DNA of 64,000 nucleotides from NCBI RefSeq assembly GCF_000732725.1, contig NZ_JPNB01000002.1, positions 1,488,001 to 1,552,000 of the forward strand, in the 5' to 3' direction. Positions 1 to 64,000 of this stretch are shown here, in pieces; position 1 is the stretch's first letter, and every line of letters starts with the position of its first letter. A program made the position numbers and the translations under genes. This DNA comes from Kineothrix alysoides (GTDB taxonomy: Bacteria; Bacillota; Clostridia; Lachnospirales; Lachnospiraceae). The notes beneath the pieces were generated by a model. That model was not told the origin of the DNA. It saw only the letters and a program-made list of their open reading frames with translations, and did not search any database.

Positions 1-1634
1 AAGGTTACTAATATGCGACACCACATTGTTGCAGCTTAAGTTCATCCGGTCGTTGATACTTTCTAACGCATCGATTTGTGTGTTGATGACCTCCAGGTTG
101 TTGGCGATAGCCGTATATTTGTTCTTCGTATCATCTACGCTCTTGGTCTGTACCTGTACCGTATCCCTTGCCAAATAACTCTGTTCCTTTGCCAAGGCAG
201 CATTTTCTTGTAATTCCTTCAGCATCGCGTTAATGGTTCCTACGGACTCGGCAGATTGTTCTGCGAGCTTGCGTATTTCATCGGCGACCACGGCAAAGCC
301 CTTGCCTGCATCTCCCGCTCTGGCAGCTTCAATGCTGGCATTCAGGGAGAGAAGGTTGGTCTGCTCTGCGATTTCCGAAATGAGAGAGCTGGCTTCCCCT
401 ATCCGGTCGGCGCTGGTATTTATTTTATCTATGACTTCCAATATCCCCAAGAAAATTTTCTGACTGTTCTTATTGATCTCGGTAAGGCCGTTTACCACAT
501 CTAATCCTTCCATCCCGGCTTTGTTTATCTGTTTGGAAGCTTTTGCCAGAAGTGCGCCGCTTTCGGCGCTCTGTCCGATGACTTCTTCTAAATTCACAAT
601 TTCTGATGCTGACTGTTCCGTATCTGTGGCCTGAGAGGTGGCAGTGCTTGCAATTTCTTCAATTGCTCTTGCGATTTCTCCCGTGGCAACGCTGACCTCA
701 TCGGTGCTTCTTACCATTGTTTGGGAGGAGCTGCCTATTTCGAGGGAGGCGACACTTATTTGCCCTACGATTTCCTGCAGGGAAGCGAGCACAGTATTGA
801 AGGAAGAGGATAGAATTCCCAGCTCATCCTTGCTGTTTAAAGAAAGAGTATCCTGTGCAAGGTTCTTTTTTGCCAGTTCGTTCATGCTATCGGTTATCTC
901 ATTGATATGCTTTCTTAAGTAACGTATAGTTATTAGGGCGAGGATCATAATTACCGCGATAAAAAAGATAGCTGCCGAGGTTACCCAGAGGATTTGGGAC
1001 TGAATCTCTTGCTCCAACTGGGTGGAGCTATAGTCACTATACAGAGTGAGCAAATCCTGCATCTCATTGAGGCACTCTCTTGCTGTATCAAAAGATTCGT
1101 CCATCATATGAAAGTCCCCTTCCCCTGTCTCCGGGTTATAAGCGGACTGCCAGATAGCGAAATTCGTGTTAAACTCATCCAAAAGATCCTTTACTGTTTT
1201 ATCCTTTTGCAGGAACCCCTCCGGATCATCGGCGTTTTCAGAGCCGTTAATCAGTGCGAAAAGAATGTGAGGAGTGTAATAATCCATTAACTGTGAATCG
1301 TTTTGCAGATATTCCGCAACCTTATTGGCATTGTCGATTGTCTGCTGCGCATTTTCTTTGTATACGGCCCTTAGATCTGTGAGCTGTTCAGAGTCGGAAG
1401 CATCCAAGGAGTTAATGCGTAATGCGGCTTCGTTGGCTTGATAGAAATCCCTGTCGCTGCTCAGCAGGCTTACGTGTGTCATATATAGATTAACATAAAA
1501 AATATCCCGACTGCGTTTATAGGTGGAATTGACGGTACTGTCAAATAAGAACAGCAGCAAACATAATCCCAAAATGGTAGGTAACACAATTAAAAGCAAT
1601 TTGTTTCTAATCGATAGATTTTTAAACATCATTT
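1..1634 (-). CDS. Methyl-accepting chemotaxis protein (3' end outside window)
   Basis: Membrane chemoreceptor that would signal to CheA/CheW. The reverse strand is open from ATG at 1634 (or the adjacent ATG at 1631) to the window edge, about 544 residues, so the C-terminus is missing. The start follows AGGAGGGCGACAA. An N-terminal membrane helix (about residues 10-30) precedes a helical extracellular domain of the four-helix-bundle type (to about residue 215). A second membrane helix comes next (about 217-238), then a HAMP region and a long cytoplasmic coiled coil. The signalling tip is recognisable by [18 protein letters not shown] and [18 protein letters not shown]. The ligand cannot be inferred. 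A second, different chemoreceptor lies at 49079. Family assignment is certain. Confidence 0.96.
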
Positions 1635-2000
1635 GTCGCCCTCCTGCAATAAGTTATCGAATAAGTAAATGTCTCTGCCCCTTAGACATATTATATCATT
1701 GTTGCTATGGAAACACTATCAATAAATATTGTGAGAAGATGAAGTTATATACGATTTTGAGAAAAAACGTTTTTATTTTTGAGTATATTCTTCACTTTCT
1801 TTTTGGATAGTATATGACTAGAATGTGAGTACTTGAAGTTTTTCTCTTTTGTATTAAAATTATAGTTAAGAGTAATGTTTTATGCTGCGCATTTACAAGA
1901 AGTGGTGTTGTGAGCCTGTTTCGCGATTGACCGGCGCAGATGCATTAGTGAAATAAAAGTTGTCTTTTGATGAAATCACTTAAGTGAAGGAGGTTGTAAT
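1635..2000. other. Intergenic region between divergent genes
   Basis: About 366 AT-rich bases between the divergent chemoreceptor and flavoprotein genes. It must hold promoters for both. I see no convincing coding frame, riboswitch or terminator. Around 1888-1950 there is a weak resemblance to the intergenic repeat family found elsewhere in the window, too degenerate to call. Confidence 0.5.
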
Positions 2001-2621
2001 TTGAAAGTATTACTTATTAACGGAAGTCCTCATGAGAAGGGCTGCACGTACACCGCACTGTCGGAGGTTGCAGGTACGCTTGAGAAGAATAAAGTAGAAA
2101 CGGAAATATTATATCTTGGTACCAAGCCGGTGGCAGGCTGTATTGCCTGCGGGAAATGCGAGGAAACCGGCCGTTGCATTTTTAATGATAAGGTAAATGA
2201 AGTGTTGGAAAGACTGGATGAATATGATGGCATGGTTGTAGGCTCCCCTGTTTACTATGCCAGCGCCGCCGGACAGCTTTGCGCCTTCCTCGACAGGTTA
2301 TTCTACAGCGGAGGAGACCGTATGGCAGGTAAATGCGCCGCTGCTGTTGTGTCCTGCCGTCGTGGTGGTGCCAGCGCTGCCTTTGACCGCCTGAATAAAT
2401 ACTTTACCATCAGCAATATGCCCGTGGTCTCCTCTCAGTACTGGAATCAGGTACATGGCTTTACGCCGGAGGATGTAAGAAAGGATGAGGAAGGATTGCA
2501 AACCATGCGGACCCTCGGAGAGAATATGGCATGGCTTTTGAAGAGCGTGCAGGCCGCACGTGAAAAGGGATTGATGCTGCCGCAGTATGAACCGTATGTG
2601 GCGACTAACTTTATCCGTTAG
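2001..2621 (+). CDS. NADPH-dependent FMN reductase / flavodoxin-like iron-sulfur flavoprotein
   Basis: 206-residue flavodoxin-fold protein. The TTG start at 2001 is chosen because GAAGGAGGTTG lies just upstream and the protein then begins MKVLLINGSPHEKGCT, the classic phosphate-binding loop of this family. A CIACGKCEETGRC cysteine cluster near residues 47-59 resembles the iron-sulfur site of archaeal/clostridial iron-sulfur flavoproteins and of related multimeric reductases. GSPVYYASA is the second flavin-contact loop. Likely a cytoplasmic NAD(P)H:FMN or quinone-type electron carrier. It is monocistronic and followed by a hairpin terminator, so context gives no substrate. Confidence 0.88.
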   Translation: MKVLLINGSPHEKGCTYTALSEVAGTLEKNKVETEILYLGTKPVAGCIACGKCEETGRCIFNDKVNEVLERLDEYDGMVVGSPVYYASAAGQLCAFLDRLFYSGGDRMAGKCAAAVVSCRRGGASAAFDRLNKYFTISNMPVVSSQYWNQVHGFTPEDVRKDEEGLQTMRTLGENMAWLLKSVQAAREKGLMLPQYEPYVATNFIR

Positions 2622-2718
2622 TGGATCTTTGCTTTTTGCGAATCCCAGTGATGTGGTTTGAGACATTTTATAGTCGTATTTATATTCTTTTATTATTCTC
2701 TTATGATGAGACTTAAAT

Positions 2719-2762
2719 AAGGTACCTCCTAAGCCGCTTTATAGCTTTTGGGGGTACCTTTG
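2719..2762 (+). terminator. Hairpin terminator after flavoprotein gene
   Basis: Inverted repeat AAGGTACCTCC / GGGGGTACCTT (one G-U pair) with a 20-nt loop, followed by a short T run, 100 bases after the flavoprotein stop. The intergenic repeat copy A begins immediately behind it. Confidence 0.6.
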
Positions 2763-2765
2763 GTA

Positions 2766-2876
2766 TTGTAATTAGGAACTATTGCAGTATAAGTGGATGC
2801 GCAGCTACGCGCGCGGAACAAAAGCTGTGCTGCCAAAGAACTTGGTCGCGAGAGTGTGCGAAGCGCACTTTTGTTC
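2766..2876. repeat. Intergenic repeat family, copy A (full length)
   Basis: Near full-length member of a family seen at least nine times here. Order: a TGTAATAGGA-like inverted module (weak here), then GGATGCGCAGCTACGCGCGCGGAACAAAAGCTGTGCTGCC-like core, then a segment ending GAGTGTGCGAAGCGCACTTTTGTTC. GCGCAGCT can pair with AGCTGTGC, while GAACAAAAG can pair with CTTTTGTTC at the far end, and GTGTGC with GCGCAC. These pairings partly compete. It sits between a terminator and the 3' end of the convergent lacI-type gene. Confidence 0.85.
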
Positions 2877-2926
2877 AGCAAGGAATATGAAGGATTGCAC
2901 GGCCTTTTCAGGGGATTTCCTCCGTA

Positions 2927-3982
2927 TCAGAGGTGTGCGGGTCCGCTGCTTTCCCAAATTACAAGTTCCGGTGAAAAATCGACGGCATCCTGAGCAGGCA
3001 GCCCCTGTATCTTGTCAAGCAGCAGCTTGATAACATGGCGGCCCAGCAAATCGTTGTGACGGTCCAGACTGGTGAGCCGGGGGGTTAAGTACTCGCCGTC
3101 ATAAAAGCGGTCACAGCTTACCAAGGAGATATCCCCGGGGACGGAGAGCAGCCTGTCCGATATTGCGCGCAGTGCGCCCAATGATACGTTGTCGTTCATT
3201 GCGAGCAAGGCGGTAACAGGGGTCCCGCAGTCAAGAATCTGCAAGGCGGCATGGTAGCCGTCGGCCATATAATAGTCGGAGGTAGCAACGAACTCCGGTG
3301 CATCCTCCAGCTTCAATTCTAAAAGTGTGCGGTGATAGGCATCCAGACGGGATTCTGTAATGTAGACTTCCCGTTCGCCTCCTACGAAACCAATTCTTTT
3401 ATGACCTAATGAGGCCAGATAGCGAATGGCCGTGACGATTCCGCTGTCATTTTCCTTATTCACGAAAGTGCAGGGAATATCGGGGAGCTTTCTCCCGATT
3501 ACTACGGCGGGCACGGTAGAAGCGAGACGTTTCAGGGCTTCTATGTAGCTGTCGCCGATTTCACATAAGTCGATTTGCCCTCCGGCAATGATGACTCCAT
3601 CCACTTTTTTATCTAAAATCATCTGAAAGTAAGTTTCTTCCTTCCGGCGTTCGCCCGAAGCGAAGGAAACCGCTGAAAATGCTGTATTACATAAAATAAC
3701 CGAATAGCCTGACTGGTGGGCAGCCCATTCGATTTCGGAAAACAGCGTGGAGAAGTAAGGATTGGTGATGTCGGGAACGATAACGCCAAGTGTCTTCGTC
3801 TGCTTCAGGATAAGCCCTTGTGCCAGCGGGTTAGGGGTGTAATGATATTTATCGATGACCTTCTGAACGCGCTCCTTCGTCTTTGCCGATACGGGAACCG
3901 TGTTGTTTAAGACGCGAGAGACGGTCGCGATGGAGACTCCGCTCTCTTCCGCAATTTGTATGATTGTAATATTTTTATCCAT
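2927..3982 (-). CDS. LacI-family transcriptional regulator
   Basis: 351-residue sugar-responsive repressor. The N-terminal helix-turn-helix reads IQIAEESGVSIATVSRVLNN and is followed by the hinge helix (YTPNPLAQGL) and a periplasmic-binding-protein-like effector domain (LGVIVPDITNPYFS onward). Length matches the family. The start at 3982 follows AGGAGGACTTT. It is transcribed away from the secreted amylase gene at 4434 across 450 bases, so regulation of that gene, itself, or both is likely. The sugar ligand cannot be read from sequence. A 12-bp palindrome at 4309 is a possible operator. Confidence 0.95.
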   Translation of the reverse strand: MDKNITIIQIAEESGVSIATVSRVLNNTVPVSAKTKERVQKVIDKYHYTPNPLAQGLILKQTKTLGVIVPDITNPYFSTLFSEIEWAAHQSGYSVILCNTAFSAVSFASGERRKEETYFQMILDKKVDGVIIAGGQIDLCEIGDSYIEALKRLASTVPAVVIGRKLPDIPCTFVNKENDSGIVTAIRYLASLGHKRIGFVGGEREVYITESRLDAYHRTLLELKLEDAPEFVATSDYYMADGYHAALQILDCGTPVTALLAMNDNVSLGALRAISDRLLSVPGDISLVSCDRFYDGEYLTPRLTSLDRHNDLLGRHVIKLLLDKIQGLPAQDAVDFSPELVIWESSGPAHL

Positions 3983-4433
3983 AAAGTCCTCCTCGCCTAC
4001 TATATTTTATCATGGGGAAATACAGTTTTCAATCGGTAAACTCCACATGATATCGTTAGTTTATTGTAAGACTTTATTGGACGGAGAGTACGCTCGATGT
4101 GTGCAAACGTAATTTCTGTTTCGATGCGGACCCCGATGGTGTGATAAGCCTGATAGTAATACTTGTAAAAGTTTGAAATCATCATTTACTTTTATACGTA
4201 GTATTTATTTTCGAAAAAAATAGATATAAATAAAAAGTGAAATAATATAAAAACCACTTTTTTTTTGTAACAAAACACTAAAATATATAAAGATGATTCT
4301 TGAAAATTAAACAATTGTTTTAATAATGCTATAATATTATAATTATATACGAAAATATACGAAAATAGAATTTATCAAAAGAAGGAAAGGGAGAGGTGTG
4401 GTTCTTATGTTCAAAGTTGAAGGGGGGAAGACA
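3983..4433. other. Divergent intergenic region between lacI-type gene and amylase
   Basis: About 450 bases, very AT-rich from 4180 onward, with no convincing reading frame. It holds a perfect 12-bp palindrome AAACAATTGTTT (4309-4320) directly upstream of a consensus -10 TATAAT (4330-4335). No good -35 is visible at the proper spacing, which would suit an activated or alternative promoter for the amylase gene. Confidence 0.55.
4309..4335 (+). promoter_or_regulatory. Candidate operator palindrome and -10 of amylase promoter
   Basis: AAACAATTGTTT is a perfect palindrome 9 bases before TATAAT at 4330. The position fits a LacI-family or other dimeric regulator acting on the amylase promoter, about 100 bases ahead of its start codon. 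The palindrome lacks the central CG common in LacI-family operators, so the link is only positional. Confidence 0.35.
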
Positions 4434-7400
4434 ATGAAAAGCGTGTGTAAAAGATTAATTAGTTATTTGCTGGCATCTGTAATGATACTGTCCATGCTGC
4501 CGTCATTGCCTGCCAAAGCGGCTGAAAAGGGTGCCAATCTGGTGCCGACCATAGAGTCGGACGGACAAGTTATCTTTTATTATCAGGGGGATGGAACCGA
4601 GGAGGAAGTGTATGTCAAGGGTTCCTGGGATACTTCCTGGGGACAGTATTTTTACATGAACAAGGCGGAAAACGATTTCTGGAGTGTGACCTCCACGGGA
4701 TTGGATGCCGGAAAAAACTATGAATACGGAATTATGGTAAAGAAAACCGGGGATGCAGAAGCAGGATGGATAAACCAGCCCAACCAATCGGCATCCGGCG
4801 CTAATCCCCAGATTATCAGGAATCCCAAAACAAATGCAAATGGAACGGTTACGTTCTATTATTATCCTTCTTCTGGTGAAGCGGCGGGAGATATAAAGGT
4901 TACCTATACGGATAGCGAAGAACAAAGTGAAGAAGTAGGATTTGCCCAGGATGCCAATTATCCTACCGTATACTCCGCGACCACAGGAGTGCTGAACGGC
5001 ACGTATACCTATGAGCTGAGCGTCGGCGGTAACCCGATGCCGTACTACAACAGCAATACAGATACGTTTACCGTCAGCGGCGCCGCACCGGAAGCTGATC
5101 CGTCGAAGCAGAGTCCGGTAATAGAAGATGGCGGCAGCGTGACCTTTTACTATTATGATCCTACGGCAAGCGAAGTGAAGCTGGCCGGTAATATGACTGA
5201 TTGGGCGGCCGGAGCCCGCCCTTTGACTTATGACGGCGCCACCGGATATTGGAGCGTTACGCTGACACAACAGCAAAATGGTATTTATGAATATAAATTC
5301 ATCATAAATGGAAGCTCCTGGCAGAAGGATCCTCTGAATATGGGGACAGGGGAGAATAGTACCTATACGTTAACGAATGGATATATACCGGATGTGGTAA
5401 GTCCAGTAGTAAACGGAAAAACTGTCACCTTTTATTACAAGGGAGCATCTACCGATACGGTAGTTCTGGCCGGCGATATGAATGGCTGGAAACCGGACGG
5501 GGAAGATGCCGCATATATGACGGATTATGACGCCTCTTCCGGCCTTTGGTCCATGACCCTTCGCCTGGAACCGGGGACGTACTCGTATAAATATGTGGTA
5601 AATGGCAATTGGATAAACGATCCGGCGAATACAGCCCCTCAGGCTGGTGGTAACAGCACATTTACCGTGGCGCAGCTGCCGGACGGCTATTACACATACA
5701 ATATTTACTACTATGATACCAGGCATACCGGACAAAAGGATGCTGCTCTCTGGATATGGGAAGACGGCGGAGTGCCGGGAGCGGAATATCACTTTACCGG
5801 GCAGGAAACAATAGAAGGACATACATGGCTTAAGGCTGAGTTAGATTTGAACTTTAATAACCTGAGCGTTATTCCCAAGAAATATTCGCCCGGAGCAGTA
5901 GACTGGGGATGGCAGGACGTAACGAGAGGGCATGATTTTACCGGTGTGGATACTGCGAGAAATTTGTATCTGATATTCGGCGATTCCACCGCTTATACGG
6001 AATGTCCTGATCTTTCCGCCATATCGGAGGAAGACCGTTACGTAGTGGTAGAATATACGAGGCCGGGCGGGGATTATGACAACTGGAATATTTATACATG
6101 GAACAGCGGCTATGGCTCAGAGGTAACCGTACCCTTTGAAAAGATAGCGGATGGCAAGGCTGTCGCCAAAGTGCCGGTAACGAAATCGGTAGCGGAACTG
6201 AACTTCTGTGTGCGCTACAGTGAGACGGACAATCCCTGGGCCGAGAAGGACGGCGGGGATCATTCCGTTAAGATTCCTGCGGACCAGACGATAGCAAAGG
6301 CCAGATTTGTACAGAACAAGGGCATAACGGAGATACTGCCATATAATATCGGCTATGAGATCGACGCGGCGGCCGGCAGTGTGAGTTTCTACTACCGCGA
6401 CAATGCTCTTTTCCGTGATGGAAGACAGGAAGAGCTTGCAGGCAAAGTAAAAGTATGCATTGATGGTGTGCCGGGGGAGGAGAGCGCAGATACTATTTAT
6501 AATATGACCTACGATACGAAGAATGAGCGGTATGTCTATGTGCACAACAGCCTGACAGAAGGAGAACATACTTATTGCTATTTCATAGATAATGAGCGGA
6601 AGCTGGATGCTTACAATACGAAGACAGATGCTTCCGGGCTTATGTCCGTATATGAATACCATTCTTTTGCGGCGCAGGTAGGGACGAGCCTGGCGTACGC
6701 GAGTATGGACTACAATGACAACAATTTGCTGATCATAGAGCTGACCGATGACCAGGGACAGCCAATTGAGGGCATGGAGGCAACAGAGATAACGGCAGAC
6801 TTAAGCAGTCTGGGCGGTACAAAGACCTCGGTAGACCCTGAGCTAATGGCACTATCCTTTGGCGTGCGCTATAGCAGGGCGGCCGGCAGGGCGGCTATTC
6901 CGGTAACGGTTAAAGATCAGTACGGAAATATATATACCGGAAGTGCGGAGGTGGAAATAAAAGCCCGGGAAAAGGGAAATGATTTCGACTGGGACGAGGC
7001 GGTAATCTATTTTGCGGTAACGGACCGTTTCTTTGACGGCAATGCGGCGAATAACGATGCTGACGGCATCGGAGATTATAACACCGGCGTGAACGGAAGC
7101 TCCAGCTATCATGGCGGAGACTTCGCAGGACTTACACAGAAGCTCGATTATTTGAAGGAGCTCGGAGTCAATACGGTATGGATCACTCCTATCGTGGAAA
7201 ATTATATGGCAGACGGTCTGACGACGGATGTGGCGGGCGTCAAGTCCTATGGATATCACGGATATTGGGCGAGTAACTTCGAAAAGCTGAATCCTCATCT
7301 GGGCAGCGAAGCCGATCTGCGTACTTTAGTGGATGAACTGCATCGCAGAGGAATGAAGCTGATGGTGGATGTAGTGCTGAACCACACCGGTTACAATACC

Positions 7401-9257
7401 AATGGAACGAATATTACAGGATATTTCAATGAAAAACTGCCGGGTAAGGGAATGATCAGAAATGCGCAGAACACGGTAAGCGGCAGTGAAGTACTGGACA
7501 GTCTGGCAGGCTTGCCCGACTTTGCCACGGAGGATGCGGATGTACGTAACCTGTTGATTGCATGGCAAAGCGCATGGGTATCGGAATTCAATATCGATTA
7601 CTTCAGGGTGGATACGGTAAAGCATGTAGAAGATACTACCTGGGCAGCTTTCAAGAATGCATTGACCTTGATCGATCCGGAGTTCAAGATGATCGGAGAG
7701 CAGTCGGGAGCGGGCTATGCCACCTCCGCAGGAAAACTTCGGACCGGCGAGATGGACTCTCTGCTGGATTTCGATTTTAATGACAAGGCCATCGATTTCA
7801 CGACCGGAAAGATAAGTGAGGTAGAGACCTTCTTGGGTAATAGAAGCGAAGGGATCGATAATACTGCCATGATGGGAAGCTTTCTTAGCAGCCATGATGA
7901 GGATGGACTCAGATATCGCCTGCAGACGGAAATGGGAATGAGTGAGGAAAGCAGCTATGACGCGATGAAAGTTGCGGCAGCGCTTCAGATTACTTCCAAA
8001 GGACAGCCGGTTATCTATTATGGAGAAGAATTAGGACTAACCGGAGCTAACAATTATCCTTACCAGACGAACCGTTATGATTTCGACTGGTCAATAGCAA
8101 ATGACGATAATGACATGCTCAGCCATTACCGGACATTGCTTTCTATAAGACAGGAATATAGTGATGTCTTTGCAAAGGGCAGCCGCAGTACCATACTGGT
8201 ATCCGAAAAAGATGGATATGATATTTTTAAAAGAAGCTACAACGGAACTGATTTGTATGTCGCTCTGCAGACGAAGAACCAGGTACAGCAAGTGAAGTTT
8301 AATATGGGCAAGGCAGGAGATGCCGTTACTGACCTGTACAGTGGGAACGGATATACGATAGCGGCGGACGGCAGCGTACAGATAACGCTTCCGAGCGCAG
8401 CAGATGGTGGATGTGCAATCTTTGCAGTTACAGACTCGGGCAAGGAACCGGAGAAACCGGTTACCCCTGAAACGAACAAGCCGGGAACCAATATATCGGC
8501 CGGCGTATCGGGCAGCGGCTCATCCTCTGCTTCGGGAAGCGGAAGCGGCAGTCCGCAGGTAATGGTGGACTGGAACCGTATTGCTTCTGAGCTGAGAAGT
8601 CAGGCAGCGGGCGGCTATATCAACGGCAAAGCACCGGTAAAAAATGTGCTGTCAGGCAATCATATTATAGTGCCTTTCGATGTAATACAGATATTGAGCG
8701 AAAAGCAGATGACATTGGCAATGCATACCGGAGAGAATCTCGCCTTCAGTATCAGCGGAGAGAACATGCTGAAAACGGTAAAAACAGGGGGACTGAATCT
8801 AACGGTGCGTCAAGGCAAGTCAGTGGCTCCGGCAGCTTTAATCGATGAAAAAGTGCAAAACACCGTAACAAGCAGACAGATTTCTGTAGTGAGCCGGGAC
8901 AGCTTCGGTATGGTCGTAAATATGCATCTGGCTCTTGGGGCGGAAAATGCGAACAATTATGCAAATCTGTACCGTTACAACGAGCAGCGGAAGCAGATGG
9001 AATATCTTGGATCTTTCCGCATCACAGATAACGGGCAGGCGATGTTCGGTATTACGGGCGGCGGCGAGTATCTGGTTACTGTCACAAAGACATTGCCTGC
9101 GGAGAAGGTGGGAGGAATGTATACGATTATGAAAGGGGATACATTATCGGATATCGCGTCAAGATTCGGAGTGAAGCTTAAGGATTTGATTGCAGCGAAT
9201 CCGGGAATTGCCAATGCGAACAGGATTCGACCGGGACAGCAAATTACCCTTCCATAA
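4434..9257 (+). CDS. Secreted multimodular GH13 amylase/pullulanase-type enzyme with LysM
   Basis: 1607-residue extracellular starch-degrading enzyme. I choose ATG 4434, preceded by GGGGGGAAGACA, because it starts directly with a signal peptide (MKSVCKRLISYLLASVMILS, cleaved near AKAA); a start 12 codons earlier is open. Order: four beta-sandwich modules resembling CBM48/E-set starch-binding domains (about residues 35-430), two CBM41/PUD-like modules (about 430-650), a further beta module, then the GH13 barrel (about 850-1330). The barrel shows VDVVLNH (977), the nucleophile Asp in FRVDTV (near 1060), the acid Glu in MIGEQ (near 1089) and SSHDED (1155). A Gly/Ser linker, an unassigned domain and a C-terminal LysM (about 1562-1607) follow. 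LysM suggests wall retention. Alpha-amylase versus pullulanase cannot be decided. Confidence 0.93.
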   Translation: MKSVCKRLISYLLASVMILSMLPSLPAKAAEKGANLVPTIESDGQVIFYYQGDGTEEEVYVKGSWDTSWGQYFYMNKAENDFWSVTSTGLDAGKNYEYGIMVKKTGDAEAGWINQPNQSASGANPQIIRNPKTNANGTVTFYYYPSSGEAAGDIKVTYTDSEEQSEEVGFAQDANYPTVYSATTGVLNGTYTYELSVGGNPMPYYNSNTDTFTVSGAAPEADPSKQSPVIEDGGSVTFYYYDPTASEVKLAGNMTDWAAGARPLTYDGATGYWSVTLTQQQNGIYEYKFIINGSSWQKDPLNMGTGENSTYTLTNGYIPDVVSPVVNGKTVTFYYKGASTDTVVLAGDMNGWKPDGEDAAYMTDYDASSGLWSMTLRLEPGTYSYKYVVNGNWINDPANTAPQAGGNSTFTVAQLPDGYYTYNIYYYDTRHTGQKDAALWIWEDGGVPGAEYHFTGQETIEGHTWLKAELDLNFNNLSVIPKKYSPGAVDWGWQDVTRGHDFTGVDTARNLYLIFGDSTAYTECPDLSAISEEDRYVVVEYTRPGGDYDNWNIYTWNSGYGSEVTVPFEKIADGKAVAKVPVTKSVAELNFCVRYSETDNPWAEKDGGDHSVKIPADQTIAKARFVQNKGITEILPYNIGYEIDAAAGSVSFYYRDNALFRDGRQEELAGKVKVCIDGVPGEESADTIYNMTYDTKNERYVYVHNSLTEGEHTYCYFIDNERKLDAYNTKTDASGLMSVYEYHSFAAQVGTSLAYASMDYNDNNLLIIELTDDQGQPIEGMEATEITADLSSLGGTKTSVDPELMALSFGVRYSRAAGRAAIPVTVKDQYGNIYTGSAEVEIKAREKGNDFDWDEAVIYFAVTDRFFDGNAANNDADGIGDYNTGVNGSSSYHGGDFAGLTQKLDYLKELGVNTVWITPIVENYMADGLTTDVAGVKSYGYHGYWASNFEKLNPHLGSEADLRTLVDELHRRGMKLMVDVVLNHTGYNTNGTNITGYFNEKLPGKGMIRNAQNTVSGSEVLDSLAGLPDFATEDADVRNLLIAWQSAWVSEFNIDYFRVDTVKHVEDTTWAAFKNALTLIDPEFKMIGEQSGAGYATSAGKLRTGEMDSLLDFDFNDKAIDFTTGKISEVETFLGNRSEGIDNTAMMGSFLSSHDEDGLRYRLQTEMGMSEESSYDAMKVAAALQITSKGQPVIYYGEELGLTGANNYPYQTNRYDFDWSIANDDNDMLSHYRTLLSIRQEYSDVFAKGSRSTILVSEKDGYDIFKRSYNGTDLYVALQTKNQVQQVKFNMGKAGDAVTDLYSGNGYTIAADGSVQITLPSAADGGCAIFAVTDSGKEPEKPVTPETNKPGTNISAGVSGSGSSSASGSGSGSPQVMVDWNRIASELRSQAAGGYINGKAPVKNVLSGNHIIVPFDVIQILSEKQMTLAMHTGENLAFSISGENMLKTVKTGGLNLTVRQGKSVAPAALIDEKVQNTVTSRQISVVSRDSFGMVVNMHLALGAENANNYANLYRYNEQRKQMEYLGSFRITDNGQAMFGITGGGEYLVTVTKTLPAEKVGGMYTIMKGDTLSDIASRFGVKLKDLIAANPGIANANRIRPGQQITLP

Positions 9258-9281
9258 ATATTGAGTTTTTCTGATTTTAAT

Positions 9282-9330
9282 AAAGATACCGGTGCACCGC
9301 TTTTGAAAGCGGGTGTACCGGTATCTTTTT
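9282..9330 (+). terminator. Strong intrinsic terminator after amylase
   Basis: AAAGATACCGGTGCACCGC pairs with a near-perfect complement ending GTACCGGTATCTTT and runs into TTTTT. Repeat copy B starts directly after it. Confidence 0.88.
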
Positions 9331-9334
9331 AATT

Positions 9335-9420
9335 CTGTAACAGGAAAATGCTCCTATTACAGAACAAATGGATGCGCAGCTACGCGCGCGGAACAATAGC
9401 TGTGCTGTCAAATTGTATTA
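9335..9420. repeat. Intergenic repeat family, copy B (3' half missing)
   Basis: CTGTAACAGGAAAATGCTCCTATTACAG inverted module followed by GGATGCGCAGCTACGCGCGCGGAACAATAGCTGTGCTG. The second half present in copies A and C (TCGCGAGAGTG...CTTTTGTTC) is absent here and is not found on the far side of the IS110 element, so the truncation is not simply due to that insertion. Confidence 0.8.
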
Positions 9421-9478
9421 TCTCAACAAAACGCGAATAAAAGGAGTGAATATATGGAGTAAAAGCAGGAGAATATGA

Positions 9479-9545
9479 TTGACATCTTTAAATCTCGGTA
9501 GTATATTGAAAATAGAAATGTAAAGGTTTTCAGAAAACGTTTACA
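9479..9545 (+). promoter_or_regulatory. Consensus promoter with downstream cre-like site
   Basis: TTGACA (9479-9484), a 17-base spacer and TATATT (9502-9507) form a near-consensus vegetative promoter pointing right. AGAAAACGTTTACA at 9532-9545 matches the CcpA catabolite-response consensus at most positions (first T replaced by A) and lies about 25 bases after the -10, a typical roadblock position. The next gene in this direction is the ROK kinase at 11236, now about 1.7 kb away because an IS110 element lies between. Confidence 0.6.
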
Positions 9546-9803
9546 GAAAGCTTTAAATGAAAAATTATTAGTCCGGATTTTAGTTGGTGGAGATGAGAAC
9601 ATCCACGCTGACAGCATGAAGATAATGAATAATGGAAAGAAAAGTTAGACTAACTATTAAAAGTCAAGTCTTAAAATGGTATTTTTGAATGATTTGCAGA
9701 AATGCATTTCAATATAGAAAAATGATATTTAGAACCTTGATAACTGCATGACAAATAGAGCATCTTTGCAGGTGCTCAAAAAGGAGATTTTCAAACAGAA
9801 AAG
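9546..9803. other. Non-coding stretch before IS110 transposase 3' end
   Basis: AT-rich, with no convincing gene. It should contain both the rest of the leader behind the 9479 promoter and the right (transposase-distal) end of the IS110 element. I cannot place the junction. GAGCATCTTTGCAGGTGCTC near 9758-9777 is a small hairpin close to the transposase stop. Confidence 0.45.
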
Positions 9804-10979
9804 TTAAGATGATTTAGCGTAAGCCTGTCCCGATTTTTCCAACTGATAAATAATCCTGACCAGTTTTTTTGCAGCATGGGAAACCGCAACATTATAATGC
9901 TTGCCCTCTGCCCGCTTTTTGGCAAGATAGGCTGCAAATACAGGATCCCAGTTACAGACAAATTTGGCGGCATTAAAAAGTGCATAACGCAGATATCTGG
10001 AACCACGTTTTTCCATATGGGAATAAGCGGATTCCAACTGTCCGGACTGGTAGGTGGATGGAGATAATCCGGCATAGGCAAGAATCTTATCGGGAGAATC
10101 AAAACGGGAGAAATCGCCGATTTCAGCTAGAATCATAGCACCCATACGGTAACTGATACCGGGAATGGTAAGAATGGGAGAATGGAGGTCATCCATAATC
10201 CGTTTGATTTCCCATTCGATTTCATCAATCTCGGCATCTAATTCACCAATCAGCTTTAGGGTATGTCTCAGTTCCAGAGATTTTGCTGGCATAGTTGAAC
10301 CGATAGAGATTCTGGCAGCTTCCCGGAATAAAATGGCGGTGTCCCGATCATAATGTCCCCTGGAAGTAACAGAAAGCAGATTGGTCAGTCTGGTAAGATG
10401 AGCAGAAGCAATCTGCAAGGCACCTGGAAATTCGCTTAACAAAGCGGAAATAGAAGCCATATGAAGAGTGGGAACCAGGCTTTCCAATTCGGGAAAAAGA
10501 ATGGAAACCAGACGGGAAATGGAAGTCCTGAGTTTTGCCCGTTCTTTTACTTTATCAAAACGGTAGCGGGTAAGTGACTTAAGTTCCTCATTGTGATAAG
10601 ATGTGTCTGAGTAGGACTTTAAGTTCACATCAGACATAAGCATGGTAGCAATCGTATGGGCATCCACTTTATCCGTTTTCGTCTTTCTGAGACTTAGACT
10701 TTTTCTGTAAAGATTGGTATGTAACGGGTTGATAACAAAGGTGGTCAGACCTTTATCAAGAAGATACCCCAAGATGTTATAACTGTAGTGTCCAGTGGCT
10801 TCAAGCCCTACTTTTACTTTGGTTAAATCATCGGTAACGGAAGAAATCTTCTGATAGAGTTCATCAAAACCATCGCGGTTGTTTGGAATGGTAAAAGCTT
10901 TAAAGAGCACTTCTCCATCCGAGTTAGTGATAAAACAATCATGTTTATTCTTGGCAACATCAATTCCAGCGTATATCAT
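9804..10979 (-). CDS. IS110-family transposase (DEDD recombinase)
   Basis: 391-residue transposase with the usual two parts. The N-terminal RuvC-like DEDD domain begins MIYAGIDVAKNKHD (first Asp), with Glu in VGLEATGHY (about residue 60) and the Asp pair in KTDKVDAHTIA (about 100-105). The C-terminal Tnp_20 part shows TIPGISYRMGAMILAEIGD and AYAGLSPSTYQSGQ, where IS110 enzymes carry their catalytic serine. Length and motifs are complete. IS110 recombinases are known to use an element-encoded bridge RNA for target and donor choice. The start follows AAAGGAGTTTTT. High confidence. Confidence 0.97.
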   Translation of the reverse strand: MIYAGIDVAKNKHDCFITNSDGEVLFKAFTIPNNRDGFDELYQKISSVTDDLTKVKVGLEATGHYSYNILGYLLDKGLTTFVINPLHTNLYRKSLSLRKTKTDKVDAHTIATMLMSDVNLKSYSDTSYHNEELKSLTRYRFDKVKERAKLRTSISRLVSILFPELESLVPTLHMASISALLSEFPGALQIASAHLTRLTNLLSVTSRGHYDRDTAILFREAARISIGSTMPAKSLELRHTLKLIGELDAEIDEIEWEIKRIMDDLHSPILTIPGISYRMGAMILAEIGDFSRFDSPDKILAYAGLSPSTYQSGQLESAYSHMEKRGSRYLRYALFNAAKFVCNWDPVFAAYLAKKRAEGKHYNVAVSHAAKKLVRIIYQLEKSGQAYAKSS

Positions 10980-11160
10980 AGAAAAACTCCTTTAAATGTA
11001 TTTGATACTGTTTTAGACCACGGGTGCTCTCTGCGATTGTAACCTCGTACAAAATAAACCGTCATGCGGTATCTAACTGATTAACAAATATACAAAGAGA
11101 CTGTGGTTAGAGCCTAACTTAAACCATCAAGTGGTAGGAGGAAAAAACTAATCCACAGTA
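10980..11160 (-). ncRNA. Candidate bridge-RNA region of the IS110 element
   Basis: In IS110-group elements the non-coding end upstream of the recombinase gives rise to a structured bridge RNA of roughly 150-250 nt. This 180-base segment is in that position. It can form an outer pairing between ACTGTGGTTAG (11100) and CTAATCCACAGT (11148) and a small internal ACCAxxxTGGT hairpin. Placement rests on family knowledge; I cannot identify the guide loops with confidence. Confidence 0.4.
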
Positions 11161-11235
11161 TCTAAAATCAGCATAGCTTATACCGGAGAATTGGTAAAGA
11201 AAAGCTATGACTATATAATACGAGGAGGAAGTGTT

Positions 11236-12177
11236 TTGGATACCTATTTGGGATTGGACTTTGGCGGAACAAAGCTGCTGATCGGAGAACTGGACGAGGA
11301 AGGCCATGTTCTGCGCAGCAAGCGGTACGATACAAGATTAAGCGAGCAAAAGGAGGTTGCGGAGGCTATTCTGAACGATCTAACGGATTATATAAAAGCG
11401 ATGGGCATTCAGGGCAATCTGAAGGCGGCAGGACTTGGTATTGTCGGAATCGTGGACAATAAAAGAGGAGAATGGGTTTCCATGAACCACGAGATTACCG
11501 GTCCTCCGGTTCCCATTGCGGCGATGATAGCCGATAAGCTTGGAGTGCCCTGTGCGGTGGATAACGATGTACGCAGCGCCACTGCGGCAGAGCTTATACT
11601 AGGACAAGGCAGAACGTCGTCGGATTTCATCTATTTGAACGTGGGTACAGGATTGGCGGCGGGCTTTGTATGCGGTGGAAGGATTATGCGCGGAGCTAAC
11701 TGCAACGCGGGAGAAATCGGACATATGGTGGTGGATTTAAGCAGAAAAGAGTCTTGTGTGTGCGGCAGGGAAGGCTGTGTGGAAAATGTAGTTTCCGGCA
11801 TCGGTTTTACGAGACAGATTACATCATACGGGTTGCCGGAGCTTCTGAATGCCGGAAAAAGAGCGGATGTGGTGCGCTTGTTTCAAGGTGCGGACGCAGG
11901 GCTGAAAGAATGTGTTGAAATTACGGAATACGCGGCGGAAGCACTGGCTTGTGTTATAATGAATCTCGTGAGGGCCAGCGACCCGGATACGGTTATTTTG
12001 GGCGGAGGCGTTATCAGCGACGGATGGCTGATGGAGAAGGTGAATCGATATCTTTCTCCCGAAACGATGCGGGGCGTGACTGGCGGCGTAATATTTTCCA
12101 GTTTCGACCTGCGGTATGCGGGACTGATCGGAGCAGCTACCCTGGGGATGCTGCTCATAAAAGGAGGCAATCGATGA
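11236..12177 (+). CDS. ROK-family sugar kinase
   Basis: 313-residue cytoplasmic ATP-dependent hexose kinase. TTG at 11236 is chosen because AGGAGGAA lies 5 bases upstream and the protein then starts at the phosphate-binding motif (TYLGLDFGGTKLLIG). Further ROK features are VDNDVRSA (sugar binding), NVGTGLAAG, the GEIGHMVVD catalytic region and the zinc motif CVCGREGCVE. The presence of catalytic residues and the lack of an N-terminal helix-turn-helix argue for a kinase, not a repressor. It overlaps the GH9 gene by ATGA and is followed by a NagB-like gene, so glucosamine or a related amino sugar is the inferred substrate; glucose is the alternative. Confidence 0.93.
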   Translation: MDTYLGLDFGGTKLLIGELDEEGHVLRSKRYDTRLSEQKEVAEAILNDLTDYIKAMGIQGNLKAAGLGIVGIVDNKRGEWVSMNHEITGPPVPIAAMIADKLGVPCAVDNDVRSATAAELILGQGRTSSDFIYLNVGTGLAAGFVCGGRIMRGANCNAGEIGHMVVDLSRKESCVCGREGCVENVVSGIGFTRQITSYGLPELLNAGKRADVVRLFQGADAGLKECVEITEYAAEALACVIMNLVRASDPDTVILGGGVISDGWLMEKVNRYLSPETMRGVTGGVIFSSFDLRYAGLIGAATLGMLLIKGGNR

Positions 12178-14561
12178 GAGAAGAATTCCGAAGGGAAGTA
12201 GAGGGCAGTTTATATATTCATTCTATGCTGCCTCTTCATAGAGAAAGGTCATTGGAAGCAGAATTTAGGAATAAGAAGGTGCTTGACCGAAAGGAAGTAT
12301 GGGCGGCGGGAGGATGGACAAGCACTCCGGCTGCAGGAGAAAAGGGAAGCCTGCGGGTCGTGGCAAAGGAAGGGGAAATCTGCGTGAGCATTACATCTGC
12401 TCTTCGCAGCGACCGTTGGCCTGAGGGAGCGCCGGCAGATGGTGATTACAGCAATTTCGGAACGGCCGAGGTACATTTTCCGTTTCGGGGAGAGAATCTG
12501 ACCGGTTACAGCAGACTGCATTTCTGGGTTTATCCGCAGGTGCAGGGAGCGGAGGTTGTCCATCTGAATGTGGGAATTAGAAATGACGGGGAGCAGAAGA
12601 TACCGGACCGCTACATGAGGGAAGGTTTTACAACGTTCGATTTGAATAACATGGAATGGAATGAATGCTTTTGGGAATTTCCTTCTCTTCCCAGAGATAA
12701 GGTGACGGAGCTAAAGTTCTATGTTTTACTGTGCGGACAGGATGTGGCTATGGGAGAAGACCTTACCTACTATTATAAGGACATTGCCTTTGAGCAGGTG
12801 GAGAATCCTGAAACGGAGCTTGGCTGGGAGTGCGCGAAGGACAGCATCGTATTATCCAGTGCCGGTTATTTTGCGGCAGGAGAAAAAAGCGCTGTGGCTA
12901 ACCTGACGGCGGATTTTTTCGAGGTAATTGATGAGAAGACAGAAGAGAGCGTATATCACGGGACGGTGAGGCCGGTAGAAAATAAAAACGGCCGTTTCCA
13001 GGTACTTGATTTTTCTGAGGTGAGCGGCGAAGGTACTTATTATCTTCAGGCAGGTGAAGTACGAAGCCAGAGCTTTGATATTACGGACAATTTGATGGAA
13101 GAGAATATGTGGCGGGTGCTGAATTTCCTATACGGACAGCGGTGTGGAATGCCTATTCCGGGAAAGCATGGAACCTGCCATCAGGATATTGCGGCGAGGC
13201 ATGAGGGGCTTACCATGTCCTTTTCAGGCGGCTGGCACGACGCAGGGGACGTTTCCCAGCAGAGTGCACAGACCGGAGAGGTGGTACATGCCCTTTTGGA
13301 AGCGGCAGCAGGCTATCGGGAGAAAAACCCCCTTTTATATAAAAGAATTGTGGAGGAAGCGCGTTGGGGACTGGATTTTATTTTAAGGACCCGGTTTAAG
13401 GACGGTTACCGTGCCACCAGCGCAGGGGCTACGAGATGGACCAATAATTTGGCTGGCGATATGGATGATGTGGAGGCCAGAGTGTACAATCATGCCTATG
13501 AAAATTTCTTGTTCGCAGCCATTGAAGCCTATGCATATCTACAGCTTAAGGAAGAGGACGGCCCTTTGGCTCTTGGCAGCCTGGAGGCAGCGAAGGAGGA
13601 CTTCGCCTTTGCGCAGAGGCACTTTGAAGATTTTGGCGTAGAAGCGGTGCAGATGTTTGAGCACACTTATAATTCGGGACTTTCTCAATATTATGCGGTC
13701 ATCGTATGGGCGGCTTCTTATTTATATGAAGCGACGGGCGAAGAGGAATATGCAAATGCGGCACAAAGCTGGTGTGATAAGCTGCTGCAATGTCAGGAAA
13801 ACGGAGCTGCAGGGCTTCCCTTTGGCGGTTTCTTCTATCGGGAGGAAGACCACCGGACGATTGTACATTTCAATCATCAATCCAGAGAGCAGCAGTTCAT
13901 GCAGGCGCTGACGGAAATCTGCCGTTCACAGCCAAGGTCGACGAAGCGGCCCTTGTGGGAAGATGCCATGAAGAGTTATGGAAGGTATATAAAGGCTATC
14001 GCAGGAAATACCGCTCCTTACGGAATGCTCCCTGCAGGAATTCATAAAGCGGATGAATACGAGGATGAAAAAGTATTCCCATATCTCCATTTGATGTGCT
14101 CCTATGAGCAGGAAAGAGAGAACTGCAAAGAACAGCTTTTTAACGCAGCGCCGGTGGCGGAGGGTTATGTACTGCGCAATTTCCCTGTTTGGTTTTCCTT
14201 CAGGGGAAATACGGCGGTAATGCTGGCGGAGGGCAAGGCGGCATCTTTGCTGGGCCGTTACTTCGGCGATGAGGAGCTTCTTCAGATAGGAAGGGAGCAG
14301 CTTTATTGGATATTTGGCAAGAATCCGTTCGGACAGTCCCTCATGTATGGGGCAGGCAGCCGGTATCCGGCTCAGTATGCAGTTTTTCCGGGCGCAAGCG
14401 TGGGTGAGCTTCCGGTTGGAATCGAGACCTTTGCCAATGGGGATATACCCTATTGGCCTCAGGGCAACAACGCCACGTACCGCGAGGTGTGGACATCATC
14501 GGCAGGTCGGTGGCTCTGGCTGGCGGCAGATTATACAGCGGAAGATAGGGAGGATTTTTAA
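12174..14561 (+). CDS. Cytoplasmic GH9 glycoside hydrolase, candidate exo-glucosaminidase
   Basis: 795-residue hydrolase. ATG at 12174 overlaps the ROK stop and follows AAGGAGG. Residues 1-270 are a carbohydrate-binding/beta domain and a CelD_N-like Ig domain (GTYYLQAGEVRSQSFDI). The GH9 (alpha/alpha)6 barrel follows, with the diagnostic GGWHDAGD carrying nucleophilic-water Asp residues (about 352-359). Near the C-terminus are GKNPFGQS and a conserved Glu in TYREVW (about 771), the general acid position. There is no signal peptide, so it acts on imported oligosaccharides. GH9 includes endoglucanases, beta-glucosidases and exo-beta-glucosaminidases; the flanking kinase and NagB-like gene favour glucosaminidase. 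Substrate is inference. Confidence 0.88.
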   Translation: MREEFRREVEGSLYIHSMLPLHRERSLEAEFRNKKVLDRKEVWAAGGWTSTPAAGEKGSLRVVAKEGEICVSITSALRSDRWPEGAPADGDYSNFGTAEVHFPFRGENLTGYSRLHFWVYPQVQGAEVVHLNVGIRNDGEQKIPDRYMREGFTTFDLNNMEWNECFWEFPSLPRDKVTELKFYVLLCGQDVAMGEDLTYYYKDIAFEQVENPETELGWECAKDSIVLSSAGYFAAGEKSAVANLTADFFEVIDEKTEESVYHGTVRPVENKNGRFQVLDFSEVSGEGTYYLQAGEVRSQSFDITDNLMEENMWRVLNFLYGQRCGMPIPGKHGTCHQDIAARHEGLTMSFSGGWHDAGDVSQQSAQTGEVVHALLEAAAGYREKNPLLYKRIVEEARWGLDFILRTRFKDGYRATSAGATRWTNNLAGDMDDVEARVYNHAYENFLFAAIEAYAYLQLKEEDGPLALGSLEAAKEDFAFAQRHFEDFGVEAVQMFEHTYNSGLSQYYAVIVWAASYLYEATGEEEYANAAQSWCDKLLQCQENGAAGLPFGGFFYREEDHRTIVHFNHQSREQQFMQALTEICRSQPRSTKRPLWEDAMKSYGRYIKAIAGNTAPYGMLPAGIHKADEYEDEKVFPYLHLMCSYEQERENCKEQLFNAAPVAEGYVLRNFPVWFSFRGNTAVMLAEGKAASLLGRYFGDEELLQIGREQLYWIFGKNPFGQSLMYGAGSRYPAQYAVFPGASVGELPVGIETFANGDIPYWPQGNNATYREVWTSSAGRWLWLAADYTAEDREDF

Positions 14562-14562
14562 A

Positions 14563-15291
14563 ATGAAAATCACAGTTATGAAAACGGAACATGATTTCGA
14601 TATAGCGGCAGCATGGCGCATCATTGGACAAATGCTGGAAAAACCCAGTGCCGTCATCGGCCTGTCTACAGGACAGACGACGAAGAATATGCACCGGATT
14701 GTCAGTGACATTTATAAGGAATATCCTTTCGATACGTCGAAGGTAACCATATTCAATGTAGACGAACTTACTAACCTGGACCGTTCCTATCCGGGAAGCT
14801 GCTACACGATGATTTATGAGCAGATTATCAGGAATCTGGGAATTTCTGATGAGAACTTCCTCATGCCGCCCACCTTTTCCGATGATTTCGATGTAGAATG
14901 CACGAAGTTCGAAAACGCTTTGCAGGAACGCGGCGGAGCGGATTTGCAGATGCTTGGCATCGGCTGGAATGGTCATATTGGTATCAACCAGCCCGGCACA
15001 CCCTTCGAGCGCCATACGTGGGTATCTCCCATGGACCCTATTTTCGAAGAAAAGGTGCGCAGGGAGACGAAAGTCCCTGACGACTATCCGCTGGGAGGCC
15101 TGACAAGGGGCATCGTGGATATCATGCAAACGAGAAAAATTGTGCTGATAGCCAAGGGCGAGAGCAAGGCGGAAATCATCGAAAAAGCGGTGCGCGGCCC
15201 TGTCACCACAGACATTCCGGCCTCCGTCATCCAGCTTCATCCTAACTGTGAAGTGCTGCTTGATGTGGCAGCGGCCAGCAGGCTAATATAA
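14563..15291 (+). CDS. nagB: Glucosamine-6-phosphate deaminase-like protein (NagB family)
   Basis: 242-residue NagB/6-phosphogluconolactonase-fold protein, one base after the GH9 stop with GGGAGGATTTT upstream. NagB converts glucosamine-6-phosphate to fructose-6-phosphate and ammonia. Visible are the phosphate loop GLSTGQTT, NVDELTN (the catalytic Asp of the NMDEY motif) and GIGWNGHIGINQPGTPF with the catalytic His. The Asn before GH is usual in monomeric Firmicute NagB, but the Glu of the common NEPG motif is Gln here (NQPG). It ends the ROK-GH9 operon. A true deaminase is the best call; altered substrate preference is possible. Confidence 0.85.
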   Translation: MKITVMKTEHDFDIAAAWRIIGQMLEKPSAVIGLSTGQTTKNMHRIVSDIYKEYPFDTSKVTIFNVDELTNLDRSYPGSCYTMIYEQIIRNLGISDENFLMPPTFSDDFDVECTKFENALQERGGADLQMLGIGWNGHIGINQPGTPFERHTWVSPMDPIFEEKVRRETKVPDDYPLGGLTRGIVDIMQTRKIVLIAKGESKAEIIEKAVRGPVTTDIPASVIQLHPNCEVLLDVAAASRLI

Positions 15292-15415
15292 CGGACAGAC
15301 CTGCTCCGGTATATAAAAAATTTTCCTGCTTTTTATTTTTAGACGGATGTAGTATAATCACGAATAAAAATAAAGCGGCTTCTTATGTTCAAGTAAATTC
15401 GGAGGGCAAAAGGAT

Positions 15416-15937
15416 ATGGAGAAAAAGTCATTGGCAGAAGTGATAGCGAATCAAACGCGCCGTGCGCTGTGGGAAGTAAAGAATGTAATTGATTGTGTGC
15501 CGGATGAACTATGGGACAAAGCATACTGTGAAATGCCTTGCTGGAAGCACATCTATCACATGCTTCACTCCCTGGACCTATGGTATATCAACCCGAGAGA
15601 CAAAGACTATACGGAGCCGGACATACATGAGAAAGATTTGAATAATCTGGATGCATTTTCTTGCAGGTGCCTTTCGCGGGAAGAGATAAGCAGTTATTTT
15701 CTGGCTGTCGAGAAGAAAATTGAAACCTACGTTTCAAGGCTTTCGGATGAAGAACTGAGTACGAAGCCGCAGGATTGCGAATATGATAGATTTACTTTGA
15801 TTTTGGCACAGTTTCGGCACTTGCACAGCCATATGGGAATGATTATGGGTTTTATTATTGCGGATACCGGTCTGTGGCCGAGAGTGCTGGGGTTAGAGAA
15901 GCCCTTTCCTGTCGGAGAATACGATAAATATTTTTAG
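15416..15937 (+). CDS. DinB-like four-helix protein
   Basis: 173-residue cytoplasmic protein. The helical pattern with WKHIYHMLHSLDLWY near residue 43 and RHLHSHMGMIMG near residue 138 matches the DinB/YfiT superfamily, whose three histidines bind a divalent metal. Such proteins are often thiol-dependent transferases, but many have no known reaction. The start follows CGGAGGGCAAAAGGAT. It is monocistronic, with a TATAAT at 15353 and a terminator at 15984. Specific function unknown. Confidence 0.75.
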   Translation: MEKKSLAEVIANQTRRALWEVKNVIDCVPDELWDKAYCEMPCWKHIYHMLHSLDLWYINPRDKDYTEPDIHEKDLNNLDAFSCRCLSREEISSYFLAVEKKIETYVSRLSDEELSTKPQDCEYDRFTLILAQFRHLHSHMGMIMGFIIADTGLWPRVLGLEKPFPVGEYDKYF

Positions 15938-15983
15938 GAAAGACAAAATAGTACATAAGACGATACAAAGTGATGAGATAAGC

Positions 15984-16023
15984 GCCTCGATAATGGCTTT
16001 ATGACCTAATCGGGGCATTTTTC
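15984..16023 (+). terminator. Intrinsic terminator after DinB-like gene
   Basis: GCCTCGAT pairs with ATCGGGGC (one G-U) around a 17-base loop, followed by ATTTTT. Repeat copy C starts behind it. Confidence 0.7.
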
Positions 16024-16024
16024 A

Positions 16025-16141
16025 TGCAATAGAAAAATAGTTCCTATCACAGAACTGATGGATGCGCAGCTACGCGCGCGGAACAAAAGCTGCGCTGCCT
16101 AAGTACTCGGTCGCGAGAGTGTATGAAGCACACTTTTGTTC
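16025..16141. repeat. Intergenic repeat family, copy C (full length)
   Basis: Same order as copy A: degenerate TAGAAAAATAGTTCCTAT inverted module, GGATGCGCAGCTACGCGCGCGG core, AGCTGCGCTGCC, TCGCGAGAGTG, CACACTTTTGTTC. Where copy A has AGCTGTGC, this copy has AGCTGCGC, which keeps pairing with GCGCAGCT (G-U becomes G-C). This suggests the structure is maintained. Confidence 0.85.
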
Positions 16142-16228
16142 CTTTTGCAGATAACGATTGACTTGGAGATATATATAAAGTATGATAAGTATGAAAAGTA
16201 TAACTAGTAAAACTTGGAGGAGTAAATT

Positions 16229-16435
16229 GTGGAAAAAGATAAATATATAGGAATTTGTAAAGTTGGAGAAAAAGGGCAAATAGTCATTCCAAAAGAGGCA
16301 AGAGATATGTTCAATATAAAGCCAGGTGATTCAATTATTGTATTATGCGATAAACAAAAAGGAATAGCGATTGTAAAATCAGATGTAATTGAAAGCATGA
16401 GCGATGAAATCCTGGGTGGCGATAATGGAAAATAA
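16229..16435 (+). CDS. AbrB/SpoVT-type DNA-binding protein
   Basis: 68-residue swapped-hairpin AbrB domain: GICKVGEKGQIVIPKEARDM, then FNIKPGDSIIVLCD. GTG start at 16229 after GGAGGAG. This family binds DNA as a dimer, either as a transition-state regulator or as an antitoxin. Its 3' end overlaps the downstream membrane acyltransferase gene by about 11 bases, so the two are cotranscribed and AbrB may regulate that pair. Base composition is clearly more AT-rich than in the surrounding genes. Confidence 0.88.
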   Translation: MEKDKYIGICKVGEKGQIVIPKEARDMFNIKPGDSIIVLCDKQKGIAIVKSDVIESMSDEILGGDNGK

Positions 16436-17510
16436 GAGATTGAATTATTTAGATAATATTAGATGGATTACAGTTGTTCTAGTAATTATTTATCATATTA
16501 TATATTTATTTAATAATAGCGGAGTTATCTCAAATATTAATGTAAAAGGAATACCTGTTATGGATACATTTCTAATATTTGTGTATCCCTGGTTTATGTG
16601 TTTGCTGTTTGTAGTGTCGGGTATTTCAATCAGATATTCTCTGGAAAAAAGGAGCGGTAAAGAATTTATAAAAGACCGTGCCCAGAGGATATTAGTGCCT
16701 TCCTTGCTCGGCATATTTATTTATGGTTGGATTTCATCTGTGATTACGAATCAATATGTAGATATGTTTGCAGGAAATGGAGATAAGATACCTGGAATCA
16801 TAAAATATCTCGTTTATTGTTTGGCGGGAATAGGACCATTATGGTTTTGCCATGTTTTATTTATAGGATCTTTACTGATCGTATTAATAAGGAAAATAGA
16901 TAAGAAAGATAAGTTAACTGAAATGAGCAGAAAAATAAACTTACCGGTATTATTTGCAATGGTATTTTTAGTATGGGGAAGCTCATTTATATTAAACACT
17001 CCTTTAATAACGGTATATAGATTTGGTATATATTTGTTTATGATGTTGCTCGGATATTATGTTTTCTCCAATCAGGAACTAATTATAAAGTTGGAAAAAA
17101 TATCAATACCTCTCGCTATAGCATCAATAGTAATTGGAATTGTGTATGTAGCGACATATTATGGTCAAAATTTCGCAGATAACAATGTGCTGAATGATTT
17201 ATTCACTAATATTTATTTATGGATTGGTATAGTATCAATTTTAGGTATTGGAAATAAGCTTTTGAATTTCGAAAATAAGTTTACACAATATATGACCAGA
17301 AATAATTTTAATTTTTATATTTTACATTATGTAGTAGAATTACTTTTGGGCTATTTCATTGTTACTTATTTGGATTTACCATTTATGATTAATTATATTA
17401 TAATATTACTCGGGGTAATTATCATATTGCCTCCGCTGATTGAAATAGTTAAGCGGATACCAATCATCAGATATATGGTTTTAGGAATTAAAAAAAGGAA
17501 TTCCGATTAA
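16425..17510 (+). CDS. Acyltransferase-3 family integral membrane protein
   Basis: 361 residues, strongly hydrophobic with about ten membrane helices. It opens with NKRLNYLDNIRWITVVLVI, matching the LD(N/G)IRxI(A/T)xxxVxxxH start of Acyl_transf_3 proteins; the conserved His follows in IIYHIIY. FVVSGISIRYSL and GPLWFCHVLF are also typical. These enzymes O-acylate cell-surface polysaccharides or lipids using an intracellular acyl donor. ATG 16425 is used, overlapping abrB; a start at 16404 is possible. The gene is very AT-rich with many ATA/TTA codons, unlike its neighbours, which suggests acquisition. Acceptor unknown. Confidence 0.85.
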   Translation: MENKRLNYLDNIRWITVVLVIIYHIIYLFNNSGVISNINVKGIPVMDTFLIFVYPWFMCLLFVVSGISIRYSLEKRSGKEFIKDRAQRILVPSLLGIFIYGWISSVITNQYVDMFAGNGDKIPGIIKYLVYCLAGIGPLWFCHVLFIGSLLIVLIRKIDKKDKLTEMSRKINLPVLFAMVFLVWGSSFILNTPLITVYRFGIYLFMMLLGYYVFSNQELIIKLEKISIPLAIASIVIGIVYVATYYGQNFADNNVLNDLFTNIYLWIGIVSILGIGNKLLNFENKFTQYMTRNNFNFYILHYVVELLLGYFIVTYLDLPFMINYIIILLGVIIILPPLIEIVKRIPIIRYMVLGIKKRNSD

Positions 17511-17551
17511 GTTGGCTGTTTGCTTAGTCGGAACTTATAGGGCGGTGTGGC

Positions 17552-17899
17552 ATGATAAAAACGGAATTCGGCATAGTGGAGAATATTGAATCAAACAAAG
17601 ACTATTCTAATTATGAGCCTGAAAAGTATCATTGTATCTTAATTGATGATAGTTTGTATATAGATGATTGGTACGATAGGCTGATATTGATGAAGACATA
17701 CTTTCATAGCCTAAGCTGCCCTGCTTATGGTTTGGCAAGACATGGGGTAACATTGATTCCGCCGGAATCATTACCCGCGTTACAAGATATTGTCATTTCA
17801 GATAAGAGAATAAATGAAGATGAACATCTGATTGCCCTGGCAAATAAAATACAGGAGGCAATTAACAGGCAAAAGTATGTGATACATTTTGGAGCGTAA
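17552..17899 (+). CDS. Small protein of unknown function
   Basis: 115 residues with no family I recognise. Mixed alpha/beta and acidic in the first half (YHCILIDDSLYIDDWYD), no signal peptide or membrane helix. ATG at 17552 sits after GGGCGGTGTGG. Located 42 bases behind the acyltransferase and similarly AT-rich, so it may belong to the same acquired segment. The open frame and codon pattern look real. Confidence 0.6.
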   Translation: MIKTEFGIVENIESNKDYSNYEPEKYHCILIDDSLYIDDWYDRLILMKTYFHSLSCPAYGLARHGVTLIPPESLPALQDIVISDKRINEDEHLIALANKIQEAINRQKYVIHFGA

Positions 17900-17978
17900 C
17901 ACAAATTCTGGCCCGCGTTGCTGTGAGTTTATGTTATTAGGCGATTATATGCATTTACATCTTGCTGTTTTAGGTTCT

Positions 17979-18000
17979 TAACCAATTTTAACATTGGTTA
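17979..18000. repeat. Small perfect inverted repeat before DUF4180 gene
   Basis: TAACCAAT and ATTGGTTA separated by 6 bases, 33 bases ahead of the DUF4180 start. It has no T tract, so it is an operator or mRNA hairpin candidate, not a terminator. Confidence 0.4.
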
Positions 18001-18032
18001 TGCTTGTAAATAATGAAGAAGAGGAGATAGGC

Positions 18033-18431
18033 ATGATGCAGACAGAATTTATACAGGTAGGAGAAATACAGTTAGAAAAAATAAGTGAAGGCGAAAAAAC
18101 AGCCGTTTATATCCATACCAATGAGCCCGTCATTACCGACACGCAATCGGCTCTGGATCTAATGGCTACAGTGAGATACGAGGTGGACTGTGATATCTTT
18201 TTGTTGGACAAGGCGAATATTAAGGAAGAGTTCTTCGATTTGAGCACGCGCCTTGCAGGAGAAATCGCGCAGAAATATGTCAATTACGGAGTTAAGCTCG
18301 TAATCATAGGGGATTTTTCTGCTTATACGAGTAAGTCCCTGCACGATTTCATTTATGAATGCAATAACGGAAAGGATTTATTTTTTGTGTCGGGTAGAGA
18401 GGAAGCCTTAGAAAGGGTCTTTCCTGCCTAG
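18033..18431 (+). CDS. DUF4180-family protein
   Basis: 132 residues. ATG 18033 follows GAGGAGATAGGC; an upstream ATG at 17994 is open but lacks a ribosome site. The pattern ALDLMATVRYEVDCDIFLLD, then FFDLSTRLAGEIAQKYVNY, then KLVIIGDFSAYTSKSLHDF matches DUF4180, a STAS-like fold of unknown function common in Firmicutes. Soluble and probably cytoplasmic. Neighbours give no pathway clue. Confidence 0.8.
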   Translation: MMQTEFIQVGEIQLEKISEGEKTAVYIHTNEPVITDTQSALDLMATVRYEVDCDIFLLDKANIKEEFFDLSTRLAGEIAQKYVNYGVKLVIIGDFSAYTSKSLHDFIYECNNGKDLFFVSGREEALERVFPA

Positions 18432-18598
18432 CACGCCGACCTGCTGGTATTTATGACAAACATGTTCTGAATATAATTCGGGATATATCAACCTTGGGGC
18501 ATAACTATAGAAGTTTTTTTGTGGCTTGGACGCGAACTTGCAAAGTGTCCATTGTGTAGTTCCAACAGACTATAATTTAAGAGAAGGAAGCATATTCC

Positions 18599-19036
18599 AT
18601 GAACATTAAGCCATATTCCAGAAAAGCACATTATTATGAGACGGATCAGATGGGTATTATTCATCATGCAAATTATATTCACTGGCTTGAGGAAGCCCGG
18701 GTGGATTTTATGGAGCAGATAGGGTTCGGCTATGACCGCGCCGTGAGCTCCGGAATCGACTTTGCATTGCTTGGTGTATCCTGCGAGTACAAATCCATGG
18801 TTCGCTTCAATGATATTGTGGAGATACGGGTATCCTTTGCGTCCTTAACGCCGGTACAAATGACGGTTCGCTATCAAATTACCGATGTGGAAAGCGGTAA
18901 GCTGAGGGCGGTGGGAGAAAGCAGGCACTGCTATTTTGATTCCAACAAAAAGCGTCTGGTTTCCCTAAAAAAGGTTCTGCCGGAATTGTATGACCTGTTT
19001 GCTTCGTTCTCCCCGGAAGAGGGAGCGAAAGAGTAA
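18599..19036 (+). CDS. Hotdog acyl-CoA thioesterase (YbgC/FadM type)
   Basis: 145-residue 4HBT hotdog thioesterase. The active-site Asp is in YETDQMGIIHHANYIHWLEE, the family signature, followed by GFGYDRAVSSGIDFALLGVSCEY. It would hydrolyse acyl-CoA thioesters in the cytoplasm; chain length cannot be inferred. The start follows GAAGGAAGCATATTCC. Monocistronic, convergent with the histidine kinase gene. Confidence 0.9.
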   Translation: MNIKPYSRKAHYYETDQMGIIHHANYIHWLEEARVDFMEQIGFGYDRAVSSGIDFALLGVSCEYKSMVRFNDIVEIRVSFASLTPVQMTVRYQITDVESGKLRAVGESRHCYFDSNKKRLVSLKKVLPELYDLFASFSPEEGAKE

Positions 19037-19061
19037 GCTCTGCTTTTAGCCATTGCACTGG

Positions 19062-20126
19062 TTAATTTGAGGACGATATATTAGGAAGCCGTATCTCGAA
19101 GGTAGTACCGCTGCTGCCGGTAACAGGCACGGAGATAGAGCCCCGGTGAAGGCTTAATATTTTTTGTACCAGCGTAAGCCCCAGCCCGTTTCCCTGCGTG
19201 GTATGGGAGGTATCGCTCTGATAGAACTTGTCGAAGATGCGGGCAAGGGATTTCTCCGCGATTCCGCAGCCTTGGTCTGCGAAGCGGAATACTGTCTCCG
19301 CAGCCTCCTGCTTTATCGATACTTCTATGACGGAATATTCCGGGGAAAATTTAATGGAGTTATCCAGTAAATTCAGCCATACCTGCCAGAGAAGTTCCGC
19401 GCAGGCGTAGATGTTAATTTCCTCACACTCCAAATAAATCTCCATGTGCTTGGCGTTCCATTTATTTTCCAGGAGAGCCACCACCCGGCGTATCTGCTCG
19501 CTCACATTATAGGTGGTCTGATCCGATAAAATGGTCTGATTTTCTATTTTGGACAAATTCAGCACATTGGTAGCAAGATCCGACAACCGGTCGGACTCCG
19601 AAATAATGATATCCAGATATTCGTTACGTTCTTCCTGTGATAAGTTCTCATATTTCAGCATCTTCGCAAAGCCCCTCATGGAAACGATAGGCGTTTTGAA
19701 CTCGTGAGAAAAATTGTTTATAAAATCGGCCCGGAGCATCTCGATATTGCCGAGCTCCGCCGCCATATGATTAAAGCTTTCGTTCAACTTCATCAGCTCC
19801 GGGCTGTCCTCATTCAAATCAAGGCGCACTGAAAAGTCTCCTGCTGCCAGTTTATCGGTAGCCACAATTATTTTGCGGAAGGGAGAAAGGAATATGCGGC
19901 TGAAAATAACAGATAATATAGTGCCGACAAAAATAGAAGGCAAAGCCAGAAGAAGAAAGGGCATCATAGCGGAGCGAAAGTGATGCAACCCGAGGCGAAC
20001 GAGAAGCATCGCAATAAAAAAAACAATTGCAAGAGAAAAGACCATGATAATAAAAACCATTACGGTAAAGCGCAGGGCGAGGGGCGCCTTTTTTATTTTA
20101 CAGATTTTTTCCATAACCTTATTCAC
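19062..20126 (-). CDS. Two-component sensor histidine kinase
   Basis: 354-residue membrane kinase. It has two membrane helices (about residues 18-42 and 55-78) with almost no extracellular loop, then HAMP, a DHp domain with NNFSHEFKTPIVSMRGF carrying the phosphorylated His, and a HATPase domain (LLDNSIKFSPE, FADQGCGIA, GNGLGLTLV). Short extracellular loops are typical of sensors that detect membrane-active compounds. GTG start at 20126 overlaps the response regulator stop by 8 bases; an internal ATG at 20114 is an alternative. The divergent neighbour is an efflux operon, the probable target. Confidence 0.93.
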   Translation of the reverse strand: MNKVMEKICKIKKAPLALRFTVMVFIIMVFSLAIVFFIAMLLVRLGLHHFRSAMMPFLLLALPSIFVGTILSVIFSRIFLSPFRKIIVATDKLAAGDFSVRLDLNEDSPELMKLNESFNHMAAELGNIEMLRADFINNFSHEFKTPIVSMRGFAKMLKYENLSQEERNEYLDIIISESDRLSDLATNVLNLSKIENQTILSDQTTYNVSEQIRRVVALLENKWNAKHMEIYLECEEINIYACAELLWQVWLNLLDNSIKFSPEYSVIEVSIKQEAAETVFRFADQGCGIAEKSLARIFDKFYQSDTSHTTQGNGLGLTLVQKILSLHRGSISVPVTGSSGTTFEIRLPNISSSN

Positions 20127-20796
20127 ACTTCTTCACCACCTTATAGCCAATCCCTCTTATAGAAACAATTTCAAATTCGGGATAGTGCTCAAATTTTTTC
20201 CGCAGGCGGTTAACGTGCACATTTACCGTCGCATCTGTCGTTTCCGAATCCATTCCCCATATTTCATCCATCAACTGAATACGCGTGAAAATCTTATCAG
20301 GATAAGATAACAGTTTATAGAGCAGATAGAATTCTTTTTGAGGGAGAGTCTGTGATTCCCCTTCCCTCGTAACAGTAAAAGAATCGTAATCCAGAGAAAT
20401 TTTGCCTATAGTCAGCTTATGCTCGCTTACGATTTTGGCCCGTCGAAGCAGAGCCTTGATACGAAGGAGCATTTCCTCCTCGTTAGCGGGCTTGACCATA
20501 TAATCGTCAGTGCCTACGATAAAACCCTTGACCTTATCATCCGGAAGCTGCTTGGCGGTCAGCATAAGAATAGGAACCATGTCCCCCACTTCCCGAAGCT
20601 GCCTGGTGAATTCATATCCGTCCATTTGCGGCATCATGATATCCAAGACGATTAAGTCGATATGCTGTTTGTCCATCAATTCTAAAGCGGACAGACCGTT
20701 ATCAGCAGAAAAAACCTCGTAACCTGCGTGCGTCAATATGGCGCGCATTAATTTTGACGTATGCTTATCATCTTCTACGACCATAATGTGGAACAT
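20119..20796 (-). CDS. OmpR-family response regulator
   Basis: 225 residues. The start at 20796 follows AGGAGGATTTTT; an upstream in-frame extension to 20829 lacks a ribosome site. The receiver domain has the acidic pair in VVEDDKH, the phospho-acceptor Asp in LIVLDIMMP and Lys in LTAKQLP. The C-terminal winged helix reads IWGMDSETTDATVNVHVNRL. Cotranscribed with the kinase. The direct repeats at 20871 and 20918 are its likely binding sites, giving autoregulation and control of the divergent efflux genes. Confidence 0.95.
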   Translation of the reverse strand: MFHIMVVEDDKHTSKLMRAILTHAGYEVFSADNGLSALELMDKQHIDLIVLDIMMPQMDGYEFTRQLREVGDMVPILMLTAKQLPDDKVKGFIVGTDDYMVKPANEEEMLLRIKALLRRAKIVSEHKLTIGKISLDYDSFTVTREGESQTLPQKEFYLLYKLLSYPDKIFTRIQLMDEIWGMDSETTDATVNVHVNRLRKKFEHYPEFEIVSIRGIGYKVVKKCE

Positions 20797-20855
20797 GAAA
20801 AATCCTCCTCTTTTTTGCACAGTGAACACTTCCGAGTTTATCGCTTGTGTTATCT

Positions 20856-20887
20856 ATTCTACCATAAAAAATAAACTCTATATAAAC
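20856..20887 (-). promoter_or_regulatory. Regulator promoter with 11-bp-spaced direct repeats
   Basis: ATAAAC-5 nt-ATAAAC (20871-20887) lies about 9 bases upstream of a minus-strand -10 (TAGAAT, 20861-20856). Eleven-base spacing of 6-base half-sites is typical for OmpR-family regulators, and the site takes the place of the -35. Confidence 0.55.
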
Positions 20888-20917
20888 AAAGTAAAATTTT
20901 TATTATATGTCAATTTA

Positions 20918-20950
20918 GTTTATTTTCGGTTTATTCATTTCATGTATAGT
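20918..20950 (+). promoter_or_regulatory. Efflux-operon promoter with matching direct repeats
   Basis: GTTTAT-5 nt-GTTTAT (20918-20934), the reverse complement of the repeats at 20871, lies 10 bases upstream of TATAGT (20945-20950). The mirror arrangement puts one regulator box over the -35 of each divergent promoter. Confidence 0.55.
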
Positions 20951-21003
20951 GTCAAAAGACATTTGAAAAATCACAGGAGTTTGGAAGGAGTAGAGTTCTA
21001 AAG

Positions 21004-22791
21004 ATGGTAAAGGTAAAAGATTTTATGAAAAAGCACAAGAAGTTGTTGATACTGCTTTGCATTCTTATCGTGATAGCAATCGGCGTACTGGCAGTCAGGG
21101 CGCAATTTAATAAGCGGATGGAAGCTGTGCAGGCAGCAATGAATAAACAGGAAACGGCGTTAGTTGAAAAACGCTCTCTTGTAAGTTCGATTTCTGCAAC
21201 AGGAAAAGTGATAAGTAACGAAAGCAAGAGCATCACCGTAAACTTGTCAGGAGTGGAGATAAAAGATGTAAACATAGAGGTTGGAGATACGGTTTCCGAG
21301 GGCGATGTCTTGCTTGCGTTCGATTCCTCAGACATTGAGGACAGTTTGGCGGATGCGAAGACTTCTCTGAACGCAAGCAGCGGCAAATCCGGTATTTCGG
21401 TTTCCTCCTCCCAGCGAAGCCTTGCGGAAGCGCAGACAGCGAGGGATATCGACGCGGAGCGCGCAAATCAGGATGTTGCGGATGCTTGGAACGATTATCT
21501 GGAGGCCTTGACAGATCTGGAAGAGGCGGAGGATGATTACGACAATGCAAAGCAGACTACCTCTGAGAAAAAGGGGGAGCTGGAGCTTAGGCAGGCGAAT
21601 GCAGAATCTGCAAAAGGCAGTATGGAATCTGCCGCTTCGCAGTTCGGTTCTACGGTAGGCGGATTGAAGAGTACCTATGGAGCATATGATTTCAGTGCAT
21701 TATCCATCGAGAACAATAACTTGATCAACTTAAGCGGTTCTGATTTCGTGACGGACGCAGATACAGCGGCTACGGATGCTGTAACGCAGGCAATCGTCGG
21801 CTTGATTGCCTTGCAGCAGCAATACAATTCAGCCAGCGCGGCTTATAGCGCAAACAGTTCGGAATCAGCAAGCTGGCAGACGAAATATTCCACAGCTCAA
21901 AGCGGCGAATCCACTTATGAAAAAGCGGTAGACACAGCAAAGAGTACGGCAGACAGCAAGCTGGATGCTTATAATACTCAAGTAAGAAACCAGGAGGACT
22001 CCGCAAGAAATAATTCCAGTACGGTTGCTGTCAAGGAAGACGGGTTAAAGAGCGACAAGCTGACTGCAACTACGTCATCCTTAACCGATAAGCAGCAGGT
22101 GAAGCAATATGAAACGCAGCTCGAGGATTGCATTGTGAAGGCTCCTTTTTCGGGAGTTGTGACGGCAGTCAATGTAGAAGCCGGAGACATCTATAAAGGG
22201 GAATCCATCTTGACGATAGAGGATACCAGCTCTTATGAGGTGTCTGCAGAAATTGATGAATACGACATCAGTAACATCGAGCTTGGACAGAAGGTCGTGA
22301 TCAAGACAAACGGTACGGGTGATGCACAGCTGGAAGGCACTGTCATCGACATAGCTCCCAAAGCTACGGAAACTACGGGAACGGACGTTACCTATACCAT
22401 CAAGATATCGGTGGATACTCCTAACGATGATCTTCGTCTGGATATGACAGCAAAGCTCAGTATCATTTTGGAAAGTAAGGATAACATCATGACAGTACCT
22501 TATGATGCGGTGCAGATTGACGATGAAGGCAAAAAATATGTGGAAGTAGTTACCGGCGAAGCAATGCCTGCCCAAACAGCCGCTGACACGAACATATCGG
22601 GTGAAGCGGGTGCGAAAACCACATCGAATACGGAACTCGTTTATATAAATACGGGCATCGAAAGCGATTATTATGTAGAAGTGGAAAGTGATGAGCTGGC
22701 CGAAGGGATGCAGGTCGTTGTGAAAGCGCCGGAAAGCAGCACCGATTTGGAAAGTATTATGTCCATGCGGGGACCCATGGGAGGTTTTTAA
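21004..22791 (+). CDS. Membrane-fusion adaptor of a MacAB-like ABC efflux system
   Basis: 595 residues, HlyD/MacA family. One N-terminal membrane helix (about 14-34) anchors it. The lipoyl/barrel-sandwich halves (about 55-110 and 370-420; VEVGDTVSEGDVLLAFD and VNVEAGDIYKGESILTIED) are split by a very long Ala/Ser/Gln-rich coiled-coil hairpin (about 110-365). A beta-barrel domain (YEVSAEIDEYDISNIELGQ) follows. The hairpin is long for a Gram-positive adaptor, which normally has no outer membrane to span. It is followed 3 bases later by the ATPase and then the permease, so all three form one transporter. Confidence 0.92.
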   Translation: MVKVKDFMKKHKKLLILLCILIVIAIGVLAVRAQFNKRMEAVQAAMNKQETALVEKRSLVSSISATGKVISNESKSITVNLSGVEIKDVNIEVGDTVSEGDVLLAFDSSDIEDSLADAKTSLNASSGKSGISVSSSQRSLAEAQTARDIDAERANQDVADAWNDYLEALTDLEEAEDDYDNAKQTTSEKKGELELRQANAESAKGSMESAASQFGSTVGGLKSTYGAYDFSALSIENNNLINLSGSDFVTDADTAATDAVTQAIVGLIALQQQYNSASAAYSANSSESASWQTKYSTAQSGESTYEKAVDTAKSTADSKLDAYNTQVRNQEDSARNNSSTVAVKEDGLKSDKLTATTSSLTDKQQVKQYETQLEDCIVKAPFSGVVTAVNVEAGDIYKGESILTIEDTSSYEVSAEIDEYDISNIELGQKVVIKTNGTGDAQLEGTVIDIAPKATETTGTDVTYTIKISVDTPNDDLRLDMTAKLSIILESKDNIMTVPYDAVQIDDEGKKYVEVVTGEAMPAQTAADTNISGEAGAKTTSNTELVYINTGIESDYYVEVESDELAEGMQVVVKAPESSTDLESIMSMRGPMGGF

Positions 22792-22794
22792 CGT

Positions 22795-23511
22795 ATGGAG
22801 AAAAGACCAATCATAGAACTTAACGATATCATTAAGCGGTTTTATGTCGGACAGCCTAATGAGCTGCAGATATTGAACGGAATCTCGATGACAGTGCGGG
22901 AAGGAGAATTTGTCTCCATTGTAGGAGCCTCGGGATCGGGGAAATCTACCCTGATGAATATTATCGGTATCCTCGACCGCCCTACGGAGGGCTCCTATGT
23001 TCTCGACGATGTTAACGTCATAGCGGCCAAGGACGAGAGCCTGTCCAAGATACGAAACCGTAAAATCGGCTTCGTATTTCAGACCTATAATCTGATTGCC
23101 AGGACTAATGCCATTAAAAATGTAGAAATGCCCATGCTTTATGCAGGTATGGGAAGAAAGGCGAGAGTGGAAAGGGCGAGGGAGCTGTTAGACATGGTGG
23201 GGATGGGAGATCGCATGCACCATCTGCCGGAGGAGCTATCCGGCGGACAAAAGCAGCGTGTTGCCATCGCCAGGGCCATGTGCAACGATCCGGCCATCAT
23301 TCTGGCGGATGAGCCCACGGGCGCACTGGATTCCCAGACGGGACGTATGGTAATGGACTTATTTCATCAACTTCACGAAGAGCAGGGCAAGACCATCGTG
23401 CTGATTACCCATTCTCCGGAATTAGCAGAGGAAACGGAGAAAATTATCACGCTTAAGGATGGCTCGATTATCGGAGAAAGGAAGGGGAGTGGAAGAGCAT
23501 GCTTATCATAG
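22795..23511 (+). CDS. ABC transporter ATPase (MacB/LolD type)
   Basis: 238 residues. Walker A GASGSGKST, signature LSGGQKQRVAIARAM, Walker B IILADEPTGALDS and the switch His in LITHSPE. This subgroup powers MacB-type mechanotransmission exporters of antimicrobial peptides, macrolides or lipoproteins. It starts three bases after the adaptor gene and overlaps the permease by 13 bases. Substrate unknown; the linked two-component system suggests an envelope-stress or peptide-efflux role. Confidence 0.96.
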   Translation: MEKRPIIELNDIIKRFYVGQPNELQILNGISMTVREGEFVSIVGASGSGKSTLMNIIGILDRPTEGSYVLDDVNVIAAKDESLSKIRNRKIGFVFQTYNLIARTNAIKNVEMPMLYAGMGRKARVERARELLDMVGMGDRMHHLPEELSGGQKQRVAIARAMCNDPAIILADEPTGALDSQTGRMVMDLFHQLHEEQGKTIVLITHSPELAEETEKIITLKDGSIIGERKGSGRACLS

Positions 23512-24788
23512 AAAATGTACGGCTGGCGTTATCCAGTTTGAAAGCGAATAAGATGCGGGCGCTCCTTACAATGCTGGGAATCATCATTGGTATTGCTTCC
23601 GTTATCGCTATTATGACAGTTGGTAATTCCCTGACCTCCTCCATCACCAGTTCTATGTCCTCCATGGGAGCTAACAACATCACAGTGGGCTTACAGCAGA
23701 GGGAGAACGAGGAGGAGGAAACGGAAACAGGGATGACCTTCGGCAGCGAACGTAACCAGCAGAAATCCGCCAAGGAGGAAGACTATTTCACGACGGAGAT
23801 GCTGGAGAGTTATTGTGCAACATATCCGAATGAGATATATGCCTTATCGGCGTCCGAAACCATCGGCAGCGGACAGATTGAGGATGGGAATTTATATGCC
23901 AACGTATCGGTAATGGGAGCGAGCCAGGGATATTTCGTGGCCAACGACTTAACGATTCTGTCAGGACGCTTTTTCTCCGACAGAGAGACGGATGACGGAG
24001 ATAAGGTTGCCATTATCTCAGAAAAAGCGGTGAACAATATGTTTCAGGGGGATGTGGAGAAAGCCATAGGAAGTACGATCCAGACGAATATAAACGAATC
24101 GTATGAAAATTATACGGTAGTCGGAGTATACGAATACGAGGAGTCTGCCTTCACTTTTTCTACCTCATCGGAAAAGGATATTAACACCAACGTATACATT
24201 CCTTTGAAGACTGCGCTCGATAAGAACCATAAAACAGGGTATACCAGTTTTACGGTAGTTACGCAGGCAGGGGTGGATTCGGATCAGTTTGCAGGCACGA
24301 CGAAAAGCTATTTTAACACCTATTATAGGAACAACCGTGACTTCGAAGTGTCGGCGGCGAGTATGGCATCTCTGGTGAGCGCTATGTCCGATATCATGGG
24401 TACGGTAACGACTGCAATATCTGTTATTGCCGGAATCGCTCTGGTGGTAGGCGGAATAGGAGTTATGAACATCATGCTCGTATCCATTACCGAGCGCACG
24501 AGAGAGATCGGTACGAGAAAGGCACTGGGTGCTACCAACGGTTCTATCCGGCTGCAATTTATCGTAGAGGCAATTATCATTTGTATGATAGGTGGTATTA
24601 TCGGAATTGCGTTGGGAATAGCAGGAGGAATACTGGGAGCGCAGCTCATGGATTCTGAGGCGTCCGTATCGGCAAGCAGTATCATCATATCGCTGTTGTT
24701 CTCCATAGGAATCGGAGTATTCTTCGGATATTATCCGGCGAACAAAGCAGCCAAGATGGACCCTATTGAAGCGCTGAGATATGAATAA
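23499..24788 (+). CDS. MacB/FtsX-type ABC permease
   Basis: 429 residues. An N-terminal membrane helix (ALLTMLGIIIGIASVIAIM) is followed by a roughly 240-residue extracellular MacB_PCD domain. Three membrane helices of the FtsX domain form the C-terminus, with the conserved coupling stretch SITERTREIGTRKALGAT. It ends with YYPANKAAKMDPIEALRYE, typical of this family. Last gene of the efflux operon, with a terminator 20 bases later. Confidence 0.95.
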   Translation: MLIIENVRLALSSLKANKMRALLTMLGIIIGIASVIAIMTVGNSLTSSITSSMSSMGANNITVGLQQRENEEEETETGMTFGSERNQQKSAKEEDYFTTEMLESYCATYPNEIYALSASETIGSGQIEDGNLYANVSVMGASQGYFVANDLTILSGRFFSDRETDDGDKVAIISEKAVNNMFQGDVEKAIGSTIQTNINESYENYTVVGVYEYEESAFTFSTSSEKDINTNVYIPLKTALDKNHKTGYTSFTVVTQAGVDSDQFAGTTKSYFNTYYRNNRDFEVSAASMASLVSAMSDIMGTVTTAISVIAGIALVVGGIGVMNIMLVSITERTREIGTRKALGATNGSIRLQFIVEAIIICMIGGIIGIALGIAGGILGAQLMDSEASVSASSIIISLLFSIGIGVFFGYYPANKAAKMDPIEALRYE

Positions 24789-24809
24789 AGAATAGTACGG
24801 AAATGGAAG

Positions 24810-24845
24810 GGCGCTGACAGCGACAGATATGTCAGCGCCTGTTTT
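24810..24845 (+). terminator. Intrinsic terminator of efflux operon
   Basis: GGCGCTGACA / TGTCAGCGCC perfect 10-bp stem with a 10-base loop, then TGTTTTCT. Degenerate repeat copy D follows. Confidence 0.85.
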
Positions 24846-24903
24846 CTGTAATAAGAAAGAGCTTCTACTGCGTAAAAAACAGATGCACAGCTTTTGCTCT
24901 GCT
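24846..24903. repeat. Intergenic repeat family, copy D (degenerate)
   Basis: CTGTAATAAGAAAGAGCTTCTACTGCG keeps the inverted module in weak form, followed by CAGATGCACAGCTTTTGCTCTGCT, a shortened form of the core. It sits directly behind the efflux terminator. Confidence 0.5.
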
Positions 24904-24930
24904 CTATGTCGATACTGATTTATAATATGT

Positions 24931-25731
24931 CTATAAGGCCTTTCCTGAAAAAAGAGTGCCTACGCTTACGCCTTTAATAATATCGTATAGAGCAGCAGGA
25001 TTTTTCCCGTTTGCGATAACCGTGTCGATGCCCTGGGCAGTGGCTAGTTTCGCAGCTTGGAGCTTTGTCTTCATGCCACCCGTACCGCGTCGTGAGCCTG
25101 CGCCTCCGGCTAAGGACTGTACCTCTTCGTCAATTTCGGCGATGCGCTCTATGAGCTTTGCGTTAGGATGGAGGCGGGGGTCACTGTCATAAAAGCCGTC
25201 GATGTCGGACAAGATCACGAGCTTCTGGGCTTTACACAATATGGCGACAACAGCGGACAGCATGTCATTATCACCGAAAAGCCGATCCTCCGATTCGATT
25301 TCCGTGTAGCTGACGGAATCGTTTTCATTTACGATAGGTATGATGCCCATTTCCAGCAGGGAATCGAAGGTGTTAGTGAGATTCTCCTTTTTTTCCTCGA
25401 TTTCCATATCCTCAGCGTTTAAGAGGATTTGGGCAATAGTTTTATCATAGTCGTTGAAAAATTTATCATATAAGAACATAATGCTGCACTGCCCTACTGC
25501 GGCGGCGGCCTGTTTAAGCCGCATGCTGGTAGGACGTGTTTTCATTTTCAGCTTATTGGTGCCTACGGCAATTGCTCCTGAGGATACGAGTATAATTTCA
25601 TATCCCATATTCTGGACGTCGGATAAGGCACAGGCAAGGCGGTCGAAGGAACGTAAATCGTTTTGACCGATGTCGTTTGTGAGTGTGGAGGTGCCGACCT
25701 TTACAACAATTCTATTTTGATATAATCCCAT
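24931..25731 (-). CDS. proB: Glutamate 5-kinase, short form without PUA domain
   Basis: 266 residues. First step of proline synthesis: ATP-dependent phosphorylation of glutamate. Amino-acid-kinase motifs: VVKVGTSTL, LVSSGAIAVG, PIVNENDSVSYTEIE, FGDNDMLSA, LSDIDGFYDSDPR and GTGGMKTK. It lacks the C-terminal PUA domain of the 367-residue E. coli enzyme, a form known in other bacteria. proA is not adjacent. The start follows GGAAGGCCCCCC. Monocistronic and divergent from the LysR gene. Confidence 0.95.
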   Translation of the reverse strand: MGLYQNRIVVKVGTSTLTNDIGQNDLRSFDRLACALSDVQNMGYEIILVSSGAIAVGTNKLKMKTRPTSMRLKQAAAAVGQCSIMFLYDKFFNDYDKTIAQILLNAEDMEIEEKKENLTNTFDSLLEMGIIPIVNENDSVSYTEIESEDRLFGDNDMLSAVVAILCKAQKLVILSDIDGFYDSDPRLHPNAKLIERIAEIDEEVQSLAGGAGSRRGTGGMKTKLQAAKLATAQGIDTVIANGKNPAALYDIIKGVSVGTLFSGKAL

Positions 25732-25980
25732 AGGGGGGCCTTCCTTTCGCGTAAGTTACTTTTGAATCGATAAAGTAGTATATTCTATTTCTTTTTCTTG
25801 AAAACTCCATGGGCATAATGTATCATAAATCTATAAATTACAAAAGCGCATATTTATCATAAATATCATTACAAAAACGGATATAAAAATAAGCGAATGT
25901 AACATATATAAAATTAAGTAATTGATGAGTAACGGCAATCGGGATAACCGCATGAATTATGGCAGAAAGAGTGAATAAAA

Positions 25981-26847
25981 ATGGACATGAATATTCAAAA
26001 ATATATGGCCTTTATTTCCACAGTGGAATATGGAAGCTTCACAAAGGCCGCAAAGCTGCTGAATTATTCCCAGTCGGGAATCAGCCGTATGATTAATGAC
26101 TTGGAAAAAGAATGGGGGATATCGCTTCTGGAACGCGGGCGTTCCGGTGTACGCCTGACCTCAGACGGCTTGAAGCTTTTGCCGTATGCAAAGAATGTAT
26201 GCAGAGAATATCAAAAGCTGCAAACGCAGGTGGAGGAGCTGAACGGACTTCAGTCAGGACTCATTCGAATAGGCACGTTTTCAAGCGCGGCGACCCACTG
26301 GCTTCCTAACATTATAAAAAAATTTCAAAAAGATTATCCTAACATCGATTATGAACTCCTTCTGGGAGATTATGCTGAAATAGAGAGGTGGATATTAGAA
26401 GGGCGCGTAGACTGTGGATTTCTTAGGCTTCCTACGCTTCCCGAACTGGAAACAATTTTTTTGGAGCAGGATAAGCTTCTTGTTGTTTTGCCTGAGAAGC
26501 ATTTTCTTGCAGATTGCGAATATTTCCCTGTCAAAGCGCTGGAAGATTCCCCCTTCCTGCTTCTTGGAAAAGATGAGAATTCCGAGGCTGCGGAGATATT
26601 TGAGCGGTGCGGCATATCCCCTGAGATTCATTTCACCACATGGGATGATTATGCGATCATGTCCATGGTAGAAAGCGGTCTGGGTATCAGCATCCTGCCG
26701 GAGCTCATTTTGCGCCGTATTCCCTATCGCATCGTGGCGAAAGAACTGGAAATACCCTCTTACCGGAAAATAGGAGTAGCTCTTAAAAATAAAAAGGGTG
26801 CGTCGCTGGCAGTCAGGAGATTTCTGGATTATATCGAATATAGATAA
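25981..26847 (+). CDS. LysR-family transcriptional regulator
   Basis: 288 residues. N-terminal winged helix: MAFISTVEYGSFTKAAKLLNYSQSGISRMI, then a linker helix. The substrate-binding domain begins at about residue 90 (GLIRIGTFSSAATHWLP). It ends at the family's usual length. It lies between proB and the nad operon on the same strand as nad, but 220 bases and a separate promoter separate them, so no regulatory link is shown. Effector unknown. Confidence 0.94.
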   Translation: MDMNIQKYMAFISTVEYGSFTKAAKLLNYSQSGISRMINDLEKEWGISLLERGRSGVRLTSDGLKLLPYAKNVCREYQKLQTQVEELNGLQSGLIRIGTFSSAATHWLPNIIKKFQKDYPNIDYELLLGDYAEIERWILEGRVDCGFLRLPTLPELETIFLEQDKLLVVLPEKHFLADCEYFPVKALEDSPFLLLGKDENSEAAEIFERCGISPEIHFTTWDDYAIMSMVESGLGISILPELILRRIPYRIVAKELEIPSYRKIGVALKNKKGASLAVRRFLDYIEYR

Positions 26848-27006
26848 TTCGTTTCAATATTCTTTTCATCTGCTTCACTTCTTGATAAAAGCGGCAAATC
26901 TTTCGTTACGGCCCAATATTAATCCCCGAATATCATTTTATAATTTTAACCCATTTTATATAAAAGTTTATACACAGTGTTATGCTAAATGCCAAATAGT
27001 GCTGTC

Positions 27007-27035
27007 TTGTCATATGACATTACATGTGATAAAAT
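27007..27035 (+). promoter_or_regulatory. Promoter and operator-like palindrome of nadABC
   Basis: TTGTCA (27007-27012), 17 bases, then TAAAAT (27030-27035). The perfect palindrome TGTCATATGACA (27008-27019) covers the -35. Niacin repressors of the NiaR type bind TGTC...GACA sites in Firmicutes, so a NAD-responsive repressor is a reasonable guess. A TATAAT at 27045 is an alternative -10. Confidence 0.45.
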
Positions 27036-27067
27036 AGGCACCAGTATAATTTAGAGAGGAACACGAG

Positions 27068-27976
27068 ATGGACACAATTATAAAACGGATAGAGCAGCTG
27101 AAAAAGGAAAAGGATGTAGCGATATTAGCTCATTATTATACCGACAGCAGGATTCAGGACCTTGCAGACTGCGTCGGAGATTCCTATTACCTCAGCAAAA
27201 CGGCAACGGAGATTCCCCAGAAGACCATTTTATTCTGCGGAGTGACCTTCATGGGAGAAAGCGCCAAGCTGCTGAGTCCCGAGAAGACGATCCTTATGCC
27301 GGACAGCACTGCGGACTGTCCGATGGCACACATGGCGGATATCGATGAGATAAAGGCAGTAAGGGAGGAATATGAGGATGTGGCAGTAGTCTGCTATGTC
27401 AATTCCACAGCTGAAATCAAGGCCCATTCCGACGTATGTGTCACATCGGCAAATGCACTCAAAGTAGTGAAGAAGCTGCCAAATAAAAACATTTATTTCA
27501 TACCGGACGCTAATCTGGGCAGATATATCGCGCACATGATTCCCGAGAAAAATTTTATATTGGGAGACGGTTTCTGCCATGTACATACGAGTATCAAAAA
27601 AGAAAATATCCAAAAAGCCAGGGAACTTTATCCGGAAGCGTTAATTCTTGCTCACCCGGAGTGCACACAGGATGTACTGGAAATGGCAGATTATATAGGA
27701 AGTACCTCAGGAATTATCGATTATGCAGGAAAAAGCGATGCGCAGGTCTTTATCATATGCACTGAAATGGGAATACTGCATGAACTGGAAGAGAAGAATC
27801 CGAATAAAAAGTTCTACTCGGTAGGACATAGGCAGTTCTGTCCTCACATGAAACGCATAACGGTGGAGCAGGTCTTAGAACAGCTTGAGGATGCGGACAA
27901 CCTCGTTATATTGGATGAGGAAACGAGGAACAATGCCAACAAAGCCTTGGAAAAAATGATGGATATGTCAAAGTAA
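27068..27976 (+). CDS. nadA: Quinolinate synthase
   Basis: 302 residues. Condenses iminoaspartate with dihydroxyacetone phosphate to quinolinate using a [4Fe-4S] cluster. Three cysteine ligand contexts are visible: LFCGVTFMGES, LAHPECTQDV and GHRQFCPHMK. Other conserved stretches are ILAHYYTDSRIQDLAD and the repeated-fold PDANLGRYIAHM. First gene of nadABC, with nadB starting 11 bases after it. Confidence 0.98.
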   Translation: MDTIIKRIEQLKKEKDVAILAHYYTDSRIQDLADCVGDSYYLSKTATEIPQKTILFCGVTFMGESAKLLSPEKTILMPDSTADCPMAHMADIDEIKAVREEYEDVAVVCYVNSTAEIKAHSDVCVTSANALKVVKKLPNKNIYFIPDANLGRYIAHMIPEKNFILGDGFCHVHTSIKKENIQKARELYPEALILAHPECTQDVLEMADYIGSTSGIIDYAGKSDAQVFIICTEMGILHELEEKNPNKKFYSVGHRQFCPHMKRITVEQVLEQLEDADNLVILDEETRNNANKALEKMMDMSK

Positions 27977-27987
27977 GGTGGCCGGAA

Positions 27988-29301
27988 ATGAAAACTGGAA
28001 CAGATATTATTATAGTAGGAACGGGAGTGGCGGGATTATTCTGTGCTCTTAATCTGCCCGAGAACAAAGAAATCCTTATGATTACCAAAAGCTCTCTGAA
28101 AATGAGCGACTCCTATTTGGCTCAGGGCGGCATCTGTACGCTGAAATCGGAAGAGGATTATAACAGTTTTTTTACGGATACTCTAAAAGCCGGGCACTTC
28201 GAGAATGACCGGGCCGCTGTTCGCCAGATGATAAAGAAGTCGCCGGAAATTATAGGCGACTTGATTTGCGGCGGGATAGAATTCGAGCGAAAAGACGGAG
28301 TTCTTCTGTATACGAGGGAAGGAGCGCATTCCGCCCCAAGAATTCTGTATCATAAGGACGTGACCGGACGGGAGATTACGGAAAAGCTTTTGGAGCAGGT
28401 CGGAAAGAAAAAAAATATTACGATTATGGAATATACCGAAATGATGGATTTGGTATCCAATAAAAACCGTTGTCTCGGTATCATCGTCCGCACGAAGGAT
28501 GGCGGCATCATGCGGCTTTCCTCCGATTATACAATACTGGCTACCGGAGGCATCGGAGGTTTATATGAAGCTTCCACAAATTACCCCCATTTGACTGGAG
28601 ACTCCCTGGCGGCAGCGTTAGAGCACAAAGTCGCGCTGAAGAACATTAATTATATACAAATCCATCCTACAGCACTTTATTCCGAAAAACCGGGAAGACG
28701 TTTCTTGATTTCGGAATCCGTAAGGGGTGAGGGTGCCTATTTGCTGAACGCAAGTAAAAAGCGTTTCGTGGATGAGCTTCTGCCGAGGGATTTGCTGACC
28801 CAAAAAATACTCCGTCAGATGAAAAAGGATAGAAGCGCTCATGTCTGGCTGTCCGTGGCACATCTGGGCAGCAAGGCTATTAAAGATAGATTTCCTAACA
28901 TTTATGCCCGCTGCATGGAGGAAGGAATTGATATTACCAGGGACAGCATTCCCGTCACTCCGGCCCAGCACTATTTTATGGGAGGAATTGCGGTGGACCT
29001 TGAAAGCAGGACTTCCATGGAGCATTTGTATGCTGTGGGCGAGACGAGCTGCAACGGCGTACACGGAGCGAACCGTCTTGCCAGCAACTCGCTGTTAGAA
29101 AGTCTGGTCTTTGCAAAGGAAGCGGCGAAACATATTTCCGCCACATTCCAAAGGCTGAACAGCCCTATGGAAGCGATAGATCTTACGGTATATGCCGATT
29201 ACGAACAGTTTAAGAAAAAAAATACAAGAATGGTTTTAACGGAGATAGAAAGGGCGAATAAAAATGAACAACGAAGTCACATTCAAATTAAATGCGGATA
29301 A
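27988..29301 (+). CDS. nadB: L-aspartate oxidase, short form
   Basis: 437 residues. FAD enzyme supplying iminoaspartate to NadA. The dinucleotide-binding start is TDIIIVGTGVAGLFCALNL. Conserved SYLAQGGI, the active-site stretch HPTALY and ETSCNGVHGANRLASNSLLE are present. It is about 100 residues shorter than the E. coli enzyme, lacking most of the C-terminal helical domain, as seen in other Clostridia. In anaerobes fumarate or another acceptor replaces oxygen. Its end overlaps nadC by 38 bases. Confidence 0.96.
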   Translation: MKTGTDIIIVGTGVAGLFCALNLPENKEILMITKSSLKMSDSYLAQGGICTLKSEEDYNSFFTDTLKAGHFENDRAAVRQMIKKSPEIIGDLICGGIEFERKDGVLLYTREGAHSAPRILYHKDVTGREITEKLLEQVGKKKNITIMEYTEMMDLVSNKNRCLGIIVRTKDGGIMRLSSDYTILATGGIGGLYEASTNYPHLTGDSLAAALEHKVALKNINYIQIHPTALYSEKPGRRFLISESVRGEGAYLLNASKKRFVDELLPRDLLTQKILRQMKKDRSAHVWLSVAHLGSKAIKDRFPNIYARCMEEGIDITRDSIPVTPAQHYFMGGIAVDLESRTSMEHLYAVGETSCNGVHGANRLASNSLLESLVFAKEAAKHISATFQRLNSPMEAIDLTVYADYEQFKKKNTRMVLTEIERANKNEQRSHIQIKCG

Positions 29302-30124
29302 CCTTATATTGCAGGCGCTGCGCGAAGATATATCCAGCGAGGACGTATCGACCAATTCGGTCATTCGGGAGAAGAAAGAGGGAAAGGTCCAGCTTTTGTG
29401 CAAGCAGGACGGCGTTATAGCCGGGATGAATGTCTTTTTCCGGGTATTCGAACTGCTGGACCCTTCTGCAAGATTAGAGTCATATGTGAAGGATGGAGAC
29501 CGGGTGAAAAAGGGAGATTTGCTCGCTGTCGTATACGCGGATGTGAGGGCACTTCTTTCCGGAGAGCGAACAGCGCTTAATTATCTGCAGCGCATGAGCG
29601 GAATTGCTACATATACACGTTCCGTAACAGATATGTTAAGCGGGAGCAGAACCAAGCTGCTGGACACGAGAAAAACCACGCCTAACATGAGAATATTTGA
29701 AAAATATGCGGTCAAGGCAGGCGGCGGATATAACCATCGCTTTAATCTTTCCGACGGCATTTTGCTGAAGGACAATCATATAGCGGCGGCCGGAGGAGTG
29801 AAAAAGGCGATAGAAATGGCAAGAGAGTACGCTCCCTTCGTGCGAAAAATAGAGATAGAGGCGGAGAATCTGGAAATGGTAGAGGAAGCGCTGGAAGCCG
29901 GAGCCGACATTATTATGCTGGATAATATGAGCCCCGAAATGATGAAGCAGGCCGTAAAAATAATTGACGGCAGGGCTGAAACGGAATGTTCGGGAAATGT
30001 GACAGCGCAGCGTATCAGTGAACTGACTCAAATTGGTGTCGATTACATATCCTGCGGGGCATTGACTCATTCGGCTTCCATTTTGGATATTTCATTAAAA
30101 AATCTTACAGTAATAAACAAGTAA
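29264..30124 (+). CDS. nadC: Nicotinate-nucleotide pyrophosphorylase (carboxylating)
   Basis: 286 residues. Converts quinolinate and PRPP to nicotinate mononucleotide. Motifs: LREDISSEDVST, GERTALNYLQRMSGIAT, DTRKTTPNMR, KYAVKAGGGYNHR, LKDNHI, IEAENLE and DIIMLDNMSP. Last gene of the operon, followed by a terminator. The start lies inside nadB, so translation is probably coupled. Confidence 0.98.
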   Translation: MNNEVTFKLNADNLILQALREDISSEDVSTNSVIREKKEGKVQLLCKQDGVIAGMNVFFRVFELLDPSARLESYVKDGDRVKKGDLLAVVYADVRALLSGERTALNYLQRMSGIATYTRSVTDMLSGSRTKLLDTRKTTPNMRIFEKYAVKAGGGYNHRFNLSDGILLKDNHIAAAGGVKKAIEMAREYAPFVRKIEIEAENLEMVEEALEAGADIIMLDNMSPEMMKQAVKIIDGRAETECSGNVTAQRISELTQIGVDYISCGALTHSASILDISLKNLTVINK

Positions 30125-30149
30125 AATTAATGGTTCATTTTATAAAAAA

Positions 30150-30193
30150 AGGGACTGCGTAAGGCGATATGTCTTACCCAGTCCCTTCTTTTA
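30150..30193 (+). terminator. Intrinsic terminator of nadABC
   Basis: GGGACTG-c-GTAAG pairs with CTTAC-c-CAGTCCC, preceded by seven A and followed by TTCTTTT. Confidence 0.85.
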
Positions 30194-30304
30194 ACATAAG
30201 AGTAATTAGCGCAGCTTATTGTTCCTTGTTTTAATATAAGGCGAATATCCCGGCAAACAAATCATATATTTTAAAATGAATAGATGTGTAACGGTGACCT
30301 CATA

Positions 30305-30877
30305 ATGTTGTATGAAACAGTAAATGGAATTGATGATTTAATAAACGATTATTCCATGCCTCATTTTTTAGATACCTTGATGGCTTTTGTAGAAGCGGTT
30401 ATCCCGTGGACTCCGAGACTGGCGGCAGAATATGGCGAAATACAATATCCTGGAGCGATTGACGCGCTCACTTATGAATATCTGATTTTATCCCTTCATG
30501 AGCTGGGAGGCGTGGCTTTGTTGAAATCCACGGTAGCGACCCTCGATATGGCAGCAAGGGAGCTGTTGATTCGCGGGGGGAATGAATTCTCACTGGATAT
30601 TATGGGAGGGAAAGCGATAAACTTTGCCGCTCTGGTGCCCAGCGATAGGCTGGCAGCGCTGAATATCTTGAAACAGCAGGAAATAGCTTCTTATAACAGC
30701 CCGATGTTCACGGATAAATATGTGGTCGATATGCTGCTGAAAATGACGATGATGGGTTATTATTCGGAGTGGTTTGGGTATGGTTCCACCCGTTTGGATG
30801 AGCCGAATCAGAGAGTGTTTGAATTCATGCCCATCGGATGGCAGCAGGTATCCTATCCGGGCCCTGACAGAGATTAA
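30305..30877 (+). CDS. Small partner subunit of GMC oxidoreductase (gluconate 2-dehydrogenase subunit 3-like)
   Basis: 190 residues from ATG 30305 (GGTGA 11 bases upstream); ATG 30284 is open but lacks a ribosome site. Mostly helical. DRLAALNIL and the C-terminal EWFGYGSTR...GWQQVSYPGP resemble the subunit-3 family that accompanies GMC dehydrogenases such as gluconate 2-dehydrogenase. No Tat or Sec signal is visible, unlike many relatives. The GMC gene follows 37 bases later, supporting a heteromeric dehydrogenase. Confidence 0.65.
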   Translation: MLYETVNGIDDLINDYSMPHFLDTLMAFVEAVIPWTPRLAAEYGEIQYPGAIDALTYEYLILSLHELGGVALLKSTVATLDMAARELLIRGGNEFSLDIMGGKAINFAALVPSDRLAALNILKQQEIASYNSPMFTDKYVVDMLLKMTMMGYYSEWFGYGSTRLDEPNQRVFEFMPIGWQQVSYPGPDRD

Positions 30878-30914
30878 TATTTTATAGAAAGGATAATAAA
30901 ATCCGGTGTAAGGT

Positions 30915-32618
30915 ATGGAGTATGATGTAGGTGTTATTGTAATTGGTGCAGGAGGAGGCGGCGCTGTAGCGGCGAAGGAACTGGGAGAGAAGGGAATCAA
31001 GGTTCTGGTTCTCGAAGCTGGCCCATGGTATGGAAATGAGAAATGGCCTAAGCCCAATGCGGAACCTGGAGCAGAGAGCAGCTCTTCCATAGAAGACTTG
31101 AATCTTCCGCTGTTGAAGGAAAGTTTTACCGACTTGGAAAACGATATGAACGATACGATAAGCGGCAAATTCCGCTGGGGGCCTGCAGACAGGAATAGAG
31201 GGCCATGGCCCAGAAATGTCGCAAATGGCGGAAGTGTATGGCAAAGCGCAGGAGTGGGGGGAACAACGCTGATTTATACAGCAAACTGCCCGCGGGCGTA
31301 TCCGGCTTCCGTAAACAATATCTGGCCCATATCTTACAACGAGCTGGTTCCATATTACGAAAGGGTTGAAGCGGCGCTTCCTGTAATCGACAGCAGGCCC
31401 ACCGCAAAGGAGAACCTGTTCTACTACGGGGCAAAGCAGGCGAATTGGAATGAACTGACGGGCCAGAATATTACGCAGCCTGGCTACCGGCCGCAGCCAA
31501 ATGCTATCCTGCTTCACGGCGAAGAGGCCAATATACCGGACTACGATAAGGAAAGGGACGGGGATTACGGTTGTACGCTCAGGGGACACTGTGTGAACGG
31601 CTGTCATATAGGGCCGAAGGTGCAGGCGGTAGCGAAAAGGTCCACCTTCGCAAGCTATATTCCTTGGGCTCTTTATTCCGGAAATGTACAGGTCAGGCCC
31701 AATGCTTTCGTAACGCAGATTTTGACAGAAGAGGATAGTGAGAAGGTACAGCACGCGGTAGGCGTAATATATAAAGACTCTTGGACCGGAGAGGTGTTCG
31801 AGCAGCGTGCGGATGTAGTGGTCATGGCGGGAGGCGCCATTGAAACACCGCGTCTTTGGCTGAATTCCGGACTTCCCCATAATCCGTGGGTCGGAAGAGG
31901 CCTGGTAAACCACTGGATGGACAGCGTTACGGGAATATTCGATGAAGAAGTGTTGATGGAAATATTGGGAAGTCCTGATATCAGCCCTTTCGTAGGACAG
32001 AATGGGGCCGCGAGATTTGATTACCCGGGCCTTGGAGTTATACAGACCATGGGCTTTAGCCCCGGCTTGTATTCCTCCAGTTTCTACGGCATGAGCGACA
32101 AGGGGTTTGCCGAATGGAATAAGGTGGGCCCCGGTGAACTTTGGAATATGGAAGGGGCAGTAGCCGGCGCCCAGTTAAAGGAAATGATGATGGACTATAA
32201 GAGAACATTGAGCCTGCTCATATTTACGGACGATGAAGTGAGCCAAAGAAACGGCGTGAGCTTGGACTACAAAGTCAGGGATGCTCACGGCTTTATACCG
32301 AAAATAGTATATTATCCCGGCGAAAAGGATAGGATAAAGCGTGACAGGCTTGCCACTATAGCGGCTGATATTCTGAAAAAAGCCGGTGCAAGGACGATTC
32401 TTCGCTCCAACTGGCCGGCTAATTTATACATACATATTCAGTCTACCATGCGTGTGGGAGTCGTCACGGATACCGACTGTGAGGCAAAGCAGGTAAAAAG
32501 GCTGTTCATAGCCGATAACAGCGTGCTCTTTAATTCCTTGGGAGGCCCTAACCCGACTCTCACTACGCAGGCTATGGCAGTAAGGACCTCGGAAAAGATA
32601 AAAGATAAATACTTTTAA
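30915..32618 (+). CDS. GMC-family FAD oxidoreductase
   Basis: 567 residues. FAD-binding start VIVIGAGGGGAVAAKELGEKG and EAGPW; GGSVWQSAGVGGTTLIY is the second flavin contact; VMAGGAIETPRLWLNSG and the C-terminal block SLGGPNPTLTTQAMAVRTSE close the family pattern. A cysteine-rich CTLRGHCVNGCHIGPK segment is present mid-protein. The family oxidises alcohols or sugars, passing electrons to oxygen, quinone or a cytochrome. Acceptor and substrate are not evident here. Paired with the small subunit upstream; convergent with the gene at 32668. Confidence 0.9.
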   Translation: MEYDVGVIVIGAGGGGAVAAKELGEKGIKVLVLEAGPWYGNEKWPKPNAEPGAESSSSIEDLNLPLLKESFTDLENDMNDTISGKFRWGPADRNRGPWPRNVANGGSVWQSAGVGGTTLIYTANCPRAYPASVNNIWPISYNELVPYYERVEAALPVIDSRPTAKENLFYYGAKQANWNELTGQNITQPGYRPQPNAILLHGEEANIPDYDKERDGDYGCTLRGHCVNGCHIGPKVQAVAKRSTFASYIPWALYSGNVQVRPNAFVTQILTEEDSEKVQHAVGVIYKDSWTGEVFEQRADVVVMAGGAIETPRLWLNSGLPHNPWVGRGLVNHWMDSVTGIFDEEVLMEILGSPDISPFVGQNGAARFDYPGLGVIQTMGFSPGLYSSSFYGMSDKGFAEWNKVGPGELWNMEGAVAGAQLKEMMMDYKRTLSLLIFTDDEVSQRNGVSLDYKVRDAHGFIPKIVYYPGEKDRIKRDRLATIAADILKKAGARTILRSNWPANLYIHIQSTMRVGVVTDTDCEAKQVKRLFIADNSVLFNSLGGPNPTLTTQAMAVRTSEKIKDKYF

Positions 32619-32619
32619 T

Positions 32620-32663
32620 AAGCGGGCTGCGCACTAAGTTGTTTAGTGTCGCAGCCTGCGCTT
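32620..32663. terminator. Bidirectional hairpin terminator
   Basis: AAGCG-GGCTGCG-CACTAA pairs with TTAGTGTCGCAGCCTGCGCTT (two small bulges) between convergent genes. Confidence 0.7.
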
Positions 32664-32667
32664 ATAA

Positions 32668-33267
32668 TTACAAAAGCTGAACGCGAAAAGCGGTGGTCTG
32701 GGGGGGGATGCTGGGAGTCTGGAAGTTGGCGTGCTCCACTCTTACCATTTGCCCGGGCCGAATGGAACCCAAGCGGATTGGCCGGCCGCGCTGGTCGAGA
32801 ATTACAGTTGCGTTGGAGATGACAAATCGCATCTGATGTGCCGGGTTAGTGGGATTGCCGGTGATAAGGAAGCTGTTATTTACATCTACCCTGACTACCC
32901 GGTCTGTAGTGACGCTGGTGGAAGTTTCGTTCTGCCGTATAACAATGCGGAATGCGTTGGACTGAGGAGGAATACTTCTCGTCATAGCAGCCGAGAATTC
33001 GGCATCTATAAACATCCCTTTCCTAATGTCGCAAAGGCAGGCACGTTCGCCGAACTGATTTATAATAATGGTATCCCGTCCTACATTTAACCGGAGGAGC
33101 TCGATATGGATCAGATTGTTGCCTCCCCGCACTGCATGGGAAATCACTATAAAGCCAGATGTTCTGTTGTTGGTAACTACTTCTTCAACCAGGGCATTCT
33201 GCACGCGCATAACGTTGCCGTGCTGGGTAATGGTGCCTCTGCTGTCTGCTGCACTTGTATTGTTCAT
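32668..33267 (-). CDS. Two-repeat beta-rich protein of unknown function
   Basis: 199 residues from ATG 33267, which follows AGAGGTTTAT; a GTG extension to 33330 lacks a ribosome site. No signal peptide or membrane helix. Two tandem repeats of about 80 residues are evident: each starts near a VV...SGFIVI / NSFLIT stretch, has a G-x-I/R-x-G-x-x-(I/V) turn (IRKGMFID, IRPGQMVR), and ends IPPQSNAFRIVI or IPPQTTAFRVQL. A duplicated small beta domain is inferred. I do not recognise a named family. Confidence 0.72.
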   Translation of the reverse strand: MNNTSAADSRGTITQHGNVMRVQNALVEEVVTNNRTSGFIVISHAVRGGNNLIHIELLRLNVGRDTIIINQFGERACLCDIRKGMFIDAEFSAAMTRSIPPQSNAFRIVIRQNETSTSVTTDRVVRVDVNNSFLITGNPTNPAHQMRFVISNATVILDQRGRPIRLGSIRPGQMVRVEHANFQTPSIPPQTTAFRVQLL

Positions 33268-33374
33268 ATAAACCTCTGGAATGTATGTTTTTCTAGTTAT
33301 ATTATATGCCTGTGCTCTGAAAGGTGTCACATAGGGGAGAAATACTAAATATTTTTAGATGTTTTAGAAATCCG

Positions 33375-33403
33375 TTGACAAACAGGAATCGATTGCATAT
33401 AAT
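33375..33403 (+). promoter_or_regulatory. Consensus promoter of the leuA leader
   Basis: TTGACA (33375-33380), 17 bases, TATAAT (33398-33403): a perfect vegetative consensus. Transcription from about 33410 would begin right at the T-box Stem I. Confidence 0.85.
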
Positions 33404-33409
33404 ACAAAT

Positions 33410-33670
33410 TAATATAAAGAAAAAGACTTTGAAAAGGATTAGTAGCTGTTTGATAATTTTCAGAGACCTGCTGGATGGTGCGAGGCAGGAATTAGAAAAT
33501 GGTGAACTCGCCTTTGAGTTGCCCGCTGAAATTAAGTAGGTCGTGCCGGATGCCCACCGTTACAGGGGATAGATATTAGTCTTATTGTACTTGTATTGAA
33601 ATTGGCCGGAATAGAGTGGTTCGCAGATAATATAACTTCTGTCTCTTAGCGAGACGGAAGTTTTTTTGTA
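33410..33670 (+). ncRNA. Leucine T-box leader, first module
   Basis: tRNA-sensing leader. Stem I features in order: GGATTAGTAG, CAGAGA bulge motif, distal loop GGATGGTG closed by CCTGC/GCAGG, then the specifier loop with codon CTC (33507-33509) in GGTGAACTCGCC, and AAATTAAGTAGG. ACCGTTACAGGGGATAG resembles the region downstream of Stem I. The T-box itself at 33613-33626 (AGAGTGGTTCGCAG) deviates from the AGGGTGGNACCGCG consensus after TGG. A perfect terminator, AACTTCTGTCTC / GAGACGGAAGTT followed by seven T, ends at 33668. CTC matches leucine and the leuA gene downstream. Confidence 0.85.
33634..33668 (+). terminator. Terminator of first T-box module
   Basis: 12-bp stem (one G-U) with a 5-base loop and TTTTTTT. 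It is mutually exclusive with T-box antiterminator pairing. Confidence 0.85.
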
Positions 33671-33738
33671 CCTTGATTTCTATTTCATAAGAAGCAATTT
33701 CAAACATTCACAGCAAGGAGTATCGAAAAAGTGCATAC

Positions 33739-33820
33739 ATAATTGTATGAATTAGAGTGGTACCGCGGAAAGCTCCCTTTTCGTCTCTTGACATCGGCAA
33801 GAGATGAAGGGAGCTATTAT
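33739..33820 (+). ncRNA. Second T-box antiterminator/hairpin module
   Basis: AGAGTGGTACCGCGG (33754-33768) is an excellent T-box sequence, followed by a long hairpin AGCTCCCTT...AAGGGAGCT (33771-33815). No second Stem I fits in the roughly 85 bases after the first terminator, and there is no U tract after this hairpin. It is therefore either a partial duplicate or an extra antiterminator serving the same Stem I. Confidence 0.75.
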
Positions 33821-33848
33821 ATTGTAAAAAACAATCGCAGTTGTACAC

Positions 33849-33910
33849 AGGACAAAAGCTGTGCTGCCGAGGCCTTTGGCTATAGGAGTGGATGGAGCAC
33901 ACTTTTGTCG
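33849..33910. repeat. Intergenic repeat family, copy E (inside leuA 5' UTR)
   Basis: ACAAAAGCTGTGCTGCCGAGG, then diverged middle, then GGAGCACACTTTTGT. ACAAAAG pairs with CTTTTGT at its ends. It lies between the second T-box hairpin and the leuA ribosome site, so it is transcribed with leuA. Confidence 0.65.
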
Positions 33911-33972
33911 ACAACGAGCAATTTATGAAATGAGTTGCTTGGTGTAAATACCACAAAAAAGGAGATGCAGTT

Positions 33973-35499
33973 ATGAAAAGAAAAATTTACGTATTTGACA
34001 CAACACTTAGAGACGGAGAGCAGGTTCCCGGTGCAAAGCTGAATCTGGAGGAGAAACTGGATGTGGCAGTACAGATTGCCAAGATGAAGGTAGATATGAT
34101 GGAAGTAGGATTTCCATCCTCTTCTCAGGGAGATTTTGAAGCGGTAAAAGCAATCAGCGAGAAGATAGGTCAGGAGGTATGTATTGCGGCCTTAGGCAGA
34201 GCTGTAGAAGCGGACATAGACGCTATATACCAGAGCATCCGCAAGGCGCAGGACCCTTTGATCCATATCGTATTAGGCTCCTCGGAATTACATGTATCGA
34301 AGAAGTTGCAGAAAACGCCTGAGCAAATTATAGAGATTGGTGCTGCTTCTGTGAAATATGCCAAGCAGTTCCTTCCCAAGGTACAGTACTCCTTAGAGGA
34401 TGCCAGCCGTTCGGATTTCGAATATATGTGGAAAACGATAGAGGCGGTCGTAAAGGCAGGTGCTACTATTATCAATATTCCGGATACCGTAGGCTATGCA
34501 GTGCCCGAGCAATTCGGCAATTTGATATACCGGATCAATGATAGGCTGAAGAACTTAGACCCTAATGTGATTTTGAGTGTCCATTGCCATAACGATACCG
34601 GATTGGCCACCGCAAATACCTTGGCTGCTGTGAGAAACGGGGCGGATAAGGTGGAATGTACCGTCAACGGAATCGGAGAACGGGCGGGAAATACCTCTTT
34701 GGAGGAGGTAGTCATGGGAATCAAACTGCACGAAGACTATTACGGAGGCTATACGACCATCGATACGGCAAAAATTTATGAGACCTCCCGCATGGTCAGC
34801 GCTACGATGGGGCTGGACGTTCAGGTCAATAAAGCGATTACGGGAGAAAATGCCTTTGCCCATTCCTCGGGTATCCATCAGGATGGCTTGCTGAAATCGA
34901 AGGATGTATATGAAATCATGGATCCTGAAACGGTAGGAGCACCCCCTATGGAACTGGTATTGACGGCAAGATCCGGCAAGCATGCCTTTTTGTACGTAAC
35001 GAAAAGATTAGGGTTCGAAATACCGGAAGAGCATTTTCCTGAGGTCTTCGAGAAGTTCCTGCAATTAGCGGACCGGAAAAAAGAAGTCTATGATAACGAT
35101 ATACTGACGTTGTTTAAGTGCTGTCCCAACGTAAAATCTGTTTTCGATAAGGAACTGTGGCAGTTGGAGGAATACCAGATGACCGCGACCAGTACCTTGC
35201 CCACAGCTACAGTCAAGCTGATTCGTGGGGAAAAACAAGTAGTAACGAGCAGCAGCGGATCGGGAGTGATCGACGCTCTTTATAGCTGTATCATGGAAGC
35301 GGTGCAGGAACCCGTGGAGTTAATTGAGTACAGGATCAATAATCTGAGTCGGGGAAAAGGAAGCCTTGGAAAGGTTACCGTTCAGATTAAACACAACGAT
35401 AAATTATATCAGGGTAAAGCGATCGAGCAAGACGTGATGGAGGCGAGTGCGCTGGCATTTATCAATGCGGTCAATAAGATTATTTTGGATGAAGAATAA
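33973..35499 (+). CDS. leuA: 2-isopropylmalate synthase
   Basis: 508 residues. Condenses acetyl-CoA with 2-ketoisovalerate, the first step of leucine synthesis. HMGL-like TIM barrel: FDTTLRDGEQVPGAKL, VGFPSSSQGDFEAV, SLEDASRSD, NIPDTVGYA, SVHCHNDTGLA, NGIGERAGN, and HSSGIHQDG in the linker. A C-terminal LeuA allosteric domain (about residues 385-508) provides leucine feedback. ATG follows AAAGGAGATGCAGTT. The T-box leader gives transcriptional control by uncharged tRNA-Leu. No leuB/C/D genes are adjacent. Confidence 0.95.
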   Translation: MKRKIYVFDTTLRDGEQVPGAKLNLEEKLDVAVQIAKMKVDMMEVGFPSSSQGDFEAVKAISEKIGQEVCIAALGRAVEADIDAIYQSIRKAQDPLIHIVLGSSELHVSKKLQKTPEQIIEIGAASVKYAKQFLPKVQYSLEDASRSDFEYMWKTIEAVVKAGATIINIPDTVGYAVPEQFGNLIYRINDRLKNLDPNVILSVHCHNDTGLATANTLAAVRNGADKVECTVNGIGERAGNTSLEEVVMGIKLHEDYYGGYTTIDTAKIYETSRMVSATMGLDVQVNKAITGENAFAHSSGIHQDGLLKSKDVYEIMDPETVGAPPMELVLTARSGKHAFLYVTKRLGFEIPEEHFPEVFEKFLQLADRKKEVYDNDILTLFKCCPNVKSVFDKELWQLEEYQMTATSTLPTATVKLIRGEKQVVTSSSGSGVIDALYSCIMEAVQEPVELIEYRINNLSRGKGSLGKVTVQIKHNDKLYQGKAIEQDVMEASALAFINAVNKIILDEE

Positions 35500-35671
35500 A
35501 TATACGAGGCGATTTTATGCCTTATGCTCTGATTTTTCTTTGGATTCGATGAAACAAGGTATCCTCACGCTATGGTGAAATAGTATATGTGGAAGATTGA
35601 CGATAGAATAAAAAAGAACTATAATATCTAGTAAACATATAGGAAAACCATAGGTTCAGGAGGAAAAGAGC

Positions 35672-36070
35672 ATGGAAATAGAAAAAGTATGTCAATTTTT
35701 AAACGACGCACAGACCTATTATTTGGCCACAGCAGAAGGAGACCAGCCGAGAGTAAGGCCCTTTGGCACGGCCCATATTTTCGAAGGAAAATTATATATA
35801 CAGACTGGGAAAATAAAGAAGGTATCGAAACAGCTTGCTGCGAATGCAAAAGCGGAAATCTGTGCAATGAAGGACGGAGAGTGGCTTCGCTTGGCAGGTA
35901 TTCTCGTGGAAGACGACAGGATGGAGGCCAGAGAATCCATGCTGGAGGCTTATCCGTCCTTAAAAAGTATGTATGCGGCGGATGACGGGAACACGCAAGT
36001 GCTTTACTTTAAAGATGCTACCGCTACATTTTATTCATTCACAAAAGAACCGGAAGTTATAAGCTTCTAA
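35672..36070 (+). CDS. PNPOx-like FMN-binding protein
   Basis: 132-residue split-barrel protein of the pyridoxamine 5'-phosphate oxidase-like superfamily: YYLATAEGDQPRVRPFGTAH and LYIQTGKIKKVSKQLAANAKAEICAMKDGEW are typical. Such small proteins bind FMN and often reduce unknown substrates; it is not a classical PdxH. ATG follows AGGAGGAAAAGAG. Monocistronic. Confidence 0.85.
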   Translation: MEIEKVCQFLNDAQTYYLATAEGDQPRVRPFGTAHIFEGKLYIQTGKIKKVSKQLAANAKAEICAMKDGEWLRLAGILVEDDRMEARESMLEAYPSLKSMYAADDGNTQVLYFKDATATFYSFTKEPEVISF

Positions 36071-36120
36071 AAAACCGAATATCTGTATAGCACTGTCTGT
36101 GTAAGATAAGTGTAACGCTT

Positions 36121-36170
36121 GTGCCGTCAAAATATTTGACTGCGAAAGTGTATGAAGCACTCTTTTGTTC
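36121..36170. repeat. Intergenic repeat family, copy F (partial)
   Basis: Only the 3' half is clear: ACTGCGAAAGTGTATGAAGCACTCTTTTGTTCGC, close to copy C (GAGAGTGTATGAAGCACACTTTTGTTC). No T tract or terminator stem is obvious just ahead. Confidence 0.6.
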
Positions 36171-36231
36171 GCAGAGTAAAAAAGTCCTCAAAAAATAATG
36201 CCAAAAATAGTACAAAAGTCACAGAAATGAA

Positions 36232-36260
36232 TTGAATTAACAACTTACATGGAGTATAAT
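36232..36260 (+). promoter_or_regulatory. Promoter of hemerythrin-cheX operon
   Basis: TTGAAT (36232-36237), 17 bases, TATAAT (36255-36260), about 105 bases ahead of the hemerythrin start. Confidence 0.6.
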
Positions 36261-36369
36261 TTTAATTAGTATCGGAAATAACAGCAGGTACTAAAAATTT
36301 ACTGATTGGTGACAAATAATTGTAAGAATTGAAGCATTGCAATATCAGGATAAGAAAGGACGAGATACT

Positions 36370-36798
36370 ATGATCTGGAAGGACAAGTATGAGCTGGGCG
36401 TTCAGATAATCGATGAGCAGCATAAAGAGCTGTTCCGGCGTGTTGACGCATTTGTGCAGACTCTTCGATCTTCCGTTACTTGGGAAGAAAAAGTGAAAAA
36501 GGTCAACGAAACGCTGGAATTCATGAACGGCTATGTTGTAGAGCATTTCCGCGATGAAGAAGAGTACCAGAAAGAAATCGGATACCCTGGTTACGAAGCG
36601 CATAAGAAAATACACGATGATATGGTGAGTTATGTGGTAAAGGTTACTGAAGAATATGAGAAAAGCGGATTTGACGAGCAGTTGATGCAGCAATTCGGAG
36701 GGAAACTCCTCTCCTGGCTGATTAATCACGTTGCCGCAGAAGACCAGCATATTGCTGATTACGCAATAAAAAAGGGGGTATCAGGAGATGGCAGATAA
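36370..36798 (+). CDS. Bacteriohemerythrin
   Basis: 142-residue di-iron oxygen-binding four-helix protein. Start at 36370 behind AAGAAAGGACGAG. Ligand residues are all visible: His in IDEQHKELF, His/Glu in VEHFRDEEEY, His pair in EAHKKIHDDM, and His/Asp in NHVAAEDQHIADY. In anaerobes it is thought to bind oxygen for detoxification or sensing. It overlaps the CheX-like gene by 11 bases, linking oxygen binding to chemotaxis signalling. Confidence 0.95.
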   Translation: MIWKDKYELGVQIIDEQHKELFRRVDAFVQTLRSSVTWEEKVKKVNETLEFMNGYVVEHFRDEEEYQKEIGYPGYEAHKKIHDDMVSYVVKVTEEYEKSGFDEQLMQQFGGKLLSWLINHVAAEDQHIADYAIKKGVSGDGR

Positions 36799-37231
36799 TC
36801 TTTACAAACCATTTTTGGAAGCCACCCGCAACGTATTCCAGCTAATGCTGGATATTACCGATATCGACGAGCTTTCCTCGGAAAAATTTGAAAATGAAGA
36901 TGATTTGGATATTTCTATCGGAATCATAGGAGAAATGCAGGGTGATGTTGTTTACCGCTTTCCGCGCACTACATCTCTTGGCATGGTAAATATCATGAGC
37001 GGGCTGGAAATGGATACCGTGGACGAGTTCGTAATCTCTGCTATTTCTGAAATAGCGAACATAATCAGCGGTAACGTACTTACTATGTTTGCTCAAAAAG
37101 ACGTGAAATGTGATATATTGCCGCCGGTACTGCGCAAAACGGAGGGAAGAGACGATTACACCACCTGTTGTATCACCACCCCTGCAGGAGACGTTTGCCT
37201 GGACATCTTACTGAAGCCTGCCGAAAAATAG
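36788..37231 (+). CDS. cheX: CheX-like phosphatase
   Basis: 147 residues. CheC/CheX/FliY family: one EIANIISGNVL motif (Glu and Asn of the phosphatase site) after SAIS, as in CheX. It would dephosphorylate CheY-P, ending the motility signal. Translationally coupled to hemerythrin and followed by a terminator, so the two form a short operon. Confidence 0.85.
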   Translation: MADNLYKPFLEATRNVFQLMLDITDIDELSSEKFENEDDLDISIGIIGEMQGDVVYRFPRTTSLGMVNIMSGLEMDTVDEFVISAISEIANIISGNVLTMFAQKDVKCDILPPVLRKTEGRDDYTTCCITTPAGDVCLDILLKPAEK

Positions 37232-37273
37232 GCGGATCATTCAGGAATACAGAAATCAAAAGCAAAGGTATAA

Positions 37274-37306
37274 GGCGTATTTTCTGTCATGGAAATACGC
37301 CATTTG
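37274..37306 (+). terminator. Terminator after cheX
   Basis: GGCGTATTT / AAATACGCC perfect 9-bp stem, 10-base loop, then ATTTGTT. Confidence 0.7.
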
Positions 37307-37332
37307 TTATGTAATAGGAAAGTGTACCTATG
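37307..37332. repeat. Intergenic repeat family, 5' module only
   Basis: TTATGTAATAGGAAAGTGTACCTAT matches the TGTAATAGGAAAGTGCTCCTATTACA inverted module of other copies, directly behind a terminator, and stops before the alcohol dehydrogenase ribosome site. Confidence 0.55.
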
Positions 37333-37368
37333 TTCTGGGATATCACCCATCAATGGAAGGAGAACCTC

Positions 37369-38544
37369 ATGGAAAATTTTGTATTTTACAGCCCTACTTA
37401 TTTTGTTTTTGGTAAAGAGGAAGAAACGAGAGCCGGACACTATGTAAAGCGATTCGGCGGTAAAAAAGTCCTGATTCACTACGGCGGCGGCTCCGTAATA
37501 CGCTCCGGCCTTTTGGACAGAGTAAAGCTTTCTTTGAAAGCAGAAGGAATAGACTTCGTGGAATTGGGCGGCGTTAAGCCGAATCCGAGAAGCGGTCTTG
37601 TTTATGAGGGTATTGAGCTGTGCAGGAAAGAGAATGTGGACTTTGTCCTCGCAGTAGGCGGCGGAAGCACCATAGATTCCTCTAAGGCGATAGCTGCCGG
37701 TGCTGTCTATGACGGAGATTTCTGGGATTTCTACCAGGGAAAATCAGTGACAAAAGCGCTTCCCATAGGAACCATACTTACGATATCTGCGGCAGGAAGT
37801 GAAGGTTCGCCGGATTCGGTTATTACCAACGAGGACGGAATGTATAAGAGGGGGGCTACGGGAGAGGCTTTCCGTCCGGCATTTTCTATTCTAAATCCTG
37901 CCCTGACCCAGACCCTTCCTCCTTTTCAAATTGCCTGCGGAATCACGGACATTATGGCACACTTATTCGAGCGTTATTTTACAACTACCATCGAGGTGGA
38001 GGTAACCGATAGGATGATAGAGGGCTTACTTCTGACTGTAATCAAGGAAGCGCCCCGCGTAACAGAGGACTCCAATAATTATCAGGCGCAGGCTAATATT
38101 ATGTGGGCAGGAATGATGGCTCACAATAATTCCTGCGGAGTCGGAAGAGTACAAGACTGGGCGAGCCACGATATCGAGCATGAGCTTTCCGCCATTTACG
38201 ATTGCGCACATGGAGCGGGATTAGCGGTAGTATTTCCTGCATGGATGCAGTATAACATGAAACACGACATAAACCGTTTTGCGCAGCTTGCCGTTCGGGT
38301 ATGGGGCTGCGAGATGGACTTTATGAATCCCGAGAATACGGCGAAGGCAGGAATTGCAGCGCTTAGAAGCTTTTGGACATCCATAGGAATGCCTTCTGAT
38401 TTTGCAGGACTTGGGGCAAAGGAGGAGGACATAGAGAAAATGGCCCATACTGCTTGCTATGGCGATGGACGAACCGGAACGATCGGAGGCTTTGTCAAAC
38501 TGGAAGAGAAGGACGTGGCTGCTATTTACCGGCTTATGCTGTAA
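37369..38544 (+). CDS. Iron-containing (butanol-type) alcohol dehydrogenase
   Basis: 391 residues, type III ADH, BDH subgroup. ATG 37369 after AAGGAGAACCTC. NAD(P)-binding loops LAVGGGSTIDSSKA and ISAAGSEGSPDSVI. Metal ligands are Asp/His in GITDIMAHLFERYF and His residues in AIYDCAHGAGLAVVFPAWM. Reduces aldehydes to alcohols in fermentation; exact substrate unknown. It is followed 37 bases later by the CAT-like gene, which may be read through. Confidence 0.94.
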   Translation: MENFVFYSPTYFVFGKEEETRAGHYVKRFGGKKVLIHYGGGSVIRSGLLDRVKLSLKAEGIDFVELGGVKPNPRSGLVYEGIELCRKENVDFVLAVGGGSTIDSSKAIAAGAVYDGDFWDFYQGKSVTKALPIGTILTISAAGSEGSPDSVITNEDGMYKRGATGEAFRPAFSILNPALTQTLPPFQIACGITDIMAHLFERYFTTTIEVEVTDRMIEGLLLTVIKEAPRVTEDSNNYQAQANIMWAGMMAHNNSCGVGRVQDWASHDIEHELSAIYDCAHGAGLAVVFPAWMQYNMKHDINRFAQLAVRVWGCEMDFMNPENTAKAGIAALRSFWTSIGMPSDFAGLGAKEEDIEKMAHTACYGDGRTGTIGGFVKLEEKDVAAIYRLML

Positions 38545-38581
38545 AATCCAAATGGTATCATATCAGAACGAGGAGAAAGCT

Positions 38582-39217
38582 ATGTATATACAAAAGGTAG
38601 ATATGGAGACATATCCGAGGAAAGCACATTTTGATTATTTTCGCGCTATGGGCTACCCATACGTGGGCCTGACGTCGAATGTGGATATCACACAGGCCGT
38701 GGGCAAGGCTAAGGTGAAAGGGCAGTCCTCCTTTCTATATCTGCTTTATGCAGTGGGAAATGCGGCGAATTCGGTAAAAGAATTCCGACAGCGGATTGAC
38801 GGAGATGGAATTGTGGAATATGAATTCTGCAAGACATCCCATACGGTTATGAAAGCGGATGGCACCTATGCATACTGCGAGGCCGACCCGACTCTTAGCT
38901 TTGAGGAATTTTTGGAAGAAACCGCAAGGAATCAGGAACAGGTACTCATAAGCGGAGGCTTGGAGGAGGAAAGCGATGCGAATTCCCTCCTTTTCATTTC
39001 CTGCCTGCCGTGGGTAAGTTATACGTCGTTGATACAGCCGGTGCCCTTTCCCGCTGACTCCAATCCGAGAATCACGTGGGGAAAATATTTTACAGAGAAA
39101 GACAGGATTATGCTTCCGGTAAGCGTATTGGCTCATCACTCTCTCATAGATGGAAAACAGATAGCAGATTTCTACGAAAGTCTGTCCCGGGGCCTAGAGA
39201 AGGAATTTTTTATTTGA
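38582..39217 (+). CDS. Chloramphenicol-acetyltransferase-like protein
   Basis: 211 residues. Start at 38582 after GAGGAGAAAGCT; an upstream extension overlaps the dehydrogenase. CAT-fold features: RKAHFDYFRAM near the N-terminus, the catalytic-His block LAHHSLIDGKQIADFYESL near the C-terminus, and FISCLPWVSYTSLIQP. Typical CATs are trimeric and acetylate chloramphenicol, but many chromosomal homologues have no proven drug substrate. Resistance should not be assumed. Confidence 0.85.
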   Translation: MYIQKVDMETYPRKAHFDYFRAMGYPYVGLTSNVDITQAVGKAKVKGQSSFLYLLYAVGNAANSVKEFRQRIDGDGIVEYEFCKTSHTVMKADGTYAYCEADPTLSFEEFLEETARNQEQVLISGGLEEESDANSLLFISCLPWVSYTSLIQPVPFPADSNPRITWGKYFTEKDRIMLPVSVLAHHSLIDGKQIADFYESLSRGLEKEFFI

Positions 39218-39275
39218 TACAAAGCTTTTCTGGTAGGTGTCGAGTAAGGCTTGATTAAATTCTCTAAAAAAATGC

Positions 39276-39304
39276 TTGCAATTATGAAAAACTAAAAGTA
39301 TAAT
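39276..39304 (+). promoter_or_regulatory. Promoter of polyamine leader
   Basis: TTGCAA (39276-39281), 17 bases, TATAAT (39299-39304). Start would be near 39311, giving a roughly 600-nt leader before the speA start. Confidence 0.7.
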
Positions 39305-39529
39305 AAAACGCGTATGGAATGCAGATATACGTAAGGTTGGAGTTTCCATGCAAATATTTATGGCAGCTAAGGCTGCATTATTGATTGAGTTAGGAGCTCA
39401 AATTTTATAAGTTGGTTACTTATAACCAGTTAACCAGTGTGTATACGACACATCAACTTGTGAAACGGTCAATAAGAGTATTAAAAGTGAAATATTTGCT
39501 ATATAGACTCGAGAACCTGAATATCTGTA

Positions 39530-39781
39530 ATGCTGAATAATAAAATGATTTTTCTGTCCTTAACAAACGAATTGCGATGCGGTTTGTCAAAGCGCGGGCA
39601 TAGGATAGGGGGAGTGGCCCCCGTTAATCCAAGCACCCTCGAAAAGCGTCGAATCCGGTTATCCCGACTGAAAGAAACTTCCATGACCCTCCGGCAGAAT
39701 CGGCGGTTTCGGGGAAGAACTTTACGGAAAAGGAGAGCGAGGGCGGAAGACTTTGATAGCGAACAGAAAAACGCAAGGTAG
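39530..39781 (+). CDS. Arginine-rich reading frame within polyamine leader (doubtful)
   Basis: 83 codons, about 17 of them arginine, including RRFRGRTLRKRRARAE near the end. Its TAG stop lies inside the left arm of the terminator at 39775. No ribosome site precedes the ATG, and no family is recognised. It could be an arginine-sensing leader peptide, a decayed gene, or chance coding in structured RNA. Confidence 0.25.
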   Translation: MLNNKMIFLSLTNELRCGLSKRGHRIGGVAPVNPSTLEKRRIRLSRLKETSMTLRQNRRFRGRTLRKRRARAEDFDSEQKNAR

Positions 39782-39811
39782 GAATGATGTATATGCATTC
39801 CTGCCTTTTTT
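39775..39811 (+). terminator. Intrinsic terminator inside polyamine leader
   Basis: AAGGTAGGAATG / CATTCCTGCCTT stem (one G-U) with a 9-base loop and a T run, 100 bases before speA. Confidence 0.85.
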
Positions 39812-39862
39812 ATGTAATAAAAACCCTATTACATAAAGAGCCCTCCTAGAGGGCGGCGCATG
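39810..39862. repeat. Repeat-like hairpins behind the leader terminator
   Basis: TATGTAATA / TATTACATA (perfect 9-bp stem) corresponds to the TGTAATAGGA module of the repeat family, followed by GCCCTC / GAGGGC. It is again immediately behind a terminator. The GCGCAGCT core is absent. Confidence 0.5.
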
Positions 39863-39910
39863 CATAGACGGGAATGTATTGGCTAAAGTAAAGAGAGAGA
39901 GGGAATTGTT

Positions 39911-41401
39911 ATGGAAAAATTACCCATTGATGATGAAAACAGCGCTGCAAGAAGGCTGTCGCAGGAGGAGGCCCCAATTTATGAAGCATTGAAGCGCTTT
40001 CGAAGAATGAGGATAGTGCCCTTTGACGTTCCGGGACACAAACACGGAAGAGGGAATCCTGAGCTGGTGGAGCTATTGGGGGAAAAGTGCGTGGGTATCG
40101 ATGTGAATTCCATGAAGCCGCTAGACAATCTATGCCATCCGGTTTCCGTTATCAGGGAAGCGGAGGAGCTGGCAGCGGAAGCATTCCATGCAAATCATGC
40201 GTTTCTCATGGTGGGAGGAACAACATCCGCAGTGCAGGCGATGGTGCTTTCCTGCTGCAAAAAGGGAGATAAAATCATTCTGCCCAGAAATGTGCATAGA
40301 AGTGTAATCAATGCACTGGTGCTCTGCGGCGCCAAGCCGGTCTATGTGAATCCCGATGTGGATAAGAATCTGGGAATTTCTCTCGGAATGAGGGTATCTC
40401 AGGTGGAACAGGCAATCATAAGCCACCCGGACGCTGTAGCAGTGTTAGTGAACAATCCCACCTATTACGGCATATGCTCGGATCTTCGGACCATCGTGAA
40501 GCTCGCCCATGACCACGGTATGAAGGTACTTGCGGACGAGGCACACGGAACCCATCTGTATTTTGGCGAGAACATGCCGGTTTCAGCCATGGACGCCGGA
40601 GCGGATATGTCCTCCGTGAGTATGCACAAGTCAGGGGGGAGCCTGACACAGAGCTCTTTGCTTCTAATCGGCTCCAATATGAACGAGGGCCATGTGCGTC
40701 AGATCATCAACCTGACGCAGACAACCAGCGGCTCCTATTTGCTGCTTTCGAGTCTGGATATATCGAGGCGTAACCTCGCTCTTCGGGGACGGGAATCTTT
40801 CGCCAAGGTCATAGAGATTGCGGACTACGCCAGAGGGGAAATCAATGCAATCGGCGGGTACTATGCATTTTCCAGAGAGTTGATAAACGGGAACAGCATT
40901 TATGATTTCGACAGCACGAAGCTGTCTGTTCATACGCTGGAAATCGGCCTGGCGGGAATCGAGGTCTACGACATACTGAGGGATGAGTACGACATTCAGA
41001 TTGAATTCGGAGACATCGGAAATATCCTTGCCTATCTTTCTATCGGAGACCGCAGGCAGGAGGTGGAGAGGCTGGTAAGCGCCTTGGCGGAGGTAAAACG
41101 ATGCTATCAGAAGGATAAGGCGGGAATGCTTACGCAGGAATATATGGATCCCTATGTGGTAACTACGCCCCAGGAATCCTTTTACGCGGAAAAGGAATCG
41201 CTCCCCCTTGAAGCCACGGAGGGCAGGGTATGCAGCGAGTTCGTGATGTGCTATCCTCCGGGAATTCCGATTTTGGCACCGGGAGAAATGATTACCAAGG
41301 GAATTATAGAATATATACTGTATGCGAAGGAAAAGGGCTGTTCCATGACTGGTCCTGAGGATGCGGACATTGAATACTTGAATGTATTGAAACATGTGTA
41401 A
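39911..41401 (+). CDS. speA: Orn/Lys/Arg decarboxylase, probably arginine decarboxylase
   Basis: 496 residues, fold-type-I PLP decarboxylase of the Bacillus SpeA/YaaO kind. PFDVPGHKHGRGNPEL and GIDVNSMKPLDNL precede the PLP domain; GGTTSAVQAM binds phosphate; VLADEAHGTHLYF carries the PLP Asp; SMHKSGGSLTQSS contains the Schiff-base Lys. A C-terminal decarboxylase domain follows. Agmatinase in the same operon favours arginine as substrate. ATG follows AGAGAGAGGGAATTGTT. First gene of a five-gene operon. Confidence 0.92.
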   Translation: MEKLPIDDENSAARRLSQEEAPIYEALKRFRRMRIVPFDVPGHKHGRGNPELVELLGEKCVGIDVNSMKPLDNLCHPVSVIREAEELAAEAFHANHAFLMVGGTTSAVQAMVLSCCKKGDKIILPRNVHRSVINALVLCGAKPVYVNPDVDKNLGISLGMRVSQVEQAIISHPDAVAVLVNNPTYYGICSDLRTIVKLAHDHGMKVLADEAHGTHLYFGENMPVSAMDAGADMSSVSMHKSGGSLTQSSLLLIGSNMNEGHVRQIINLTQTTSGSYLLLSSLDISRRNLALRGRESFAKVIEIADYARGEINAIGGYYAFSRELINGNSIYDFDSTKLSVHTLEIGLAGIEVYDILRDEYDIQIEFGDIGNILAYLSIGDRRQEVERLVSALAEVKRCYQKDKAGMLTQEYMDPYVVTTPQESFYAEKESLPLEATEGRVCSEFVMCYPPGIPILAPGEMITKGIIEYILYAKEKGCSMTGPEDADIEYLNVLKHV

Positions 41402-41415
41402 GGAGGCAGATTATT

Positions 41416-42267
41416 ATGGAAATGTGGTTTTCGGATGAGCATACGGATAATGTGAAGCTGTCGATTCGCGTGGAGCAGCAGCTTTTCAGCGCGCAAAGTG
41501 AATTTCAGAGAATCGATGTTCTGGAATCCAAGGAGTTCGGAAGAATTCTGGTAGCGGACGGCGATCTGATGCTGACCGAAAAGGATGAGTTCATCTATCA
41601 TGAGATGATAACCCATGTTCCCATGGCGGTTCATCCCCATGTGGAAAAAGTGCTGGTCATCGGCGGCGGTGACGGAGGTATCGTAAGAGAGCTGGTAAAA
41701 TACGATGCTCTGGAGAAAATCGATGTGGTGGAAGCCGATCCTCTCTTGATTGAGGTATGCCGTAAATTTTTTCCTCAGATGGCGTGCAGCATGAATGACC
41801 CGAGGGTAAGTATTTTCAACGAGGACGGCCTGCGGTTCGTTCGCTCGAAATCGGATGTATATGATTTGATTATCATAGATTCGCCCAACCCCTTCGGGCC
41901 GGGCGAGGGGCTTTTTACAAAGGAATTCTATGGCAACTGCTACAACGCCCTTCATAGCGACGGAGTGATGATCAACCAGCATGAAAGTCCCTTTTACAAA
42001 GAAGAAGCTTTTCAATGCCAGCGGATGCACAAACGGATCATAGAGTCCTTTCCCATCAGCAAAATTTATCAGGCGCACATACCATCCTATCCTTCGGGAC
42101 ACTGGCTGTTCGGCTTTGCTTCGAAGCAGTACCATCCGCTGAATGATTTGGACGGAGTGACCTGGACGTTAAAGGGAATACCTACGAGATATTATTTGCC
42201 GAGGCTGCATCAGGGGATGTTTGCGCTTCCGGCATATGTGGAGGAGTTGGTGAAGGATGTTGAATAA
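41416..42267 (+). CDS. speE: Spermidine synthase (aminopropyltransferase)
   Basis: 283 residues. N-terminal beta domain with FQRIDVLESKEFGRILVADG, then LVIGGGDGGIVRELVKY (nucleotide loop), VVEADPLLIEVCRKFFPQ, and LIIIDSPNPFGPGEGLFT, where classical enzymes have DSTDP or DSSDP. Transfers aminopropyl from decarboxylated SAM to putrescine. It needs SpeD, which is not in this window. 14 bases after speA; overlaps speB by 11 bases. The variant DSPNP motif could mean altered acceptor use. Confidence 0.9.
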   Translation: MEMWFSDEHTDNVKLSIRVEQQLFSAQSEFQRIDVLESKEFGRILVADGDLMLTEKDEFIYHEMITHVPMAVHPHVEKVLVIGGGDGGIVRELVKYDALEKIDVVEADPLLIEVCRKFFPQMACSMNDPRVSIFNEDGLRFVRSKSDVYDLIIIDSPNPFGPGEGLFTKEFYGNCYNALHSDGVMINQHESPFYKEEAFQCQRMHKRIIESFPISKIYQAHIPSYPSGHWLFGFASKQYHPLNDLDGVTWTLKGIPTRYYLPRLHQGMFALPAYVEELVKDVE

Positions 42268-43111
42268 AAATATTGTAAATTTTATCGGCTGTGAAGCGGA
42301 ATATGAGGAAGCGAAAATTGTACTGTTCGGATCTCCCTTTGATTCCACCACCTCTTACCGGCCGGGAACCCGCTTCGGCCCTCAGGCAATGCGAAACGAG
42401 TCCTATGGTCTGGAGACCTATAGCCCCTATCAGGACAAGGATTTGCTGGATTGTAAGGTATTCGACAGCGGAGACTTGGAATTGCCCATCGGAGATACGG
42501 AACGGGTTCTGGCAGCCATCGAGGAGCGTACAGAGACGATTATAAAAGACGGAAAGATTCCCTTTATGATAGGCGGCGAACATTTGGTAACGCTGGGAAG
42601 CGTGCGTGCGGCTGCCCGTAATTATCCCGATTTGCATATCGTGCATTTCGATGCCCATGCGGATCTGAGGGAAGATTATCTGGGAGTAAAGCTCTCTCAC
42701 GCCTGCGTGTTAAGGCGGAGTTGGGAACTGCTGGGAGACGGGAGAATTCATCAATTCGGCATCCGTTCCGGCGACAGGGAGGAATTCGAGTGGGCGAAAG
42801 AAGGGCATGTGGCGATGCGGAAGTTCGACTTCGATAACCTGACGGAGACAGTAACAAGGCTCAGAGGGAAGCCGGTTTATTTTACCATCGACCTGGATGT
42901 CTTAGACCCTTCGGTATTTCCGGGGACGGGAACGCCGGAGGCTGGAGGCGTAAGCTTCCTTGAACTTCTGAAAGCGATGCTGAAAACGGCGAAAGGCTGC
43001 CATATCGTAGGATGCGATGTGAATGAGCTAAGCCCTGCATATGACGGGAGCGGAGTGTCTACAGCGACGGCAGGAAAAATAGTACGAGAGCTGTTATTGG
43101 CTCTTTCCTGA
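42257..43111 (+). CDS. speB: Agmatinase (ureohydrolase family)
   Basis: 284 residues. Di-manganese ligands are complete: His in GGEHLVTLG, HFDAHADLRE, and FTIDLDVLDPS. The family also contains guanidinases and arginases, but position after an arginine-type decarboxylase supports agmatine to putrescine plus urea. Start overlaps the speE end. A 136-base gap with no obvious terminator separates it from the next gene. Confidence 0.92.
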   Translation: MLNKNIVNFIGCEAEYEEAKIVLFGSPFDSTTSYRPGTRFGPQAMRNESYGLETYSPYQDKDLLDCKVFDSGDLELPIGDTERVLAAIEERTETIIKDGKIPFMIGGEHLVTLGSVRAAARNYPDLHIVHFDAHADLREDYLGVKLSHACVLRRSWELLGDGRIHQFGIRSGDREEFEWAKEGHVAMRKFDFDNLTETVTRLRGKPVYFTIDLDVLDPSVFPGTGTPEAGGVSFLELLKAMLKTAKGCHIVGCDVNELSPAYDGSGVSTATAGKIVRELLLALS

Positions 43112-43247
43112 AACAAAAAACCTAGGATAGGGTAAAACCGACATATTGTGGAAAACTTCCCCTAAAAATACCGGTCCGGTGTAAAAAGCAGGAAAAATTA
43201 TTAGTTTAATAATAAAATGATTATAAGAATAAAAGGAGATGATTATC

Positions 43248-44450
43248 ATGGGAAAAGTATTGATCATTGGCTGCGGAGGTGTAGCCGGAGTAGCAATTCA
43301 CAAATGCTGCCAAAACAGCGATGTTTTTACGGAAATATGTATTGCCAGCCGTACCGTGTCGAAGTGTGAGGCAGTAAAGAAGAAATTAGAGGGAATGACA
43401 AAGGCAAAAATCACCACGGCGCAGGTGGATGCGGACAACACGCAGGAACTGATTGCCCTCATTGAAAAAGAAAAGCCGGATGTGGTGCTGAACCTTGCAC
43501 TTCCTTATCAGGATCTCACCATTATGGATGCGTGTCTTGCTACAAAAACAAATTATGTGGATACGGCAAATTATGAGCCGGAGGATACCGCGAAGTTTGA
43601 GTATAAGTGGCAGTGGGCTTACAGGGAACGTTTTGAAAAGGCAGGAATCACCGCACTTTTGGGAAGCGGTTTCGACCCCGGAGTTACGGGAGTATTTTCC
43701 GCATATGCCTTAAAACATTACTTCGATGAAATCAATTATATAGATATTCTGGACTGCAACGGCGGCGACCATGGTTATCCTTTTGCCACCAACTTCAACC
43801 CTGAGATCAATATTCGTGAAGTATCTGCGAAAGGTTCCTACTGGGAGGACGGACATTGGATAGAGACAGAACCGATGGAAATCAAGCGGGTTTATAATTT
43901 CCCGGAGGTGGGAGAGAAGGATATGTACCTGCTTCATCATGAGGAGCTGGAATCTCTTGCCCTGAATATGCCGGGAATCAAGAGAATCCGTTTCTTCATG
44001 ACCTTCGGACAAAGCTACCTGACTCATTTAAAATGCCTTGAAAACGTAGGCATGACCTCCATAGAGCCAATCGTGTATGAAGGAAAAGAAATAGTTCCTC
44101 TGCAGTTTTTAAAAGCGGTTCTTCCCGACCCGGCATCCTTAGGTCCCCGTACAAAGGGTAAGACTAACATCGGCTGCATCTTTACCGGAAAGAAGGACGG
44201 AAAAGAAAGGACTGTTTACATTTATAACGTATGCGATCATGAGGAATGCTATAAAGAAGTGGGCTCTCAGGCAGTTGCTTATACTACCGGCGTTCCTGCG
44301 ATGATCGGCGCGGCGATGCTGATGACGAAGGCATGGGATAAGGCAGGCGTATATAACATCGAAGAGTTCGACCCCGACCCGTTCATGGAGGCGCTGAACG
44401 AATTCGGTCTTCCCTGGCAGGTGAGTGAGAATCCGGTTATGGTGGAATAG
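43248..44450 (+). CDS. Carboxynorspermidine/carboxyspermidine dehydrogenase (saccharopine dehydrogenase family)
   Basis: 400 residues. ATG 43248 after AAGGAGATGATTATC. Rossmann start KVLIIGCGGVAGVAIHKC, then YVDTANYEPEDTAKFEYKWQW and GITALLGSGFDPGVTGVFSAY, the pattern of CASDH. It reductively condenses putrescine (or diaminopropane) with aspartate semialdehyde to carboxyspermidine or carboxynorspermidine. The decarboxylase partner follows 21 bases later, making the assignment firm. It gives an aminopropyl route independent of SAM. Confidence 0.93.
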   Translation: MGKVLIIGCGGVAGVAIHKCCQNSDVFTEICIASRTVSKCEAVKKKLEGMTKAKITTAQVDADNTQELIALIEKEKPDVVLNLALPYQDLTIMDACLATKTNYVDTANYEPEDTAKFEYKWQWAYRERFEKAGITALLGSGFDPGVTGVFSAYALKHYFDEINYIDILDCNGGDHGYPFATNFNPEINIREVSAKGSYWEDGHWIETEPMEIKRVYNFPEVGEKDMYLLHHEELESLALNMPGIKRIRFFMTFGQSYLTHLKCLENVGMTSIEPIVYEGKEIVPLQFLKAVLPDPASLGPRTKGKTNIGCIFTGKKDGKERTVYIYNVCDHEECYKEVGSQAVAYTTGVPAMIGAAMLMTKAWDKAGVYNIEEFDPDPFMEALNEFGLPWQVSENPVMVE

Positions 44451-44471
44451 CATAAAATATATGGAGCAGTT

Positions 44472-45593
44472 ATGAAGAGAGAAGAATTGAAAACACCATG
44501 TTATATCGTGATGGAAAGTGCCCTGAAAAAGAATCTGGAGATTTTGCAGGGTGTCAGCCAGCGGACAGGCTGTAAAATATTATTAGCGCAGAAAGCTTTT
44601 TCCATGTACTCCTGCTATCCTCTGATCGGCAGATACTTGGATGGAACGGCAGCCAGCGGCTTATATGAGGCGCGGCTGGGTTCGGAGGAGATGGGAAAGG
44701 AAACTCATATTTTTTCTGCGGCATACAAGGAAGAGGATATGGAGGAAATATTGTCCTGCTGCGGGCATATCGTTTTCAATTCCTTTTCCCAGCTTAAGAA
44801 GTATGGCGAAAGGGCGGCAAAGGCGGGGAGAAGCGTAGGAATCCGGGTGAATCCTGAATGTTCCACTCAGGAAGGGCACGGAGTATACGACCCTTGCGCC
44901 CCCGGCTCGCGTCTGGGAATTATGGCAAAGGAGTTTCCCGACCGGCTGCCTGAGTGGGTGGAGGGAATTCATTTCCATACGCTGTGTGAGCAGAATGCGG
45001 ACGCTCTTGCAGTGACGCTGAAGGCTGTGGAAGAAAGCTTCGGCCCATGGTTGTACGGGATGAAATGGGTCAATTTCGGCGGAGGGCATCATATCACACG
45101 GGAGGATTATAACATAGAGCTTCTGGAAAGCTGTATTCGCCATATATCTGACACTTACGGGGTTACGGTTTATTTGGAGCCGGGAGAAGCGGTCGCCTTG
45201 AATGCGGGGCATTTGCTGACTACAGTGGAAGATTTGGTGCATGAGGAAACGATAGCGATTTTAGATTCTTCCGCAGCCTGCCATATGCCCGACGTTCTCG
45301 AGATGCCGTATCGCCCGCCCCTCAGAGATTCCGGGCAGGAGGGAGAGAAAGCCTTTACCTATATGCTGGCGGGGCCGACTTGCCTGGCGGGAGATGTGAT
45401 AGGAAGCTATTCCTTCGACAAGCCGTTAGCGGTCGGAGACCACCTGACTTTTGAAGATATGGCCATTTATACTATGGTAAAAAACAATACCTTCAACGGA
45501 ATGCCGCTTCCCTCCATCGTGTGGGAGAGGGAAGACGGCGAATGTGAGCAAATAAGAAGCTTCGGCTACGAAGATTTTAAGGGGAGGCTGTAG
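44472..45593 (+). CDS. nspC: Carboxynorspermidine decarboxylase
   Basis: 373 residues, fold-type-III PLP decarboxylase of the alanine-racemase-like family. KILLAQKAFSMYSCYPLI carries the PLP Lys; INPEC-type HGVYDPCAPGSRLGI, GIHFHTLCEQNADAL, VNFGGGHHI and YLEPGEAV follow; the partner-site Cys is in AGPTCLAGDVIG. Converts carboxyspermidine to spermidine (or carboxynorspermidine to norspermidine). Last gene of the polyamine operon; convergent with the SOD-like gene. Confidence 0.94.
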   Translation: MKREELKTPCYIVMESALKKNLEILQGVSQRTGCKILLAQKAFSMYSCYPLIGRYLDGTAASGLYEARLGSEEMGKETHIFSAAYKEEDMEEILSCCGHIVFNSFSQLKKYGERAAKAGRSVGIRVNPECSTQEGHGVYDPCAPGSRLGIMAKEFPDRLPEWVEGIHFHTLCEQNADALAVTLKAVEESFGPWLYGMKWVNFGGGHHITREDYNIELLESCIRHISDTYGVTVYLEPGEAVALNAGHLLTTVEDLVHEETIAILDSSAACHMPDVLEMPYRPPLRDSGQEGEKAFTYMLAGPTCLAGDVIGSYSFDKPLAVGDHLTFEDMAIYTMVKNNTFNGMPLPSIVWEREDGECEQIRSFGYEDFKGRL

Positions 45594-45614
45594 GCTGAAA
45601 AGTAACGGCTGCGT

Positions 45615-46112
45615 TTACCTTCCGCTCTCTATGCGGATAACACCGCAGCCTATTTTTTCACCGGAATCCCCGGAGGGCTGAGTGGTGAAATCATCACGCT
45701 TTGCATGAATGATTACGGACTTGCCAACAATATTATCCACAGTAAAACGTTTATCATAAAAAGAAGCCCAGGCGTAGCCCTGATTGCCCAGAAGAGGGAT
45801 CAGGTCTCCTGCATGCTGGGGATGGGGCATGTTCGTCGGATTGTAATGTCCTCCGGTATTGGCGAAAGCATCGGAGCAGTCGCCGAATTCGTGGATGTGC
45901 ATCGCATAGAAATCGGAGGCATCCTGTGTGTATACATTGGGGAGGCCGAAGACTTCCGCTTCTATGAGAACGCCCCCATAAGGAGTATCATAAAATTTAA
46001 CCAGCCCGCTAAGCTGCGGGTTGGAGCTGTTGCCCGTAACCCACGCCATAGCGCGGGGTTTATTTTTTTCCAATATGTTTACGAATGTGAGACGGGGAGT
46101 AAACTGATACAT
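45615..46112 (-). CDS. Cu/Zn superoxide dismutase-like protein without signal peptide
   Basis: 165 residues. Ligand pattern of the family is complete: HIHEFGDC, GGHYNP, HPQHAGDL with the zinc Asp, and SVIIHAKRDDF; the Arg near the C-terminal end (GCGVIRIE) is also kept. Cys residues of the disulfide are in GDC and GCG. The N-terminus has no signal peptide or lipobox, unlike most bacterial Cu/Zn SODs, which are exported. The start follows AAAAAGGTGTTTCT. Monocistronic. Confidence 0.9.
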   Translation of the reverse strand: MYQFTPRLTFVNILEKNKPRAMAWVTGNSSNPQLSGLVKFYDTPYGGVLIEAEVFGLPNVYTQDASDFYAMHIHEFGDCSDAFANTGGHYNPTNMPHPQHAGDLIPLLGNQGYAWASFYDKRFTVDNIVGKSVIIHAKRDDFTTQPSGDSGEKIGCGVIRIESGR

Positions 46113-46276
46113 AGAAACACCTTTTTTATTATTAGGTTATGCAGGGGAAGCGGATTGGTTATCGGGCACTATTGTTTTCCCGCTTTAAGGTTGCTTCCGT
46201 ATATGCTATAATTGCAGGAAAAAGATGCACGAGCAACTTTATGCCTGCGGCCTGAAGCTGCAGGTATTGGAAGGGC

Positions 46277-47215
46277 ATGGTTACTAATATGGTGAAATAT
46301 TTAGCGAATATCGAAACCGGCATCCTGTTTCAGGTAGATGAGGATAAAGAGCAGGAAAGTAATTATTATAAAATATACCTAATGGAAGAGGAGGAGTTCG
46401 ACGCGCTTCAAGGAGATTACCCTCATAAAAAGAATCTGAGTCAGGGGCTTAAGCAAATACAATACTGTAAAATTGAGACCTTCAAGGATTGCATTCAGGG
46501 GACGATGAAGGTTCCCAAGGGTGATAGAGAGCAGATTGCACTTTTTACCTTCGGTTTCTATGTAAAAGGAAACGAGCTCTTTTTCCTTGGAGAGAGAGCC
46601 TTGCTTGGGGACATGCTGGAGAAAATATCGGGAAATATATCTAACTGTACGCTGAATCAGATTCTTTTGGTATTGTTCGAGATGCTGATCGAGGAGGATG
46701 TCCTTTACCTGCAAACGCTGGAGGAATATTTGTCGGATATGGAGGAGAAGCTTCTTTTGAAGATTCCTGATCATTTTTATGAGACAATTATACAGTACCG
46801 CAAAAAGCTAACCATTTTTCATTCCTATTATGAGCAGCTCATCAATATAGGCGACCAGATGCAGGCGAATGTGAATCAGGAGTTTAGCCGGGAGGAGTGT
46901 GCTGCGTGGCAGATTTATGCCAATCGTACGGAGAGGCTGCACAATCATGTGGAAGCGCTGAGGGAATATCTGATTCAGATAAGGGAATTGTATCAATCCC
47001 AGATAGATGTAAGGCAGAACAAGGTAATGAGTATATTAACGATTATTACGGCATTTTTCCTGCCTTTGACGCTCCTTGTAGGATGGTATGGAATGAACTT
47101 TCCCGGTATGCCGGAATTCCGGTGGAAATATGGATATCCTGCAGTGATTATCCTCGGCATTGTCATTATTTTGGCCGAGTTCATATATTTTAAGAAAAAG
47201 AAATTGTTTCGATAA
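46277..47215 (+). CDS. CorA-like divalent cation transporter
   Basis: 312 residues. A long cytosolic alpha/beta and coiled-coil part ends with two C-terminal membrane helices; the loop between them carries YGMNFPGMPEF, the CorA GMN signature. Transports Mg2+ or related ions as a pentamer. Start is uncertain: GGAAGGG is too close to ATG 46277 and rather far from ATG 46289. Monocistronic, with the DMT gene 51 bases later. Confidence 0.92.
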   Translation: MVTNMVKYLANIETGILFQVDEDKEQESNYYKIYLMEEEEFDALQGDYPHKKNLSQGLKQIQYCKIETFKDCIQGTMKVPKGDREQIALFTFGFYVKGNELFFLGERALLGDMLEKISGNISNCTLNQILLVLFEMLIEEDVLYLQTLEEYLSDMEEKLLLKIPDHFYETIIQYRKKLTIFHSYYEQLINIGDQMQANVNQEFSREECAAWQIYANRTERLHNHVEALREYLIQIRELYQSQIDVRQNKVMSILTIITAFFLPLTLLVGWYGMNFPGMPEFRWKYGYPAVIILGIVIILAEFIYFKKKKLFR

Positions 47216-47266
47216 GAGTCAGGAAACGGCAGGATAAAAGAAATTTGTTAGAAATGGGAAGAAGCG

Positions 47267-48163
47267 ATGAAAGCGAAAGTGAAGTTAATTGCTGCGATGT
47301 TCATATTTGGAAGTATAGGGATCTTTGTGAGAACGATTGGTTTATCTTCCGGGATATTGGCAATTGTAAGAGGGAGTATCGGAACGGTATTTTTATTGCT
47401 TGCGGGGTTGGCGATGGGGAAGAGGTTATCACTGCCGTCTATCAGAAAGAATCTTAAATTTCTTGTCTTTTCCGGAGCAGCAATCGGAGCGAACTGGATC
47501 TGCCTTTTTGAAGCGTACCGGTATACGACGATAGCGGTGGCTACCTTATGCTATTATCTGGCACCGGTGTTCGTCATCCTCGTCTCCCCCCTTTTCTTAA
47601 AGGAGAAACTGACGGCAGTAAAGGCCGGATGTGTTGCGGTATCGTTGTTCGGTATGGCGTTGGTGGCGGATATTCTTGGAAATGGTCAGGAAGCGGCAAG
47701 CGGATGGAAGGGAATCGCATTCGGAGTGACGGCGGCGCTGCTATATGCTTCCGTAGTGATCATGAATAAGTTCCTGAAAGAAATAGAAGCGGTGGATATG
47801 ACGGTGTCGCAGTTAGGAATCGCATCTTTGGTGCTGCTTCCGTATGTGCTTTATACAGAAGACAAGACGGGGATAACATTTGGTGTGAGTACACTGTTTC
47901 TATTGCTGTATCTGGGTATTGTAAATACAGGAATTGCCTATCTTTTATATTTTTCTTCCTTAAAGGATTTGAGCGGGCAGACGGCAGCTTTGTTCAGCTA
48001 TATCGACCCGGTAACAGCAATTCTGCTTTCCGCCCTTTTATTTCATGAAGATATGAGCACAGAGCAGATAATAGGCGCGGTACTGATATTAGGCTCGACC
48101 CTCGTAAGCGAGCTTGCGGGCGGCAGAAAGCAAATGCCGGCAAATACTACGGTGCAAGGGTAG
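47267..48163 (+). CDS. EamA/DMT-family transporter
   Basis: 298 residues, ten membrane helices in two EamA halves (about 1-140 and 150-285); ANWICLFEAYRYTTIAVATLC and the C-terminal SYIDPVTAILLSALLFHED are typical. Exports amino acids or other metabolites; substrate unknown. ATG follows GGGAAGAAGCG. Convergent with the recombinase, only 9 bases apart. Confidence 0.92.
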   Translation: MKAKVKLIAAMFIFGSIGIFVRTIGLSSGILAIVRGSIGTVFLLLAGLAMGKRLSLPSIRKNLKFLVFSGAAIGANWICLFEAYRYTTIAVATLCYYLAPVFVILVSPLFLKEKLTAVKAGCVAVSLFGMALVADILGNGQEAASGWKGIAFGVTAALLYASVVIMNKFLKEIEAVDMTVSQLGIASLVLLPYVLYTEDKTGITFGVSTLFLLLYLGIVNTGIAYLLYFSSLKDLSGQTAALFSYIDPVTAILLSALLFHEDMSTEQIIGAVLILGSTLVSELAGGRKQMPANTTVQG

Positions 48164-48172
48164 AAGAGAGAC

Positions 48173-48796
48173 TTAAGGGCTTTTTCGGCTTTCGTTTTTA
48201 TTGTTTATATGCTTTTTGACCATTGTACGGAACTGACTGACGGTGACTCCAAGTGCATCACTGGCGGTTCGAAGGGTGTATTCTTTGCTTTCCCACTTCT
48301 CGTATATCGGATAGAATTCTTCAGGGATGGGAGAGGGGAAACGGCCCAGATGCCTTCCCTTTGCCTTGGCTATGGCAATGCCCTCTGCTTGCCGTTGCTT
48401 GATATTCTCCCGTTCGGCCTGTGCGACATAGGACAAAAGCTGTAAGACGATATCGGAGATTAGGGTACCGATTAAGTCTTTGTTAGTGCGGGTATCGAGA
48501 ATGGGCATGTCCAAGATGACGATATCTGCTTTTTTTACTTTAACGATAACGCGCCATTCCTCTTGTATATCACGATAACTTCTGCCGAGGCGGTCAATGC
48601 TCTTTACGACGAGAACGTCGCCTTCCTTCAATCTTTTCTTTATTTTCAGATATTCAGGTCTGTTAAAATCTTTGCCCGATAATTTATCGCAATAAATGTT
48701 CTGTTCGATAATCCCCCATTTCAGCAATTCCACTTTTTGCCGATCGATGTTTTGATCGGCGGTAGATACCCGCATATACCCATAAAAGTTCTTCAT
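48173..48796 (-). CDS. Small serine recombinase (resolvase/invertase)
   Basis: 207 residues, full length. Catalytic Ser is in YGYMRVSTADQNIDRQ; KSIDRLGRSYRDI carries the conserved Asp/Arg pair; AQAERENIKQRQAEGIAIAKAKG is the E-helix leading to the C-terminal helix-turn-helix (RTASDALGVTVSQFRTMV). This is the size and layout of Hin/Gin/Pin-type invertases and Tn3 resolvases. No transposase lies beside it. The start follows GGAGGACTAAAAA. Immediately upstream is a 121-bp segment between perfect inverted repeats shaped like serine-recombinase crossover sites. Confidence 0.95.
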   Translation of the reverse strand: MKNFYGYMRVSTADQNIDRQKVELLKWGIIEQNIYCDKLSGKDFNRPEYLKIKKRLKEGDVLVVKSIDRLGRSYRDIQEEWRVIVKVKKADIVILDMPILDTRTNKDLIGTLISDIVLQLLSYVAQAERENIKQRQAEGIAIAKAKGRHLGRFPSPIPEEFYPIYEKWESKEYTLRTASDALGVTVSQFRTMVKKHINNKNESRKSP

Positions 48797-48863
48797 TTTT
48801 TAGTCCTCCTATTATACGTAGTATGCCAGAAAGGCTAAACTTAATCCATATGTTTCAAGGCAC

Positions 48864-48920
48864 TGAAAAAAGAGACAAGTTGCTATAAAGGTGTACCTTT
48901 TTAGCAACTTGTTTCTTTTG
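48864..48920. terminator. Long hairpin, bidirectional terminator-like, containing the left recombination-like site
   Basis: A near-perfect palindrome: GAGACAAGTTGCTA-TAAAGGT, then GT, then ACCTTTT-TAGCAACTTGTTTC, more than 20 pairs with one T-T mismatch and one G-U. A runs lie to the left and TTTCTTTT to the right, so it could stop transcription both ways. Half of it lies inside the putative invertible segment. Confidence 0.7.
48886..48902 (+). repeat. Left 17-bp inverted repeat (candidate recombinase site)
   Basis: TAAAGGTGTACCTTTTT. The exact reverse complement is at 49024-49040. Each site is itself palindromic (AAAGGT / ACCTTT) around a central asymmetric GT dinucleotide, as in serine-invertase sites, which recombine through a 2-bp overlap. 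Confidence 0.75.
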
Positions 48921-49023
48921 AATATACAAACAATTATACTGACAATTGTATTACATTTTTTTGTAAAAAACAACAAAAAATGACAGTATAATAGTGTAAA
49001 TCAAATAGATAACAATGTACGTA
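48903..49023. promoter_or_regulatory. Putative invertible segment with outward -10 elements
   Basis: 121 AT-rich bases between the repeats. It contains TGACAGTATAAT pointing right (TATAAT 48987-48992) toward the chemoreceptor and the mirror image TGTCAGTATAAT pointing left (48938-48933) toward the recombinase. No clear -35 is present for either at normal spacing, so strength and sigma factor are uncertain. Confidence 0.5.
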
Positions 49024-49040
49024 AAAAAGGTACACCTTTA
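49024..49040 (-). repeat. Right 17-bp inverted repeat (candidate recombinase site)
   Basis: AAAAAGGTACACCTTTA, the exact reverse complement of 48886-48902. It ends 38 bases before the chemoreceptor start. Confidence 0.75.
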
Positions 49041-49078
49041 TGGCGATTTTTTCAAATAAATTAAGAAAGGAAAAAGTT

Positions 49079-50749
49079 ATGTTAAAGGTTACCAAAACAA
49101 AAGGATCAATAGGGCAGATATTTTATTCAAGATTTGCTGTAATTGTATTTATGGCCGGACTTCTCGTGCTGCTGATGGGAGGGAGTATTTTCTGTTTCGA
49201 CTATGTTTTTAGCAAGAGCGAAAAGATAAATGCGGAAAAATCCGATTTATTGAGTTATGAAATGGCCCATTATAAATGGTGGATAAATCTTAGTTCAGCC
49301 GTTTATTATAATACGGAATTTACGGGACAGAGGGATGAGACGAAATGTGATTTCGGTATATATTTATATGGGCCGGGTGTAAAAGGCAATCCGCAAATGA
49401 GCGAATTCTATGAGAAGGCAGAACCCTTGCATAGAGAAATCCATCAGCTTGCAGACGAAGTGCTCAGCGTGAACGGGACGGACAAGGCACAGGCGGAAGC
49501 TTTATTAAAGGATAGTGTAGAGGTGAAAATCCACGCCTTGGTAAGCCTTTTGGACGATACGATAGTACAGAAGCAGGAGCAGATCGATAATCAAAGAAGA
49601 ATGGTCATCGTGATGCTCGGCATCATATTCGTGGCTACTATCTTTGCCGTTTCCTTAACGGTGTGGTTTATCATAAAAACGTATAGATACGTGAAGACTA
49701 AGGTCATCGAGCCGATTGTAGATTTACAGCAAGAATGCGAGAAGCTGGCGGAAGGAAATCTAGGCTTAAGCTTTGAAGTGAATATGGATAACGAGATTGG
49801 AAGTCTTGGAAAATCTTTGGATTTTGCGGTAAAGGAAATTAAGAAATATATCGATGCTATCGCCTTTGGTATGAAAGAATTCTCCTCCGGCAATTTTACC
49901 TGTGTCTGTCCGGTGGAATTTATCGGCGATTTCGCAAATATCCAGCGTTCTATCGAGAGCTTTCAAGAAAAAATGAATGACACTCTGTATGAGATGAGCG
50001 TGGCAATAGAGCAGGTGAGTGCAGGTGCACAGGAGCTGTCTGCAGGAGCGCAGGACATCGCGCAGGGTGCGACGAATCAAGCGGGAAGCGTACAGGAACT
50101 GTCCGATGTTATTTCTAATATTACGGGTCAGATAAGCAATAATGCCGAGTACGCCCAGGGCGCCGATGAGTGGGGAGAACGGACAGGAGAGACCGTCGTT
50201 ACCAGCAAAGCACGGATGGAACAGCTGGTGGCGGCAATAAACGACATTGCCGCAGCATCGGAGGGCATTAAGAATATTATCGATACCATCGACGCCATAG
50301 CCTCCGAGACGAATTTGCTGGCGTTAAATGCGGCGATCGAATCTGCCCGTGCAGGAGCAGCCGGAAAAGGTTTTGCCGTAGTAGCCGATCAAATAAGGAA
50401 GCTGGCGCAGGAATCCGCAGATGCCGCAAAGAACACCACCGGGTTGATAGAGGAATCTCTGTCCCATATTGAAAAAGGAAAAGTACTAACAGGAACAACG
50501 AGTGAGGCATTTGAGGAAGTCGCTAAGAATGCCCAGACTGTTTTGGAAATGATAGACAAAATCGCACAGGAATCCAGAGCACAGGCTTTGGAAGCGGATA
50601 AAATCGCAAAGGGAATCGATCAGATTTCCGGCGTTGTCCAGACGAATGCATCGGTATCTGAGGAAAGTGCGGCGGCGAGTGAGGAGCTGAGTGCGCAAGC
50701 TATGGTCATGACGGATTTGATTAATCAGTTTAAGCTTAGCAAAAGGTGA
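49079..50749 (+). CDS. Methyl-accepting chemotaxis protein
   Basis: 556 residues. ATG 49079 after AAGGAAAAAGTT; an ATG at 49040 touches the inverted repeat and lacks a ribosome site. Two membrane helices (about 17-40 and 185-208) bracket a small extracellular domain of about 140 residues. HAMP follows, then the cytoplasmic coiled coil. Signalling tip: [20 protein letters not shown] and [18 protein letters not shown]. The C-terminus ([15 protein letters not shown]) has no receptor pentapeptide. Its upstream region is the putative invertible segment, so its expression may switch on and off. Confidence 0.96.
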
Positions 50750-50766
50750 AATACATAAACAAGAAT

Positions 50767-50810
50767 AAGGCTTGTCGCACGAGGAATACTCAGTGCGGCA
50801 AGCCTTCTTA
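50767..50810. terminator. Bidirectional terminator between convergent genes
   Basis: AAGGCTTGTCGCAC / GTGCGGCAAGCCTT, 14-bp stem with one G-U and 12-base loop, followed by CTTAATTT. Confidence 0.85.
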
Positions 50811-50812
50811 AT

Positions 50813-51115
50813 TTAACCTGAAACCGAAGGGAGGTTATTCAAATTATTGTCTTCCTCCCCATCAGGCAGAGACTTCAAATATTCCGTATCCTTCCTGTGG
50901 GCGATTCCTACGCCTTTGATATCACCGTTCTTGGCAAGATTTACTCCCTCCTGCTTGGAAACTGTGGAACCGTCGGATAATTGGTAGCCGGTCACGCGTC
51001 CGCTGCTCTTTACGAGCCCTACAATTTTTTGGGCGTCGCTCTTCGCTTGGGGTATATCATCCAGAGTATTGATAGCGAGAGCTTCGCCGAGAGTAATTTT
51101 ATCCATATCTGTCAT
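50813..51115 (-). CDS. DUF3892-containing small protein
   Basis: 100 residues from ATG 51115 (AAGGTATGG upstream); the longer open frame overlaps the AraC gene and is not supported. The C-terminal half VTGYQLSDGSTVSKQEGVNLAKNGDIKGVG fits DUF3892, a small domain of unknown function. The N-terminal part is helical. It may be transcribed with the AraC regulator, 79 bases upstream. Function unknown. Confidence 0.75.
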   Translation of the reverse strand: MTDMDKITLGEALAINTLDDIPQAKSDAQKIVGLVKSSGRVTGYQLSDGSTVSKQEGVNLAKNGDIKGVGIAHRKDTEYLKSLPDGEEDNNLNNLPSVSG

Positions 51116-51194
51116 AAAATAACCATACCTTTCTCGTGAATGCAAACTTTTAGCTGCTTTCTTATAGTTTGTGCGGTATAGGAAATAATATGCG

Positions 51195-52025
51195 TCAGAT
51201 GTTTTTTTTGTTTTGCCGCATCTGCATAGGCGTACATCCATAGGTTGATTTGAAGTTTTTCATAAATAATTTGTAATTGGTACAACCATTGCGCTCCAGG
51301 ATGCCGGTAATAGTCAAATCGGTATTCATCAAATCTTCATATACGTGAGCGAGGCGGACCTTGTTCACGTATTCGAGAAAAGTGAGCCTCATGTATTTTT
51401 TAAAAAAGCGGCAGAAATATTCGGGGTTCAGTGCAACGGAAGCAGCAGCTTCGTCCAGGGTGATGGGAGAGGCGTAGTTGGACTTTACGAAGTCCATGAC
51501 GTTCTCCAGCCGGCGCAGGTTTTTATCTGTTCTGATTTTTACCGCGGTGTCAATTTCCGCCTTATAATAGCAAAGGATGGAGTAAAGAAAATCGTATAAA
51601 AGACTGGAGAAACGGAGGGAATATCCTTCCGTTTTTTCATCGTTGATGTCTTTCATCTCCATTAAGATAGCGCGGACACGGTCATTTTTCTCCGGAGAAT
51701 TGGGAATACCTTCGAAGCGGATGCTGTCGTAGTCGGAAATGCTCTTTTTCAAAAATTGATATGGTATCTGCAGCAGGATGACGAGGCAGTTTTCGTGGCA
51801 GTATGTGGAGTGGATGTCTGCGGAGTTGATGATTGTGAAATCGCCTGCGTTCAGGGTGAATTTCGAATTGTTGATGGTGACGTCCATGCAGCCCTCACAG
51901 ATACAGATGATTTCCATGCTGTTGTGCCAGTGGTTGGTGATGAGGTGATTGGAATCGCGGTAGGTGTCAAAGCGAACTTGGATGTCTTCTCGGGTTTGGA
52001 CTTCTTCGTGGAGGTATTTTTCCAT
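51195..52025 (-). CDS. AraC-family transcriptional regulator
   Basis: 276 residues. N-terminal cupin (HWHNSMEIICICEGCMDVTI, LNAGDFTIINSADIHS) for sugar binding and C-terminal double helix-turn-helix (SPITLDEAAASVALNPEYFCRFFKKY; ITGILERNGCTNYKLFMKNFKSTYGCTP). Divergent from the GH3 beta-glucosidase, its most likely target, though an 820-base gap with a palindromic element lies between. Start at 52025 with GAAAGG weakly placed. Confidence 0.93.
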   Translation of the reverse strand: MEKYLHEEVQTREDIQVRFDTYRDSNHLITNHWHNSMEIICICEGCMDVTINNSKFTLNAGDFTIINSADIHSTYCHENCLVILLQIPYQFLKKSISDYDSIRFEGIPNSPEKNDRVRAILMEMKDINDEKTEGYSLRFSSLLYDFLYSILCYYKAEIDTAVKIRTDKNLRRLENVMDFVKSNYASPITLDEAAASVALNPEYFCRFFKKYMRLTFLEYVNKVRLAHVYEDLMNTDLTITGILERNGCTNYKLFMKNFKSTYGCTPMQMRQNKKNI

Positions 52026-52070
52026 AGGGGTGGGGGCCTTTCGATTTTTTTGCTTTGGTTTAGGTTATGA

Positions 52071-52300
52071 GGGACTATCTTCGGCGGATTTGGGTTCTGC
52101 TCCTGCGGGGGCGGCTCGTGTTTTCTAAATGGAACCGGTTAGGAGCTGGAATGGGCCGGGCCGGCAGCAAAGCACATCCGTGTGCTGTGCTGCCTAAACG
52201 CCGCATCCGTGCGGCGTTTTCCCTTGGTTTCGAGGGTTCCATTAAGAAAACGCGGCCGCGCCCTTAACGGAGCAGAACCCAAACCGCCGAAGATAGTCCC
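52071..52300. repeat. Large palindromic element with 66-nt arms
   Basis: Left arm 52071-52136 and right arm 52235-52300 are imperfect reverse complements of equal length (outer GGGACTATCTTCGGCGG and TTTGGGTTCTGCTCC, inner TTTTCT.AATGGAACC). The 98-base centre carries two more hairpins: GGCAGCAAAGCACA/TGTGCTGTGCTGCC and AACGCCGCA/TGCGGCGTT, both with TCCG loops. GC-rich compared with its surroundings. No gene inside. It could be a MITE-like mobile repeat or a strong transcription barrier. Confidence 0.85.
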
Positions 52301-52846
52301 GCTCAAGGTCGTGAAGGGGGATGTGAAAATTCGGAAGGGGTGGGGAGGGTTAGGGCGGCGTTGCGGTACGGTGTTGGGGGTGGATTGCTGTGTGTGGCTC
52401 GCCGAAGGTGTACTTATTTTAAAATGGGGTGAAAAGAGGTCTTTAGATAATAATGGAACAAGATATTATAAAAGTCAATATTAACCTATAAATAAGTCAT
52501 GAAAATGAATAGAGCGGAAAAGATGGGTGTGGTAGTATGAGGGTAGATGGACTCGTGGAATTTAATGGTAAGTAAGAGAGTGAACGTAAGAGTCAGGGGT
52601 AAGAGGAATGGGAAGTTTGTTATGAATAAAAAGTCAAAAAAGGAAAGAGAAGTAGGCAGATACGTAAAAAGTGAATTAAAGTGAAGGTAATTAGAGAAGA
52701 AGTTGGTGAAGAAGTTAGCAAAGAAGAAATTAGTGAAAAAAAATTAATAGGGAAGAAAATAACAAAGAAGAAAATAGCAAAGAAGAAAACAAATAACGTA
52801 CGAATAGATAGAATTGGGGCATAGGTAGACTGGAAAGGAGATTTGT
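52301..52846. other. Purine-rich, strand-asymmetric non-coding stretch
   Basis: The plus strand is strikingly rich in G and A, with degenerate AAAGAAGAAAATAG-type repeats near 52700-52795. No convincing gene. It must include the GH3 gene's promoter and ribosome site (GGAAAGGAGATTTGT). Composition continues into the first third of the GH3 gene. Confidence 0.5.
52681..52824 (+). CDS. Short Lys/Glu repetitive reading frame (doubtful)
   Basis: 47 codons from GTG, no ribosome site. The product would be a charged helix with repeats (EEVGEEVSKEEIS, then KKITKKKIAKKK). Most likely a by-product of the purine-rich repeat, but the phasing of the repeat in triplets is notable. Confidence 0.15.
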   Translation: MKVIREEVGEEVSKEEISEKKLIGKKITKKKIAKKKTNNVRIDRIGA

Positions 52847-55135
52847 ATGACGGCGGAAAAGATTAGGGATTTGGTGGCGCAGATGACTTTGGAGGAGAAG
52901 GGTTCGATGTGTTCGGGGGCGGATTTTTGGCATACGAAGGCGGTGGAGAGGTTGGGAATTCCTCAGTCTATGGTTGCGGATGGACCTCACGGACTTAGGA
53001 AGCAGGATGATAAGGCAGATCATCTTGGGGTGAATGAGAGTATTAAGGCGGTTTGTTTTCCGGCCGGGTGCGGGACGGCGGCCTCTTTTAACAGGGAGCT
53101 TCTGACGGAAATGGGAGCGGTGCTTGGTAATGAGTGTCAGGCGGAAGGTGTGAGCGTTTTGCTTGGACCGGCTGTGAATATTAAGCGTTCTCCGCTTTGC
53201 GGCAGAAATTTCGAGTATTATTCGGAGGATCCGGTAGTGGCGTCTCAGATTGCGGCGGCGTTTATTAAAGGGGTGCAGAGTAAGAATGTGGGCGTGAGCA
53301 TTAAGCATTTTCTGGCGAATAACCAGGAAACGAGGAGGATGTCGGTGTCTGTAGAGGTGGACGAGCGAACGATGAGGGAAATTTATCTGGCGGCATTCGA
53401 AGGAGCGGTGCGGGAGCAGAAGCCTTGGACTGTGATGAATTCTTATAATAGAGTGAATGGCACGTATGCGGGAGAAAGCAAGAAGTATATGACGGATATT
53501 CTCCGCGGAGAGTGGGGATTTGACGGCTATGTGATGAGCGATTGGGGCGCAGTAAATAATAGGGTGGCGAATCTGAAGGCGGGAATGGATCTTGAGATGC
53601 CGTCTTCCGGCGGACAGAATGATAAGCTTATCAAGGAAGCGGTAAAGAATGAAAGATTGGAGGAAAGTGTGCTGGATACGGCAGTGGAGAGAATTTTGAA
53701 TATTGTATTCCGGTTTGAGGAAAATAGAGATAAGACGGCGTATTTTGATTTGGATAAGGATCATGAAGCAGCACGCGCAGTGGCGGAAGAGACTATTGTG
53801 CTATTGAAAAATGACGGCGTTCTTCCCCTGAAGGAAAGCGCTAAGGTGGCATTTATCGGAAAGTATGCGAAGAAGCCCCGTTATCAGGGAGGTGGAAGCT
53901 CTCATATCAACAGCCATAAGATAACTTCTGCGCTGGATATGGCTGCAGGAAATCCTAATATTTCTTATGCACAGGGTTTTATCGATGAAGAGGATAGAGT
54001 GGATGAAGCTTTATTGGCGGGAGCGGTGGAGTTGGCTAAGGGTGCGGAAGCGGCGGTTATCTTTGCCGGACTGCCCGACTCCTTCGAATCGGAAGGCTTC
54101 GACCGGGTACATATGAGAATGCCGGAATGCCAGAATGAATTAATCAAACAGGTGGCGCAGGTGCAGAAAAATGTAATTGTAGTCCTGCATAATGGCTCAC
54201 CGGTGGAGATGCCTTGGATAAATGAGGTAAAGGGCGTGGTGGAAGCGTATCTGGGCGGTCAGGCTGTGGGCAGTGCGCAGTATGATATCCTTTTTGGAAA
54301 GGTTAATCCCAGCGGCAAGCTGCCGGAGACGTTCCCCTTGAAGCTGGAGGATAATCCTTCCTATCTGAATTTTCCCGGAGAGGGAGACCGGGTAGAATAC
54401 AAAGAAGGGATATTCGTGGGCTATCGTTATTATGATAAGAAGAAAATGGAAGTGCTTTTTCCCTTTGGATATGGACTTTCCTACACTTCGTTCGATTACT
54501 CCAATCTGCGTGTAAGTGCAGACCGCATCGAGGATACGGATACCGTGACGGTGACGGTGGATATAACCAATACGGGCAAGGTTGCGGGAAAAGAAGCAGT
54601 TCAGCTTTATATCAGCGATAAGGAAAGCAGTGTAATCCGTCCGGTAAAGGAGCTGAAGGATTTTGCGAAGGTTTCTCTGGAACCGGGGGAAACGAAGACG
54701 GTGAGCTTCCGGCTTTCCAAGCGCTCTTTTGCATATTACAATACGGCAATTAACGACTGGCATGTAGAAACGGGAGAATTTGATATTATGATTGGAAAAT
54801 CCTCCAGAGACATCGTGCTGACGAAGGAAATTCATGTGGAGTCTACGGTAACGCTGCCGGTAGTCTATACCACGGATTCTATTATGGAGGATATCTTCAA
54901 AAATCCTGAAGCCAAGGAGCGGGTTATGAAGATTATGGGCAGCAATATGGATATCATAATGACCACCGATAAGGACGAGGAAGGCAGTGCTTCCGCTCAG
55001 GCTATTACGGCCCAAATGCAGGAGGCTATGATGAAGTACATGCCCCTCCGCGGGGTGGTAAGCTTCGGAGGCGGAGAGGCCGGAATTTCTATGGATGATA
55101 TCAGGGTCTTCGTAGATGAGCTCAATGCGCTGTAA
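52847..55135 (+). CDS. GH3 beta-glucosidase
   Basis: 762 residues, cytoplasmic. GH3 N-terminal barrel: VADGPHGLRKQ, LLGPAVNIKRSPLCGRNFEYYSEDP, VSIKHFLANNQETRR, and the nucleophile Asp in GYVMSDWGAV. The alpha/beta sandwich domain (IGKYAKKPRYQGGGSSHIN) and a C-terminal fibronectin-III-like domain (VTVDITNTGKVAGKEAVQLYI) follow. An extra tail of about 100 residues ends the protein. Hydrolyses beta-linked glucosides from the non-reducing end; aglycone unknown. ATG after GGAAAGGAGATTTGT. AraC upstream is the likely regulator. Confidence 0.95.
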   Translation: MTAEKIRDLVAQMTLEEKGSMCSGADFWHTKAVERLGIPQSMVADGPHGLRKQDDKADHLGVNESIKAVCFPAGCGTAASFNRELLTEMGAVLGNECQAEGVSVLLGPAVNIKRSPLCGRNFEYYSEDPVVASQIAAAFIKGVQSKNVGVSIKHFLANNQETRRMSVSVEVDERTMREIYLAAFEGAVREQKPWTVMNSYNRVNGTYAGESKKYMTDILRGEWGFDGYVMSDWGAVNNRVANLKAGMDLEMPSSGGQNDKLIKEAVKNERLEESVLDTAVERILNIVFRFEENRDKTAYFDLDKDHEAARAVAEETIVLLKNDGVLPLKESAKVAFIGKYAKKPRYQGGGSSHINSHKITSALDMAAGNPNISYAQGFIDEEDRVDEALLAGAVELAKGAEAAVIFAGLPDSFESEGFDRVHMRMPECQNELIKQVAQVQKNVIVVLHNGSPVEMPWINEVKGVVEAYLGGQAVGSAQYDILFGKVNPSGKLPETFPLKLEDNPSYLNFPGEGDRVEYKEGIFVGYRYYDKKKMEVLFPFGYGLSYTSFDYSNLRVSADRIEDTDTVTVTVDITNTGKVAGKEAVQLYISDKESSVIRPVKELKDFAKVSLEPGETKTVSFRLSKRSFAYYNTAINDWHVETGEFDIMIGKSSRDIVLTKEIHVESTVTLPVVYTTDSIMEDIFKNPEAKERVMKIMGSNMDIIMTTDKDEEGSASAQAITAQMQEAMMKYMPLRGVVSFGGGEAGISMDDIRVFVDELNAL

Positions 55136-55205
55136 GGGAATGACTATGGCGGTGAAGTCATAAGCTTTCGGAACCGCCTATGGTATTGCAAATGAATTTA
55201 CATGA

Positions 55206-55254
55206 AAAAAGAACTTTAAAGGGCCGGGAAGTTAATTCTTTGCGGTTCTTTTTA
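55206..55254 (+). terminator. Terminator after beta-glucosidase
   Basis: AAAAGAAC...GTTCTTTTT stem with a long partly paired loop and a T run; a weaker GGCGGT/ACCGCC hairpin lies 50 bases earlier. Confidence 0.6.
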
Positions 55255-55325
55255 TGTAATAGGAAAGAGCGTCTATGATATAAAAACGGATGCGCAGCGA
55301 CGCGCCAAGCGAAAGCTGTGCTGCA
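55254..55325. repeat. Intergenic repeat family, copy G
   Basis: ATGTAATAGGAAAGAGCGTCTATGA, then GGATGCGCAGCGACGCGCCAAGCGAAAGCTGTGCTGCAG. The second half is absent. Behind a terminator, as usual for this family. Confidence 0.75.
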
Positions 55326-55564
55326 GTAACCATACAAATACCGGAGTAAAGCCTTTTAATCAATCCTTCTGCCCTGTAATTGGGTTTTGTTTATTTTTTA
55401 CATATATTACCATTTTTTAAAGATGAGGTAGTTTACTTTGTACTTGGTAATTTTGTAAAGTGTCAGCCCATCCATTCTTTTTTCCAGCGTTCTGCCAGTA
55501 TCTTAATCTTTGGGGTTGTGGTATAATTTGCCTATAACTGTGTATTTTTAGAGGAAAAGATTAA
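55326..55564. other. Promoter region of the EAL phosphodiesterase gene
   Basis: AT-rich, no gene. TATAAT at 55522-55527 is the best -10, about 38 bases before the start codon; no good -35 is seen. Confidence 0.4.
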
Positions 55565-58468
55565 ATGAATATAAGGAACAAAAAGATAAAATTTTTCGGT
55601 GTGCTAGGTACATTGGCAGTGGTTGTGTTGCTTTTGCTTCCGGCGGTGCAGCTCCATGCCGAAGAAGATAGAGATAGAGTCAGAGTAGGGTATTTTATTA
55701 TGCCGGGTTATCAGGAGTCTACCGTAGGTGGCAGCCATTGGGGATTCGGTTATGACTACCTGCAGGAAATTGCGAAATATACCGGATGGAAATATAAATT
55801 TGTGGAAGCCTCATGGACAGAATGTCTGGAGATGCTGGAAAACGGAGAACTGGATCTCGTAACCTACGCCAAGGATTCACCGGAGGATAGGACGCGCTTC
55901 GAATTTTCCGAATATCCCATGGGAATGACCTCCTCCGTGCTGACGATTCGCTCGGGTGATACCGGTTCTTATTATTACAATGATTTTGCAAGCTTTGACG
56001 GAATGAAAATAGGCGCTGTAAAGGGCGGCGGCTCGGTGAGCGAAGTAAGAACGCTTTTTAAAGAGTATGGCATATCCATGACGCTTCAGCTTTTCGATAC
56101 GGAGAAGGAGCTTCAGAAGGCGCTCAGCATGCAAACCATCGACGCAATCGCAGCGGGCAACCATCGCAAGCTGGATAACGAGAAGATAATAGCTACCTTC
56201 AACGCCGAGCCGTTTTATGCGATTACGCAAAGAAAAAACACGAGCATCATGGCTGAGTTCGACAATGCTATGGAAGAAATCATGCTAACGGATCCTTACT
56301 TTGAGAAGGAGCTATACGATAAATATTTCGAAGAAAACGTTACCAATATGGTTGCTTTGACTCGTGAAGAAAAGGCTTATGTAGACGAACATAAGACAGT
56401 TAAGATGGCGGCGTCCCCCGATTCTAAGGCCATGTGCTATTATGATGGCAGCAAGTATACCGGAATTATTATTGACAGCATCAAAGCCCTCGGAAGGGAA
56501 GTAGGGGTAGATGTGGAGTATGTGGAGACGAAGTCGTATAAGGAGAGTCTGGAGCTGCTGAATAGGGGCGAGGTGGACCTTGTCGGCGATTTCTATACCA
56601 ATTATAGCTGGGGAGAGAAGAACGAAGTGATACTGACTGCTCCATATATGGAGGAGCGGTATATGGAGGTGCGTCGCAAGGGCAAGGAAATGCCGAAACG
56701 TGAGATGAGGGTAGCTACCTGTGAGAATTTTTTCTTTAATACCGCATATATATCCAAGTATTACACAAATGAGAACATGATTTACTATGATACGGAGACG
56801 GAGTGCGTTAATGCAGTACGAAAGGGAGAAGCGGACGTTGCCTTTGTCAATCAATATACGGCTAAGATATTGTTCAAGGACAACAAGAATCTGAAATTAA
56901 AAACCTATGCTCTCTACGATGCGGATCATGGCATATCGATAGCGGTAGCAGAAGATAATAAGCTTCTTTGCTCTATTTTCAATAAAGCAATTTCTAATCT
57001 TAGCCCCAGTGAAATTATGCATATAGCGGAAGACCACACGCAGGAGGGCGAGCAGGTGTCCCTGCTCAGCTATATCTACTCCAATCCGGTGCAGTCTATC
57101 GTGATTTTGTGCGTGGCGTTCGGCACGGTAGTGTTTGTCCTGCTCTATTTCATCATGGTGAAGAGAAGATACAACAGGCATGTTTATGAGCTGGCTTACA
57201 AGGATAGGCTTACCGGGCTTGGAAATATTTATTCCTTTGAGGATACGATAGAAAAACGGTGGCTTGAGCACAGAGGAAAAGAAGTTTTTATCATTTCCAT
57301 GGATATCAGCCATTTTGCTACCATCAACGAGACATACGGGAGGGGTATTGGAGATCATACCATAAGCTATGTGGGCAGAAAGCTGAACGAACTGTACGGC
57401 GAGGAGGGAATCATTGCCAGAAGTAAGGTGGATAATTTCCTGATTTTTGGAATTGCTGACAGAGTGGGAAAAATTACCGAATGGATGGACGCGATCAAGC
57501 GGGAAATCGGAATATTCGCATTCGAAGAAGGCGGAATGGGAAAAAATGATATTACAATCAATTATAATTTTGGCGTTACCACAGTGCAGTGTACGAGAAG
57601 TACTTCGATCAAGAATTTGATCGACCATGCGGAAATGGCGAGAAAGGCGGCAAAGCGGAGAAATGCACATCTATGTTATTTCAATGAGGAGATGGAGCTG
57701 CAGCTTCTTCGGGAAAAGACTATTGAAGACTGCATGGGAAGAGCTCTTACCCAGGGAGAGTTTCATGTATATTATCAGCCGAAGTACTGCATGACGAATA
57801 ACGAAATCGTGGGCGCGGAGGCGCTTGTCAGATGGCAGAATAAGGATTACGGTTTTATGAGTCCGGTGGAATTCATCCCTATCTTCGAGAATAACGGTTT
57901 TATCGTGGAGTTGGATTTCTACGTGATGGAGCAGGTGTACAAGATGCTGCATGGGCGTCTGGAACGCGGAGAAAAGACGGTTCGCGTATCGATTAACCAA
58001 TCCAGGCTGCATTTCGCGCAGAAGAATTATATTGAGAGGCTGAATGAGCTGCGGGATAAATATTGTATTCCGAAGGAGCTGATCGAGCTGGAATTGACGG
58101 AGTCCATTTTTGCACAGATGAAAGATATAAGCGAAATGGTGGATAAACTGAAGGCAAATGGGTACTATTTATCTGTAGATGATTTTGGAGCAGGCTATTC
58201 CTCGTTAAATATGCTTAAGGAGATTTCCATAGATACATTGAAGATAGACAAGGATTTCTTAAGCGGCGAGAACAAGAGCGAGAGGTATCAGAAGGTAATT
58301 CAGAAGGTCGTGGAGCTTGCAAATGATTTAAATATGGACATAATATGCGAAGGCGTGGAACGGGAAGAGCAGGCTAAGTTCCTACAAAGTATAGGCTGTA
58401 TGTATGCGCAGGGATATTTGTATGCGAGGCCTATGGCAGAGGAGGACTTTCTGCAACTGCTGTCTTGA
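55565..58468 (+). CDS. Membrane c-di-GMP phosphodiesterase with two solute-binding sensor domains
   Basis: 967 residues. Signal/anchor segment (about 10-30), two SBP_bac_3-type periplasmic-binding domains (about 36-255 and 270-490), a membrane helix (about 507-533), a degenerate GGDEF domain (from DRLTGLGN near 546; SKVDNF replaces GGDEF) and a C-terminal EAL domain (about 715-960). The EAL residues appear complete: EALVRW, SINQS, ELTES, VDDFGAGYSSL, KIDKDF, EGVE and AQGYLYARPM. It is therefore likely an active phosphodiesterase regulated by an external ligand, perhaps an amino acid, with no cyclase activity. Links to motility are plausible. Confidence 0.93.
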   Translation: MNIRNKKIKFFGVLGTLAVVVLLLLPAVQLHAEEDRDRVRVGYFIMPGYQESTVGGSHWGFGYDYLQEIAKYTGWKYKFVEASWTECLEMLENGELDLVTYAKDSPEDRTRFEFSEYPMGMTSSVLTIRSGDTGSYYYNDFASFDGMKIGAVKGGGSVSEVRTLFKEYGISMTLQLFDTEKELQKALSMQTIDAIAAGNHRKLDNEKIIATFNAEPFYAITQRKNTSIMAEFDNAMEEIMLTDPYFEKELYDKYFEENVTNMVALTREEKAYVDEHKTVKMAASPDSKAMCYYDGSKYTGIIIDSIKALGREVGVDVEYVETKSYKESLELLNRGEVDLVGDFYTNYSWGEKNEVILTAPYMEERYMEVRRKGKEMPKREMRVATCENFFFNTAYISKYYTNENMIYYDTETECVNAVRKGEADVAFVNQYTAKILFKDNKNLKLKTYALYDADHGISIAVAEDNKLLCSIFNKAISNLSPSEIMHIAEDHTQEGEQVSLLSYIYSNPVQSIVILCVAFGTVVFVLLYFIMVKRRYNRHVYELAYKDRLTGLGNIYSFEDTIEKRWLEHRGKEVFIISMDISHFATINETYGRGIGDHTISYVGRKLNELYGEEGIIARSKVDNFLIFGIADRVGKITEWMDAIKREIGIFAFEEGGMGKNDITINYNFGVTTVQCTRSTSIKNLIDHAEMARKAAKRRNAHLCYFNEEMELQLLREKTIEDCMGRALTQGEFHVYYQPKYCMTNNEIVGAEALVRWQNKDYGFMSPVEFIPIFENNGFIVELDFYVMEQVYKMLHGRLERGEKTVRVSINQSRLHFAQKNYIERLNELRDKYCIPKELIELELTESIFAQMKDISEMVDKLKANGYYLSVDDFGAGYSSLNMLKEISIDTLKIDKDFLSGENKSERYQKVIQKVVELANDLNMDIICEGVEREEQAKFLQSIGCMYAQGYLYARPMAEEDFLQLLS

Positions 58469-58501
58469 AAACTTATGACTTAGTTAAGAAAAGAGGCATT
58501 T

Positions 58502-59401
58502 ATGAACAAGATACGGGGTCTCGATAAAAAGTTTGTAATCTATGAAGCGAACAGACTGCTCTGCTCTGTCGGCGGCGTGCTCCTATATGCCATCGGCGTA
58601 AATCTGTTCATTGTCCCCCAAGGGCTGTATACAGGGGGGATCATGGGACTTTGTCAGGTAATACGTACCGTGTTGGCGGAGTACATGGGGCTTTCGTTTC
58701 ATAACTTCGATATTGCGGGTTTGATTTATTACGTAGTCAACATTCCGCTTTTTGTTGTGGCAATAAAGAAACTGGGGCGTATATTCTTCGCCAAGACGAT
58801 TATCTGTGTGACAGCAATGTCATTTTTCCTCTTTATTGTATATATTCCCTCTGTGCCAATCATGGATGATACGCTGGCATCCGGCCTTATCGGGGGAATT
58901 CTCTGCGGGGCTGGCATCGGACTTTGCCTGAAAATGGGAAGTTCCGACGGCGGAACGGATATATTGGGCGTGTTGTTGATCCGCTGGAAGAAAGATTTCA
59001 GTGTAGGCAAGGTAACACTGATCGTAAACGTGGTACTGTATCTCATATGCCTGTTCCTCTTCGACGTACAGACCGTGATTTATTCCTTGATTTATGCCGC
59101 AGTAACCTCCTTCGCGGTGGATAAGGTATATTCCCAGAATATCAATGTGGAAGTGAACATTATCACGAAGAACGCCTGCGAAGAAATGGAGCAGGAGATA
59201 TTCACGAAACTGGAACGGGGAATCACGAAATGGAAGGCGCTAGGCGCGTACACGGACAACAACGCGGAAGTATTGTATATGGTAATATCGAAATATGAGA
59301 TCGGACGGCTGAAATATATCATACGCAAATATGATCCGAATGCTTTTGTGGTAATCAATGAGGGTGTGAATGTAAGCGGGAATTTCCTGAAGAAGTTATA
59401 A
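58502..59401 (+). CDS. YitT-family membrane protein (DUF161/DUF2179)
   Basis: 299 residues. Five to six membrane helices with repeated GG(I/T)xG motifs (PQGLYTGGIMGL; MGSSDGGTDILGVLL), then a C-terminal soluble DUF2179 domain (ITKWKALGAYTDNNAEVLYMVISKYE). Function not established in the family. 33 bases after the phosphodiesterase, so possibly cotranscribed; followed by a strong terminator. Confidence 0.93.
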   Translation: MNKIRGLDKKFVIYEANRLLCSVGGVLLYAIGVNLFIVPQGLYTGGIMGLCQVIRTVLAEYMGLSFHNFDIAGLIYYVVNIPLFVVAIKKLGRIFFAKTIICVTAMSFFLFIVYIPSVPIMDDTLASGLIGGILCGAGIGLCLKMGSSDGGTDILGVLLIRWKKDFSVGKVTLIVNVVLYLICLFLFDVQTVIYSLIYAAVTSFAVDKVYSQNINVEVNIITKNACEEMEQEIFTKLERGITKWKALGAYTDNNAEVLYMVISKYEIGRLKYIIRKYDPNAFVVINEGVNVSGNFLKKL

Positions 59402-59410
59402 TAGTGAGAA

Positions 59411-59445
59411 AGAGATGTCCAGGTTTTGAAAGGACATCTCTTTTT
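59411..59445 (+). terminator. Strong intrinsic terminator after yitT-like gene
   Basis: AGAGATGTCC / GGACATCTCT, perfect 10-bp stem, 11-base loop, TTTTT. Confidence 0.9.
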
Positions 59446-59521
59446 CTGTAATAGGAAAGTGCTCCTATTATTTATAGAAACTATGGATACGCAGATGCGC
59501 GCGCGGCGCACACTTTTGTTC
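59446..59521. repeat. Intergenic repeat family, copy H
   Basis: CTGTAATAGGAAAGTGCTCCTATTA is the best-preserved inverted module (TAATAGGA / TCCTATTA), then GGATACGCAGATGCGCGCGCGG and a jump directly to CGCACACTTTTGTTC. The middle portion is deleted. Lies between a terminator and the convergent DUF1846 gene. Confidence 0.75.
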
Positions 59522-59531
59522 TATCATAGGG

Positions 59532-61016
59532 CTACTTATGATAAACCCGATTCGTTTCGTAAGTCGGTTCGCTCGTGAGATTCATTCCCAATCGCTTAAA
59601 GGTCTTCTCGTCCACGGAAGAAAGGATAACTGTAGAGTGAACCTGACATCCCTTCAGCTTCGGGATCTGGGACAATGCCAGTTTCGCGTCCGTATCAGTT
59701 GCGGCGCTCATGGAAAGAGCAATTAATATTTCATCCGTATGTAGTCTTGGGTTATTCCCGCCCAGATAGTCCGTCTTCAAGGTCTGAATAGGTTCAATGG
59801 CTGTTCGGGATATAAGGTGCTCGTCGTGGTCGATTCCGCCAAGAACCTTCAGCGCATTGAGAAGTGCAGCGGCGGAGGCTCCGAGCAAGTCGGTAGTCTT
59901 TCCGGTAATGACCTGACCATCAGGCAGCTCGATGGCTGTCGCAGGATGGCCGGTGTTTTCCTGCCTCATAAGCGCCATGGGTACTACCTTCCGCTCTGAG
60001 GTATTGATGGAAGCCTGCTTCATCAGAAGCTCCAGCTTATAAACAATTTCCTTGGAACCCAGCATATCTTTTTTTCTATCGCACAGCGCCTGATAATATC
60101 GGCGGATGATTTCCTGCTTGGAAGCTTCCTTGCATACCTCGTCGTCTATAATACAGTTGCCAGCCATGTTGACACCCATGTCGGTAGGCGATTTATAAGG
60201 ACTGTAGCCGAGAATCTGTTCGAACATCGCGCTTAGCACGGGGAAGACCTCGATGTCTCGGTTATAGTTGACCGTAGTCTCTCCGTAAGATTCCAGATGG
60301 AAGGGGTCTATCATGTTGACGTCGCTTAAATCGGCAGTGGCTGCTTCGTAAGCCACGTTCACCGGATGGCGCAGAGGCAGATTCCATATGGGGAAAGTCT
60401 CGAACTTAGCATATCCTGCCGTAATGCCTCTCTTGTGTTCGTGATAGAGCTGGGAAAGGCAGGTAGCCATCTTGCCGCTGCCCGGACCGGGAGCAGTAAT
60501 GACCACCAGCGGTCTGGAGGTCTCGATGTAATCGTTCTTCCCGTAGCCCTCATCGCTGACGATATGGGCGATGTTGCCGGGATATCCATCAATAATATAA
60601 TGAAGATAAGACTTGATTCCAAGGCTTGACAGTCTTTCCCGGAAATGATCCGCAGTAGGCTGGCCGGTATACTGGGTAATGACCACACTGCTCACCATGA
60701 AGTCCATGGCGCGGAAGGCGTCCAGAAGGCGCAGCACATCCATGTCATAGGTGATGCCGAGATCGCCCCGGATTTTATTCTTTTCGATGGCATCTGCGCT
60801 AATGACGATAACAATTTCCGCTTGGTCCTTAAGCTCATGCAGCATTTTCAGCTTGCTGTCCGGATGGAAGCCGGGAAGGACTCTGGAAGCGTGAAAGTCG
60901 TCGAAGAGCTTGCCTCCGAATTCCAGATACAATTTATTGCCGAACTGGGCGATTCTTTCGCGAATGTGTTCGGACTGCATTTTTACATATTTATCGTTGT
61001 CAAATCCTATTTTCAT
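59532..61016 (-). CDS. DUF1846-family protein
   Basis: 494 residues. KIGFDNDKYVKMQSEHIRER, LYLEFGGKLFDDFHASRVLPGF and the P-loop-like TAPGPGSGKMATCLSQLYHE match DUF1846, a family of cytoplasmic proteins in Firmicutes with a putative nucleotide-binding site and no firmly established function. Start follows AAGGAACCCAAAA. 41 bases behind pyrG on the same strand, so possibly one transcript. Confidence 0.93.
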   Translation of the reverse strand: MKIGFDNDKYVKMQSEHIRERIAQFGNKLYLEFGGKLFDDFHASRVLPGFHPDSKLKMLHELKDQAEIVIVISADAIEKNKIRGDLGITYDMDVLRLLDAFRAMDFMVSSVVITQYTGQPTADHFRERLSSLGIKSYLHYIIDGYPGNIAHIVSDEGYGKNDYIETSRPLVVITAPGPGSGKMATCLSQLYHEHKRGITAGYAKFETFPIWNLPLRHPVNVAYEAATADLSDVNMIDPFHLESYGETTVNYNRDIEVFPVLSAMFEQILGYSPYKSPTDMGVNMAGNCIIDDEVCKEASKQEIIRRYYQALCDRKKDMLGSKEIVYKLELLMKQASINTSERKVVPMALMRQENTGHPATAIELPDGQVITGKTTDLLGASAAALLNALKVLGGIDHDEHLISRTAIEPIQTLKTDYLGGNNPRLHTDEILIALSMSAATDTDAKLALSQIPKLKGCQVHSTVILSSVDEKTFKRLGMNLTSEPTYETNRVYHK

Positions 61017-61057
61017 TTTTGGGTTCCTTAATATTTCATTTTATTAAAATCAAGCTT

Positions 61058-62662
61058 TTATTTTCTGTGCTCCACAGCCGCGGCGATAAGACCCTTGAAT
61101 AGCGGATGGGGTCTGTTGGGTCTCGACTTCAGCTCGGGATGAGCCTGCGTAGCGACGAAGAATGGATGGGTGGGAATCTCGCACATTTCTACGATACGTC
61201 CGTCAGGAGAAAGGCCGGATAATTTTATTCCGTTCTCCGTAAGAGCGGCACGGTAATCGTTGTTTACTTCATAGCGGTGTCTGTGTCTTTCGTGAATAGT
61301 ATCTTTACCATATAAGCTGTATGCCTTGGAGTCCTTGTCCAAAATGCATGGATAGGAGCCAAGCCTCAAGGTGCCTCCGATGTCTTCCACGTCGTTTTGA
61401 TCGGGCATGAGGGCGATGACGGGGTGAGTCGTACTTGGATTCAGCTCCACACTGTGTGCATCGTTATAGCCAAGCACGTTACGGGCATATTCTACGATGG
61501 AAAGCTGCATGCCAAGGCAAAGCCCCAAAAATGGAATGTTATGGGTCCTCGCATAGGTGATGGCATTTATCTTGCCTTCGATACCGCGGCTGCCGAAGCC
61601 GCCCGGAACGACGATGCCGTCCGTACCGCCGAGCAGTTCGCCCGCATTCTCCGGAGTTACGATCTCCGAGTCTATCCACCGGATACTGACGTTCACCCGG
61701 TTGGAGATGCCTCCGTGCTTCAAAGCTTCTGCTACGCTGATATAAGCATCGTGAAGCTGGATATACTTACCTACAAGGGCAATGGTCACTTCGCCCGAAG
61801 CGGTGTGCAGGGATTCCACCATGTCTTGCCAATCGCTTAAATCGGGTTCGGGACAGGGGAGCTCCAGGCATTCGCAGGCAACCTGTGCCAAATGCTCTTT
61901 CTCCATGGCAAGAGGTGCTTCGTAGAGGTATTCCACATCCAGATTCTGCAACACCCGATTATTGGGCACGTTGCAGAACAGAGCAATCTTATCTTTGATG
62001 CCCTGGTCCAGCGGATGCTCGCTGCGGCATACGATAATGTCGGGCCGGATTCCCATTCCCTGAAGTTCTTTTACGCTGGCTTGTGTGGGCTTGGTCTTCA
62101 TTTCCTGTGAAGCTCTCAGATAAGGAATCAGGGTAACATGAATCAGAATGGCGTTTTCACGTCCTACCTCATGCTGAAACTGCCGGATGGATTCTAAAAA
62201 AGGCTGGCTTTCGATATCGCCCACGGTTCCGCCTACCTCAATGATGGCTATCCTCATTTCCTGGTCGCTGAAATTGCGGTAAAAGCGGCTTTTGATTTCG
62301 TTGGTTATATGGGGGATTACTTGAACCGTACCGCCGCCGTAATCGCCTCGTCTCTCCTTTTGAAGGACAGACCAGTAAATCTTGCCGGTGGTAACGTTGG
62401 AGTTTTTATCCAGATTTTCGTCGATGAACCTCTCGTAATGTCCGAGGTCTAAGTCTGTCTCCGTTCCGTCGTCGGTAACGAAGACCTCCCCGTGTTGGAT
62501 GGGATTCATAGTTCCGGGGTCAATGTTGATGTAGGGGTCAAACTTCTGCATGGTCACTTTGTAACCACGCGCTTTTAAAAGTCTTCCTAAAGATGCGGCT
62601 GTAATTCCTTTTCCCAGACCAGAAACGACGCCGCCTGTTACGAATACGTATTTTACAGGCAT
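61058..62662 (-). CDS. pyrG: CTP synthase
   Basis: 534 residues. ATP-dependent amination of UTP using glutamine. ATG 62662 is set by GAGGAGGTAATA upstream; 13 further codons are open but unlikely. Synthase domain: [52 protein letters not shown]. Glutaminase domain: VPGGFGSRG, the nucleophile Cys in FLGLCLGMQ (near 381), and [13 protein letters not shown]. Length matches the family. Confidence 0.98.
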
Positions 62663-62951
62663 TATTACCTCCTCAGCGATTGCATATATGCATATAGACA
62701 TTAGTTAGTTTAAGAGTGAACAGATATCGTTTTATTTTACCGAATGGCATAAATCACTACTTAGGAAGCTCATTGTTTAGCTCCCTAAGTATTGTATTAT
62801 ACAATGGGTAGTCACCAAAAATCTACTGTTTCTATCAAAAAAATTTAGAAATCTTTTATACATGGTAAAATATTTTCATAATTATATTATTGATTTATCG
62901 AATATCAGTCTCTATAATGGAAGAAACGACGATTTACGAATAGGAGCAGGA
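62663..62951. other. Divergent intergenic region pyrG/ftsH
   Basis: About 290 AT-rich bases. It holds an inverted repeat ACTTAGGAAGCT / AGCTCCCTAAGT (62759-62790) followed by ATTGTATTATA. The repeat could be an attenuator for pyrG or a separate terminator; no T tract is present. No reading frame seen. Confidence 0.45.
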
Positions 62952-64000
62952 ATGGAAGATAATAATTTAAACCAATACGATGACGGTGGATTTAACAACG
63001 GCAATCGCGGCGGTAATAAAAATAATAATAATGGTAACAGAGGGCCCGGCGGAAACGGCGACAACCCTAAGAAACAGAGCATTTTCCTGTTGCTCATCGC
63101 AGCGCTCATCACTTTGCTGTGCATGAGTTATTTCATGAAGGCGATGACCGGCGGCACGGAGAAGGAGATTACCTATAACGAATTCATTAAGATGGTAGAA
63201 GACGGCGAAGTGGAAAGCGTAGTGGTGGAGACCGACCAGATTACTATTTACCCCAAGGATACGGAAGAGACCTCTACGAATATATACGGAATGCCAGTGA
63301 TTACTTATTATACGGGAATCATGGAGGACAACGATACCCTGACGGCCCGTCTGATCGAACATAATGTAGATGTGAACAAGAAGGTGCCGGACGGTTCCGG
63401 GATGCTGCTTTCCATCCTTTTGACCTATGTGTTCCCTATTCTTCTTATGTGGGTGCTTCTCAGTTTCATCTTCCGCAGGATGTCCAAGGGCGGCGGCGGT
63501 CCCATGGGAGTGGGTAAGAGCAATGCCAAGGTATACGTGCAGAAGGAGACAGGAGTTACCTTTAAGGATGTGGCGGGAGAGGACGAAGCGAAAGAATCCC
63601 TGCAAGAGGTAGTAGATTTCCTGCATAATCCGGGAAAATATTCTAAGATAGGAGCTAAGCTTCCTAAGGGAGCACTTCTGGTAGGCCCTCCTGGAACCGG
63701 TAAGACCTTGTTGGCCAAGGCGGTGGCGGGCGAAGCTCATGTGCCCTTCTTTTCATTGGCCGGCTCCGACTTTATTGAACTATACGTAGGCGTGGGCGCT
63801 TCCCGGGTAAGAGACTTATTCAAGGAAGCGACGAAGAACGCTCCTTGTATTATATTCATAGATGAAATTGATGCGATAGGAAGAAGCCGTGATTCCAAAT
63901 ACGGCGGCGGCAATGAAGAACGGGAACAGACGTTGAACCAGCTATTGTCCGAGATGGACGGTTTCGATACTTCGAAAGGTATTCTCATTCTTGGAGCGAC
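62952..64000 (+). CDS. ftsH: ATP-dependent membrane protease FtsH (3' end outside window)
   Basis: First 349 codons, starting at ATG 62952 after TAGGAGCAGGA. An unusual Asn/Gly-rich cytosolic N-terminus (about residues 1-40) precedes membrane helix 1 ([19 protein letters not shown]), an extracytosolic FtsH_ext domain (about 70-140), helix 2 ([20 protein letters not shown]) and the AAA domain. The AAA domain shows [15 protein letters not shown], Walker A GPPGTGKT (about 245), the pore motif [15 protein letters not shown] and Walker [13 protein letters not shown]. The protease domain is not in the window. Essential quality-control protease. Confidence 0.97.

Follow-up and report, generated by a model that had tools for sequence, protein, structure and literature searches.

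Genes and paired inverted sites at the locus

The window is a stretch of 64,000 nucleotides from Kineothrix alysoides (genome G000). A gene for a small serine recombinase of the resolvase/invertase type (207 aa; positions 48173–48796, minus strand, start codon at 48796) lies next to a divergent gene for a chemoreceptor (556 aa; 49079–50749, plus strand), which is the switched gene in our proposal. An earlier note on this DNA had described the recombinase as intact, and this was borne out: the open reading frame is uninterrupted and matches Pfam Resolvase (PF00239, E 3.3e-30), the match being confined to the catalytic domain, which places the protein by sequence in the small serine recombinase (resolvase/invertase) class. 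The residues R9, S11, D68, R69 and R72, which we take to be the catalytic residues of a serine recombinase, were invariant in the window recombinase and four relatives (45–81% identity). Its closest sequence among solved structures was Sin (2r0q, E 2.8e-24). The AlphaFold model was only fair overall (mean pLDDT 73.4, pTM 0.48); its C-terminal block (pLDDT 83–92) formed three helices (161–169, 175–182 and 186–204), and the top Foldseek fold matches of the model were full-length resolvases, namely gamma-delta/Tn3 resolvase and Sin. The predicted structure is thus that of a recombinase with a C-terminal helix-turn-helix DNA-binding domain. With the Mpi model NF009949 the protein scored 48.5 bits, far under the cut-off of 272, which puts it outside the Mpi family.

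The chemoreceptor carries CZB zinc-binding, HAMP and MCP signalling (MCPsignal) domains according to Pfam. Its reading frame was listed with 569 aa from position 49040, the final base of the right repeat described below. The ATG at 49079 is preceded by a ribosome-binding-site-like GAAAGGA and is the better start, so the right repeat probably lies within an untranslated leader.

Between the two genes, TAAAGGTGTACCTTTTT occupies positions 48886–48902 and its exact reverse complement positions 49024–49040, bracketing 121 bp (48903–49023); the perfect 17-bp inverted repeats of the earlier note were thus found in the sequence at exactly these coordinates. Each repeat contains an AAAGGT/ACCTTT palindrome around a dinucleotide, as had also been claimed. 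The core of the left putative crossover site (plus strand) is AAAGGT-GT-ACCTTT (48887–48900, centre GT at 48893–48894), a site with a counterpart in each of the 23 untruncated orthologous loci, and that of the right site (minus strand) reads AAAGGT-AC-ACCTTT (49026–49039, centre AC at 49032–49033, or GT on the minus strand). The left centre is GT and the right centre AC, so the two asymmetric dinucleotides point in opposite directions. Between the centres that would be exchanged, the segment measures 137 bp (48895–49031).

The 17-mer was present at these two places only in the whole 4.68-Mb genome. The pattern WAAGGTNNACCTTW likewise had two genomic occurrences, both at this locus, against six for a reversed control pattern, and within the 64-kb window the 14-mer with at most one mismatch gave four matches (0.18 expected), the two perfect ones being the putative crossover sites. 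The palindrome could also have been a common operator used elsewhere in the genome; this was looked for and not found, and the idea was set aside because the pattern is confined to these two sites in K. alysoides. The K. alysoides assembly itself displays the segment in one orientation only.

Conservation of the paired sites in orthologous loci

A search of the genus found some recombinase match in 13 of 16 genomes. The gene order EamA–recombinase–chemoreceptor–DUF3892 was common to K. alysoides and two further genomes of the genus, G009 and G012. Between K. alysoides and G012 the recombinase was 90% identical over 196 residues, compared with 75% for EamA, 68% for the chemoreceptor and 88% for DUF3892. 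Both site centres were jointly changed in G012, which has TT/AA where K. alysoides has GT/AC. G009 had a perfect left core and a 1-bp insertion in its right core, by which the switch may be locked in that species.

In total, orthologs with 71–100% identical recombinases were collected from 28 loci in 27 genomes, five of which were cut short and retained one core each, either by a contig end (G384, G1089, G1086 and G1088) or by an N run (the second G1092 copy). All of the other 23 loci had exactly two AAAGGT-NN-ACCTTT-like cores (two mismatches or fewer, in the nearest 460 bases upstream) between the recombinase and its neighbour, a count that includes G009 only if its insertion, the cause of the two mismatches scored for its right core, is ignored, and that includes G317 and G1083, which have Ns between the cores. 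The core centres were reverse-complementary in 23 of 23 (GT/AC in 21, TT/AA in G012 and AT/AT in G962). A third core in G173 lay further out, inside a duplicated stretch.

As a control, we inspected 600 upstream bases for each of 18 further small serine recombinases in the same genus (30–62% identical), and none had the core pair. They came from 33 non-orthologous matches, of which six lacked a locus and nine were not used, being fragments or lying in larger proteins. Within the control set, two relatives (G001 and G003, 39–41% identical) had a single AAAGGT-AT-ACCTTT together with an inverted 13-mer, spaced 106 bp apart, that includes a half-core; a third recombinase had a single core with two mismatches.

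The recombinase family appeared to be sporadic. With author-chosen E-value cut-offs of 1e-70 or 1e-75, orthologs were detected in 4 of 348 genomes drawn from the family, 7 of 392 from the order, 2 of 391 from the class and 2 of 398 from the phylum, the family, order and phylum counts including K. alysoides itself. The class draw gave no new ortholog and the phylum draw added a single one, G588, and it is on these two results that the sporadic occurrence rests. The genus of G249 had the recombinase in 19 of 25 genomes, and in two other families a single genome each carried it (1 of 10 and 1 of 24), neither of them new. A search of genome contigs with a three-sequence alignment retrieved only Desulforamulus aeronauticus (L075), whose intergenic region and that of G588 (L092) read alike, as one locus. 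In the loci of three viral-contig relatives (43–49% identical), no exact AGGT-(2 or 3)-ACCT core was found; one of them, L076, had a near-core AAAGGT-AT-ACCATT upstream. When the intergenic DNA itself was searched, 9 of 98 relatives matched at E ≤0.001, and beyond K. alysoides only G009 was strong (E 1.4e-115). We ascribed the seven weaker matches (E 4e-5 to 9.7e-4) to chance similarity of AT-rich DNA.

Both orientations of the segment among relatives

The comparison of orientation among related genomes had been proposed beforehand, and it excluded a single shared orientation, since reversed segments were found in other species. All such comparisons are at the assembly level and concern species different from K. 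alysoides; the three species of its genus shared one orientation. The clearest pair was G1088 and G1095, whose sequences agreed at every position (86/86) from the start of the recombinase up to and including the left centre. Past this centre, G1088 matched G1095 at 67 of 67 positions when the latter was reversed, compared with 33 of 73 when it was not. G1089 and G1086 matched G1095 unreversed beyond the same point (66/67 and 45/45, respectively). The G1077 segment also aligned better with reversed G1095 (110/128) than with unreversed G1095 (74/141), and four control pairs of segments aligned unreversed.

The order in a scaffold of G173 was segment, right flank, one N, reversed segment (139/139) and right flank again (156/156). 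The presence of the segment both ways in one scaffold indicates that the DNA sequenced probably contained the two forms. Between G317 and G249 the right junction was reversed; the left junction of G317, with 10 readable bases before an N, resembled the other orientation and is weak evidence when taken alone. In four genomes (G384, G1089, G1086 and G1088) the contig stopped at a distance of 97–154 bp upstream of the recombinase, which would fit assembly breaks at a site of mixed orientation. At the assembly level, then, both orientations exist among relatives, as a phase switch would have them. The earlier suggestion of an invertible segment with 2-bp-overlap sites beside its own serine recombinase gained support from these comparisons, that is, from the reversed relatives, the scaffold with both forms and the joint change of the centres in G012.

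Putative promoter of the segment

The earlier note had described TATAAT elements resembling a -10 box and facing both ways. Both are present, and probably only the left-facing one marks a real promoter. This element (48933–48938, minus strand) faces the recombinase in the assembly and aligns with a conserved TATAAT of relatives: the family -10 column holds the left-facing TATAAT of K. alysoides and G009 and ATAAC-type bases in G012. The right-facing TATAAT (48987–48992, plus strand) is absent from G009 and G012 and is probably not a functional promoter.

Promoters and hairpins were compared in 21 loci; the remaining two of the 23, G317 and G1083, were excluded because of their Ns. Segments were taken as found, except in G1077 and G588, where the segment was reversed to bring the half-hairpin described below to the recombinase side; this makes the side of the hairpin partly circular for these two. 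A sigma-A-like promoter toward the recombinase scored at least 9.0 in 15 of the 21 segments; TTGAAA-17-TATAAT occurred in seven of the segments, and TTGTAT-17-TATAAT was best or second best in six. Promoters facing the neighbour reached 9.0 in G173 and G041 only, where the neighbour-facing promoter was also the best one in the segment as found and both of which had no orientation-setting hairpin, and in D. aeronauticus/G588 the neighbour-facing promoter was slightly higher (7.8 vs 6.7).

In K. alysoides the -10 element at 48933–48938 had no good -35 at 17 bp. The best left-facing pair was a different one, TTGTTT-17-TACAAT (z 0.9), and the best right-facing score had a z of 0.0, both relative to shuffles that keep base content only. 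Across K. alysoides, G009 and G012 the best left-facing score was 7.6 (z 0.8–1.0), unconvincing on its own, and a separate promoter scan of the K. alysoides locus returned one minus-strand match, not above shuffles. From the alignment of the left-facing -10 with the conserved family promoter, we consider it fairly probable that the segment promoter of K. alysoides points at the recombinase and that the chemoreceptor is OFF in the assembly.

A hairpin divided by the left site

A near-perfect hairpin, absent from the earlier note, surrounds the left site (48868–48919, minus strand; 25+2+25 nt, arms 92% complementary) and is a candidate intrinsic terminator directed toward the recombinase. Its 5' arm (48895–48919) lies inside the segment, and its 3' arm with the T-run (48868–48892) lies outside, on the recombinase side; inversion would detach the candidate terminator, as half of the hairpin is inside the segment. 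The minus-strand RNA folded at -25.5 kcal/mol (z -6.4, reached by 0 of 200 shuffles). A terminator scan of the K. alysoides locus did not flag the hairpin 48868–48919. We see about even chances that it acts as a terminator.

With 60 base-content shuffles for each locus, 16 of 21 loci had a recombinase-side hairpin with z below -4, and in 15 of these 16 it failed to pass that threshold after modelled inversion; in G041 it stayed in both orientations. The five loci without a strong recombinase-side hairpin were G173, G257, G962, G1093 and G1094. The present state of G249 and G151 had a hairpin before the neighbour. A paired change in G012 (AAGTTGC/GCAACTT to AAATTGC/GCAATTT) kept the stem, and the T-run was poor in the g84 group.

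Neighbouring genes and possible horizontal spread of the cassette

Nine neighbour proteins were searched against Pfam. Chemoreceptors were identified in G1091, G257, G962 and D. aeronauticus, an EAL protein in G173, and in G1077 a GGDEF protein with two D12-class DNA adenine methyltransferases after it; the 185-aa neighbour of G249 matched no Pfam family. Judged by open reading frame sequence alone, most other g84 loci resembled G1077 or G1091, G1095 had a chemoreceptor ahead of a GGDEF gene, and G041, the most distant locus (71%), had an ABC-transporter-like neighbour.

Of the 28 loci, all but G151 and the additional copy in G1092 entered a tree (26 family members, four outgroup rows). In it, G173, G962 and D. 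aeronauticus (G588) fell inside the g84 chemoreceptor clade (99/98), a grouping of their own being less well supported (85/89). Their position inside this clade suggests that the cassette has spread horizontally.

Proposed switch and alternative explanations

The anatomy of the locus, its conservation and the two orientations in relatives can be read directly from the sequences. We infer that this recombinase performs the inversion and that the K. alysoides copy still inverts. A self-contained invertible cassette of recombinase, two sites and a segment of about 137 bp appears highly likely, and in K. alysoides the arrangement is real and the switch very probably functional. In the proposed mechanism, the recombinase would bind the two short sites, cut the central 2 bp and invert the segment of about 137 bp. 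The segment would carry a single outward promoter: directed toward the neighbour, it would turn the chemoreceptor ON; directed toward the recombinase, the probable state of the assembly, it would leave the chemoreceptor OFF. In K. alysoides and the majority of its relatives, one arm of a terminator hairpin would move with the segment and be completed by the recombinase-side outer DNA only in the OFF state, where the completed terminator would limit read-through into the recombinase gene.

The alternative that survives best reverses the polarity in the genus of K. alysoides. The right-facing TATAAT would drive the chemoreceptor now (ON), and inversion would complete a right hairpin and terminate transcription (OFF), as proposed for cwpV. 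Our first reading of the terminator also took the assembly orientation as chemoreceptor ON; it was dropped after the promoter comparison and retained as this rival. The right outer arm ACCTTTATGGCGATTTTTTC (49034–49053, plus strand) could, in the modelled inverted state, pair with the half-hairpin of the segment, G-U pairs included, and form a hairpin with a T-run ahead of the chemoreceptor. The modelled plus-strand hairpins had energies of -15.7, -16.7 and -11.5 kcal/mol in the genus, with z of -5.5 in K. alysoides, -5.3 in G009 and -3.6 in G012. It is because of this hairpin, which occurs in all three species of the genus with the locus, that the reversed polarity was kept, and the weak left-facing promoter of K. 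alysoides is in its favor. However, the right-facing -10 is absent from G009 and G012, and it is the left-facing TATAAT that lines up with the promoter of the family; we regard reversed polarity as unlikely, with perhaps one chance in a handful.

A second alternative, that the switch works in relatives and is locked in K. alysoides with the chemoreceptor constitutively in one state, is more doubtful still. The shared orientation of K. alysoides, G009 and G012 and the insertion in the right core of G009 would agree with it, but both K. alysoides sites are perfect and its recombinase is intact and well conserved. Very improbable is an arrangement of paired operators, at which the recombinase or another dimeric regulator would loop or repress divergent promoters without cutting. 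Palindromic sites within a divergent intergenic region, most relatives being seen one way only, would suit such operators; the reversed segments, whose order changes at the cores, would not, and an operator would have no need of the reverse-complementary centres seen in all 23 loci. That the recombinase is a resolvase left behind by a degenerate mobile element, with a res site symmetric by chance, can hardly be credited. The family does resemble Sin/gamma-delta resolvases, and in G001 and G003 one core is accompanied by an inverted half-core, among reading frames that to us look like a mobile element; but the recombinase is more conserved than EamA and the chemoreceptor, and distant hosts have retained the two inverted sites, in most cases next to a signalling gene.

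Returning to the invertible cassette, we tentatively propose, at slightly less than even chances, that it is a horizontally moving plug-in switch. A recombinase and a segment of about 130 bp with a promoter and half an intrinsic terminator would settle beside signalling genes of distant Firmicutes (chemoreceptors, c-di-GMP enzymes and DNA methyltransferases) and make them phase-variable, and the detachable half-terminator would exert orientation-dependent feedback on the recombinase. Such a switch would imply bet-hedging of sensing itself, in chemotaxis, c-di-GMP signalling and possibly DNA methylation. The AAAGGT-NN-ACCTTT site together with the recombinase offers a search handle for further switches, and the cassette a compact promoter-plus-terminator flip element.

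Comparison with known systems

Mpi of Bacteroides is a serine recombinase with short inverted repeats around promoters. The Hin/Gin invertases perform inversion at palindromic sites with an asymmetric 2-bp centre; their sites are in this respect like those of K. alysoides, whereas the inverted segments are larger than that of the cassette. A Fis-bound enhancer is a further feature of Hin/Gin (PMC3798978). Mpi acts on at least 13 regions (PMC5903667), in contrast to the single site pair in the K. alysoides genome.

The separate ideas are already published: inversions at clostridial signalling genes, promoter inversion of c-di-GMP enzymes, a terminator made by inversion and the detachable fimE terminator. 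Our literature search, conducted outside preprints, most subscription journals and supplements, found neither the recombinase family, the site or their combination nor a serine-recombinase switch on a chemoreceptor. In Clostridia, short invertible segments near signalling and chemoreceptor genes were reported by Sekulovic et al. 2018 (PMC5903667), among them an inversion signature in the vicinity of an Anaerotignum propionicum chemoreceptor. The earlier description of a switch driving a chemoreceptor as a new case was accordingly too strong. Those inversions are like the K. alysoides cassette in being short segments near chemoreceptor or signalling genes; unlike it, they come, in the accessible text of that paper, with no named dedicated serine recombinase, AAAGGT-NN-ACCTTT site, half-terminator or horizontal spread. 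The present locus connects inversions next to signalling genes in Clostridia, whose enzymes the accessible text of PMC5903667 leaves unassigned, with a family of recombinases and a 14-bp site that is easily recognised.

In the cwpV switch of C. difficile, inversion has been suggested to create or disrupt an intrinsic terminator where segment and flank meet (PMC2784873), and an orientation-dependent terminator at the junction is likewise proposed here. The cwpV switch differs in its recombinase, RecV, a tyrosine recombinase encoded elsewhere, in its 21-bp imperfect repeats 195 bp apart and in a promoter outside the segment (PMC2784873). Hairpin formation in the modelled cassette loci depends on orientation, but the conserved promoter appears to lie inside the segment. 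In C. difficile pdcB and pdcC, invertible promoters precede c-di-GMP enzymes (review PMC11868660); these resemble what is proposed for the cassette family in making c-di-GMP enzymes phase-variable by promoter inversion, and differ in being phosphodiesterase genes of C. difficile. The E. coli fim switch has a 'detachable' fimE terminator that is Rho-dependent, according to PMC2784873. As in the proposed cassette, an invertible promoter is there combined with orientation-dependent termination affecting the recombinase transcript, whereas the recombinases (FimB/FimE), the Rho dependence of the terminator and the fimbrial target set fim apart from it.

Genes near the switch

In G1077, the switch lies upstream of a GGDEF gene that is followed by two D12-class DNA adenine methyltransferase genes (L118, 1242-4322), and in similar g84 loci it likewise precedes a GGDEF gene and two methyltransferase genes of this class. 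DNA methylation may therefore be phase-variable in G1077 and at these similar loci. In the window, the next gene after the chemoreceptor is a DUF3892 gene (50816-51115, minus strand), which also adjoins the chemoreceptor in two other species of the genus, G009 and G012.

Variation in the crossover sites and recombinase

The right core of G009 (L045), AAAGGT-ACA-ACCTTT, carries a one-base insertion at its centre; with this extra base the G009 switch may be locked. Both site centres of G962 (L124/L093) are AT and thus symmetric, so that the overlap would not set site polarity there. In G1092 (L111), two recombinase copies (6732-7337 and 11752-12357), with about 1,000 identical bases in common, are separated by a 4015-base run of N, an arrangement that may have arisen at the switch during scaffolding, as an artefact. 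The more distant recombinases of G001 and G003 (L069 and L070; 39-41% related) are accompanied by a single AAAGGT-AT-ACCTTT core with the inverted repeat TCGCAAAAGGTAT nearby, which together perhaps represent a res-type site sharing the same half-site.
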